Shown here: positions 1-40,669 of the stretch, piece by piece
How the letters are laid out: each line of letters starts with the position of its first letter
How positions within the stretch are numbered: the first letter of the stretch is position 1
Assembly (NCBI GenBank): GCA_016931315.1
Contig: JAFGFB010000302.1
Span: forward strand, 1 to 40,669
Source: Anaerolineae bacterium
Lineage (GTDB): Bacteria; Chloroflexota; Anaerolineae; B4-G1; SLSP01
Direction of reading: 5' to 3'
DNA length: 40,669 nt
The notes under the pieces: model-generated
The model's input: the letters and a program-made list of their open reading frames with translations, nothing else
Told to the model about the DNA's origin: nothing
Databases searched by the model: none
Position numbers and translations under genes: made by a program

Positions 1-1
1 A

Positions 2-3000
2 ATGTCGACCTATACAGTGAATACCACGCTGGATGTGGCAGATAACACTCCCGGCGATGACAAATGCGAAGCCACACTGCTCAGCGGTGCAAAAGTGTGC
101 AGCTTGCGCGCGGCAATTCAGGAAGCCAACGCCCACGCAGGCTTTGACTTCATCGAATACACGGTCGAGGGGACTGTCATGCTTGAGGACCTGCTGCCCG
201 ATATCACCGAGACCGTGACCCTGGACCACGAACAGATCGACAAGAAACTCACGCTTGATGGACGCTCGCTGCCTGCGGGCGTGGGAATAAACATTCGCGG
301 CAGCGATGTAGGGCTAAGTGGCCTCAGGTTGGTAAACTTCGTCTCAACAAGCTCAACTAACCCGGTCATCAAGATTAGCAGTGGAACGAACACTATCATA
401 TCCGACTGCCAGATTGGTCCGACAAACAGTGGAACGGGTGTTCAGATTACCGCCGGCGGCAACCGCATTATGCGCACGGTCATCGCAGGCAACGACACGG
501 GTGTGGTGGTAAGCGGCGGCAGCGGTAGCGTCATCGGTCCAGAAAATTTCATCGGGCGGGGGATTCCCGGCTCAAATGCCACCAATACCAAAGCCATTGA
601 GATCAATGGTGCCACAAATACCAAAGTCGGCGAGACTGACCCCCCCGTGTGGTATCTTGAAGGAGACCCCAACGTGATCTCAGGTAATACATGCCAGGGG
701 GTGGCGGTTCAATCAACCAGTACCAGTGGCACACTGATTCTGAAGAACCGCATCGGCGTCAATGCTACGGGGGATCAGGCGCTGGGCAACGGCTGCGCAG
801 GGGTCTATGTTTCCGATGGTGCGCCTGCAACCACGATTGGCAACAACACCGAAGAGGGCCGCAACATCATTAGCGCCAACTCCCAGGGCATTGTCATTAA
901 CCAGGCTTACAATGTCACTGCCAGCATTCGTGGCAACTACATCGGAGTCAATGCAACCGCCACAGCCGCAATGGCCAACCAAAACACCGCCGTTTGGATA
1001 GACACGGTTGGCGTGATCCAGATTACGCACAATGTTATCGGCGGGGCTCCCACATCAGGCTCGGGTCTCTATATCCGGTACACACTCCCCAGAAACCTCG
1101 CCCACAAGATTGAATACAATTATATCGGTACCAATGCATCGGGCGCTAATTTCGGGCATGGACTTCATGGTATTGAGATCACCGATATCAGCGGCATGCA
1201 GATAACGAATAACACCATTCGCTTCAACGGCGGTGATGGCATCAGCACGCAGAACGGGGGTCAGTTTACCATTAACAACAACACGATCACCCGCAACGGC
1301 GGCGACGGTATTGACCTTACCGGCAGCAGTTCCACCATCACGAACAACACGGTCGGTTACAACGGTCCCAACAGCGCCGGGATTGCGGTGGGCGGCAGTA
1401 GCAACACCCTGACCAACAACACCGTCAACCATGACATACAATCTTTCCAAATCGGCATCAGCATCAATGGTTCGAATAATACGCTCAACAATACCGGTGC
1501 GGCGCAGATTGCCGGCGGGCTGTATGGCGTAGCGCTTTGGGGCGGAAGCAATACCCTTTCCGGTTACACCATCCGCGATGCGCAGACCGGTGTCTATGTC
1601 GAGGGTGACAATAACATTGTAGCCACAGGCAATCGCATTTTCAGCAACCTCATCGGCATCCATGTGGATAGCAACGCCGGCAGCACACAGGTCCGTGGAA
1701 ACTATCTTGGCGTGGATACGACCGGCAATGCCGCCGCACCCAACTACGAAGCGAGTATCCAGATAAACGGGACCAACACAACTATCGGCGGCGCCAATGC
1801 CGTAGATGGCAACATCATCTCCGGTGGAGGCAGCTACGGCGCGGCGGGTGTGCGTATCACCGGAGGCAGCGGCGCGACGCTCCGTTACAACAAAATCGGC
1901 GTCGGCGCGGATGGAACGACGCCAGTGGGTAACCTGTATGGTATCCATGTCTTGGGCGGGACTCAGAGCAGCATCCAGGACAATGTGATTGCCCACAACG
2001 GCACCGGCATCCTCATCGCGCAGGGGACGCGACATGCCATCCTCGGCAACAGCATCCACAGCAACACCGAGCTGGGCATTGACCTCAGCCCGAAGGGCGT
2101 GACGCTCAATGACACGGGTGACGGCGATAGCGGGCCGAATGCCCTGCAAAACTTCCCCATCATCACCCTGGCAGGCATCACGGGCAGCACCACGCGCGCC
2201 GTAGGGACGCTCAACAGCCTGCCCAATAAGACCTACACACTGCGCTTCTATAGCTCCGCGGTCTGCGATTACAGCGACCACGGAGAAGGGACCATTTATT
2301 TGGGGCAAGGAACCGTTAATACCGGCGCCGACGGCAACGCTGCTATTGATCTGAGCGTGAGCACGGCGGCGACGCAGGGGCACTATCTTGCCCTCACCGC
2401 TACCGACCCGGACGGCAACACCTCCGAGTTCTCGGCATGTTACGGACCGCTGAAAATTCTCGGATCGACCACTTTTTCCGTGAACCAGGGCGGCGACTTC
2501 ACCGATTCGAACATCGGCGATGGCGTCTGTGATGTGAGTCCCTCTATCGGCGGCGATCAATGCACCCTGCGGGCAGCGGTACAACAAGCTAACGCCAATC
2601 TCGGTGCAAACACTATCGTGCTGCCGGCAGGAAGCTACTCACTGAGCATCGCTGGCGCAGATGCAACCGCCGCAGCGGGCGATCTGGACATTAACGATGC
2701 CCTCACCCTCAACGGCGCGGGCGCCAACACCACGATTATTCAAAACACGACCACTGACCGGGTTTTCGAGATTCGCAACAGCGCCATAGTAACCATAACT
2801 GGAGTGACCGTAAAGGGCGGGGACACGACCTCCGCCAACGGCGCAGGCATACTGGTCAATAGTAGCACAACCCTCACGCTGGATGGCGTAAGCATCCAGG
2901 AGAACCAGACGGCCTCGGGTAGCGGCGGAGGCATCTACACTGAAGGGACCCTCGCAATCAGCAACAGCGCCATCATCAGCAACACCGCTGGTGCAGAGAC

Positions 3001-4684
3001 CAACGGCGGCGGCGGAATCTTCGTGTTAAGCGGCTTGAGCACCCTGCGCAACGTCACCGTTTCCGCAAACCAGACTAAGGGCAACGGTGGTGGCATCCAG
3101 AACCTGGTGGGCATTGTCAATCTCAACAATGTCACGGTCGCTGAAAACATCGCAGACTCTGACAACGATGGCGGTGACGGTGGTGGATTATATACGGGCG
3201 TCACCACTTTCAACAGCAAGAACTCGATCATCGCCGAAAATATTGACATCAGCCACGGCGCCTACCGCTACGGGGTGGCCGATTGCAGCGGCACATTCAC
3301 CTCGCAGGGCTATAACCTCGTCGGTGACCGCGCCAGGGCCACGCCAACCAGCACAGCTGCGTGCCAGGGATTCAGCAGCACTGGGGATTCCGTAGGCGGT
3401 CAGTGGATCATGACAAACTACCTGACCTGGGCCGCGGGCTTGCAGCCCCTAGCGCTCAACGGTGGCGCCACGCCCAGCCATGCGCCCATCTCCAGCGCCT
3501 CGGGTTTCACCGTGGACTGGGGTAATCCAGGGACACCCGGCAGCGGCGGTGACACTTGCGAGCCTTCCGACCAACGCGGGCAGGCGCGCCCGATTGACGG
3601 CGGCACCGATGGTATCGCGCGCTGCGATCGGGGTGCGGTCGAACTCATCCCCGCCTATATCTCCATCAGTGATGTTGCGGTCACAGAGGGGAGCACAGCC
3701 AACTTTGCCGTCACACTCTCCGCGCCCGCGCCCATCACCTTAACCGTACAGTATTCCACGACCAACATTACCGCAATCGCCGGGCAAGATTACAACCACA
3801 CGGCAGGCACCCTGACGTTTGCTCCAGGGCAAAGCAGCAGGACCATCTCCGTGCCCACGCTCACCGATACCGTCAACGAAACTGCGGAGACCTTCCGCGT
3901 ACGATTGTATGCAGTGCAGTATGTGCTGACCGCGGATAACGAAGGCATTGGCACGCTCAACGATGGCAGCCCTCAGCCCTCGCTGAGCATCAATGACCGC
4001 ACCGTAACTGAGGGTGATACCAGCAGCAGTACACAAGCCGTCTTTACCGTCAGCCTGAACAGTCCCAGTGGCAAGACGGTAACAGTGGCCTACGCTACGG
4101 CAGACGGCACAGCGCTTACTGGCGAGGACTACGCTGCGACACAGGGGACATTGAGCTTTGCGCCCGGCATCACCTCACGCACCATCACCGTCAACACCAT
4201 TGGGGATAACCTGCTAGAAGGCAACGAAACCTTCGGCGTCGCGCTGAGCAATCCCATCAATGCCACCATCGGCGACGCTACCGGCGCCGGTACCATCACC
4301 AATGACGATACCCCGGCTTTCTCAATCACGGATGCATCCATCGAGGAAGGCAATAGCAGTACCAGCCCAATGGTCTTCATCGTGGAGCTCTCCAAGCCAG
4401 GCGCGCAGGCGGTCACCGTCAAGTATGTCACCAGCCCCGGCACGGCCCAATCTGGCAGCGACTACACCCACACCAGTGGCACACTCAGCTTCGCCGCAGG
4501 CGAGACGCTCAAGACCATCACCGTACAGATTGTCGGGGACACTATCAGTGAGGCGAATGAGTCTTTCACCGTCGCCCTGAATACACCCAGCAGCGGCACG
4601 ACGATTGCCAGGGGTACTGCCACGGGCACAATTCTGGATGACGGCGGATCGCGTGTCTTCTTACCACTCGTGCTCAGAAACTAG
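2..4684 (+). CDS. Secreted CSLREA / beta-helix / Calx-beta protein (5' end probably cut)
   Basis: Large extracellular or surface protein. Residues 5-45 carry a Cys-rich CSLRAAIQEAN segment of the CSLREA type, followed by about 700 residues of Asn/Gly-rich parallel beta-helix repeats (many NNTI, GNxI and GNYIG turns). A second CSLREA-like segment (CTLRAAVQQAN, about residues 830-865) starts a second, shorter beta-helix of the choice-of-anchor kind. Three Calx-beta domains follow (about 1217-1310, 1326-1430 and 1440-1545), each with a VTEG/IEEG start and a DYxxxxGTLxFxxG core. The chain ends GGSRVFLPLVLRN. The first ATG is at the window edge and no signal peptide is present, so the true start most likely lies upstream. 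The domain order suggests adhesion or polymer binding; I infer no enzymatic function. Confidence 0.85.
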   Translation: MSTYTVNTTLDVADNTPGDDKCEATLLSGAKVCSLRAAIQEANAHAGFDFIEYTVEGTVMLEDLLPDITETVTLDHEQIDKKLTLDGRSLPAGVGINIRGSDVGLSGLRLVNFVSTSSTNPVIKISSGTNTIISDCQIGPTNSGTGVQITAGGNRIMRTVIAGNDTGVVVSGGSGSVIGPENFIGRGIPGSNATNTKAIEINGATNTKVGETDPPVWYLEGDPNVISGNTCQGVAVQSTSTSGTLILKNRIGVNATGDQALGNGCAGVYVSDGAPATTIGNNTEEGRNIISANSQGIVINQAYNVTASIRGNYIGVNATATAAMANQNTAVWIDTVGVIQITHNVIGGAPTSGSGLYIRYTLPRNLAHKIEYNYIGTNASGANFGHGLHGIEITDISGMQITNNTIRFNGGDGISTQNGGQFTINNNTITRNGGDGIDLTGSSSTITNNTVGYNGPNSAGIAVGGSSNTLTNNTVNHDIQSFQIGISINGSNNTLNNTGAAQIAGGLYGVALWGGSNTLSGYTIRDAQTGVYVEGDNNIVATGNRIFSNLIGIHVDSNAGSTQVRGNYLGVDTTGNAAAPNYEASIQINGTNTTIGGANAVDGNIISGGGSYGAAGVRITGGSGATLRYNKIGVGADGTTPVGNLYGIHVLGGTQSSIQDNVIAHNGTGILIAQGTRHAILGNSIHSNTELGIDLSPKGVTLNDTGDGDSGPNALQNFPIITLAGITGSTTRAVGTLNSLPNKTYTLRFYSSAVCDYSDHGEGTIYLGQGTVNTGADGNAAIDLSVSTAATQGHYLALTATDPDGNTSEFSACYGPLKILGSTTFSVNQGGDFTDSNIGDGVCDVSPSIGGDQCTLRAAVQQANANLGANTIVLPAGSYSLSIAGADATAAAGDLDINDALTLNGAGANTTIIQNTTTDRVFEIRNSAIVTITGVTVKGGDTTSANGAGILVNSSTTLTLDGVSIQENQTASGSGGGIYTEGTLAISNSAIISNTAGAETNGGGGIFVLSGLSTLRNVTVSANQTKGNGGGIQNLVGIVNLNNVTVAENIADSDNDGGDGGGLYTGVTTFNSKNSIIAENIDISHGAYRYGVADCSGTFTSQGYNLVGDRARATPTSTAACQGFSSTGDSVGGQWIMTNYLTWAAGLQPLALNGGATPSHAPISSASGFTVDWGNPGTPGSGGDTCEPSDQRGQARPIDGGTDGIARCDRGAVELIPAYISISDVAVTEGSTANFAVTLSAPAPITLTVQYSTTNITAIAGQDYNHTAGTLTFAPGQSSRTISVPTLTDTVNETAETFRVRLYAVQYVLTADNEGIGTLNDGSPQPSLSINDRTVTEGDTSSSTQAVFTVSLNSPSGKTVTVAYATADGTALTGEDYAATQGTLSFAPGITSRTITVNTIGDNLLEGNETFGVALSNPINATIGDATGAGTITNDDTPAFSITDASIEEGNSSTSPMVFIVELSKPGAQAVTVKYVTSPGTAQSGSDYTHTSGTLSFAAGETLKTITVQIVGDTISEANESFTVALNTPSSGTTIARGTATGTILDDGGSRVFLPLVLRN

Positions 4685-4703
4685 AAGCAGTGGATGAAAG
4701 CCT

Positions 4704-4910
4704 ATGCGCCAGGAAAAACCTAAACCACGTTACCTGTCTTATTTGCTACGGCTATGGGAAAATACCGATGGGGAGGAGCACCTCTGGCGCGCCTCATTGG
4801 AGTGTCCGAGAACTGGGGCCCGTCAAGGCTTCACCACCATCGAAGCGCTTTTCGATTTTCTCAGGCAGGAGACCGCAGCAGAGGCAGGTGAAATTCGAAA
4901 CGAACGTTGA
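4704..4910 (+). CDS. Small conserved hypothetical protein (68 aa)
   Basis: A 68-residue acidic/basic mixed protein with the pattern RYLSYLLRLW near the N-terminus, then WRASLECPRTGARQGF and a C-terminal ALFDFLRQE helix. I recognise this layout from short uncharacterised proteins in Chloroflexota genomes, but it has no assigned function. It starts 19 bases after the beta-helix gene stop, so it may be cotranscribed with it. The ribosome binding site is weak. An overlapping 83-residue frame (4690-4941) lacks this pattern and was taken as a shadow. A strong hairpin follows at 4937. Confidence 0.65.
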   Translation: MRQEKPKPRYLSYLLRLWENTDGEEHLWRASLECPRTGARQGFTTIEALFDFLRQETAAEAGEIRNER

Positions 4911-4936
4911 TTGCCGCCCAAGACAAGCCTTTCTTT

Positions 4937-4981
4937 GGTGATTTTACGCGGCGTGGCAAAGCCATGCCGCGTAAAATTACC
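4937..4981 (+). terminator. Long palindrome, probable terminator, repeat copy A
   Basis: Two 21-base arms (4937-4957 and 4961-4981) with an AAA loop pair at 19 positions, and the remaining two can form G-U wobble pairs. It lies between the 68-aa gene and galE. The arms begin GGTGATTTTACGCGGCG and the element is followed by CTTCCCGCCCCCC. It is clearly related to the palindrome at 13786, so it is both a terminator-like structure and a dispersed repeat. Confidence 0.7.
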
Positions 4982-5007
4982 TTCCCGCCCCCCCATTCCA
5001 CAGGCAT

Positions 5008-5036
5008 TTGACGCTTTCCCCTGCCGCATGTATCAT
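5008..5036 (+). promoter_or_regulatory. Sigma70-like promoter of galE
   Basis: TTGACG (5008-5013), a 17-base spacer and TATCAT (5031-5036) match the housekeeping consensus at 5/6 and 4/6 with ideal spacing. The predicted start of transcription near 5043 leaves a leader of about 36 bases before the galE ATG at 5079. Confidence 0.6.
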
Positions 5037-5078
5037 ATTTCATAGCGAAGAGAATCCCAACAACGATAGGAGCATAAC

Positions 5079-6056
5079 ATGAAAATTCTGGTCACGGGCG
5101 GCGCCGGCTATATCGGCAGCGTGGTCGCCGAACAATTGATTGCTGCAGGCGAGGATGTCATCATCTTCGACAATCTCTCGCAAGGACATCGCGCCGCCGT
5201 ACCACCGGAGGCGGCTTTCATCCAGGGCGAACTGGCAGACTTCGATGCTGTGGAGGCAGTGTTCAAGGCGCACCGTCCCGAAGCCATCATGCACTTCGCC
5301 TCCAAAACGCTCGTGGGCGAATCCATGGCGCTCCCCTTCAAATATTTGGGCGATAACGTCACCAACGCCTTGAATCTGCTGCAGAACGCGGTCACCTATG
5401 GCACGCGACGCTTCATTCTCTCCTCAACGGCTAACCTCTTCGATGACCCGCTGCGTATTCCCATTGCCGAGACTGAGCGCATTGTGCCCGGTAGCCCCTA
5501 TGGCGAATCCAAACATATCCTCGAGCGCTATCTCCACTGGCTTGACCGCATCTACGATTTGCGTTATGCGGCCCTGCGCTACTTTAATGCCGCCGGCGCC
5601 ACATCCGAACGCGGCGAGGACCACCACCCAGAGACTCACCTCATCCCCCTGGTCTTGCAGGTAGCGTTGGGGCAACGCGAGAGCATCAAGGTCTTCGGCG
5701 ATGACTATCCCACCCCCGATGGCACCTGCATCCGCGACTACATCCACGTCATTGACCTGGCGCAAGCGCACATCCTGGCGCTGCGGGCGCTGGATAGGGG
5801 CAGCCGGCGCTATAACCTGGGCAATGGTCTTGGTTTTTCCGTGATGGAGGTCATCCAGGCTTGCCGCGAGGTCACAAACCATCCTATCCCGGTGGAGGTC
5901 GTAGGACGACGTGCGGGTGACCCGGCAACCCTCATTGCCGCCAGTGACACAATCCGCGCGGAGTTGGGATGGGAACCCCAATATCCCGATATCCGGCAAA
6001 TTGTCGAAACCGCATGGGATTGGCACAAAGCGCATCCCAACGGCTACGGGGGATAA
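5079..6056 (+). CDS. galE: UDP-glucose 4-epimerase
   Basis: Interconverts UDP-glucose and UDP-galactose in the cytoplasm for sugar use and surface polysaccharide precursors. It is an extended short-chain dehydrogenase of 325 residues, close to the usual length of about 330-340. Visible features are the NAD-binding TGGAGYIGS at residues 6-14, DNLSQGH after the second strand, MHFAS, LSSTAN containing the catalytic Ser/Thr region, the YGESK catalytic Tyr-Lys pair, LRYFNAAGA, and the C-terminal [11 protein letters not shown] seen in GalE. The ribosome site AGGAGC lies 10 bases before the ATG. The next gene starts 26 bases after the stop, so a two-gene transcript is likely. Another UDP-sugar epimerase activity cannot be excluded. 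Confidence 0.9.
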
Positions 6057-6082
6057 ATCTACAATCCACAAGGAGCAGGATT

Positions 6083-7423
6083 ATGCTTTTGGAACGTATC
6101 GAATCGGCGGGACTGGCGCAATATTCGTATATTGTGGGGGATGGCCCAACCGCCATCGTTATTGACCCACGCCGCGACTGCGAGATCTACCTGGAGCTGG
6201 CGCATGGCGCGGGAATGCGTATCACGGCGATTTTGGAAACCCACCGACACGAGGATTTCGCCGTTGGATCAGTGGAACTGGCGGCGCGCACGGACGCTGA
6301 AATCTGGCACGCCGACGCGCAGCTGCCTTACAACTATGGCAAAGCCGTCACCGAAGGTCAAACCTGGCAGATAGGCAGCCTGAAGTTGGAAGCCCTTCTA
6401 ACTCCCGGGCACACCGAGGGTAGCATGAGCTATCTGCTCCGCGATGCTGGCGGCGCCCCATGGATTGTCTTCACCGGCGATGCGCTCTTTGCGGGTGAAG
6501 TGGGTCGCGTGGACTTCCTCGGCATGAACCGTGCCCCAGAGCTGGCAGGGCAGTTGTACGATGCGATTTTCGGCAAACTGCTGCCCCTCGGAGATGGAGT
6601 GCTGATTGGACCAGGACATGGCGCAGGCTCTCCCTGTGGCTCCGCCATCGCCGACCGGGCATGGACCTCAATAGGACTGGAACGCACCCTCAATCCGCGC
6701 CTCCAGAACACTGAGCGCGAGGCTTTTATCAAAGATATAATACGACAACTGCCCAAACCACCCTATTTCACCGCCATCGAACGCCTCAATCTGGAAGGAG
6801 CGCCGGCACTCGGCGGGATCCCACTGCCGCCGCTGCTCTCCGTAGCAGATTTCGCCGCGCAAGCCCTCACGGCACAGGTGGTGGATGTACGCTCCGAGTT
6901 CGCCTACAGCACCGCGCACATACCCGACGCTCAATTTCTCGACGCCGACCGGCTCGCAGTTTTCGGCGGGTGGTTTCTGCCCACCGACCGCCCGTTATTG
7001 CTGGTTACTGATGAAAATTCCCCAAGCGACATCATGCGCACACTGCTACGCCTGGGTTACGATAACGTGCACGGCTTGCTGGCAGGCGGGATGACCAGTT
7101 GGAATTTCTGGGCGCGCCCCGTCGAGACTTTGCCAATGGTCACCGCGCAAGCCTTGCGACGACGCCTTACCGAGGGCGAACCAGCGTGGTTGCTCGATAT
7201 CCGCAGTACCGAAGAGCTCGCTTCCGGGCGAATCGAGGGCGCACATCTCATACCCATCAGACAACTTCAGGGGCGCGAAAATGAGGTGCCACGGGATATC
7301 CCCGTCTACATCTTCTGCGGCTCAGGCACACGCGCCACCATCGCCGCAAGTTGGCTGCAGCGCCAGGGCTGGCAAAATCTCCACGTCGTACTCGGCGGGT
7401 TCTGGGCCTGGGACGAGGGCTAA
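6083..7423 (+). CDS. ETHE1-like metallo-beta-lactamase with two rhodanese domains
   Basis: A 446-residue protein, probably a persulfide dioxygenase or sulfurtransferase in sulfide/thiol handling. The N-terminal MBL domain (about 1-235) has THRHEDF at 53-59, PGH (H110), TGDALF (D133) and GPGHG (H179). ETHE1 enzymes bind one Fe through the first His of HxH, the second-strand His and the Asp, and all three are here; the usual final His of HxHxDH is Phe59. The first rhodanese domain (about 255-345) lacks an active-site Cys (VTDENSPSD in its place), while the second (about 355-446) has Cys412 in FCGSGTRA. The start at 6083 is chosen for AGGAG eight bases upstream; an in-frame ATG at 5969 lies inside galE and was rejected. 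Confidence 0.85.
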   Translation: MLLERIESAGLAQYSYIVGDGPTAIVIDPRRDCEIYLELAHGAGMRITAILETHRHEDFAVGSVELAARTDAEIWHADAQLPYNYGKAVTEGQTWQIGSLKLEALLTPGHTEGSMSYLLRDAGGAPWIVFTGDALFAGEVGRVDFLGMNRAPELAGQLYDAIFGKLLPLGDGVLIGPGHGAGSPCGSAIADRAWTSIGLERTLNPRLQNTEREAFIKDIIRQLPKPPYFTAIERLNLEGAPALGGIPLPPLLSVADFAAQALTAQVVDVRSEFAYSTAHIPDAQFLDADRLAVFGGWFLPTDRPLLLVTDENSPSDIMRTLLRLGYDNVHGLLAGGMTSWNFWARPVETLPMVTAQALRRRLTEGEPAWLLDIRSTEELASGRIEGAHLIPIRQLQGRENEVPRDIPVYIFCGSGTRATIAASWLQRQGWQNLHVVLGGFWAWDEG

Positions 7424-7530
7424 TCAGCGTTGGGCAGCATACAGTCATAGGGCAGTAACAGATGACAAGCGTAGGAGCCACAAGATACAACATCCCAAAG
7501 TCGAATTAGTCATTTTTACAGGAGGGCTAC

Positions 7531-9270
7531 ATGATCGAAAACGATATCACCATTCGCATTGGGGGCGAAGCAGGCATGGGATTGGAATCCAGTGGCGCAG
7601 GCTTTGCCAAAGCATTGGTGCGTGGGGGGCTACACGTCTTTGGCGTGCCAGATTTTTATTCGCGCATTCGAGGTGGACACAATTTCTTCACCCTACGCGC
7701 AGCCTGTGACCCGCTCTTCTCAATTGCAGACCCCGTGCACATCCTGTTGGCGCTGGATATGGAAAGCGTGCGGCGCCACATCGCCGACCTTGTTCCCGGC
7801 GGTGCAGTGGTCTACGATAGCAAGGACCCCCTGTCCGAGGCGCTTAGACGCGAGGATGTGCTTGCCATCCCGGTAGCGCTCTCACAGCTCGCGCGCGAAA
7901 TCGGTGGCTTGGAACTGATGCGCAACACCCTGGCGCTTGGTATTGCTGCCGGACTTCTGGAATTCGATCTCAGCTATGTTGAAAGCATCATCCGCGACAA
8001 CTTCGCGAAAAAGGGCGAGGATGTGATCACCAGCAACCTGAACGTGATCCACAAAGGCGCAGAAATTGCAGAAGCTTACAAAGCCGATTTCCCCTTCCGT
8101 CTGCATGCCGTCCCCAATGCACCTCAGCGCATTCTGCTCAATGGCACACAGGCTTTCTCGATGGGCGCCCTGGCAGGTGGATGCCGCTTCGTTTCCGGTT
8201 ATCCAATGACGCCAGGTTCGCCGGTGCTGGTCTGGTTCGCCCAAAACGGGGCAAAATACGGGGCAGTCGCCAAACACGTTGAGGATGAGATTTCCGCAAT
8301 CAACATGGCCATTGGGGCAGCCATTATGGGCGCACGTGCGTTGGTTCCCACCTCCGGGGGCGGCTATGCCTTGATGGTAGAGGGAACAGGCTTCGCGGGT
8401 ATCAGTGAGACCCCTGTGGTCATCTACAACGCACAGCGCCCTGGACCTGCCACCGGGCTACCCACCCGCACCGAACAGGCAGACCTGCTCTTCATGCTCC
8501 ATGCCTCGCAAGATGAATTCCCCCGCATGGTTTTGGCGCCTGGAACCCTGGAAGAAGCCTTTCACCTGGGCTGGTATGCCTTCAACGTTGCAGAACGCTA
8601 TCAAACCCCCGTGATGGTCTTGAGCGACCAATTCCTGGCGGATGCTTTCCGCTCGCTCGAAGCCAGTGGCTTGGACTTCGATGCAGTAGAGATTGATCGT
8701 GGCGCGCTACTCACCGACGCCGACCTTGATGCTTTGACCGAACGATATAAACGCTACCAGATTACCGAAAGCGGTATCTCGCCGCGAGCACTACCGGGGC
8801 ATCCCAACGCCATTTGGGTTACAGAAAGCAATGAGCATGATGAATATCCACGCATCGAGGAAGACGCGCAGAATCGCATCGCGCAGCAGAGCAAACGCAT
8901 GCGGAAAGCACGCCCAATGGCACAAGATGTTCCGCCACCCACATGGTATGGACCTGAAGGAGCCGCTTTGACACTCGTCTGTTGGGGCTCAACCTATGGC
9001 CCAGCACGCGAAGCAGTAGACCGCCTCAATGCGCAGGAAGCTGGCGCGGCCAATTTGCTACACTTCAGCGGATTGGAGCCTTTCCCACCCACAGCAGAAG
9101 CCGAATTGCGCAAAGCTCATAAGACAATCGTCGTCGAGGGAAACTATACCGGGCAACTGGAAATTCTCATCCGCGCGCGAACAGGGCTTAGCGTGGATGG
9201 CCACGTTCGGCGCTTCGATGGACGACCTTTCAGACCCGAATTCATCCTCGCGGGATTGCAGGAGGCATAA
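7531..9270 (+). CDS. korA: 2-oxoacid:ferredoxin oxidoreductase, fused gamma-alpha subunit
   Basis: With the next gene this forms the enzyme that reversibly oxidises a 2-oxoacid (2-oxoglutarate or similar) plus CoA to an acyl-CoA, CO2 and reduced ferredoxin. Residues 1 to about 185 are the gamma domain (IGGEAGMGLESSG, SRIRGGHN). The alpha domain follows, with GCRFVSGYPMTPGSP, HVEDEISAINMAIGAA, TSGGGYALM and RPGPATGLPTRTEQADL typical of KorA. The start follows a strong CAGGAGGG site. The length of 579 residues fits the fused gamma-alpha type. Substrate preference cannot be read from the sequence; 2-oxoglutarate is the default for this two-subunit type. Confidence 0.9.
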   Translation: MIENDITIRIGGEAGMGLESSGAGFAKALVRGGLHVFGVPDFYSRIRGGHNFFTLRAACDPLFSIADPVHILLALDMESVRRHIADLVPGGAVVYDSKDPLSEALRREDVLAIPVALSQLAREIGGLELMRNTLALGIAAGLLEFDLSYVESIIRDNFAKKGEDVITSNLNVIHKGAEIAEAYKADFPFRLHAVPNAPQRILLNGTQAFSMGALAGGCRFVSGYPMTPGSPVLVWFAQNGAKYGAVAKHVEDEISAINMAIGAAIMGARALVPTSGGGYALMVEGTGFAGISETPVVIYNAQRPGPATGLPTRTEQADLLFMLHASQDEFPRMVLAPGTLEEAFHLGWYAFNVAERYQTPVMVLSDQFLADAFRSLEASGLDFDAVEIDRGALLTDADLDALTERYKRYQITESGISPRALPGHPNAIWVTESNEHDEYPRIEEDAQNRIAQQSKRMRKARPMAQDVPPPTWYGPEGAALTLVCWGSTYGPAREAVDRLNAQEAGAANLLHFSGLEPFPPTAEAELRKAHKTIVVEGNYTGQLEILIRARTGLSVDGHVRRFDGRPFRPEFILAGLQEA

Positions 9271-9272
9271 CC

Positions 9273-10148
9273 ATGGTAACGCGTGACGATTACAGAATTG
9301 ACGAAAAACCGACCTGGTGTCCTGGCTGTGGGGATTACGGTATCCTCACTGCGCTCATCCGCGCATTGGTAGAACACAATATAGCCCCGCATGAGCTAAT
9401 GATAGTCACGGGAATTGGTTGTGGCAGCAAATTGCCGCAGTACATGCGTGTCAATGGCATGCACACCCTCCACGGACGCCCTTGGCCCGCGGCGCAGGGC
9501 GCCAAACTGGCCAATCACGGCATGCGTGTGATAGTCGTCCACGGCGACGGTGATGGCTATGGTGAGGGACTCGGGCATTTTGTTCACGCCGTTCGCCGTA
9601 ATCCGGGCGTGACCGAGATTGTGCAAAACAACAAAATCTACGGATTAACGAAGGGGCAATTCTCCCCAACCAGCGAAAAAGGCTGGAAAACATCCACCTC
9701 GCCGTATGGCTCTGCCGAGGAGCCAGCCCAACCCCTTGCGCTGGCCATCACGCACGGCGCAACATTCGTGGCCCGCGGCTATCCCGGAGAGCTCAAACAT
9801 CTCATCTGGCTAATCGGCGAAGCGCTGGAGCATCCAGGCTATGCATTGGTGGATATCCTTCAGCCATGCGTCTCTTTCAATAAGCCGCGCGCCTACGAGT
9901 ATTATGCGGAGCGGGTCTACAAACTAGAGGACGAGGCGGGCTACGATCCTAATAACCGCACTGCCGCCTGGGAACGCGCGCAAGAATGGGGCGAGCACAT
10001 CCCCATCGGCATTTTCTACCGTGCCGTCCCCGGACCCACCTTTGAAATGCTGGACCCGGTGCTCAAGGATAGCACACCATTGGTAAAACGCCCCCTGGGA
10101 AAGCTCGGCTCTGCGCAGGTTGATAGCCTGCTTGCCAAATTGCGCTAA
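9273..10148 (+). CDS. korB: 2-oxoacid:ferredoxin oxidoreductase, beta (TPP) subunit
   Basis: Thiamine-diphosphate subunit paired with the upstream gene. It starts two bases after the korA stop with AGGAGG in front, so the pair is translationally coupled. Visible features are WCPGCGDYGI near residue 14, GIGCGSKLP, HGRPWPAAQGAKLA, the TPP/Mg motif HGDGDGYGEGLGH, and QNNKIYGLTKGQFSPTS. Cys residues near the N-terminus and in the GIGCGS segment are those that hold the single [4Fe-4S] cluster in this family. At 291 residues it has the usual KorB length. No separate ferredoxin-like delta subunit is adjacent. Confidence 0.9.
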   Translation: MVTRDDYRIDEKPTWCPGCGDYGILTALIRALVEHNIAPHELMIVTGIGCGSKLPQYMRVNGMHTLHGRPWPAAQGAKLANHGMRVIVVHGDGDGYGEGLGHFVHAVRRNPGVTEIVQNNKIYGLTKGQFSPTSEKGWKTSTSPYGSAEEPAQPLALAITHGATFVARGYPGELKHLIWLIGEALEHPGYALVDILQPCVSFNKPRAYEYYAERVYKLEDEAGYDPNNRTAAWERAQEWGEHIPIGIFYRAVPGPTFEMLDPVLKDSTPLVKRPLGKLGSAQVDSLLAKLR

Positions 10149-10189
10149 GCGGAGAAGACGATTTCTGGAAAACCGGCACAGGCAAACCT

Positions 10190-10885
10190 ATGTCGAAACG
10201 AATCCTGATCGTAGATGATGATGCCCTGTTAAGGCGTAGTCTGGCTTTTAATCTGGAAAAGGCTGGCTACGCTGTATCCACTGCCGTAACAGCCGAAGAT
10301 GGTCTGGCGGTAGCGCGCCTCGAGCCGCCGGACCTGATCCTTCTCGATATTGGCCTGCCGGGCATGGATGGCATGGATGGCTTACGGGCTTTGCGTGCAC
10401 AGACAACAGCGCCCGTCATCTTTGTCACTGCACGCCGGCGCCAGCTCGATGAAGTGCTGGGCCTGGAATTAGGCGCTGATGATTACATCACCAAACCCTT
10501 CGATATTGACGTCTTGCTGGCGCGTATCAAGGTCGTTCTCCGTCGTGTTGCGTCGGCGCCGCTAGCGGCGCCGACGGCTACCATGCCCCCCCTGGTCATC
10601 GGAGACCTGGTCATTGACGTCGCGGCGCACCATGTGACCCTGCACGGGGAACCTATAGAGCTGGCGCCACGCGAATTCGACTTGCTGGCAGCGCTTGCCC
10701 AGGAAGCCGGGCGCGTGTTATCGGTGGATGAGTTGCTCGCTCGCGTCTGGGGTGCGGAATATGTCGGCGAACCCCAAGTGGTCTATGTCCATATCCGCTG
10801 GCTGCGTGAAAAGTTAGAAGAAGACCCCCATGTGCCGCAACGCATCCTCACCGTGCGTGGCGTGGGCTATAAACTGGTAGCATAA
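10190..10885 (+). CDS. OmpR/PhoB-family response regulator
   Basis: Receiver domain (1-115) with the acidic pair DDD at 9-11, phosphoacceptor Asp53 in LLDIGLPG, TAR after strand 4 and TKPF with the conserved Lys. A winged-helix DNA-binding domain (about 135-231) has ELAPREFDLLAALAQ and VYVHIRWLREKLE. After the phosphoacceptor there is a small in-frame duplication, GMDGMDG. The stop shares one base with the ATG of the kinase gene, so the two are coupled. It probably regulates the HtrA gene downstream. The ribosome site is weak, and korB ends 41 bases upstream. Confidence 0.9.
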   Translation: MSKRILIVDDDALLRRSLAFNLEKAGYAVSTAVTAEDGLAVARLEPPDLILLDIGLPGMDGMDGLRALRAQTTAPVIFVTARRRQLDEVLGLELGADDYITKPFDIDVLLARIKVVLRRVASAPLAAPTATMPPLVIGDLVIDVAAHHVTLHGEPIELAPREFDLLAALAQEAGRVLSVDELLARVWGAEYVGEPQVVYVHIRWLREKLEEDPHVPQRILTVRGVGYKLVA

Positions 10886-12288
10886 TGCACAAATTGCGTA
10901 CCCGCTTGATTCTCAGCCACATACTACCTCTACTGGTAGTACTGCCCATCATCGGTGTGGTGTTGACATACCTGCTTGAAACCCAGGTATTGTTGGCTGG
11001 TCTGGCAAACGAGTTGGAGCGCCAGGCATTACTGGTTGCGGAGCTCGCCGATAATTATCCACTCATCTGGACCGATCCCTTCCAGGCCCAGGAATTTGCC
11101 ACGCGAGTAGACCCATATATCTCGGCACAAATGACCCTGATCACCGCCGATGGATTATTGCTGGCCACAACTAACCCCGAAGAACAGCCCAATATTGGGC
11201 GAGCCATCACCGTCCCTGGCTTTGCAGAGGTGCTCCGCACGGGCGCTATTCTGCGAATTGATTATGGGGAACAGCGAGGCACGGGCGCCGCGGATATTCT
11301 GGTTCCGGTCATCCTGAGCAACCGCGTCATCGGCGTCATCCGTCTCACCGATCCGCTCTCCAGCCTTTATGAGCGCTTCCCGCGGGCGCGCACACTCATC
11401 TTCTCGGTCCTTGCCGTAGGCCTGCTCATCGGATTGGCAGTGGGACTGTACCTCGCTTTCGATTTAGAGCGCCCCATCACGCGCAGCACCGAAGCCATCG
11501 TCCGCATGACACAAGGGCAACGCCTGGAGCAACTCGCCGAACAAGGTCCCAGCGAATACCGGTTGCTTGTCCGAGCTTTCAATGCCCTCAGCACACAACT
11601 CCAGAGCCTGGAGAAGGCACGTCTGCGGTTGCTAGCAAACCTCGTTCACGAAATCGGGAGGCCTCTGGGCGCTCTGCGCTCCGCGATTCAGGCGCTCGCC
11701 GCCGGTGCCACCGAGGACACGACGCTTCGCGAAGAACTTCTGAATGGCATGGAGGCAGAGGTCACCCGCATGCGGCACCTGCTGGACGATCTAACGCAGC
11801 TCTATGGGCAAGCCCTTGGCCCTCTGGAATTAGATCGCAGTCCCACGGCAATCAGTTTGTGGCTCAATCAAACGCTCAGCCCGTGGCGCGAAGCAGCGCT
11901 AGGCAAGGACTTACGCTGGGAGGTCTTGCTGGCGCCCAACCTCCCCACGCTTGCTATTGACCCCGACCGCCTGGCACAGGCGCTCGGCAACATCGTCAGT
12001 AATGCTATCAAATACACCCCGCCGGGCGGAACCATCACTATCAGCGCCGTAGTCAGCGCGGATACGCTGCAAATCGCGGTTCAAGACTCCGGACCCGGTA
12101 TCGCATCTGAAGAACAATTGCGTATCTTTGAGCCTTTCTACCGCGGCCCAACCAGTCGCCGTTTCCCCCAGGGCATGGGACTGGGCCTGACCATTGCCCG
12201 CGACCTCATCACCGCCCACAACGGACGTATCGAGGTCGAAAGCATGCCCGGCAATGGAAGCTGCTTTCGCATCCTGCTCCCCCTCTGA
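10885..12288 (+). CDS. Membrane sensor histidine kinase
   Basis: Partner of the preceding regulator. A first membrane helix (about 9-30) and a second (about 170-192) enclose an extracytoplasmic sensor domain of about 135 residues. HAMP follows (about 193-245), then HisKA with His255 in NLVHEIGRPL, N box GNIVSNAIKYT, G1 DSGPGIA, F box IFEPFY and G2 GMGLGLT, all near the C-terminus. At 467 residues it is of usual class I length. With htrA next on the same strand, envelope or misfolded-protein stress is a reasonable input, as in CssS; this is inferred from context. Confidence 0.9.
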   Translation: MHKLRTRLILSHILPLLVVLPIIGVVLTYLLETQVLLAGLANELERQALLVAELADNYPLIWTDPFQAQEFATRVDPYISAQMTLITADGLLLATTNPEEQPNIGRAITVPGFAEVLRTGAILRIDYGEQRGTGAADILVPVILSNRVIGVIRLTDPLSSLYERFPRARTLIFSVLAVGLLIGLAVGLYLAFDLERPITRSTEAIVRMTQGQRLEQLAEQGPSEYRLLVRAFNALSTQLQSLEKARLRLLANLVHEIGRPLGALRSAIQALAAGATEDTTLREELLNGMEAEVTRMRHLLDDLTQLYGQALGPLELDRSPTAISLWLNQTLSPWREAALGKDLRWEVLLAPNLPTLAIDPDRLAQALGNIVSNAIKYTPPGGTITISAVVSADTLQIAVQDSGPGIASEEQLRIFEPFYRGPTSRRFPQGMGLGLTIARDLITAHNGRIEVESMPGNGSCFRILLPL

Positions 12289-12353
12289 AATGATAGCGCG
12301 GTAAAGATCCGACCGCCAGCCCGCAACGCCGTCAAAAACGCTCAGACAAAATT

Positions 12354-12371
12354 CTTAAACTTCCCTTAAGC
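12354..12371 (+). promoter_or_regulatory. 11-bp-spaced direct repeat upstream of htrA, probable operator
   Basis: CTTAAAC (12354-12360) and CTTAAGC (12365-12371) are direct half-sites exactly 11 bases apart, the spacing used by tandem-binding OmpR/PhoB regulators. They lie about 42 bases upstream of the -10 box of htrA, and the gene pair just upstream encodes an OmpR-type system. Confidence 0.45.
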
Positions 12372-12408
12372 CAATCTCTAGTTCCCCATAAAGATTTCAC
12401 ACCCCAAA

Positions 12409-12419
12409 CAGGCTATAAT
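12409..12419 (+). promoter_or_regulatory. -10 region of the htrA promoter
   Basis: TATAAT (12414-12419) is a perfect -10 box, and the 11-base CAGGCTATAAT is identical to that upstream of the GAF kinase gene at 13935. No convincing -35 hexamer is seen at 16-18 bases, which fits an activator-dependent promoter. Confidence 0.55.
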
Positions 12420-12427
12420 GCCATTAT

Positions 12428-12542
12428 GGTGATTGGGTAGTCAGTGACCACAATGCCTATTTGGCATGTCGGTGTAATCACCAGCAAAAAAGATATCACG
12501 CTGTTTTGGGGCATAGTGTGTCATAGTGCTTCCCCAAACAGC
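12428..12542 (+). other. Structured 5' leader of htrA
   Basis: Starting just after the predicted transcription start, GGTGATT (12428-12434) pairs with AATCACC (12476-12482) and encloses a small hairpin ATGCC/GGCAT (12453-12457 / 12463-12467). A second stem, GCTGTTTTGGGG (12500-12511) with CCCCAAACAGC (12532-12542), ends five bases before the GGAGG ribosome site. No known riboswitch class is recognised. Confidence 0.35.
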
Positions 12543-12558
12543 AAATGGAGGACATTCG

Positions 12559-13740
12559 ATGCACAGCAAACGCTTATTAATGGGTATACTGAGTGTGACA
12601 GCCATCCTGGTGCTTACCGGATGCAATCTACTATCGTTGATGACCGCACAGACGCCAGAGAATGTGCCTGCCACAGAAAACGAGGTGACCACGTTACCCG
12701 ATCAGGCGGGCATACTCTCGGCATTGCAAACAGCGCTGGAAACCATCTATACCAATGTGAATCCTTCGGTGGTGAGTGTTCAAGTCATCCAACAAAGCGG
12801 TGAAGCAGTGCTGCCCTTTTCCGAGGATTCCACCCTACCCTACGAACAGGGCGCGGGTTCTGGCTTTGTCTGGGATAGTCAGGGCCACATCGTCACCAAC
12901 TACCATGTCATCGAGAACGCCACGCGCATCGTGGTACGCTTCGCCGATGATACAACCGCTGAGGCAACCTTAGTAGGTTCCGACCCAGATAGCGACCTGG
13001 CAGTGCTCAAAGTGGATGGCGTAGCTTCCCTACGCCCCGTGCGCCTGGCGCAAATAGAGCCTGCCGTAGGGCAACTCTCCGTCGCTATTGGCAATCCCTT
13101 CGGATTGGAAAACACCATGACCGTTGGCTTTATCAGCGCCATTGGACGTTCGCTAACAGTCGGAGAGACGCTGGGCAGCCGCTATAGTATTCCCGACATC
13201 ATCCAGACCGACGCGCCGATCAATCCAGGTAACTCAGGCGGGGTATTGGTCAATGAACAGGGCGAAGTCATCGGCGTGACAACGGCCATCATTTCCCCAG
13301 TCCAGGCGTCCGTGGGCATTGGCTTTGCCATCCCTGCCGCCATTGTAGAGCGGGTGGTTCCGGTGCTCATCGAAACCGGCGCCTACGCCCATCCATGGAT
13401 TGGTATCAGCGGCACGACCCTTACTGCAGATATGGCGGAAGCCATGGATCTGCCGGCAAATCAACGCGGCGCCCTGGTGATAGAGGTCATCGCCAGCAGC
13501 CCGGCGGAACAAGGCGGGGTGCGCGAGAGCACCCGCCAGGTGACACTCAATGGGGCGCAGACAAGCGTGGGCGGGGATGTCATCATCGCGCTCGACGCAA
13601 CCCCTGTCCGCAGTTTTGAGGATCTCATCTCCGCGTTAAGCGCTCAAACCCGTCCCGGGCAGAGCATCACACTCACCGTGCTGCGCGATGGCGCCGAGCA
13701 AGAACTACGTCTGACATTGGGTGAGCGCCCCAAATCGTAA
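12559..13740 (+). CDS. htrA: HtrA/DegP-type serine protease lipoprotein
   Basis: Exported S1C protease for quality control of envelope proteins. The start at 12559 is chosen because GGAGG lies seven bases upstream and it gives a proper lipoprotein signal (MHSKRLL, hydrophobic stretch, lipobox LTGC with Cys22); an earlier in-frame ATG at 12526 does not. The protease domain (about 55-270) carries the triad His116 (TNYHVIE), Asp146 (DSDLAVLK) and Ser226 (NPGNSGG). One PDZ domain follows (about 285-385, HPWIGISG, VIEVIASSPAEQGGV, VIIALD). At 393 residues with one PDZ it resembles DegS or chloroflexal HtrA proteins. A perfect palindrome with a T run follows the stop. Confidence 0.92.
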   Translation: MHSKRLLMGILSVTAILVLTGCNLLSLMTAQTPENVPATENEVTTLPDQAGILSALQTALETIYTNVNPSVVSVQVIQQSGEAVLPFSEDSTLPYEQGAGSGFVWDSQGHIVTNYHVIENATRIVVRFADDTTAEATLVGSDPDSDLAVLKVDGVASLRPVRLAQIEPAVGQLSVAIGNPFGLENTMTVGFISAIGRSLTVGETLGSRYSIPDIIQTDAPINPGNSGGVLVNEQGEVIGVTTAIISPVQASVGIGFAIPAAIVERVVPVLIETGAYAHPWIGISGTTLTADMAEAMDLPANQRGALVIEVIASSPAEQGGVRESTRQVTLNGAQTSVGGDVIIALDATPVRSFEDLISALSAQTRPGQSITLTVLRDGAEQELRLTLGERPKS

Positions 13741-13785
13741 ATACACCCTGCCCACTCAAACTATTTGGCACACACCTTCTCTCCA

Positions 13786-13836
13786 GGTGATTTTTCGCGG
13801 CGGGGCAAAACCCCGCCGCGAAAAATCACCTTTTTT
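13786..13836 (+). terminator. Rho-independent terminator of htrA, repeat copy B
   Basis: Two perfect 20-base arms (13786-13805 and 13811-13830) with a CAAAA loop are followed by six T residues. The arms begin GGTGATTTTTCGCGGCG, as in copy A at 4937, and both copies are followed by CTGCCCCCC or CCGCCCCCC, so the conserved unit is larger than the hairpin. Confidence 0.85.
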
Positions 13837-13934
13837 CTGCCCCCCTACGGGAGCCTTCGTAGAGGTGCCTGAAATTGTCGCCCCCGGCATGAAATACGCC
13901 CCTATTCCTCCCACACTTTTAGTTGATCACAATT

Positions 13935-13945
13935 CAGGCTATAAT
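13935..13945 (+). promoter_or_regulatory. -10 region of the GAF kinase promoter
   Basis: CAGGCTATAAT with TATAAT at 13940-13945 lies 44 bases before the ATG at 13990. The 11 bases are identical to the htrA -10 region. A TTGATC at 13923 is too close to be a normal -35 box. Confidence 0.5.
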
Positions 13946-13989
13946 AACAGCATACAAGTTACCCATGCTGGGGCGGGAAAGAGGCTGAT

Positions 13990-16900
13990 ATGACATTGAT
14001 GCAATCGGATCTATGGAAGCAGCTGGTGCAATGCTACACCGAAAAGACACAGCGCTGCGCCCCAAAAACCGCCGCCGAGCTCGGGCAGACCATGGCAGCA
14101 GCAGGCGACGCGCTCCAAGATATCGCCACGCTCCACGAGGCCACGCTCCAGCAGCTGGCACAGAAAGCCCCAGACCTGCCGCTACAGAAGGTAGCCCCGG
14201 AGATGTCTATTCTGCTATCCGAAATGCTCTCCGGATATGATTCTCAAAGTCGTCAGCAGCAAACCGCTGCTAGCGACCGGCGCGCCAGCCCCACCGCCGA
14301 GGTGCAACAGGCGCAACAGGACCTGGAAGCTCAACATGCCCGCCTCATCTCGCTGTACAGACTGGGCCGCACAATCAATGCCACGTTCGAAATTGATACG
14401 ATCTTTGAACTGATGGCAAGAGAAGCCATGCTGATCACTAGCGCCACGCACGGCGCGGTCCTCGTCGTAAACAAGGCCGAAGGCGTACAATACATCAGCC
14501 AGCTTCTGGGGTTCACTCCAGAAGAGGTCGCCTTTGCACAGAAAACGCCGTTGGTCCTGGGCAAAGGTCTGATTGGCTACGCCTACGAGAACCAGTGCAT
14601 CGTCGTTGTGGACGATGTGCGCGAAGATCCTCGTTACTGGGAATTCGTGCCCTCCACCCGCGCCGAGCTCGTCCTGCCTATTATTCACGGAACCACCGTT
14701 CTGGCACACCTCGACCTGCAAAGCCCACAAGTAGGCGCCTTCAGAAACGTTGACCTGGAATACCTGAAGGCATTAGCCGATCAAGCCGCAATTGCCATTC
14801 AGAATGCCAGGTTGTTTCAGCGTGCTCAATTGGAGATCAAAGAACGCACCCGGGTACAGGAAGACCTGGAACGCCGCGCCAAACAACTGCTGCTGGTGTG
14901 GCAGGTGAGCCAACAGGTCAGTTCACTGCTGGAGCCAGAGCCGCTGCTGAAGCAAATCGTCGAGCTCATCCGCCTGACCTTCAAATACGCCTACGTGGTG
15001 ATCCTGTTAGTAGATGACGCCAGAACTAAACTGAGTCTAAAGGCAAAATCTGGATTCCAAATGGAAGCCTCACGCACCATCGAATTGGAAATCGGCGTCC
15101 AGGGAATCTGTGGGTGGGTTGCAGCGCACGGACAACCGCTGCTGGTGAACGATGTCACGCGGGACCCCCGCTACTGGCAGCTGCGAGAATTGACCGAAAC
15201 CCGCTCCGAAATTGCCGTGCCGGTAAAAATCAAAGGACAGACCATCGGTGTTCTGGATGTCCAGAGCGCCTCATTCAACGCTTTTGGGGAAGATGATCTG
15301 TTTATTCTGGAAGTGCTTGCCGACCAGGTGGGGGTCACGGTGGAAAATGCCCGGCTCTTTTCCGCGGAGCAACAACGCCGGCAAGAGGCGGAGACCCTGC
15401 GCACGGCCGCCCTCTCAATGATCACCACCGTTGATCGTAGCCGCGTGATCGAACAGATTCTGATCCAACTGCGCAAAGTGGTCCCCTATGATAGCGCCTC
15501 GGTGCAGCTACTCAAAGGACAACGGCTGGGGGACCAACGGCTGGGGGACCAACGGCTGGGGGACCAGCGGCTGGAAATCATTGGCGGGCATGGTTTCCCC
15601 AATCTAGAAGAACTCTTGGGGGTGACCTTTGACCTGACAGCGAATAACAACCCCAACTGCGAGGTCATGCGCCGGCGGTCCACGTATATCGTCCAGGATG
15701 CACCCGCCGTTTATAACGAGTTCTTAAATACTCCCCATGTTAAAGCCAACATTCATTCCTGGTTGGGTGCTCCCCTCCTCATTGGCAACGAGCCGATTGG
15801 CATGATTGCACTCGACAAGCATGACCCAGGTTTCTACACTCAGGAACACGCGCGCCTGGCAGAAGCCTTTGCCGCACAAGCCGCTATCGCCGTGGCGAAC
15901 AGCCAGCTCTTTGAAGCCGAACGCGAGCAACGCGAATTAGCCGAAGCGCTGGCACAGGCGGCAGCAGCAGTCACAGCGACGCTGGATCTCAACGAAGTGC
16001 TGGACCGCATTCTGGAACAGGTTGAGCGTATCGTCACCGGAGATGCTTGTAATGTGATGTTAATTGATGGAGACTATGCACGCGCGGTGCGTTTTCGGGG
16101 ATATGAGAACCCCCGCTCCTCCTCCGCCAGAGCACAGAGCCCCATGCTCATTGCCGAGACCGGCACCCTCCGGCGAATGATTAAGACCGGGCAGCCTTTA
16201 GTCATCCCCAACACCTATGAGGACCCCCTGTGGATTGTGCCAGAAAGCGCCGAACGCCGGTGGTTGTGCTCCTATGTAGGTGCACCCATCCGCATGGGAG
16301 ACAAAATCCTGGGGTTCCTTAACGTGGATGCCGGACAGCCTGGAAGATTCGGACCCGATGATGCGCGCCGGTTAGCGCTCTTTGCACACCATGCTGCCAG
16401 CGCCATCGAAAACGCCCGCCTTTACCGGGAGTTGCAGGATTACGCCAGTGAACTTGAGCGGCGCGTTCAGGAGCGCACAGCACAAATTCAGGCGCAGCTG
16501 GCACGGCTCGATGCGATCCTGAACAGCACCTCCGACGGAATCATTGTGGCAGATATGCAGGGGAAAATCCTTCAGGCTAACCCGATAGCACAGGATTGGC
16601 TTAGCCGCACACTTGCCCCGGATGACGCGAACAAGCTGCGGGAAAGTATCCAGGAACTGTCGGAGCATCCCAACGACCACCCCCATACGCTTCTGGCGCT
16701 TCCGGGGATAGATTTGCAGCTCACTGCAGCCCCTATTTCTGAGCCTAAGCCACAACGACCTTCTGTGGTCATCACCATCCACGATATCAGCCAGCTCAAG
16801 GCTTTGGAACGTATGAAATCCAGTTTCGTCGCCAATGTCTCACATGAGCTCCGCACCCCGATCACCACCATCAAACTTTACACGGAGCTCATCACCAGGC

Positions 16901-17523
16901 AACCGCAAAAAGCCTCTCTCTATATGGAGATGTTAGCACAAAGCGTGGAGCACCTGGCACATTTGGTCGAGAAGATTCTCCAGCTGGCGCATATAGACGC
17001 CGGGCGGGTGGAGCTCCGCCTCGAAGCCACACGCCTACAGGATTTAGCAGAGCTCATCATAGGCAATCACCAGGTCATGGCGCGTCAATCCGGGGTACGA
17101 TTGCGCTTGCTGCCCGCCACACAAACCATCCAGGTGATGGCAGACCCCAAACAACTGGTGGAAGTGCTCAATAACCTCGTGGAGAATGGCATCCAATACA
17201 CACCGGGCGATGGAGAAATCACCGTTTCTATCAACACCGCTGAAATTGAACAACGTGCGTGGGCCACAGTGGAAATTCGAGACACAGGCATCGGCATTCC
17301 AGAGGACGAGCTGCCTTTTGTATTTGAGCGGTTCTTCCGGGGTAGAATTCCGCAAGTCATGCAGAAATCAGGAACAGGATTGGGGCTGGCAATTGTCAAA
17401 GAAATCGCGGAACTCCACGGGGGCTGGACGACCATCGAGAGCAAGGTCAATGCCGGTACCACAGTAACGATCTATTTACCCATGAGTCAGCCTTCGTCAA
17501 TCAATCCCTCACGCCAGGCGTAG
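13990..17523 (+). CDS. Large soluble sensor kinase: four GAF, PAS, HisKA, HATPase
   Basis: A 1177-residue kinase without membrane helices. An N-terminal helical region (1-85) resembles the four-helix N-terminus of RsbU-type regulators. GAF domains follow at about 125-280, 305-460, 475-640 and 660-815, each ending with the typical AIAIxNAxLF helix. A coiled stretch (815-835) leads to a PAS-like domain (835-935). HisKA has His952 in NVSHELRTPITT, and the ATPase domain has NNLVENGIQYT, DTGIGIP, FERFFRG and GTGLGLAI. Ligands of the GAF domains are unknown. GAF 3 contains a short in-frame repeat (residues 511-528). No receiver is fused; the regulator gene facing it from the other strand is not in its operon. 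Confidence 0.9.
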   Translation: MTLMQSDLWKQLVQCYTEKTQRCAPKTAAELGQTMAAAGDALQDIATLHEATLQQLAQKAPDLPLQKVAPEMSILLSEMLSGYDSQSRQQQTAASDRRASPTAEVQQAQQDLEAQHARLISLYRLGRTINATFEIDTIFELMAREAMLITSATHGAVLVVNKAEGVQYISQLLGFTPEEVAFAQKTPLVLGKGLIGYAYENQCIVVVDDVREDPRYWEFVPSTRAELVLPIIHGTTVLAHLDLQSPQVGAFRNVDLEYLKALADQAAIAIQNARLFQRAQLEIKERTRVQEDLERRAKQLLLVWQVSQQVSSLLEPEPLLKQIVELIRLTFKYAYVVILLVDDARTKLSLKAKSGFQMEASRTIELEIGVQGICGWVAAHGQPLLVNDVTRDPRYWQLRELTETRSEIAVPVKIKGQTIGVLDVQSASFNAFGEDDLFILEVLADQVGVTVENARLFSAEQQRRQEAETLRTAALSMITTVDRSRVIEQILIQLRKVVPYDSASVQLLKGQRLGDQRLGDQRLGDQRLEIIGGHGFPNLEELLGVTFDLTANNNPNCEVMRRRSTYIVQDAPAVYNEFLNTPHVKANIHSWLGAPLLIGNEPIGMIALDKHDPGFYTQEHARLAEAFAAQAAIAVANSQLFEAEREQRELAEALAQAAAAVTATLDLNEVLDRILEQVERIVTGDACNVMLIDGDYARAVRFRGYENPRSSSARAQSPMLIAETGTLRRMIKTGQPLVIPNTYEDPLWIVPESAERRWLCSYVGAPIRMGDKILGFLNVDAGQPGRFGPDDARRLALFAHHAASAIENARLYRELQDYASELERRVQERTAQIQAQLARLDAILNSTSDGIIVADMQGKILQANPIAQDWLSRTLAPDDANKLRESIQELSEHPNDHPHTLLALPGIDLQLTAAPISEPKPQRPSVVITIHDISQLKALERMKSSFVANVSHELRTPITTIKLYTELITRQPQKASLYMEMLAQSVEHLAHLVEKILQLAHIDAGRVELRLEATRLQDLAELIIGNHQVMARQSGVRLRLLPATQTIQVMADPKQLVEVLNNLVENGIQYTPGDGEITVSINTAEIEQRAWATVEIRDTGIGIPEDELPFVFERFFRGRIPQVMQKSGTGLGLAIVKEIAELHGGWTTIESKVNAGTTVTIYLPMSQPSSINPSRQA
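15520..15573 (+). repeat. In-frame 15-bp tandem repeat inside GAF 3
   Basis: CAACGGCTGGGGGAC is repeated three times without change, and a fourth partial unit differs by one base. It encodes QRLGD units between the first two strands of GAF 3, where family members normally have only a short turn. The period is a multiple of three, so the frame is kept. Confidence 0.9.
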
Positions 17524-18224
17524 ATCGCTGCCTGAGTTCGATCCGAGAGATGCAATTTGCCCAGCAGGTTGCTGACATGCGCCTTGACCGTACGCTCGGT
17601 CACCACCAGTGTCGCCGCAATCTCGGCGTTGGACTTGCCCTGTGCGATCAATTGCAGCACTTCCAATTCACGTGGCGTGAGATCGGCTGCCGGATCACGC
17701 GTCTGCGAAGGAGCAGAGACTTCAGCCATCAACCGGCGAGCAATGCGAGGATGTAGGGTAGCCTCACCCCCTGCCGCAGCACGGATAGCACGCAAGACCG
17801 CCGCTGCATCCGCGTCCTTAAGTAGATAGGATAGCGCCCCCGCCTTGATAGCGGCAAAAATTAGCTCGTCCTGCACATAACTGGTGAGCACCACCACCTG
17901 GGTATGGGGGCTAACCTCGCGGATGCGACGCGTTGCCTGCACGCCACCTTGCTCCGAAGGCTCGCGTCCCGGCTGCAATGGTAACACCAGGTCCATCAAA
18001 ACCACATCGGGCACCTGCTGTGCCACACCGTTGATGGCGCTGAGCGTATCACCGGCTTCGCCAGAAATGACAATATCGGGCTGAGCGTTCAGGTAAAAGC
18101 GCAATCCCTTGCGCACCACATCGTGATCATCTACAATGAAAACGGTGATAGGTTCCCGATCACCTGGGGTTTCTGGCAGCGAAGGCGAAGCCGTCGCGGA
18201 TGCCGCTCTGGAGGATCCCGTCAT
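17487..18224 (-). CDS. NarL/LuxR-family response regulator
   Basis: Receiver domain (about 25-150) with VDDH at 31-34, phosphoacceptor Asp78 in VLMDLVLP, TSY and LLKDA with the conserved Lys. The C-terminal LuxR-type HTH (about 180-240) has LTPRELEVLQLIAQGKSNAE and TVKAHVSNLLGKL. After the phosphoacceptor the usual short MPGMDG turn is replaced by a longer LQPGREPSEQGG loop. The start at 18224 is preferred over 18251: it follows the membrane-protein stop by seven bases and has AAGGTG in front. It is likely the output of the NarX-like kinase upstream in the same operon. Its 3' end overlaps the convergent GAF kinase by 37 bases. Confidence 0.88.
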   Translation of the reverse strand: MTGSSRAASATASPSLPETPGDREPITVFIVDDHDVVRKGLRFYLNAQPDIVISGEAGDTLSAINGVAQQVPDVVLMDLVLPLQPGREPSEQGGVQATRRIREVSPHTQVVVLTSYVQDELIFAAIKAGALSYLLKDADAAAVLRAIRAAAGGEATLHPRIARRLMAEVSAPSQTRDPAADLTPRELEVLQLIAQGKSNAEIAATLVVTERTVKAHVSNLLGKLHLSDRTQAAIYAWREGLIDEG

Positions 18225-18231
18225 CTCCTGT

Positions 18232-18591
18232 TCACCTTGCCTGCATCGCAAACACAGCCAGAATGACCCCGACCGTGAAAATCAGACCTATCAACACGAA
18301 TTTCACGCTGCGCGCCTGGTCAGATAACTCACCCACAGTCCGCTCGCGGAAGCGTACTGCCACCATCACCAGAATCACAAGAGGAATCAACGCAGCTAAT
18401 GCCCATGGTATTTCCTGTGAGAGAGCACCCATATCCAGGGCTGGAGTACCAGCACCCCGTCCAGCCCAGAACCCTGCCCCCAAGCCCAACAACAAGCCAA
18501 TCACAAAACCCCCAAGGCCCCGCCCCTCGCGTCGGCGTGGTTCTTGCCCCTCATTTCCATAGTCATACACAGGACCACCCATTTCAGCCAT
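18232..18591 (-). CDS. Small three-helix membrane protein of unknown function
   Basis: A 119-residue protein with a charged N-terminus (EGQEPRRREGRG) and three predicted membrane segments: about 30-48 (Gly-rich, GFVIGLLLGLGAGFWAG), 63-83 and 98-117. The start at 18591 is chosen for GGGAGG five bases upstream; the in-frame ATG at 18693 lacks one and adds no plausible protein. I do not recognise a family. It lies between an SPFH gene and a response regulator gene in one transcription direction, so it may anchor or partner the SPFH protein, which has no membrane segment of its own. Confidence 0.7.
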   Translation of the reverse strand: MAEMGGPVYDYGNEGQEPRRREGRGLGGFVIGLLLGLGAGFWAGRGAGTPALDMGALSQEIPWALAALIPLVILVMVAVRFRERTVGELSDQARSVKFVLIGLIFTVGVILAVFAMQAR

Positions 18592-18637
18592 AGATGCCTC
18601 CCAAACACACCCCATAAACAGATGGGGGAGAGTTAAT

Positions 18638-18691
18638 GTATTGGGCGCGGATGCCGGAGCACTGAGTACAGCGTACGGCGGCGCCCAATAC
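18638..18691 (-). other. Inverted repeat between SPFH and membrane-protein genes
   Basis: GTATTGGGCGC (18638-18648) and GCGCCCAATAC (18681-18691) are perfect 11-base arms around a 32-base loop with further pairing (GCCG/CGGC). The loop contains CTGAGTACA (18662-18670), a 9-mer that also occurs upstream of the kinase gene at 21455. It could be a terminator/attenuator or part of a promoter region; no T run follows. Confidence 0.4.
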
Positions 18692-18752
18692 ACCCTTTAT
18701 ACAGAGCTGCGGCGGCAAGTTGCCCCGGCGGCCCAGGTTGCCCCGGCGCAGG

Positions 18753-19610
18753 TTACCGCTGCGCTTTCACATTCAAAGGCAGTTCGCCCAACAACAGAAT
18801 CGGGCTGATGCCCTCTTGCGTGACGACGACCTTGGCATTATCCCGCAACGCGGTCTCCGTCATCTCCAGTTGACGCAACACCTGTGCATTGCCCTGGAAG
18901 TATTTCTCCGCCGCCTCATTGACCAGGCGAATCGCTTCGGCGCGACCTTCAGCAATCTTGATAGAGGCTTCGCGTTCACCCTCGGCCTTACGAATTGCCG
19001 CCTCACGGTCACCTTCAGCGCGCTGGATCGTCGCAAGCTTCTGCTGCTCCGCAGCCTCGAACTCACCGGTTGCCAACAGGCGCATGGAACGCCGTTCCTG
19101 CTCTGCTGTCTTCTGCTTATGCATGGCGATTTTGATGTCTTCCGGCGGATCAATCAACATGATCTCCACCTTGCTGACGATCAAGCCCCAATCATCGGCG
19201 AATTTATTGAGCACCGTTTGCAAATTATTCGCGATCTTTTCCCGTGCCACCAGACTTTCATCGAGTGTCAAATCGCCGAACTCCTGACGCAGGTTGGTCA
19301 TGGCGAGCTGAATCACCGCGCGCTTCCAGTTATCAATGTTGTAGAACGTACGTTTGATGGATTCCTCATCCGCCTTGGGGCGCACCCACATTACCCCGTC
19401 CACCCGAATCTCGACGTTGTCTTTGGTGATAACGGGCTGTGGGGGGATATCCATCGTGTGCTCGCGGATATCCCGGATCCGGATCATTTGAAGAATCGGG
19501 ATCTGGAAGCCAAAGCCAGGCAACACAAAGCGCGTATACTTCCCTAGAAATTCCTGAATGCCTCGCTCATAAGGCTTGAGGGTGTAAATGAAACCGACAA
19601 TTGTTCTCAT
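18753..19610 (-). CDS. SPFH (stomatin/prohibitin/flotillin) domain protein
   Basis: A 285-residue scaffold-type protein. The SPFH/band 7 domain spans about 10-200 (YERGIQEFLGKYTRFVLPGF, DNVEIRVDGVMWVRP, LRQEFGDLTLDE, DWGLIVSKVEIMLIDPP). A charged helix follows (about 170-235), built of AEGDREAAIRKAEGEREAS-like repeats that form the family's coiled coil, and a hydrophobic C-terminus LLLGELPL. The start at 19610 has AAAGGAG in front; an in-frame ATG at 19664 was rejected. Unlike most stomatins no N-terminal membrane hairpin is present. SPFH proteins organise membrane microdomains and bind proteases or kinases; its place between a sensor kinase and a membrane protein suggests a part in signalling. 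Confidence 0.88.
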   Translation of the reverse strand: MRTIVGFIYTLKPYERGIQEFLGKYTRFVLPGFGFQIPILQMIRIRDIREHTMDIPPQPVITKDNVEIRVDGVMWVRPKADEESIKRTFYNIDNWKRAVIQLAMTNLRQEFGDLTLDESLVAREKIANNLQTVLNKFADDWGLIVSKVEIMLIDPPEDIKIAMHKQKTAEQERRSMRLLATGEFEAAEQQKLATIQRAEGDREAAIRKAEGEREASIKIAEGRAEAIRLVNEAAEKYFQGNAQVLRQLEMTETALRDNAKVVVTQEGISPILLLGELPLNVKAQR

Positions 19611-19712
19611 ACCGCTCCTTTCTTCGACAATGAATAACACGATACCCGAAACGCAGAACCTCACACAATGCCGGAACTCTCAAAACCAAGATAATCCCAC
19701 TTTCCCCCACAG

Positions 19713-21368
19713 TCAAGGTCTGACAGGTGCAGATTGGGAATACCGATCAGCCTCCAAAGATGCCAATGCCAAACGCTCATCCAAAGCCCGCGCCACAATC
19801 ACGGCGAGCAGAGGCAACGGGATCGCCTGTTGCACCACAACGGAAAGGTTCTGACCGGACCACTTCAAATCCGCCATAGTGCTCCCCCCCTCATCATAGA
19901 GCACCAAGGTGTCCAGATTGTCCCGCCCCGGAACAAGGCTATAGCCATGTTCATCGAAATGGATCTCAGTCCAGGTTCGTATCTGCCGTCCCTGATACTG
20001 TAGAGCAGCCACAACCTGGCGCTTGAACATCAAAATCGCCCGACCTTGCTGCCCACGCACCCGCCGCAACTCCCACAAAGCCCCTTCTAACTCCCACCCA
20101 TAGCCGTTAGCGGTGTTATAGATTTCGACCAGGGCAATACCAGAACCCGCAGCTCGCAACTTCCAGGACTGACGCAACCCCAAAAGCTTGCGAGTCTTGT
20201 GAGCGACAAACGGGCCATCAATAGGATCGGCCAAAGGACGCCGCAGATTGCGCTGGTCAGCGGGAAGCCAGGGCCAGATTTGCCCTACCGGAATGACAAG
20301 CCGCTGCCCCAACCACGCCCAATTCTCAGGGCTGACATCGGGATGATATTGTGGCGCCCCGATACCCGCCACCAACGCGTTGCGCCGATCCGGCAGATTC
20401 ACTTCAGCACTGACGGTAGTACCACGCCCCAAATCACTCTCAACAATCAACCGCCCGCCCACACTCATCAGACGCTCAGTCATGCTGGCAAAACCCAAAC
20501 CCGTGTGGGGAGTGCTCATATCAAAGCCAACACCATTATCGGTTATCCGCAGCGAAACTGAAGCGGGCAAGCAATGCAAGATGATATCTACCCGGGTGGC
20601 GCGCGCGTGGCGAACCACATTGTGCAGCGACTCCTGCACAACTCGGTAGAGCGCTTCCGCTACCAGCGATGGCAGGCCTTGATCCGATCCCTCCACATCG
20701 AGGTAAATCAACAGGTGCTCCTGTGCGCCAAACAACAGGCTGAAATCATTCAGGGCACGGATCAACCCCAACTCACCGACAGAGCCCGGGCGCAAGTCCT
20801 CGATCAAGCGCGTCGTTTCCCGCTGCGCTGCCTGGGCAGCACGCTCAATCTCATCGAGCATCTCCGCCAGATCTCCTGGTAGTGCCCGCACGCTGCCACA
20901 ACGAGCGCGAATGGCGCTCGCCGTCATCGTCAAACTGAACAAATGCTGCTTAACGCTATCGTGCAATTCACGCGCCAGCCGATTCCGCTCCTCGACCACT
21001 GCTAGCGCGCGCACTTGATCCGTCAAGCGTGCATTGTGCTCACGCAGCACTTCCAGGTCTTCCTCGTCTTCTTTGAGATGTGCCGCCAGCACATCCAACT
21101 GCGCAGTGAGCAAGCCAAAGTCATCGGATACGGAATCAGCAATGCGCAGCCCCAGATGCCCCCGCAACCAGGCTTCGGTGATTTCAAGAGCGCGCCGCAG
21201 ACGCCGAGACCCGAGCCAACCCAGCGCCACACTTAGCATTAGACAGAACAATACCGCAACCCAGGGGCGCCAAAGAGCTATCAATAAGGTGAGCAGCCCG
21301 ACCAGGCTGTACACCAACGCCAGTTTATGAGATACTCGCAGGTTTACCCGACGATTTAGATTAGCCAT
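19713..21368 (-). CDS. NarX-like sensor kinase with unknown beta-rich C-terminal domain
   Basis: Two close membrane helices at about 14-32 and 36-51 anchor it with almost no external loop. A HAMP-like linker and coiled coil (60-125) precede HisKA_3 with His136 in ARELHDSVKQHLF. The HATPase domain (about 235-325) has ESLHNVVRHARA, DNGVGFD and GLGFASMTER. A further 225 residues follow that ordinary NarX-type kinases lack: a Pro-rich linker, then about 380-540, a series of amphipathic strands (WKLRAAG, IALVEIYN, YGWELEG, AILMFKRQ, TLVLYD) closed by a hydrophobic helix PLPLLAVIVARALDERLA. The pattern recalls tubby/LURP-one/scramblase-like barrels, but this is a weak impression. The start at 21368 has GGGGAG upstream. 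Partner regulator: the gene at 17487. Confidence 0.85.
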   Translation of the reverse strand: MANLNRRVNLRVSHKLALVYSLVGLLTLLIALWRPWVAVLFCLMLSVALGWLGSRRLRRALEITEAWLRGHLGLRIADSVSDDFGLLTAQLDVLAAHLKEDEEDLEVLREHNARLTDQVRALAVVEERNRLARELHDSVKQHLFSLTMTASAIRARCGSVRALPGDLAEMLDEIERAAQAAQRETTRLIEDLRPGSVGELGLIRALNDFSLLFGAQEHLLIYLDVEGSDQGLPSLVAEALYRVVQESLHNVVRHARATRVDIILHCLPASVSLRITDNGVGFDMSTPHTGLGFASMTERLMSVGGRLIVESDLGRGTTVSAEVNLPDRRNALVAGIGAPQYHPDVSPENWAWLGQRLVIPVGQIWPWLPADQRNLRRPLADPIDGPFVAHKTRKLLGLRQSWKLRAAGSGIALVEIYNTANGYGWELEGALWELRRVRGQQGRAILMFKRQVVAALQYQGRQIRTWTEIHFDEHGYSLVPGRDNLDTLVLYDEGGSTMADLKWSGQNLSVVVQQAIPLPLLAVIVARALDERLALASLEADRYSQSAPVRP

Positions 21369-21440
21369 AGACGTCTCCCCGTTCCAAACTACCCTGATTG
21401 TAACCCGGCTTCGCTTTTCTGTCATCAGGCGGATGAACAA

Positions 21441-21463
21441 ATTATGGCCTGTACCTGAGTACA
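21441..21463 (-). promoter_or_regulatory. Candidate promoter and dyad upstream of the NarX-like kinase
   Basis: On the minus strand CAGGCCATAAT (21451-21441) matches 10 of 11 bases of the CAGGCTATAAT found at two other promoters here. Just upstream, 21450-21463 is a dyad TGTAC-N4-GTACA. Read on the minus strand it contains TACTCAG, close to the TACYYMT heptamer known for NarL. It lies about 75 bases before the ATG. Confidence 0.35.
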
Positions 21464-21538
21464 ATGCCACAGGGAAAAAGAACGCTGAGACGATGGGTAG
21501 CGTATAGCAAAGGGTGCAATGGTACAGTGCAATGGCGC

Positions 21539-22285
21539 CTAGAGTGCTTGAAAGATAGCAATCCGGCGTTTCCCCACCTGAAATTGCTCCAGCCTGCGGT
21601 AACCGGGATGAGCGGGTTTGACACTCTTATCGGCAGCGATGGCTACCAGGCCAGCGGGAGCGAGAACAGCAAGCAGAGCTTCGAGCATAGCGACCAGCGG
21701 GGTGGATGAGACGTCGCCCTTCCAATGCGAGCGCTGCCCGTAGGGAACATCTGAAAAGACCACATCCACAGTACGTTCCCCCAGATTCTCGGATAATACC
21801 TCACCGTGGGTCGCATCCGCCTGGAAAGCCCACGCAACAAGCGGCATCGAGGCGGGCTGTGCGAGCAGCTGCTTCTGGAGCAAAGCGGCGCTATGCAGGG
21901 CTTCTTGGTGCGAAGCTTTCCCAAAGCGCGCCAAGAGTGTCTCCAGTTCCACGCGGCGCCACTCCAGGCCTTCAAGCGTCAACAACGAGAGATTGCGCCG
22001 GGCACATTCCACTGCCGCAACATCCACGTCAGCGCCAATCACCTCGCGCAAGGCATCCCGGTGCAGAAAGGCGACGACGCCCAAACCATAAGCCGCACCA
22101 CAACAGGGGTCAAACAACGTGCATGGCGCCGTCTCTCCCGCTCGTCGGCGCCAATCCAGGCAACGTTGGAAAATCTCGCTCGCAAGCCGCACAGGGAATG
22201 CCGGATACCCAGGCAGATTATAAAACACATGCCCGCTAGCAAGATGAGAATAATCCGGTCGCTCAACAGCAAATCGGTAATCCAT
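21539..22285 (-). CDS. aviRa: AviRa-family 23S rRNA methyltransferase
   Basis: A 248-residue SAM-dependent methyltransferase. It matches, from memory, the AviRa pattern of Streptomyces viridochromogenes in order: FPVRLASEIFQR (about 30-41), motif I FDPCCGAAYGLG (58-69), FLHR, GADVD (84-88), LLTLEGL, ARFGKASHQEA, and the catalytic-loop motif SDVPYGQRSHWKGDV (178-192). AviRa methylates a guanine of 23S rRNA domain V and gives avilamycin resistance. Whether this protein confers resistance or is a housekeeping modifier cannot be told from sequence. There is no ribosome site, and a TATAGT box sits eight bases before the ATG, suggesting a leaderless mRNA. The gene stands alone between the liv terminator and the kinase operon. 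Confidence 0.8.
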   Translation of the reverse strand: MDYRFAVERPDYSHLASGHVFYNLPGYPAFPVRLASEIFQRCLDWRRRAGETAPCTLFDPCCGAAYGLGVVAFLHRDALREVIGADVDVAAVECARRNLSLLTLEGLEWRRVELETLLARFGKASHQEALHSAALLQKQLLAQPASMPLVAWAFQADATHGEVLSENLGERTVDVVFSDVPYGQRSHWKGDVSSTPLVAMLEALLAVLAPAGLVAIAADKSVKPAHPGYRRLEQFQVGKRRIAIFQAL

Positions 22286-22293
22286 GACAACCG

Positions 22294-22299
22294 ACTATA
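22294..22299 (-). promoter_or_regulatory. -10 box for a leaderless aviRa transcript
   Basis: TATAGT on the minus strand ends eight bases before the ATG at 22285, so transcription would begin at or next to the start codon. This agrees with the absence of a ribosome binding site. No good -35 hexamer is seen; the region upstream is the T-rich end of the liv terminator. Confidence 0.4.
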
Positions 22300-22310
22300 C
22301 CAGCGGCTGA

Positions 22311-22353
22311 TAAAAAGAAAAGGGCACATGGCAAAAACTCACACCGTGTGCCC
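22311..22353 (-). terminator. Terminator of the liv operon
   Basis: On the minus strand GGGCACACGG pairs with CCATGTGCCC (one G-U wobble) around a 12-base loop and is followed by TTTTCTTTTTATC. It lies 33 bases after the livM stop. Confidence 0.8.
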
Positions 22354-22385
22354 ACACTCCAGCAACAATTCGCTTCGAGCGATCC

Positions 22386-23513
22386 CTACTCCTTTTCAGG
22401 CTTGAACAGACGTAAAAAGCGCTGCCAGCCCTGGCGCAGTTCAAGCCGTCGCAGGCGCCAGGTTCCAACGATACCATACGGCAGGAAAAGCACCAACAAG
22501 ATGAAGAGTACGCCAAAGACGAGGGGCCAACGCGCACCGAACCATTGATAGAAAAAGTGTCCCAGGAACTCCCGCAACACCGCCCCCAGCATGGGACCGA
22601 TAAGCGTACCAATCCCACCAAGAATTCCCATAATCAACGCGTTGATGGTCAACGCAGAGGAGGTCATAGAGGGGGTTGCGCTCATCGTCCACAGTGCATA
22701 CAATCCACCAGCCAAACCGGCAATGACGGCAGCAGTCACAAAGGCAATCGAACGGTACACAGCGGGATTGTATCCGATCATGCGTACACGGCTCTCGTTC
22801 TCACGAATCGCCACGAAGACCCGCCCTGTTGGGGAATTGACGATACGGCGGGTAATCAAATACATGATTAGCATAAACGCTAGTGCTATAAAGTAAAAAC
22901 GGAGCCGGAACTGGGTGGGATTGAGCCAAATTGGAACCGGCACACCATGTAAGCCTTCATCGGCGCCAGTCCAGTCGACAAAGTCGGTCGCCTTAGAAAG
23001 AATGTGAATTGCTTGCCCCATCGCCAGAGTAATCATGGCAAAGTAAGCGCCCTTGACGCGCGAGGAGACCGCGCTAAACAACAAGCCCAGCAACACCGCT
23101 ACAAGCACCGCCAGCAGAAAACCCGCCAGCAGCATCAGCAAATCTGCGATATTGATACTGCCAACCATGATACGATAGCTATCCGTGACCTTGGGCGCAA
23201 CATGGGTAAGAAACAACGCCATTGCATACGCCCCACCGCCAAAAAACGCAGCATGACCGAAGGACAAGATACCCGTATACCCCAGCAGCAAATCATAGCT
23301 CATCGCATAGACCGCCATGATAAACATGACAATCAACTGCCCTTGCCAGAATTTGGTGGCGCCCTGGCTGACCGAGGTGCCACTCAATAGGCCAAAGATG
23401 TAGGGAAACAGAATTAACCCCACAACCACGGCCAATTCGCCCCAATGTTGCCTGATCCAGCCCAGCGGAGCACCCATCTTTCCGTTCACTCGCTTTTCCG
23501 CTTTCTCGCTCAT
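22386..23513 (-). CDS. livM: Branched-chain amino acid-type ABC transporter permease LivM
   Basis: Second permease of a HAAT-family importer. A 375-residue membrane protein with about ten hydrophobic segments and the LivM signatures YDLLLGYTGILSFGHAAFFGGGAYA, LGLLFSAVSSRVKGAYFAMITLAMGQ and, near residue 290, GGIGTLIGPMLGAVLREFL. The start follows the livH stop by three bases with GGAGGG overlapping that stop, so translation is coupled. It is the last gene of the operon and is followed by a terminator. The substrate is not readable from the permease; neighbours point to a carboxylate rather than strictly an amino acid. Confidence 0.9.
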   Translation of the reverse strand: MSEKAEKRVNGKMGAPLGWIRQHWGELAVVVGLILFPYIFGLLSGTSVSQGATKFWQGQLIVMFIMAVYAMSYDLLLGYTGILSFGHAAFFGGGAYAMALFLTHVAPKVTDSYRIMVGSINIADLLMLLAGFLLAVLVAVLLGLLFSAVSSRVKGAYFAMITLAMGQAIHILSKATDFVDWTGADEGLHGVPVPIWLNPTQFRLRFYFIALAFMLIMYLITRRIVNSPTGRVFVAIRENESRVRMIGYNPAVYRSIAFVTAAVIAGLAGGLYALWTMSATPSMTSSALTINALIMGILGGIGTLIGPMLGAVLREFLGHFFYQWFGARWPLVFGVLFILLVLFLPYGIVGTWRLRRLELRQGWQRFLRLFKPEKE

Positions 23514-23516
23514 ACG

Positions 23517-25010
23517 TCACTCCCTCCTGCCAAGCAACCCCGCGGGGCGCGCAAGCAGCACAATCGCCATGATGATGACCGTCGAAGCTTCTGAGATAGC
23601 AGGGCTAAGACTAAACTTGAGCGCCAGATAATCACCAAACGCCCGCGCCAGTCCCAACAATAACGCCCCTACCGCCGCGCCTGTGGTACTACCCATACCA
23701 CCGATTACCACCGTGATGAAACCCTGCATGAGATAGCGGTCGCCCATAACCGGCTCTACCGGGACGAACGGCGCGGCGCCAATGCCGCCTAAAGCCGCCA
23801 GTCCCGTTCCCAAAGCAAAGACCAGGGTGAAGACACGTTTTACATTAATACCCAACGCCTCCACCATTTCCCGGTCCTGCACCCCCGCGCGGATAATCAT
23901 CCCCAAACGGGTATATTTGAGGACGAGGGTCAATCCCACAAACATCAGCACTCCCAGAGCAATGATGAAAAGCCGGTAGCTGGGGAAGGTCACTCCAAGA
24001 ATATCCACCGTGGTATTTCCACCCTGGAAAAATGCCCAGATATTTTCAGCTTTGCCAGGTTGAGAAAATGCCGGCGGGCGGCTCATAGCATAAGGCAGAG
24101 GATCCCATAGCAGTTGAATAAGCTCTGAAATCACGAAAGCCAGACCCATGGTGATAATCACCTGATACAGCGGCCGCACATACAGTGGGCTAATGAGCGT
24201 GGTCTCAATCACTGCGCCCAAGCCAGCCCCTACCAACGTGCCCACAATCAACGCCAACACAAAGCGCAGATTGCCGTTCGTCGTAAGCACCGCCAGGGGA
24301 CCAGACTCACGCACCAACGTGGCGACTATCACCAGCGCCAGCAATCCGGCAACGATCATCCCGCTACGCCGGCTTTGATCTTTGTAAACCACGACCGTCG
24401 AATCACCAGGGCGCGCCTGCGCCAGCGCAATCAATGCGCCAGAAAGGAACAGCAGCAGCGGGCGAATCCAGAAGCTTGCGAGAGGTTCCTGCAGCGTCGC
24501 CTCTGCCAACGGATTTCCCGCGACCATGGTCGCCACCATTGCAGTAGAAGCCAACCCGCGGAAATCCACACCGGCAACCGCCAGCACGCCGATGACTACA
24601 GCGAGCACAAGGAGTAACGCTCGTAGACGGGATTGCCATTGCTCAGGAATGCGCCATTTAGATACTAAGGGGTGAAGCACCGCCATCATCGTCAACCCCG
24701 CCATCAACGCAAAAACGAGCGGCGCCAGCCCAAAAAGAAAAGTGGGGTTGGTATAAAACTGCCAACCGGCATACGCACCAATCATCAACATAGAGCCCTG
24801 GGAAAAGTTCAGCACATCCATCAAACCAAAGACCAGGGTCAATCCAGCTGCAACCATGAAATACAGGGCGCTGAGCGTGAAACCCGAAAGTGTCGTGCGA
24901 ACGAAAGGCTCCAGGCCCATCGAGAATAGTCCGAAAATGCTGAGCGCCAAAAGAATGAGCGCAACGCTGAGCAGGGTGTTGTTCTCACGCCAGAATGCTT
25001 TGATCTTCAT
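23517..25010 (-). CDS. livH: Branched-chain amino acid-type ABC permease LivH, enlarged
   Basis: First permease. The family core is clear: ALYFMVAAGLTLVFGLMDVLNFSQGSM (about 48-74), then GAVIETTLISPLYVRPLYQVIITMGLAF (265-292), KYTRLGMIIRAGVQDREMVEALGIN and VIGGMGSTTGAAVGALLLG. The protein has 497 residues, whereas LivH is usually about 290-310. The extra length is mainly a block at about 100-250 holding three more hydrophobic segments (130-147, 183-199, 217-233) between the LNFSQG helix and the ISPLYVRP segment. The start codon overlaps the livF stop in ATGA. Reading frame and composition are uniform, so this is an insertion and not a frameshift. Confidence 0.9.
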   Translation of the reverse strand: MKIKAFWRENNTLLSVALILLALSIFGLFSMGLEPFVRTTLSGFTLSALYFMVAAGLTLVFGLMDVLNFSQGSMLMIGAYAGWQFYTNPTFLFGLAPLVFALMAGLTMMAVLHPLVSKWRIPEQWQSRLRALLLVLAVVIGVLAVAGVDFRGLASTAMVATMVAGNPLAEATLQEPLASFWIRPLLLFLSGALIALAQARPGDSTVVVYKDQSRRSGMIVAGLLALVIVATLVRESGPLAVLTTNGNLRFVLALIVGTLVGAGLGAVIETTLISPLYVRPLYQVIITMGLAFVISELIQLLWDPLPYAMSRPPAFSQPGKAENIWAFFQGGNTTVDILGVTFPSYRLFIIALGVLMFVGLTLVLKYTRLGMIIRAGVQDREMVEALGINVKRVFTLVFALGTGLAALGGIGAAPFVPVEPVMGDRYLMQGFITVVIGGMGSTTGAAVGALLLGLARAFGDYLALKFSLSPAISEASTVIIMAIVLLARPAGLLGRRE

Positions 25011-25765
25011 TTGCCACCTCCACGTCCACTGGAAGCGCCAACCTCAACCCGCACCGAAGCACCGAGATACTGGTGAACCAGCGCCTCATCATGGATCAGG
25101 TCTGCCATCTCTCCCTGGTGCACACTCTTGCCGTCATCAATGATGTAGTAATACTGCGCCAGGCGGCTTGCCATCAGGAAATTCTGTTCGACCAGAAGCA
25201 CGGTAGTAGTGGCGCTGAGCTCGCGGATGGCTTCCATCATCTGCTCAATTAAAATCGGCGCCAGGCCCTCGCTTGGCTCGTCAATCAGCAACAGCTTGTT
25301 ATCGGCGACCAGCGCGCGCGCGACCGCTAGCATCTGTTGCTGCCCACCGGAGAGATGATTTCCCGGCAGCTTGTACAGCCGCTTGAGGTCGGGAAAAAGC
25401 CCGAAGATAAACTCCGCTTTGCGCTCAAGGTCACCCTTTTTGCGCTCCGCGATGCGCAGGTTCTCCGCCACGCTGAGGTTACGGAAGATTGCCCGGTGCT
25501 CTGGGACAAAGCCGATTCCCATTGCGGCGATATCATAAGCACGTTTACCCTGCAACTCCCGCCCATCGAAGAGCACACGTCCTATACGTGGCGGCGTAAG
25601 CCCCAAAATGGATTTGAGCGTCGTGGTCTTGCCGGCGCCGTTCCGCCCCAGCAATACCGTGATGCTGTTACACCGCACCTGCACCGTGACCCCTTCCAAA
25701 ATGTGGAACTGACCGATAAAGGTATGAATGGCATCTACTTCAAGAATGAAGTCTTGTTCAACCAT
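25007..25765 (-). CDS. livF: Branched-chain amino acid-type ABC ATPase LivF
   Basis: ATP-binding subunit of the importer. It has 252 residues with Walker A GRNGAGKTT (about 40-48), the LivF-typical IGFVPEHRAIFRNLSVAENL, signature LSGGQQQMLAVARAL, Walker B LLLIDEPSEGLAP and H-loop region VLLVEQNF. The start at 25765 has AAGGAG seven bases upstream. It overlaps livH by four bases. The C-terminal tail ends in a Gly/Arg/Ser-rich stretch (GASSGRGGGK) not usual in the family. Confidence 0.93.
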   Translation of the reverse strand: MVEQDFILEVDAIHTFIGQFHILEGVTVQVRCNSITVLLGRNGAGKTTTLKSILGLTPPRIGRVLFDGRELQGKRAYDIAAMGIGFVPEHRAIFRNLSVAENLRIAERKKGDLERKAEFIFGLFPDLKRLYKLPGNHLSGGQQQMLAVARALVADNKLLLIDEPSEGLAPILIEQMMEAIRELSATTTVLLVEQNFLMASRLAQYYYIIDDGKSVHQGEMADLIHDEALVHQYLGASVRVEVGASSGRGGGK

Positions 25766-25854
25766 ATAGGACTCCTTTGTAGGGCATCAGCCAATATCTC
25801 CGAGAACGTTGCTCCCTGGTCTCACGCTTTCACCTTCACTACTCCTTAATTCAC

Positions 25855-26646
25855 TCATGTTGCACCCAAATCGCCATACAGGGCGCCAAGATAAGCCTTT
25901 TGCACCAGGGGATTTGCGGCAATTTCTTGAGGTGTTCCCTCGGCCAGGATTTGCCCCAGATGCATCACGGTGATGAAATCGGAAATACTCATCACCATAT
26001 CCATCCGGTGCTCGACCAGCACAATAGTCTTATCGCCGCGCGCCATAATGCGTTGCAAAATCTCCAGAAGCTCCGGAACTTGTTCGGAGGACATGCCTGC
26101 TGTTGGCTCGTCGAGCAACAAAATCTCGGGATCGCCGGCAAACATAATGCCCAATTCTAGTTTGCGTTTTTGGCCATGTGCCAGATTCCGCGCCAACACT
26201 GGCTCCAACCCTTGCAAACCCACCACCTTGATCACCTCACGCGCCCGGTCTTCGTAACGCTGAAAACGCGAGGCATGTTGAAAGAGCTTGAAGCTATCGT
26301 GCCCCATCGCCTGTGCCGCCAGACGGATATTCTCCAGAACGGTCAGGTTGGGAAAGATATTCGTGATCTGGAACGAGCGCCCCAGACCCTGATGCACCAT
26401 CCGGTAGGGCGGTTGATGCGTAATATCCTTACCCTTGAAAAAGATTTGTCCGCGCGTGGGCGGCATAGTCCCACTGAGCAGGTTGAACAGAGTTGTCTTG
26501 CCAGCACCGTTAGGACCGATAATGGAATGCAGAGTATGCGCGTAAATCTTGCCGCTGACGTCTTCTACCGCGACCAAACCACCGAATTCCTTACGGAGAT
26601 TGCGCGCCTCAAGAATAACTTCACGTTCAGGACTATCACCGGTCAT
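25855..26646 (-). CDS. livG: Branched-chain amino acid-type ABC ATPase LivG
   Basis: Second ATPase subunit. It has 263 residues with Walker A GPNGAGKTT, LGRSFQITNIFPNLTVLENI, signature LAHGQKRKLELG in place of the more common LSYGxQR, Walker B ILLLDEPTAGMSSEQ and IVLVEHRMDMV. The start at 26646 is preferred because GGAGGT lies seven bases upstream; two earlier in-frame ATGs (26673, 26661) have none. A gap of 89 bases separates it from livF, and 216 bases including a hairpin separate it from the binding-protein gene. Confidence 0.92.
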   Translation of the reverse strand: MTGDSPEREVILEARNLRKEFGGLVAVEDVSGKIYAHTLHSIIGPNGAGKTTLFNLLSGTMPPTRGQIFFKGKDITHQPPYRMVHQGLGRSFQITNIFPNLTVLENIRLAAQAMGHDSFKLFQHASRFQRYEDRAREVIKVVGLQGLEPVLARNLAHGQKRKLELGIMFAGDPEILLLDEPTAGMSSEQVPELLEILQRIMARGDKTIVLVEHRMDMVMSISDFITVMHLGQILAEGTPQEIAANPLVQKAYLGALYGDLGAT

Positions 26647-26782
26647 AAGTCTGACCTCCATCAAATGTAGCATGATACGTTATGCGTAATGCGTGCTAAA
26701 CGCAATGAGCTGATGCGCCTTACGGTAGCGCGCAGTACGCATGACGCAGCACTGATAAGATCGCCGCAATATCGGTGGATGT

Positions 26783-26815
26783 GGGAGACGGGCACAACGA
26801 CGGTGCCCGCCTCCC
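26783..26815 (-). terminator. Intra-operon hairpin between the binding-protein gene and livG
   Basis: GGGAGACGGGCAC (26783-26795) and GTGCCCGCCTCCC (26803-26815) pair with one mismatch around a seven-base loop. No T run follows on the minus strand, so it is more likely an mRNA-stabilising or attenuating structure that keeps binding protein above the membrane subunits. The rest of the gap (26674-26782) is rich in GCGTA/ATGCG words and shows no gene. Confidence 0.5.
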
Positions 26816-26831
26816 CATAAACTAAAGGGGC

Positions 26832-26879
26832 TACAGCGTAACCCGGTTACAGTGTAAACCGGTTACGGTGTAACCAGGT
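26832..26879. repeat. Three tandem 16-bp units across the binding-protein stop codon
   Basis: TACAGCGTAACCCGGT, TACAGTGTAAACCGGT and TACGGTGTAACCAGGT follow each other without gaps. The stop codon of the binding-protein gene (26863-26865) lies at the junction of units two and three. Confidence 0.8.
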
Positions 26880-29421
26880 CCCCACAGCGGGCGGCATAAT
26901 CGCCGGTCAGCGTGCAGGGTACACCCAGTTCATCATACTTGGAAACGTAGACCGTCTCAAAGAACTTGTAGTCATTGACGCCGTCGCCATCCGAATCCGG
27001 ATTCAGATTCACCAGTTTCAGGATGTTCATCGGCTGCTCGCAGACATGGTCCTCGGGACGGATGTAGTACGTACCCTTAGGACCCTGGAACTTCAGCCCC
27101 TCAAGCGCCTCGATCAAGACGTCGCCAGTAGCTTCGCCGTCGGTTGCCTCGAGTGCGGTCGCCAACGCAATCGCCGAAGCCATGCCGCCAGCGGTAAACA
27201 GGTCGGGGGGCTCGTTGTACTCCTCCAGGTGCCGCTTAACCAACCAGTCGTTGATCGCGTTATTCGGCACAGTGTAGTGGTAGACGTTCAGACCAATCTG
27301 CCCCAGCGCCGCACCGTAGACCGCCGCGAAGGAGGCATTATCGCCGTAACCCGTGGCTACAGTCATATCCTCCAGCGCGCCGAGGTCGGAGAGTTGCTGG
27401 AACAGAGTCACGTAACCCGTACCCGACCAGGTCAGGAACAGACAGTCGGCACCGGAATCCATAGCCTGCTGAATGTAAGGGGTGAAATCGGTCGTCTCAA
27501 ACGGCGCATAGATATCGGCAATGACCTCACCACCGTATTGCCCTACGGCATAAGCCAGCGCAATGCCGCTGCCCTGCCCAAAGGCATTATCCACACCAAT
27601 ATGTGCAAACTTGGAGCCCACGTTCTCCACCAGGTACTTGGCGATAACCAGCACATCATCATAGTTCGTGCGGCTGGTGCGGAACACGTAAGGATTGAAG
27701 TTCGGTCCGGTCGGGAACGCCGAGGCTGCCGGATCGATCATCAGCACGATTTTGTTCTCCTGCGCGATGGTCGTGAGCGCCACAGCGACGCCCGAAGCCA
27801 CCGGACCCTGAAGGATTTCGACGCCTTCCTTCTCGATCAATTCGCGCGCCGCGGCAACACCCTTCTCCGCGTTACCCTCGTCATCACGGGTGATCACTTC
27901 CACCGGACGATTGGCGATGATCCAGCGGCCCTCCGCATCCTGCTTGCCACCAGACATGTATTCCAGGCCTAGCTCAAAGCCCCGGGTCTGCTGCTGACCG
28001 TAGAGCGCCATCACACCTGAGAGCATGGAAATCTGCCCGATCTTCAACACCTCACCGAGCGGTTCTTCCTCAGCCTGCTGGCTCTGCCGCGCCGCAATGC
28101 CCTCGCAACGGGCGGCATAATCGCCGGTCAACGTGCAGGGCACACCCAGTTCATCATACTCGGAAACGTAGACCGTCTCAAAGAACTCATACTCCGGGAT
28201 ACCATCGCCATTGAGGTCCGGGTTGAGATTCACGAGCTTGAGAATGTTCATCGGCTGCTCGCAAACGTGATCCTCAGGACGGATGTAGTAGGTGCCCTTG
28301 GGTCCCTCAAACTTGAGACCCTCCAACGCCGGTATTAACGCCTCGCTGTTGGCATCACCGGCAGTCTTCTCCAGAGCCGCAGCAAGCGCCAACGCCGAAG
28401 CCATGCCGCCAGCGGTGAACAGGTCGGGGGGCTCGCTATACTCCTCCAGGTGCCGCTCGACCAGCCAATCGTTGATAGGATTGTCGGGCACAGTGTAGTG
28501 GTAGACGTTCAGACCAATCTGCCCCAGCGCTGAGCCATAAACCGCCGCGAAGGAGGCATTGTCGCCGTAACCCGTGGCTACAGTCATCTCCTCCAATGCG
28601 CCCAGGTCAGAAAGCTGCTGGAACAGGGTCACGTAGCCTGTACCCGACCAGGTCAGGAACAGGCAGTCTGCACCGGAGTCCATCGCCCGCTGAATGTAGG
28701 GCGTAAAATCGGTCGTGTCAAACGGCGCATAGATGTCATCCACCACACGCCCGCCATACTGCTCCACGGCATAAGCCAGTGCAATGCCGCTGCCCTGCCC
28801 AAAGGCATTATCCACACCGATGTGCGCGAATTTCTCGCCCACGTTCTCCACCAGGTACTTGGCGATAACCAGCACATCATCATAATTCGTGCGGCTGGTG
28901 CGGAACACATAGGGATTGAAGTTCGGTCCGGTCGGGAACGCCGAGGCTGCCGGATCAATCATCAAGACGATCTTATTCTCCTCCGCGATGGTCGTGAGTG
29001 CCACAGCGACGCCCGAAGCCACCGGGCCCTGAAGGATTTCGACGCCTTCCTTCTCGATCAATTCGCGCGCTGCGGCAACACCCTTCTCCGCGTTGCCCTC
29101 GTCATCGCGGGTGATCACTTCCACCGGACGATTGGCAATGATCCAGCGTCCCTCTGCATCCTGCTTGCCGCCAGAAGCATATTCCAGACCCAGTTCAAAA
29201 CCACGGGTCTGCTGCTGGCCGTAGAGCGCCATCACACCTGAGAGCATGGAAATCTGCCCGATCTTCAACACCTCACCGAGCGCCTCCTCCGTTGGCGCTG
29301 CGGTTGTGGGGGCGGCTGTCGTGGGTTCGGGAGTAGCGGTTGGCTCCACCTTCTCGACACACGCACTGAGCAAACCCCCCAAAAGGACAATCAACATCAA
29401 TACACTGGAAAACTTCTTCAT
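26863..29421 (-). CDS. livK: Double-domain ABC substrate-binding lipoprotein (LivK-like, tandem duplicated)
   Basis: Captures the ligand outside the membrane for LivHMGF. The lipoprotein signal is MKKFSSVLMLIVLLGGLLSAC with Cys21, followed by a Thr/Pro/Ala-rich linker (about 25-46). Two full type I periplasmic-binding domains follow, residues 48-439 and 455-846, which differ at about 33 of 392 positions by my count (about 92% identical). Each begins LGEVLKIGQISMLSGVMALY and ends TLTGDYAARC. The usual LivK has one domain of about 350-400 residues. A 15-residue Gln/Glu-rich linker joins the copies. The start follows AAGGAGGAG. It is the first transporter gene and the last after the thiolase/DUF35 pair in one direction. 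The ligand is unknown. Confidence 0.92.
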   Translation of the reverse strand: MKKFSSVLMLIVLLGGLLSACVEKVEPTATPEPTTAAPTTAAPTEEALGEVLKIGQISMLSGVMALYGQQQTRGFELGLEYASGGKQDAEGRWIIANRPVEVITRDDEGNAEKGVAAARELIEKEGVEILQGPVASGVAVALTTIAEENKIVLMIDPAASAFPTGPNFNPYVFRTSRTNYDDVLVIAKYLVENVGEKFAHIGVDNAFGQGSGIALAYAVEQYGGRVVDDIYAPFDTTDFTPYIQRAMDSGADCLFLTWSGTGYVTLFQQLSDLGALEEMTVATGYGDNASFAAVYGSALGQIGLNVYHYTVPDNPINDWLVERHLEEYSEPPDLFTAGGMASALALAAALEKTAGDANSEALIPALEGLKFEGPKGTYYIRPEDHVCEQPMNILKLVNLNPDLNGDGIPEYEFFETVYVSEYDELGVPCTLTGDYAARCEGIAARQSQQAEEEPLGEVLKIGQISMLSGVMALYGQQQTRGFELGLEYMSGGKQDAEGRWIIANRPVEVITRDDEGNAEKGVAAARELIEKEGVEILQGPVASGVAVALTTIAQENKIVLMIDPAASAFPTGPNFNPYVFRTSRTNYDDVLVIAKYLVENVGSKFAHIGVDNAFGQGSGIALAYAVGQYGGEVIADIYAPFETTDFTPYIQQAMDSGADCLFLTWSGTGYVTLFQQLSDLGALEDMTVATGYGDNASFAAVYGAALGQIGLNVYHYTVPNNAINDWLVKRHLEEYNEPPDLFTAGGMASAIALATALEATDGEATGDVLIEALEGLKFQGPKGTYYIRPEDHVCEQPMNILKLVNLNPDSDGDGVNDYKFFETVYVSKYDELGVPCTLTGDYAARCGDLVTP
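26884..29280 (-). repeat. Internal 1176-bp gene duplication (period 1221 bp)
   Basis: Copy A is 28105-29280 and copy B is 26884-28059, offset by exactly 1221 bases (407 codons). Differences are scattered in the first 300 codons and clustered in two short stretches near the end of the domain (around ALEKTAGDANSEALIPALEG and DLNGDGIPEYEF). The divergence rules out a simple assembly duplication. Confidence 0.93.
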
Positions 29422-29485
29422 GGATCTCCTCCTTAGAATCTACAAATCACGACTCAAAATCAAATCTCAACAACCATTCACAGGT

Positions 29486-29520
29486 GAAGGCTTCGCACGC
29501 GAAGGCTTCGCACGCGAAGG
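29486..29520. repeat. 15-bp tandem repeat upstream of the binding-protein gene
   Basis: GAAGGCTTCGCACGC occurs twice in tandem (29486-29500 and 29501-29515) with the start of a third unit. It lies between the DUF35 gene stop and the ribosome site of the binding-protein gene. Confidence 0.8.
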
Positions 29521-29529
29521 CGTTTGCGG

Positions 29530-29964
29530 CTACGCAATCACCTCAAAACCCAAAAACGTCTTTCGCACCTCGCCTTCACCACGCTCGATGAAGACAGCTC
29601 TGACCGGCATTCCCACAACGATGCTCTCGGGGTGCGCCACATCCACCCCAAGGATTTGTGCACTGATGCGGGGACCTTCCGCCAACTCAACCACACCGGA
29701 ACAATAAGGGTTCTCGCGTCCATAACCGGCTTCAAGCATCGCAGTCGGTGCAACAGCAATGATGCTATAACTCGCCAGTTTCCCCGCGCCTGAGAGTTCC
29801 ACCCATTCCAGGTCTGCCGCAAGGCAGGTCGGACAAAACGGGCGTGGCGGGGCATAAACCGTCCCACAGTGCGGGCAACGCGACCCCATGAGCTGATGCT
29901 CCTTCAAATAGTTATAGAATGCCGTGCCGGTAAAGGCTGTCCCGATAGCAGATGCCTCACTCAT
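29530..29964 (-). CDS. DUF35 Zn-ribbon / OB-fold acyl-CoA-associated protein
   Basis: A 144-residue partner of the thiolase. The rubredoxin-like Zn ribbon has Cys30, Cys33 (CPHC) and Cys44, Cys47 (CPTC), then an OB-fold with the family pattern GAGKLASYSIIAVAP and a C-terminal VRAVFIERGEGEVRKTFLGFEV. Known DUF35 proteins bind CoA and bridge thiolase-like enzymes, as in the archaeal thiolase/HMG-CoA synthase complex and in steroid-side-chain aldolases. It begins three bases after the thiolase stop with GGAGGT in front, so the pair is coupled. Confidence 0.9.
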   Translation of the reverse strand: MSEASAIGTAFTGTAFYNYLKEHQLMGSRCPHCGTVYAPPRPFCPTCLAADLEWVELSGAGKLASYSIIAVAPTAMLEAGYGRENPYCSGVVELAEGPRISAQILGVDVAHPESIVVGMPVRAVFIERGEGEVRKTFLGFEVIA

Positions 29965-29967
29965 GGT

Positions 29968-31230
29968 CTACCTCCGCTCAAAAATATGGACAGCGCAAGT
30001 CTGCCCCGTACCACCAACGTTGTGGGTGAGTCCAAAGCGCAACGCTCCCGGCAGCTGCCTGACGCCCGCTTCTCCACGCATCTGCTTCCAGATCTCGATG
30101 ACCTGCCCGGCGCCCGAAGCGCCGACAGGATGCCCCTTCGACTTCAAACCCCCAGAGATATTGATGGGTCGGTCGCCAGTCCGCGCCGTGCGCCCCTCGA
30201 TAGCTGCTCTCCAACCCTCGCCCGGGGCAAAGAAGCCCAGGTCCTCAGTTGCCATGATTTCAGCGATGGTAAAGCAATCGTGAACCTCAGCCACAGCGAT
30301 ATCCGCAGGGCTAACGCCGGCCATAGTATAAGCCATCTGCGCCGCACGTTGGGCTGCCGGGATGCCAGTAAGAGTCGGTCGGTCGTGAGTAGCGCCATCA
30401 CTGGCCTGACCTGTGCCGATCACAAACAGCGGCGCGTTACTAAAACGAGTCGCTAAATCCTCGCTCACCAGTAACACAGTTGCCGCGCCATCGGAAATCG
30501 GCGAGCAGTCATAGAGGTGCATAGGCCAGGCGATGGTGGGGTTGGCGCGCTCATCCCTGAGGAAAGCCATCTCATCCTCCCAGGTTGGAATGGGCCGGCC
30601 TTTCTTTGCGGCGCTTGCCTTGCGCGCCTCCATGATATCGCTGATACGCTGACCAAATTGCGCCTTGGGGTTGAGGGCGCCATGCTCATGATTCTTCAAT
30701 CCCACACGCAAGAAAGCCTCGAGCGGCGCGCCATAGGCTGCCATATAAGCCGTCGCCATCGAAGCATACAACCCTGGAAAGGTAAAGCCTGCTGGCGTCT
30801 CATAGGTCACATCGGCAGCGGTCGCCAACGTGTCTGTGACGCGCGCCGTGGGCAGGTCTGTCATCTTTTCGATGCCACCGACAAGCACGACATCATACAA
30901 GCCCGAAGCAATGGCAATGATGCCCTCACGAAGCGCCACGCCACTGCTGGCGCAGGCGTCCTCAACGCGCGTTGCCGGACGCGGCGTCAAGCCCACCCAA
31001 TCAGCCATAATCGGCGCAACATGCGCCTGCCCCTCAAAGAGGTCGCTGCTGAAGTTGCCAATGTAGAGCGCCTCGATATCCCGAGCATCGAAACCCTTAT
31101 CAACAGATGCCAGCATCTCCTTGAAGGCATCTACAAAGAGATCGCGGGTCGCGAGACCCGGGAAAGCGCCGAATTTGCTCATCCCCGCCCCAACGACCGC
31201 AACACCACGACCCAGTTTGGTCTTCGCCAT
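29968..31230 (-). CDS. SCP2-type thiolase / acetyl-CoA acetyltransferase
   Basis: A 420-residue thiolase-fold enzyme. The nucleophile is Cys93 in EDACASSGVAL. His317 in EVHDCFTIAE is the SCP2-type substitute for the NEAF motif, and His367 is in SKGHPVGASGAG. The C-terminal GGTGQTCAVHIF lacks the second CxG Cys of classical biosynthetic thiolases but has a nearby Cys412. SCP2-type thiolases need a DUF35 partner, which is encoded next. It probably makes or cleaves a beta-ketoacyl-CoA in the pathway of this cluster. The start at 31230 has GGAGG eight bases upstream; 31245 was rejected. Confidence 0.9.
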   Translation of the reverse strand: MAKTKLGRGVAVVGAGMSKFGAFPGLATRDLFVDAFKEMLASVDKGFDARDIEALYIGNFSSDLFEGQAHVAPIMADWVGLTPRPATRVEDACASSGVALREGIIAIASGLYDVVLVGGIEKMTDLPTARVTDTLATAADVTYETPAGFTFPGLYASMATAYMAAYGAPLEAFLRVGLKNHEHGALNPKAQFGQRISDIMEARKASAAKKGRPIPTWEDEMAFLRDERANPTIAWPMHLYDCSPISDGAATVLLVSEDLATRFSNAPLFVIGTGQASDGATHDRPTLTGIPAAQRAAQMAYTMAGVSPADIAVAEVHDCFTIAEIMATEDLGFFAPGEGWRAAIEGRTARTGDRPINISGGLKSKGHPVGASGAGQVIEIWKQMRGEAGVRQLPGALRFGLTHNVGGTGQTCAVHIFERR

Positions 31231-31301
31231 AAATCCTCCGTTCATACAATTTCGAGTTGAAAGCGGTTGCCGCCAACCGGTTGGGGCCCCGCCTTCAGTA
31301 G

Positions 31302-32099
31302 CTAATGATTTGTTTCAAGCCACCCCAGCAACGCCGCATTCCAGGCTCCCGGCGTTTCGATGCAGCAAGCATGTCCGGCGCCACCCAAAATGAGCAGTTG
31401 CGCGCCAGTAATGTGTTCCACCAGCAAGCGGCTGTATGGCGCAAGCGGCTTGAGGGTATCGATCTCGCCCACCGCAACCAGCGTCGGCGCGGAGATGCGA
31501 TGCAACTCCGCAGTCCATTCAATATCCAGAAAAGCCCGGCAGAGATTCAGCACCGCATCAAAATCCAGTTTCTCGTAACGCGGGATGGAGGCTTCCGCCC
31601 AGCCCGGATGCGCCGCCAACCAGGGTTCGCTGAAGTTATCGGCAACCGAGGCGCGATAAAGCATTGCGCCATCGCGCCGTTCTGCCGCTGCCATCCACGC
31701 TTCGATTTTGGCGCGCAACAGCGGGCGCACCTCGCTCACGGTCGAGGAAAGGAAGAGCGAGCGCACTTTCTCCGGGTAATGAATGCCCAGCAGCTGCGCA
31801 ATCTCGCCGCCATAGGAGATGCCCGCAATGTGGGCGCTTTCGATGTCCAGAGCTTCCATCAATGCCACCAGGTCATCCGCGTGTTGCCGCATCGAATAAG
31901 GCGCAGCAGGGTGGTCTGATTGCCCCTGCCCGCGGCAATCGTGAAGCAACACGCGATAGCGTCGCGCCAACACCGGCGTTTGATATCCCCAGCTAGGAAT
32001 GCTCATCAGCACGCCGTTGATCAAAGCCACAACGGGAGCATCCTCGGGTCCGTGAAGCTCGTAGGTGAGTCTGATATGATTGACTTGGATTGATGGCAT
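31302..32099 (-). CDS. Alpha/beta hydrolase (carboxylesterase or lactonase-like)
   Basis: A 265-residue hydrolase of the 3-oxoadipate enol-lactonase/esterase type. Strand motifs are VVALINGVLMS (oxyanion region), HDCRGQGQSDHP, the nucleophile elbow GISYGGE with Ser95, the acid in VGEIDTLKP and the catalytic His in GGAGHACCIE. The usual HG before the oxyanion loop is NG here. The ribosome site is weak. It sits between the thiolase and another hydrolase, so it may cleave a lactone, ester or thioester intermediate; the substrate is unknown. Confidence 0.85.
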   Translation of the reverse strand: MPSIQVNHIRLTYELHGPEDAPVVALINGVLMSIPSWGYQTPVLARRYRVLLHDCRGQGQSDHPAAPYSMRQHADDLVALMEALDIESAHIAGISYGGEIAQLLGIHYPEKVRSLFLSSTVSEVRPLLRAKIEAWMAAAERRDGAMLYRASVADNFSEPWLAAHPGWAEASIPRYEKLDFDAVLNLCRAFLDIEWTAELHRISAPTLVAVGEIDTLKPLAPYSRLLVEHITGAQLLILGGAGHACCIETPGAWNAALLGWLETNH

Positions 32100-32120
32100 A
32101 GGTATCTCGTAAAATCAGGA

Positions 32121-32176
32121 GCGCACACATAGGTAGGCGCACACATAGGTAGGCGCACACATAGGTGCGCCCCTAC
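32121..32176. repeat. 16-bp tandem repeat, GTAGGGGC family
   Basis: GCGCACACATAGGTAG occurs twice (32121-32136, 32137-32152), then a third truncated unit runs into GGTGCGCCCCTAC. The same words in inverted order form the element at 35037, so the two are one family. It lies between the two hydrolase genes. Confidence 0.85.
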
Positions 32177-32185
32177 GCGGGTTCC

Positions 32186-33235
32186 TCACTTCGCAATAAA
32201 GGCATGAAATAGCGCATTGAACTCCGCCGGCTTCTCAATATGCGGGCTATGTGCGGTATTCTCGATAATATGCTCTTCATAAGCACCGTAACGCTCCAGA
32301 ACGGCGCGGGTTTGGCTCACCATCGGCTGCGGAGGATAGACTTCGTCGCCAGGCCAGCCGGGGATGAACCCTAACTTGCCCAAGGCGCCGAAATCGAACA
32401 TAGACATATCCCCCACAATCATATCGCTATCGCCGCGCACCCAGAGAATGGGCGGCTTGGGCGTGGCTGCCAGAAAGTCCGCAACATCCTGCCCGGTATA
32501 CTTGAGCGACCAGGCATTCACCGGTCCCCAAACACCCGGCGCCACGTTGGGCCAGTTAGGCGAAGGGGCGAAGTCGCCGGGATAACGGTCACTACCGGTC
32601 TTCTCCATCAACGCTCCGGTAAGGAAATCTTCCTCCCGCGCAGCCTGGAATGGTGGCTTGTAGTAAAAGCCATTGATAACGTTGCGCGGTGAATTGGGGT
32701 CGCCCGTGCCCCGATCGCCTTCTTTAATCAATTGAACGAAGGTGGGATTGACCACACCGCCGCCGGACCCGGCAAAATCATCATGGCACGAAAGTCCCTC
32801 GACACCCTTAGTACCGCCAAAACCATAAGGCGAGACCGGACAAATGAAGGTAGCCGAGAGCACGCGTGCAGCATGGTCGGCGATGAAACGATAGAGAATA
32901 CCCGCACCCATAGACCACCCCACAAAGTGCGCCGTCTCAATCCCCAACACGTCCATCAACACGACCAGATCGTCGGTCCAATCGCGCATTCCGCGTGTAG
33001 CATCTATGAGCTTATCCTCAGTCCAACCGTAGCCGCGTAAATCCGGCGCGATGCCGCGATAGCCTGTGGGTAGGGAGAGCATCGTCTCCTCCCAATAGAG
33101 CGCAGCGGAAAAATTTCCGTGCAAGAAAATGACCGGGATGCCGTCCTCTGGTCCTGAAAAGTAGACGTGTTGCACCAGACGCGGCGTCTCCACCATGCGA
33201 ATCGTCACACCAGGTAAAGGCATAGGTTTATCCAT
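32186..33235 (-). CDS. Alpha/beta hydrolase, larger type
   Basis: A 349-residue alpha/beta hydrolase with VIFLHGNFSAALYW (oxyanion HG), APDLRGYGWTED, the nucleophile elbow GWSMGAG (Ser108), the acid in WVRGDSDMIVG and the catalytic His in NTAHSPHIEKP. An extended cap of about 130 residues (about 125-255) holds FICPVSPYGFGGTKG and explains the length above the usual 270-300. The ATG at 33235 is used with GGAAGG upstream; a GTG directly before it (33238) is an alternative. The pair of different hydrolases in the cluster suggests two hydrolytic steps or substrates. Confidence 0.85.
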   Translation of the reverse strand: MDKPMPLPGVTIRMVETPRLVQHVYFSGPEDGIPVIFLHGNFSAALYWEETMLSLPTGYRGIAPDLRGYGWTEDKLIDATRGMRDWTDDLVVLMDVLGIETAHFVGWSMGAGILYRFIADHAARVLSATFICPVSPYGFGGTKGVEGLSCHDDFAGSGGGVVNPTFVQLIKEGDRGTGDPNSPRNVINGFYYKPPFQAAREEDFLTGALMEKTGSDRYPGDFAPSPNWPNVAPGVWGPVNAWSLKYTGQDVADFLAATPKPPILWVRGDSDMIVGDMSMFDFGALGKLGFIPGWPGDEVYPPQPMVSQTRAVLERYGAYEEHIIENTAHSPHIEKPAEFNALFHAFIAK

Positions 33236-33331
33236 CACTCTTTCCTTCCACTAAAACGCTACGACTTCAAAGCGTTGATTACAACGGCGCGAATTGGGCA
33301 ACACCGCAAGCAGAACACCGCAGCGATCCTC

Positions 33332-33646
33332 TCAATCAATTCGCCTGTAAAGCCTCGTGTTGGGATGTTTGAAATCCACAGGGCGGGCTTCGCTGGGGTT
33401 GTTGAGCGCCATAGTGAGCGTATCACCCTCGATAGCGTACAAGCCCTCAAACTTCCCCAAAAGCCCCAGAGTATGCTCCGTTTGATCCATATCAATCTTG
33501 CCATCGGCGGCTGTGTACGTCCCGCCGGAGAAGATACCCATAGATTCCAAAGCCGCCTGAAAACTTCCATCCGCCTTGAACTCAAACCACAACCCCGCGA
33601 AAGGCTGTCCAGCGGGTTGTTCCCATTTCCCCAGAATATCGCTCAT
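33332..33646 (-). CDS. Small lipocalin-like hypothetical protein (104 aa)
   Basis: A 104-residue protein of alternating strands with GxW near the start (ILGKWEQPAG), FEFKADGSFQA, FSGGTYTAADGKIDM, GLYAIEGDTLTMAL and RLYRR at the end. This succession is typical of small lipocalin-like/TIGR03067-type beta barrels that sense or bind small hydrophobic molecules; the family link is by pattern only. The start at 33646 is chosen for AGGAGG upstream; the longer frame beginning at 33796 would read through the neighbouring gene and a repeat. Confidence 0.7.
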   Translation of the reverse strand: MSDILGKWEQPAGQPFAGLWFEFKADGSFQAALESMGIFSGGTYTAADGKIDMDQTEHTLGLLGKFEGLYAIEGDTLTMALNNPSEARPVDFKHPNTRLYRRID

Positions 33647-33698
33647 GCTTGCCTCCTGAGAGAAAAAGGGGTAAATCCACCCCCTACTCACACTCGAA

Positions 33699-33726
33699 GC
33701 GTTGGGTACAACGCGTTGAGTACAAC
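33699..33726. repeat. Two tandem 14-bp GCGTTGGGTACAAC units
   Basis: GCGTTGGGTACAAC (33699-33712) is followed by GCGTTGAGTACAAC (33713-33726). The same unit, in both orientations, is found at 37064. It lies just after the CoA-transferase stop. Confidence 0.85.
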
Positions 33727-33731
33727 GATAC

Positions 33732-35024
33732 CTAGATCCCCAAGCGCTTGACTTCTTCCCGCAACCAGGGCCGAAAATCCGGATGAGCAATGCCAATTAA
33801 CGCTGCACTACGGTCGCGCAGGCAAAGCCCGCGCAGTTCAGCGACGCCAAACTCAGTCACCACGGTATCCACATCCTGTGAAGGTACCGTTACTTCCGCA
33901 CCAGCGCTGAGCTGTGGCACAATCGTGGAGACCGTTCCATCTTTCGCCGTGGAGCGCAAAGCGATGATTCCCCGTCCACCCGGTGACATCTGCGCTCCGC
34001 GATGGGTATCCAGTTGCCCGCCGGTGCCGCTAAAGTGCCGGCTACCGATGCTCTGCGAGCAAACCTGCCCCAATACATCTACCTGCAATGCAGTGTTGAT
34101 GCTCACCATCTTCGTATTGCGCCCCAGCACATAAGGATCGTTGGTCACCTTGCCCTGCTGGAACTCCACAGCCACGTTATTGTGAATGAAGTCATAGAGC
34201 TTCTGTGTGCCTAGCGCAAAGGCGCCGACCAGCTTATTGGGCCATAACGTCTTCCGGCGACCCGTAATCACACCCGCCTCGAAGAGGTCCACCATGCCAT
34301 CCGTGAACATCTCGGTGTGAACGCCCAAATCATGTTTCTCGTAGAGACTATGGGCAATGGCATTGGGGATGCCGCCGATACCCAGTTGGAGGGTGGCGCC
34401 ATCCTCGATAAGATCAGCGATGTAATGCCCAATCGTGGCTTCCACATCCGCGGGTTCGATGGAAGCCAATGTGACCAGCGGGGCCTCGTGCTCCACGATA
34501 TAATCCACGTCCCGCAAGCTAATCTGCGTGTCACCCAGCGTCCACGGCAGATTGGGGTTGATTTCCAAAACTACCACGTCCGCCGCATCAAGCAATTGCC
34601 GCTCGAAAACCAAAGAAGTCGAAAGCGACATAATGCCCCGGTCATTAGGTGGAGTTGCCGTGCCCCAAAAGACATTCAACCCTCCCGCATGGATGCGGTC
34701 ACTGCCGGCACGGTGAAGGTTGTTGGGAACATAGGATACCATGCCCAATGGGTGCGCCTTACGGTCAGGCACACCGTAGAACCAGTTTTCGAGGAAGAAA
34801 TGCCCTGCCATCTCTAGCTTCGTATAAAAGCCATAGTGACGCATCGGCAAGCACATGAAAATATGAACATCCTCTAAGCGACCGGCATGATGTTCCAGCT
34901 CCGAAAGCAATCCAACGGGCTCCGAGGCGCACATCGCCGTAACTACGCGTTGCCTGGAACGCAACATCCCCACAGCCTCGGGAATGGAGATCAGCTTTTC
35001 GGCGTACATGGATTTGAAATTCAT
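33732..35024 (-). CDS. Acetyl-CoA hydrolase / 4-hydroxybutyrate CoA-transferase family protein
   Basis: A 430-residue CoA-transferase. The N-terminal half has AGRLEDVHIFMCLP, and GGLNVFWGTATPPNDRGIMSLS resembles the family's P..D..G segment. The C-terminal half has LQLGIGGIPNAI (213-224) and the catalytic Glu238 in HTEMFTDGMVDL, which forms the glutamyl-CoA thioester in known members, then GGQLDTHRGAQMSPGGRGIIALRST and VVTEFGVAELRG. It probably activates an imported carboxylate using acetyl-CoA or another acyl-CoA. GAGGAG precedes the ATG. Confidence 0.9.
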   Translation of the reverse strand: MNFKSMYAEKLISIPEAVGMLRSRQRVVTAMCASEPVGLLSELEHHAGRLEDVHIFMCLPMRHYGFYTKLEMAGHFFLENWFYGVPDRKAHPLGMVSYVPNNLHRAGSDRIHAGGLNVFWGTATPPNDRGIMSLSTSLVFERQLLDAADVVVLEINPNLPWTLGDTQISLRDVDYIVEHEAPLVTLASIEPADVEATIGHYIADLIEDGATLQLGIGGIPNAIAHSLYEKHDLGVHTEMFTDGMVDLFEAGVITGRRKTLWPNKLVGAFALGTQKLYDFIHNNVAVEFQQGKVTNDPYVLGRNTKMVSINTALQVDVLGQVCSQSIGSRHFSGTGGQLDTHRGAQMSPGGRGIIALRSTAKDGTVSTIVPQLSAGAEVTVPSQDVDTVVTEFGVAELRGLCLRDRSAALIGIAHPDFRPWLREEVKRLGI

Positions 35025-35036
35025 AGCATCTCCTCA

Positions 35037-35123
35037 GTAGGGGCGCACCTACGTGTGCGCCCGCCTATGTGTGCACCCGAAACACGGCAGACACGTAGGG
35101 CAGACACGTAGGTCTGCCCCTAC
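35037..35123. repeat. GTAGGGGC-bounded repeat element
   Basis: An 87-base element with inverted ends GTAGGGGC (35037) and GCCCCTAC (35116-35123). It holds inner repeats such as GCACCTACGTGTGCGCC and two copies of GCAGACACGTAGG. It fills the gap between the CoA-transferase and KAS III-like genes, and its right end supplies the stop codon of the latter (35120-35122). Related to 32121. Confidence 0.8.
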
Positions 35124-36127
35124 GGCATAATAAAAGCTGAACCGGCTTGATTGTAGCCCACGCCGGAACCGACAAAGAGCACCAGGTCGCCGGACTTGAT
35201 TTTCCCCTGCTTGCGCGCGTCATCGAAAGCCATCGGCAAACATGCGGAGCCACTGTAGCCCCATTTATCCATAATCCAGTGCGCCTTGCTCAACGGCAAT
35301 CCCAACTCGCCCATCACCAGTTCGATGCTGTTATAACGCACTTGCGTGAAGATGATCATGTCCACATCTTCAATAGCAAAGCCGCCATTCGCGACGAGTT
35401 CCCGAATACGCTGGGGCCAACCGACGTTATTTACCTCAGGCGGGAATGCCTGGATCAAGCGCACTTTAGTGCGCCCCGCCGCGACACTTTCAGGGGTTGC
35501 CGGCTCAAAAGTGCCGCCGGAATAAATACCCCAATGCTTGTGGTAGGAGCCATCCGCGAAGAACGTGGAGGTGACAAAACCGGGCTTATCAGCACCGGTC
35601 AGCACCGCCGCGCCGGCGCCGTCACCGTAGAAGAAAGCCATCACATCGCGCTGCCAGTCGGCAAGCTTGTGCATCATATACGCGCCGATGACAAGGATAT
35701 ATTTCATGTGCGGATTGGTCGTCAACAGTCCGGCAGCAATGTTCAGCCCGGTGGGAAAGGAAGCACAGGCGCAGCCCACATCAAAGGTACCGGCATTCAC
35801 CGCGCCGAGCTTGTGCTGCACGACCACGGAGGTCGCAGGCGTGATATAGTCCGGGCTATCGGTTCCTAGAATGATCAAATCTACGTCTTCCGGCTTGACC
35901 CCCGCATCCGCAAGCGCATCCTTCCCCGCCTCGACCGCCAGGTCGGAGGTTGCCCAATCATCGGGAGCGTACCAGCGCGTCTTGATGTTGCTGCTCGCCT
36001 CGAACTTAGCCACCACCTCAGCCAGTTTGGGGTTGGTCTCGGCTAACAACGCCGCATAGCGCTCGTTGCTCATCTCGATGGGCGGAACACATCGCCCGGT
36101 ACCAATAATCGTTCCGTGTCTAGTCAT
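35120..36127 (-). CDS. KAS III (FabH)-like acyl-condensing or acyltransfer enzyme, atypical active site
   Basis: A 335-residue thiolase-fold protein of the 3-oxoacyl-ACP synthase III/HMG-CoA synthase group. It has IIGTGRCVPP at the start, WATSDLAVEAGKDALADAG, LGTDSPDYITPAT, nucleophile Cys121 in GCACASFPTG, FFYGDGAGAAVL and a FabH-like C-terminus. Where FabH has the catalytic His (HQAN) this protein reads TQVR with Thr261, and where FabH has the Asn of GNTSAAS it reads GYSGSAC with Tyr291. Without these residues decarboxylative condensation is doubtful, so an acyltransferase or other condensation is possible. AGGAGAAGG precedes the ATG. Confidence 0.87.
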   Translation of the reverse strand: MTRHGTIIGTGRCVPPIEMSNERYAALLAETNPKLAEVVAKFEASSNIKTRWYAPDDWATSDLAVEAGKDALADAGVKPEDVDLIILGTDSPDYITPATSVVVQHKLGAVNAGTFDVGCACASFPTGLNIAAGLLTTNPHMKYILVIGAYMMHKLADWQRDVMAFFYGDGAGAAVLTGADKPGFVTSTFFADGSYHKHWGIYSGGTFEPATPESVAAGRTKVRLIQAFPPEVNNVGWPQRIRELVANGGFAIEDVDMIIFTQVRYNSIELVMGELGLPLSKAHWIMDKWGYSGSACLPMAFDDARKQGKIKSGDLVLFVGSGVGYNQAGSAFIMP

Positions 36128-36213
36128 AGTCCTTCTCCTGTGTCGGAATGCCTATCCAAGGGTACAGTAACAAGCAAGCCTACCAGAACAGGTGTCCTTC
36201 ACCTGCACCCTGC

Positions 36214-36978
36214 CTATGTGCCAATCACGATCCCGCCATCCACACTGATGGTAGTCCCGTGCACATAAGCCGCCTCGTCGCTGGCCAACCACAGGAAAGC
36301 ATTGGCAATGTCCTCGGGCTTTCCCAGACGTCCCAAGGGAGTCTTGGCTTTCATATCTTCGAGCACCTTTTCCGGCATCTTCTGCACCATCTCGGTCGCG
36401 ATGAAGCCCGGCGCGATAGCATTGACGCGGACGCCAAAACGCCCCAACTCACGCGCCCACACCTTGGTCATCCCAATGACGCCCGATTTGGTAGCGACGT
36501 AGTTGGTCTGTCCGAAATTGCCGTACAGGCCTACAACGGAGGAAACATTGAGGATGACACCCGCGCCCTGCTTGATCATATAGGGCGCTACAGCTTGCGC
36601 GCAGTTGAAAACACCCTTGAGGTTAATACCCACAACCAGATCAAATGCCGCCTCTTCCATCTGCTTAACGAGCTCGCCGTCCTTCATCTTGACGAAAAGC
36701 CCATCACGGGTAATGCCGGCGTTATTAATCAGCACATCCACGCGCCCGTAACGCGCCACAACATCATCAACCCAGGCCTGTACCTCTTGCCGGTCGGCAA
36801 CATTGACCTTATAGAACGTTGCATCATTACCCAGCTGTGCGACCAACGCCTTGCCGGCTTCTTCGTTGAGATCGCAGATGACCACCTTTGCACCTTCCCG
36901 GGCAAAGGTCTCGGCAGCAGCCTTCCCGATGCCTGATGCCCCACCGGTAATGAGGGTAACTTTATCCTTCAAGCGCAT
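36214..36978 (-). CDS. fabG: 3-oxoacyl-(ACP/CoA) reductase, SDR family (FabG/PhaB-like)
   Basis: A 254-residue classical short-chain dehydrogenase that probably reduces or oxidises a 3-oxoacyl/3-hydroxyacyl thioester. Visible features are the cofactor site TGGASGIG (11-18), ICDLNEE after strand 2 (the Asp favours NAD), NNAG (85-88), catalytic Ser147 in NVSSVVG, Tyr160 and Lys164 in NYVATK, APGFIATEM and the C-terminal VDGG. The start at 36978 has GAGGAGG seven bases upstream; the longer frame from 37134 runs through the repeats and was rejected. It is the first gene of the minus-strand metabolic series. Confidence 0.9.
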   Translation of the reverse strand: MRLKDKVTLITGGASGIGKAAAETFAREGAKVVICDLNEEAGKALVAQLGNDATFYKVNVADRQEVQAWVDDVVARYGRVDVLINNAGITRDGLFVKMKDGELVKQMEEAAFDLVVGINLKGVFNCAQAVAPYMIKQGAGVILNVSSVVGLYGNFGQTNYVATKSGVIGMTKVWARELGRFGVRVNAIAPGFIATEMVQKMPEKVLEDMKAKTPLGRLGKPEDIANAFLWLASDEAAYVHGTTISVDGGIVIGT

Positions 36979-37063
36979 TTGTTGCCTCCTCAGAATAATA
37001 ATTGATTGAAACGTGAGCAGTGGGGAGAAACAGGTACACGACACCCACCACTCAAATGCCAGG

Positions 37064-37107
37064 GCGTTGTACCCAACGCGTTGTACCCAACGCGTTGGGT
37101 ACAACGC
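37064..37107. repeat. 14-bp repeat cluster with 30-bp perfect palindrome
   Basis: GCGTTGTACCCAAC occurs twice directly (37064-37077, 37078-37091), then once inverted. Bases 37078-37107 form a perfect palindrome of 30 bases. The same unit occurs at 33699. Confidence 0.9.
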
Positions 37108-37195
37108 TGGAGCCTGGCGTTCCCTTATCATCATACCAAACAGGAGTTACCAGAAAGTTACAGCGCTGCATTTCGCGCGCCAGAATTTACCTACC

Positions 37196-37233
37196 CAAAG
37201 AAATCACCCCAGCGGTTGTACCACTGGGGTGAT
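37196..37233 (-). terminator. Terminator of the MalT-like regulator gene
   Basis: On the minus strand ATCACCCCAG pairs perfectly with CTGGGGTGAT (37224-37233 and 37203-37212). An inner GGT/ACC pairing extends the stem, and the stem is followed by TTCTTT. It lies 48 bases after the stop at 37281. Confidence 0.75.
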
Positions 37234-37280
37234 CATGTTTTGGAAAGTCCCGTTTCAGTTAACGCGCAGTTTGCGCGCAA

Positions 37281-40200
37281 CTAGAAACCGTCGAGGTTTA
37301 TCGTTGCATATACCCGCGCTGTCTCCTCTGATGGCGCCACGTCCAACTCCTCACGCAAGGCTTCCACACACCGTTGATAGACGCGCAAAGCCTGAGGACG
37401 ATTCCCCAAGCGCGCATGCGCCAGCATCAGCAGCCGGTAGGCTTCTTCCCAACAATTGTCGCGCAACAACAACGCTTCGCAGACCTCGACAACTTCCGCC
37501 CACCCACCACGTTCTGCGAGCGTTTGCGCCAGACGCTCCGCTACACGGATATACAACCCGCGCAACCGCTCGCGCTCCTCAAACGCCCATTCGGCGTAAG
37601 GGTATTCCTGCAGGTAATCCCCCTGATAAAGTGCCAAAGCGATCCGGTACTGCGCCAGAGCGGCATCAGAATCATGCCCCCACAACGCATCACCAGCAGC
37701 AATAGCTTGCTCAACCTGCTCTACATCCAGCACTACATCCGCGCCGGCACGCCACCCATAGAGGGTGCCTTCGCGCACAATGAAAGCCGAGGGCGCGTTA
37801 GCCTTACGCTCTGGCTCCAACACCTTAAAGGCGGTGCTGAGCGCCACCTTGAAATCGCGCAGCGCAATTTCGGGCTCCTGACCGGGCCACAGCAGTTCAA
37901 GAATCTGGTCGCGTTCAAGCATCTGTCGCCGGTAACCCAACAAGAGCTGAAACATCTGCCGGGCGCTCTCCCGGCGCCACTCCTGAGGTCCCACCTCTTC
38001 CAAACCACGCCACACTCGGAAAGCGCCCAAAGTCTGCACCCGCAGCTGGAAACCAGGATGGAATGTGCCCCCCGTTATGCCCCAATGCGCCAACAACTCC
38101 CCGGCAAAAGCCCGCTCGATATCCGACTCCCAGGCATAGAGGAGCAAAGGGATTATCCGGCGGGGATCGCGCGGACCCAGCAGGGTTTGTTGGGTGAGCA
38201 AACCCTCATAATGCTGTTCACGAATCAGCTGCAATAGAAGTTCCAGACCGCGCGCCAGCCTGAGGGTATCCTCGGCATCCTGCCACAACAGGCACTGCCA
38301 CAAGCGCGTAATCGCTTGCCCGTAGGTATCTCCGCACTCATGGAAAACATTGAGCGCCTGCGCCAACCACTCAGCCGCAAGATCAGCCTTCCGCGCCAAC
38401 ACATAAGTTGCGCCCAAAGAGATACGAATCAATGCCCCAATCCAGGCATCACCCGCCTGCTCAGCCAGAGAAATACCCTGTGCAGCAGCGCGCTCCGCCC
38501 CGTCCAACACCCCTTGAAAACCATGGGCACGCGTAAGCCCCCAATAAGCTTCCACGCGCAAGCGCGGCACAGCCAGCCTATCACTCCAGCGAATTGCCTC
38601 GCGAAAACAACGACAAGCCTCCTCATAACTACGCGGATCGTTGAGTAACAACCAGGCATGTCCCTGGCGCATATAACCTACTGCAGTAATGAAAGGAGAA
38701 TGCAGCGCACGCCCACGCTCGGTGCCCTCGAGAGCATAGCGGTACGCGGCTGTCCCTTCGCCTTGCAGCGAGAGGATTAGCGAGAGTAACAACAGGGTCT
38801 CGCGATGCGCGCGCGGACGGTTTACCGGGTCATGGCGTTCGTGCTCAATTCCCCGTTCCAGCACCTGACGCGCCTGTTCCAGTCGTCCTGTGCGCAGCAT
38901 CACCCGCACCGCCACTTCATCCTCGCCGGGTCCCTCTTCACGCAAGGCGCGCGCCTGCGCCTGTAAACCCTGGGCTTCTTCAGGGCGTCCCAGGTTCAGC
39001 CGGTTTTCCGCCATCAATTCCAGGAGATTGGCGCGGGTCTCGCGATCTTCCTGCCCATCTGAAATACGCAGCGCTTCCTGAAGAATGCTCTCCGCCTGGC
39101 TGGGGTCCACCGTATCCAGATAGACCCGCGCCTGGCCGCGCAGCGCTTGTCCCACGGCAGCACTGTCGCTTATCTGCCGGGCACGCTGCTCTGCCTGCCT
39201 GTACCAGCCGAGAGCTTCGGCGAAGCGACTGCGCAGCCGAGCGATATCGCCCCAGTACGCCAGCAACCGGGGATGGAGCTGTGATATAGAAAGCGGCAAC
39301 GCGTTGAGCCAGCCCAGTAACCGATCCAGGCGCCCGGCACGAACCATCAAATGCCCAAGTGTGTTGAGCACCACCGCAGCATCCTCAAAGGCTCCAGCCG
39401 CCAGCAGATGCTCAACAGCAGATTCCATATCGCTATAGTGTTGAAAACACCCTGCCGCCCGGTAATGATAGCGTTGAGATGATAGTGGTTCGAGGCGCCG
39501 CAAGAGAAACTCGCGAAAAAGATGGTGGTAGCGATATTGCCCATCGCCCAAATCGAGAATGAATAAGCTGTTTTCCAACAATAGGCGCAACAGCTGTGCG
39601 CTATCTTGAGCTCCGCGAAGGCAATCACAAATCGGGGCATTCATCTCACGAAGCACAGCTGTGACTTCCAGAAACGATTGCAGTTCAACAGGCTGTTGCT
39701 CCAGAATTTCCTGTGCCAGGTAGGCAACCAGGTGCTGGTCGGGGCCAGAGAGTCGTTCCAAGGCTCGAGGAATCTCAGCCACAGCGCCAGTGCGCACACC
39801 CTGCCACAATAACTGCAATGCAATCGCCCACCCCTCAGTTTTGCTGAAAATAGCAGCGAGCACTTCCGGCGCAAGATTGTAATCGTATTTTTCGCGAAAG
39901 AGCACCCCGATTTCCTCGGACGTAAATGCCAGTTCCGCCTGACCGATCTCCAGAAGCTCGCCCTTAACGCGCCAGGAAAGCAATGAGGGCAGGTCCAGTG
40001 GATAACGGGTCGAGAGAATGACATGCAGGCGTGCGGGCGCGTAGGCAATCAAGCGGTCCAGTAATGTCAACAAGTCCTTTGCGGTGTGCAGGCGGTGTAC
40101 ATCGTCAAGAACCAGGATGACCGGGTATTGCCCCTCCTCCATCAAAGCATTGATCAGCAAATCCACGAATGCTACGCCAGATTCGGGCGCATACCCGGCA

Positions 40201-40511
40201 AAACCTTCCAGCGAAGCCAGCGGAGTATCCACAAGATTGGGAAGCGCCTCGTGAAAACTGTGGAACAAGTGAGGGAGAAAGACCGATGGGTCTGCGTCTT
40301 CGCGCTCAAGATGGTACCAGGCTAGAGCCATGCTGGTCTGCACCAGCGATGCCAGGGCAGTGCTTTTACCATAACCCGTCCCAGCCTGCACAATAGTCAG
40401 GCGATAATCAAGGGCCTCGTGCAGCTTATCCAACACACGCGGACGTTCCAAAGTACGCCGGTGCAACTGAGGTGCTATGAGTTTAGTCCGAACAATCCGT
40501 TCTTGCGACAC
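37281..40511 (-). CDS. MalT-like STAND ATPase regulator with TPR and BTAD activator domain
   Basis: A 1076-residue cytoplasmic transcription regulator. The N-terminal NTPase of MalT/LAL type has RTKLIAPQLHRRTLERPRV, Walker A QAGTGYGKST (42-51) and Walker B VILVLDDVHRL (131-141), followed by a winged-helix/arm region. Residues about 340-800 are TPR-like helical repeats that would bind an inducer. Instead of a LuxR HTH, the C-terminus has an OmpR-like winged helix (about 824-915, LRVQTLGAFRVWRG, QILELLWPG, LRDFKVALSTAFKVLEP) and a BTAD domain (about 925-1070, YQGDYLQEYPYAEWAFEERE, LREELDVAPSEET), as in SARP activators. It starts with GTG at 40511 after GAGG. It may control the metabolic series downstream. 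Confidence 0.88.
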   Translation of the reverse strand: MSQERIVRTKLIAPQLHRRTLERPRVLDKLHEALDYRLTIVQAGTGYGKSTALASLVQTSMALAWYHLEREDADPSVFLPHLFHSFHEALPNLVDTPLASLEGFAGYAPESGVAFVDLLINALMEEGQYPVILVLDDVHRLHTAKDLLTLLDRLIAYAPARLHVILSTRYPLDLPSLLSWRVKGELLEIGQAELAFTSEEIGVLFREKYDYNLAPEVLAAIFSKTEGWAIALQLLWQGVRTGAVAEIPRALERLSGPDQHLVAYLAQEILEQQPVELQSFLEVTAVLREMNAPICDCLRGAQDSAQLLRLLLENSLFILDLGDGQYRYHHLFREFLLRRLEPLSSQRYHYRAAGCFQHYSDMESAVEHLLAAGAFEDAAVVLNTLGHLMVRAGRLDRLLGWLNALPLSISQLHPRLLAYWGDIARLRSRFAEALGWYRQAEQRARQISDSAAVGQALRGQARVYLDTVDPSQAESILQEALRISDGQEDRETRANLLELMAENRLNLGRPEEAQGLQAQARALREEGPGEDEVAVRVMLRTGRLEQARQVLERGIEHERHDPVNRPRAHRETLLLLSLILSLQGEGTAAYRYALEGTERGRALHSPFITAVGYMRQGHAWLLLNDPRSYEEACRCFREAIRWSDRLAVPRLRVEAYWGLTRAHGFQGVLDGAERAAAQGISLAEQAGDAWIGALIRISLGATYVLARKADLAAEWLAQALNVFHECGDTYGQAITRLWQCLLWQDAEDTLRLARGLELLLQLIREQHYEGLLTQQTLLGPRDPRRIIPLLLYAWESDIERAFAGELLAHWGITGGTFHPGFQLRVQTLGAFRVWRGLEEVGPQEWRRESARQMFQLLLGYRRQMLERDQILELLWPGQEPEIALRDFKVALSTAFKVLEPERKANAPSAFIVREGTLYGWRAGADVVLDVEQVEQAIAAGDALWGHDSDAALAQYRIALALYQGDYLQEYPYAEWAFEERERLRGLYIRVAERLAQTLAERGGWAEVVEVCEALLLRDNCWEEAYRLLMLAHARLGNRPQALRVYQRCVEALREELDVAPSEETARVYATINLDGF

Positions 40512-40542
40512 GCCAAGGCCTCTTCATTAACCATCAATCACG

Positions 40543-40570
40543 ATTGTAGTTGAATTATCAGGATGGGCAA
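40543..40570 (-). promoter_or_regulatory. Promoter of the MalT-like regulator gene
   Basis: On the minus strand TTGCCC (40570-40565), a 16-base spacer and TACAAT (40548-40543) resemble a sigma70 promoter, with about 31 bases from the -10 box to the GTG start. Confidence 0.45.
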
Positions 40571-40644
40571 ACCGAGTGCCAAGGGTGCGTTTCAGTTTTG
40601 GGGCAAAAGCAAGACGGCTATCATGCAAACGCCTTCCCTTTGAT

Positions 40645-40669
40645 TGATTTTTGTGATGGGGCTTTGCCC
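40645..40669. repeat. Possible third copy of the GGTGATTTT palindrome, cut by the window end
   Basis: TGATTTTTGTGATGGGGC then TTT then GCCC resembles the left arm, loop and start of the right arm of the palindromes at 4937 and 13786. The window ends before the second arm is complete. Confidence 0.25.

Follow-up and report, generated by a model that had tools for sequence, protein, structure and literature searches.

A kinase-SPFH-regulator operon behind a conserved promoter in uncultured Chloroflexota: a probable envelope-stress two-component module

Introduction

SPFH proteins are widespread in bacteria, and how they are controlled, and whether they sense the membrane or only organise it, is largely open. 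In the window studied here, a stretch of 40,669 nucleotides from an Anaerolineae bacterium, an SPFH gene forms an integral part of a two-component operon whose candidate operator has a single copy in the host genome, so that cause and effect could be tested by one promoter fusion. The locus raises the question of what the kinase reads, and whether the SPFH protein belongs to the input or to the output of the system. A sequence-only reading of the same DNA had proposed a membrane-related role for the operon, and its individual claims are taken up below with the results that bear on them.

Results

The Operon and Its Products

Four genes lie in a row on the minus strand (17487-21368), all of them real and at the place given in the sequence-only reading; they encode a sensor histidine kinase, an SPFH protein, a three-helix membrane protein, and a NarL-type response regulator. 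The kinase (551 aa; 19713..21368, minus strand) was delimited by Pfam, alignment A1, hydropathy, motifs, and a structure model. It consists of two transmembrane helices, a HAMP-like linker, HisKA_3 (E=7e-17), HATPase_c (E=6e-13), and a C-terminal extension, and its H, N, and G motifs are intact. Only a few residues separate the two helices in this genus, as had been claimed, and about 10-17 do so in other genera. Considering that two helices with almost no loop between them leave little outside the cell, the most likely input of the kinase is the membrane itself or a partner within it; it may also respond to a cytoplasmic signal. The label "NarX-like" held only for a general family similarity of this HisKA_3 kinase, since it scored 76.6 bits against the NarX equivalog cut-off of 578 and has almost no external loop in contrast to a periplasmic sensor domain. 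Its second-best NCBIfam model was the envelope-stress kinase LiaS (98.7 bits; cut-off 450).

The SPFH protein (285 aa; 18753..19610, minus strand) was placed in the superfamily by Pfam (Band_7, E=8e-32; PF01145, 111.2 bits against a gathering score of 23.6). Its start codon, the ATG at 19610, was fixed by the conserved AGAAAGGAG and by orthologues starting with MRTI. No transmembrane segment was found by hydropathy, which agrees with the anchorless protein described before. It is neither a FloT (23.8 bits against the NCBIfam cut-off of 700, at a length of 285 aa) nor an HflK (62.9 bits against the TIGR01933 cut-off of 159.4, and no N-terminal anchor). The next gene (18232..18591, minus strand) encodes a protein of 119 aa in which hydropathy confirmed three helices; it had no Pfam match, and its homologues were restricted to this genus (g1), genus g2, and one genome of g10 (G018). 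The regulator (245 aa; 17487..18224, minus strand) combines Response_reg and GerE domains with intact receiver motifs, as expected of the NarL-like protein that had been named. It scored 149.4 bits against the NarL equivalog cut-off of 250, and its best NCBIfam model was the envelope-stress regulator MadR (173.8 bits, below the 300-bit equivalog cut-off).

A Predicted Tubby-like Fold in the Kinase Tail

The kinase tail, about 200 aa long, had been regarded as a novel domain. This stands at the level of sequence, where profile comparison with Pfam and PDB gave no match and no member of alignment A2 matched a Pfam model of clan CL0395 at E<=1, but not at the level of fold, where structure comparison alone gave a match. 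The AlphaFold model (pLDDT 78) has 12 strands and a hydrophobic C-terminal helix, and the closest solved structures were tubby/LURP-one proteins: Foldseek returned 1zxu with probability 1.00 and TULP1 with 0.99-1.00, at modest TM-scores of 0.36-0.49. The fold that characterises CL0395, a 12-stranded barrel around a hydrophobic helix, is thus present in the tail in the predicted model only. From the AlphaFold models and Foldseek, the tubby-like domain was assigned to residues ~387-546 (19731..20210, minus strand). The tail resembles the Tubby-like/LURP-one superfamily (Pfam clan CL0395; PDB 1zxu, 2fim; PMC10584680) in these strands, in the helix, and in the membership of its best PDB matches; it differs in having no sequence-level match and in being fused to a histidine kinase, a fusion that we did not find in the open-licence literature searched. 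The modelled fold suggests that the tail could bind lipid.

Conservation of the Gene Order

The operon is carried by a small group of uncultured Chloroflexota. We found that kinase and SPFH genes were adjacent in 18 of 18 loci, which span three families of the class, and that the regulator gene came next in all 16 loci whose contig reaches it; most other neighbours change from locus to locus. The conserved unit is therefore three genes, kinase-SPFH-regulator, an operon that was not found in the open-licence literature searched. Of the four-gene order that the sequence-only reading expected in relatives, this part is kept, but the three-helix protein is limited to the two genera and the one g10 genome named above, accessory, and outside the conserved core; a conserved complex of four proteins is not supported, because the three-helix protein is dispensable. 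Two-component genes near SPFH genes in families f17 and f40 were not counted, as the tail and the promoter described below are missing there.

That the SPFH gene lies directly behind the kinase gene in every locus could also mean that the SPFH protein is part of the sensor, scaffolding or clustering the kinase in a membrane microdomain, so that its membrane-dependent assembly sets kinase activity. The much better conservation of the SPFH protein outside the genus (~78-88% identity vs 45-57% for the kinase) points in the same direction, and there is a precedent in Bacillus subtilis, where FloA and FloT anchor PhoR and ResE and modulate how they dimerise (PMC4409396). Nevertheless, close SPFH orthologues (~74-78% identical) occur without the kinase in other families, so the protein has a function of its own, and we consider its being part of the sensor unlikely. 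The roles of sensor part and output are not mutually exclusive. The suggestion in the sequence-only reading that the signal may come from the SPFH assembly is not supported, and a role as output fits at least as well.

A Conserved Promoter and Palindrome

A palindrome, TGTACYYRRGTACA, lies 24 nt upstream of the -35 element in a conserved promoter. Ahead of the kinase gene in the window, the consensus scan placed this promoter at 21397..21425 (minus strand), with -35 ATGACA (21425-21420), 17 nt, and -10 TACAAT (21402-21397), kept across genera, and comparative DNA placed the palindrome (TGTACTCAGGTACA) at 21450..21463 (minus strand), centred near -66, as the proposed response-regulator binding site. 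Among 80 relatives, palindrome and promoter preceded all 15 kinase genes with upstream DNA on the contig, always at the same distance from the -35 element; in a sixteenth case (G131) they preceded a bPH2 gene that lies immediately upstream of the kinase gene. The composite promoter (<=3 mismatches) was present in 15 of 18 kinase-bearing relatives and in 1 of 62 others, and in none of 14 genomes that have an SPFH orthologue without the kinase. The reversed control gave no match in the 80 relatives and two in 396 class genomes. That a single promoter is conserved, ahead of the kinase gene, favours one transcript over separate ones, in keeping with the operon first proposed. From these comparisons, the regulator would bind the palindrome, and its binding would activate the promoter.

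Several further candidates were set aside. Another inverted repeat (TCATCCGCCTGATGA), which overlaps the -35 element, was confined to the genus and was not taken as a general operator, and a possible internal promoter before the SPFH gene was not conserved. The palindrome in G045 lies within an ABC-permease reading frame, has no promoter, and was ascribed to chance, as were composite matches with 2-3 mismatches in four genomes without the kinase (G029, G246, G271, and G196; compare the two control matches in 396 genomes).

Other Genes behind the Same Promoter

The host genome contains one copy of the palindrome, ahead of the kinase operon; a wider regulon is thus deduced from relatives. Sites preceded a flotillin gene, a MacB/HlyD/ABC operon, and the gene of a 169-aa protein in G035, a NatAB-like ABC operon in G005, DUF2207 genes in G002 and G003, and bPH2 genes in G131 and G104; the 3-mismatch sites (G005, G035 C89, and G012 C79) are individually weak. 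On visual inspection, the 169-aa protein (L138, 6359-6868) resembles tubby proteins; since its profile did not match that of the kinase tail significantly, we make no such claim. Apart from the kinase operon, the promoter-bearing genes were nearly all membrane-related. They include flotillin, ABC transporters of two kinds, bPH2, and DUF2207, and lend independent support to the membrane or envelope role proposed earlier. The flotillin gene also fits SPFH proteins as outputs and speaks against the SPFH protein as a sensor part. These sites suggest that the same regulator may govern a wider regulon in some relatives.

Discussion

On this evidence, the operon is probably a self-contained, autoregulated envelope-stress two-component module resembling LiaFSR-LiaIH, with the SPFH protein as its built-in output. 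The stimulus would be membrane stress, and the tubby-like tail of the kinase probably touches the inner leaflet. The active kinase would phosphorylate the NarL-type regulator, which would bind the palindrome, ~66 bp before the point where transcription starts, and increase expression of the kinase, the SPFH protein, the three-helix protein (where present), and the regulator itself. The SPFH protein would then act as an effector, either a membrane scaffold or a stabiliser, perhaps anchored with the aid of the three-helix protein; in some relatives, the regulator may also control flotillin, ABC exporters, and bPH2 or DUF2207 proteins.

A cytoplasmic or redox-sensing NarL-type system that merely picked up an SPFH gene, with an incidental membrane role, would suit the general similarity to NarX/NarL-type families and a cytosolic tail that could bind a soluble ligand, but it is improbable given that the SPFH gene stays linked in all informative loci of three families although most other neighbours change, and that the other promoter-bearing genes are nearly all membrane-related.

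The proposed envelope-stress module shares with LiaFSR-LiaIH of B. subtilis (PMC3543457; PMC11237479) a HisKA_3-type kinase with two transmembrane helices and a minimal external loop, as in LiaRS/VraSR-type systems, a NarL-type regulator, autoregulation, and an output of a small membrane protein and a peripheral membrane-protecting protein. It differs in that an SPFH protein occupies the effector slot, the kinase has a tubby-like tail, the operator is different, and the PspA-type LiaH is missing from the operon. The LiaF/toastrack inhibitor that LiaRS/VraSR-type systems encode together with kinase and regulator was found neither in the operon nor in the relatives' loci, and the same holds for PspA and PspC of the phage-shock response. 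The YdjFGHI operon of B. subtilis (PMC8581546) likewise joins an SPFH protein that lacks a classical anchor to small integral membrane proteins under envelope stress, but it has no kinase or regulator and centres on PspA, missing from the operon described here. MadRS of Enterococcus faecalis (PMC10614854) is similar in its regulator, MadR being the best NCBIfam model, and in a regulon that comprises ABC transporters and functions protecting the membrane; in contrast, the regulator here is far below the MadR cut-off, and MadRS receives its signal from the ABC transporter MadAB and lacks an SPFH protein. What is new here is the modelled tubby-like fold of the kinase tail and the palindrome and promoter upstream of the kinase genes.

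A more specific proposal, which we hold only tentatively and think rather doubtful, is that the kinase directly senses inner-leaflet lipid: the tubby-like domain would read lipid identity or packing and set the amount of its own SPFH protein via the palindrome. If so, the operon would close a homeostatic loop between a kinase that reads lipid and a protein under its control that organises lipid, and a tubby-like domain on a histidine kinase would provide an example from bacteria of signal input through lipid reading.

Gene Order and Distribution of the Operon

The four genes that the sequence-only reading had placed in a row on the minus strand were all found at 17487-21368, in a Chloroflexota host genome of 4.35 Mb and 330 contigs. 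Pfam assigned HisKA_3 and HATPase_c to the kinase (21368-19713), Band_7 to the SPFH protein (19610-18753), and Response_reg and GerE to the regulator (18224-17487); the small membrane protein of 119 aa (18591-18232) had no Pfam match. The kinase motifs (phospho-acceptor histidine ELHDS, N box HNVVRHA, and G box DNGVGFD) and the receiver motifs of the regulator were intact. By hydropathy, the kinase has two adjoining helices, at residues about 15-33 and 36-54, whereas the SPFH protein has none and the 119-aa protein has three. The start codon of the SPFH gene is the ATG at 19610, which follows a ribosome-binding site kept in five genomes; the SPFH product therefore lacks a membrane anchor, as had been proposed.

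The C-terminal ~220 residues of the kinase were used as the query in searches for relatives. Matches were obtained in 18 of the 80 relatives searched and in 16 of 24 genomes of the window's own family; across the class, 17 of 396 genomes scored (G181 only marginally), and in a phylum-wide sample of 400 the sole strong match was the window's own genome. The named relatives with the same tail are metagenome-assembled Anaerolineae/Thermoflexia. The kinase was followed by the SPFH gene at every locus with both ends on the contig (18/18), and the regulator came next at all 16 loci where the contig reached far enough. These loci come from three families (f1, f3, and f26), and the genes flanking the operon vary from genus to genus. 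The three-helix protein was present in all five members of the window's genus, in genus g2 (L030), and in G018, but was missing in other genera; thus, the conserved core is kinase-SPFH-regulator. The sequence-only observation is confirmed and its interpretation supported in part: the neighbourhood is conserved, but the conserved unit has three genes, not four. In genera g9 and g10 (L031, L032, and L034), a gene for a metallo-beta-lactamase-fold hydrolase separates SPFH from regulator, and at locus L029 apparently just a 3' remnant of the three-helix gene is left.

Two neighbors of the operon were also recorded. A 1177-aa kinase with four GAF domains, HisKA/HATPase, and a short tandem repeat (QRLGD x4) is encoded convergently at 13990-17523 (+); its 3' end shares 37 bp with that of the regulator, and it adjoins the operon in other genus members too. 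Directly upstream, at 21539-22285 (-), lies a gene for an AviRa-type 23S rRNA methyltransferase (PF11599, E=5e-71), flanked by a branched-chain amino acid/urea-type ABC transporter and adjoining the kinase in the window's genus only.

Kinase Tail and SPFH Protein

The operon has two unusual parts, a tubby-like kinase tail and an SPFH gene within it. Many residues are invariant among the aligned kinase tails (n = 17); examples are the linker motif IPVGQ[TI]WPW and the domain motif Q-Y-x-G-R. AlphaFold modeled the aligned tails as twelve strands followed by a single long hydrophobic helix (pLDDT 78, pTM 0.78), and the full-length kinase model had the same strands and helix. In Foldseek searches of the PDB, the top match of the tail model was Arabidopsis At5g01750 (1zxu, E = 1.4e-3, probability 1.00), followed by the human TULP1 C-terminal domain (probability 0.99-1.00). 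The TM-scores were modest and sequence searches with the tail were blank, so the modeled tail is described as tubby-like in fold and is not assigned to the family. Members of the tubby-like group are phosphoinositide binders or scramblases (PMC10584680), and a natural reading of the model is that the tail would touch the inner leaflet.

The SPFH orthologues, about 76-98% identical, form a group well apart from all other SPFH proteins, whose identity does not exceed 45%; orthologues without the kinase occur in several other families. The 15 kinase-linked f1 rows grouped together in the SPFH tree (support 97/92), with those of f3 and f26 outside the group. This tree is compatible with a single origin of the kinase-SPFH linkage but does not require one. 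Anchorless, highly conserved orthologues (about 74-82% identical) were seen without the kinase at L053 and L056-L068, in many families of the class. The host genome carries two further SPFH-family genes outside the operon (L023 and L024), 36% and 22% identical to the operon SPFH.

A Probable Operator Upstream of the Kinase

When the DNA upstream of the kinase was aligned among four species of the window's genus, one block was conserved and the remaining spacer had diverged. Alignment across genera and families resolved a composite site: the palindrome TGTACYYRRGTACA, a 24-nt gap, a -35 ending in ATGACA, 17 nt, and a -10 of TAYNNT (exceptions: gap of 23 in G015, -35/-10 spacer of 16 in G012). 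In the window, the palindrome occupies 21450-21463 and the promoter 21425-21397. The palindrome is centered near -66, a usual activator position in bacterial promoters, and occurs once in the host genome. The composite site precedes all 15 kinase genes of the relatives that have their upstream DNA on the contig; in G131 it stands ahead of a bPH2 gene that itself precedes the kinase.

The exact palindrome occurred in 13/18 kinase-bearing relatives versus 1/62 others, the latter within coding sequence, and the composite (up to three mismatches) in 15/18 versus 1/62. It was found in none of 14 genomes with an SPFH orthologue but no kinase, and the reversed pattern, used as a control, gave no match among the 80 relatives and 2 among 396 class genomes. 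The distribution of the site therefore matches that of the two-component system rather than that of the SPFH gene, which is what an operator of the regulator should show, and the palindrome is probably this operator. Conserved promoters were not found in the spacers before the SPFH and three-helix genes, which favors transcription of the operon as one unit, from a single promoter under autoregulation.

Other Genes with the Composite Site

Extra copies lie upstream of other genes, in the same orientation as the gene; 5 of 18 kinase-bearing relatives have such a copy versus one match in 62 others (Fisher p = 0.002). Three copies belong to G035: one without mismatches ahead of a MacB-type permease that has an HlyD-like adaptor and an ATPase, one with 2 mismatches ahead of a 169-aa protein, and one with 3 ahead of a flotillin-like Band_7 protein. 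Others precede a NatAB-like ABC transporter in G005 (3 mismatches), the same DUF2207 membrane protein in G002 and G003 (1 each), and, doubtfully, a short-chain dehydrogenase in G012 (3). In G131 and G104 of family f26, a bPH2 membrane protein comes first after the promoter (0 and 1 mismatch); the gene lies directly ahead of kinase-SPFH-regulator in G131, and in G104 (L174, contig C190) no kinase tail was detected, so there the kinase gene may be on sequence that is missing, or the site may be read by a different regulator. Since the flotillin, ABC exporters, bPH2, and DUF2207 proteins are membrane or membrane-associated, these genes point to an envelope response. By eye, the 169-aa protein (L138, 6359-6868 (+)) resembles a stand-alone tubby-like domain; it had no Pfam match and no significant match in profile comparison.

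Relation to Known Envelope-Stress Systems

The anatomy of the operon fits a kinase that would sense the membrane or a partner, a regulator that would drive its own operon, and an SPFH protein as the built-in output; the SPFH protein may alternatively be a co-sensor. The operon would work similarly to LiaFSR-LiaIH, where LiaR induces liaIH and hence the entire lia locus (PMC3543457). However, it is not a member of that system, because it has neither LiaF nor a PspA-type protein and its proteins score well under the cut-offs of the NCBIfam LiaS and MadR models. In YdjGHI, an SPFH protein relies on integral membrane partners within a stress complex (PMC8581546), and flotillins can tether sensor kinases (PMC4409396). 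In the portions consulted of a phage-shock neighbourhood survey, Band-7 proteins are described alongside PspA, and two-component systems alongside PspA or PspC; these portions describe no kinase-SPFH-regulator unit (PMC11237479). Beyond the conserved neighbourhood, the proposed system gains support from a probable operator and from the other genes that carry it.
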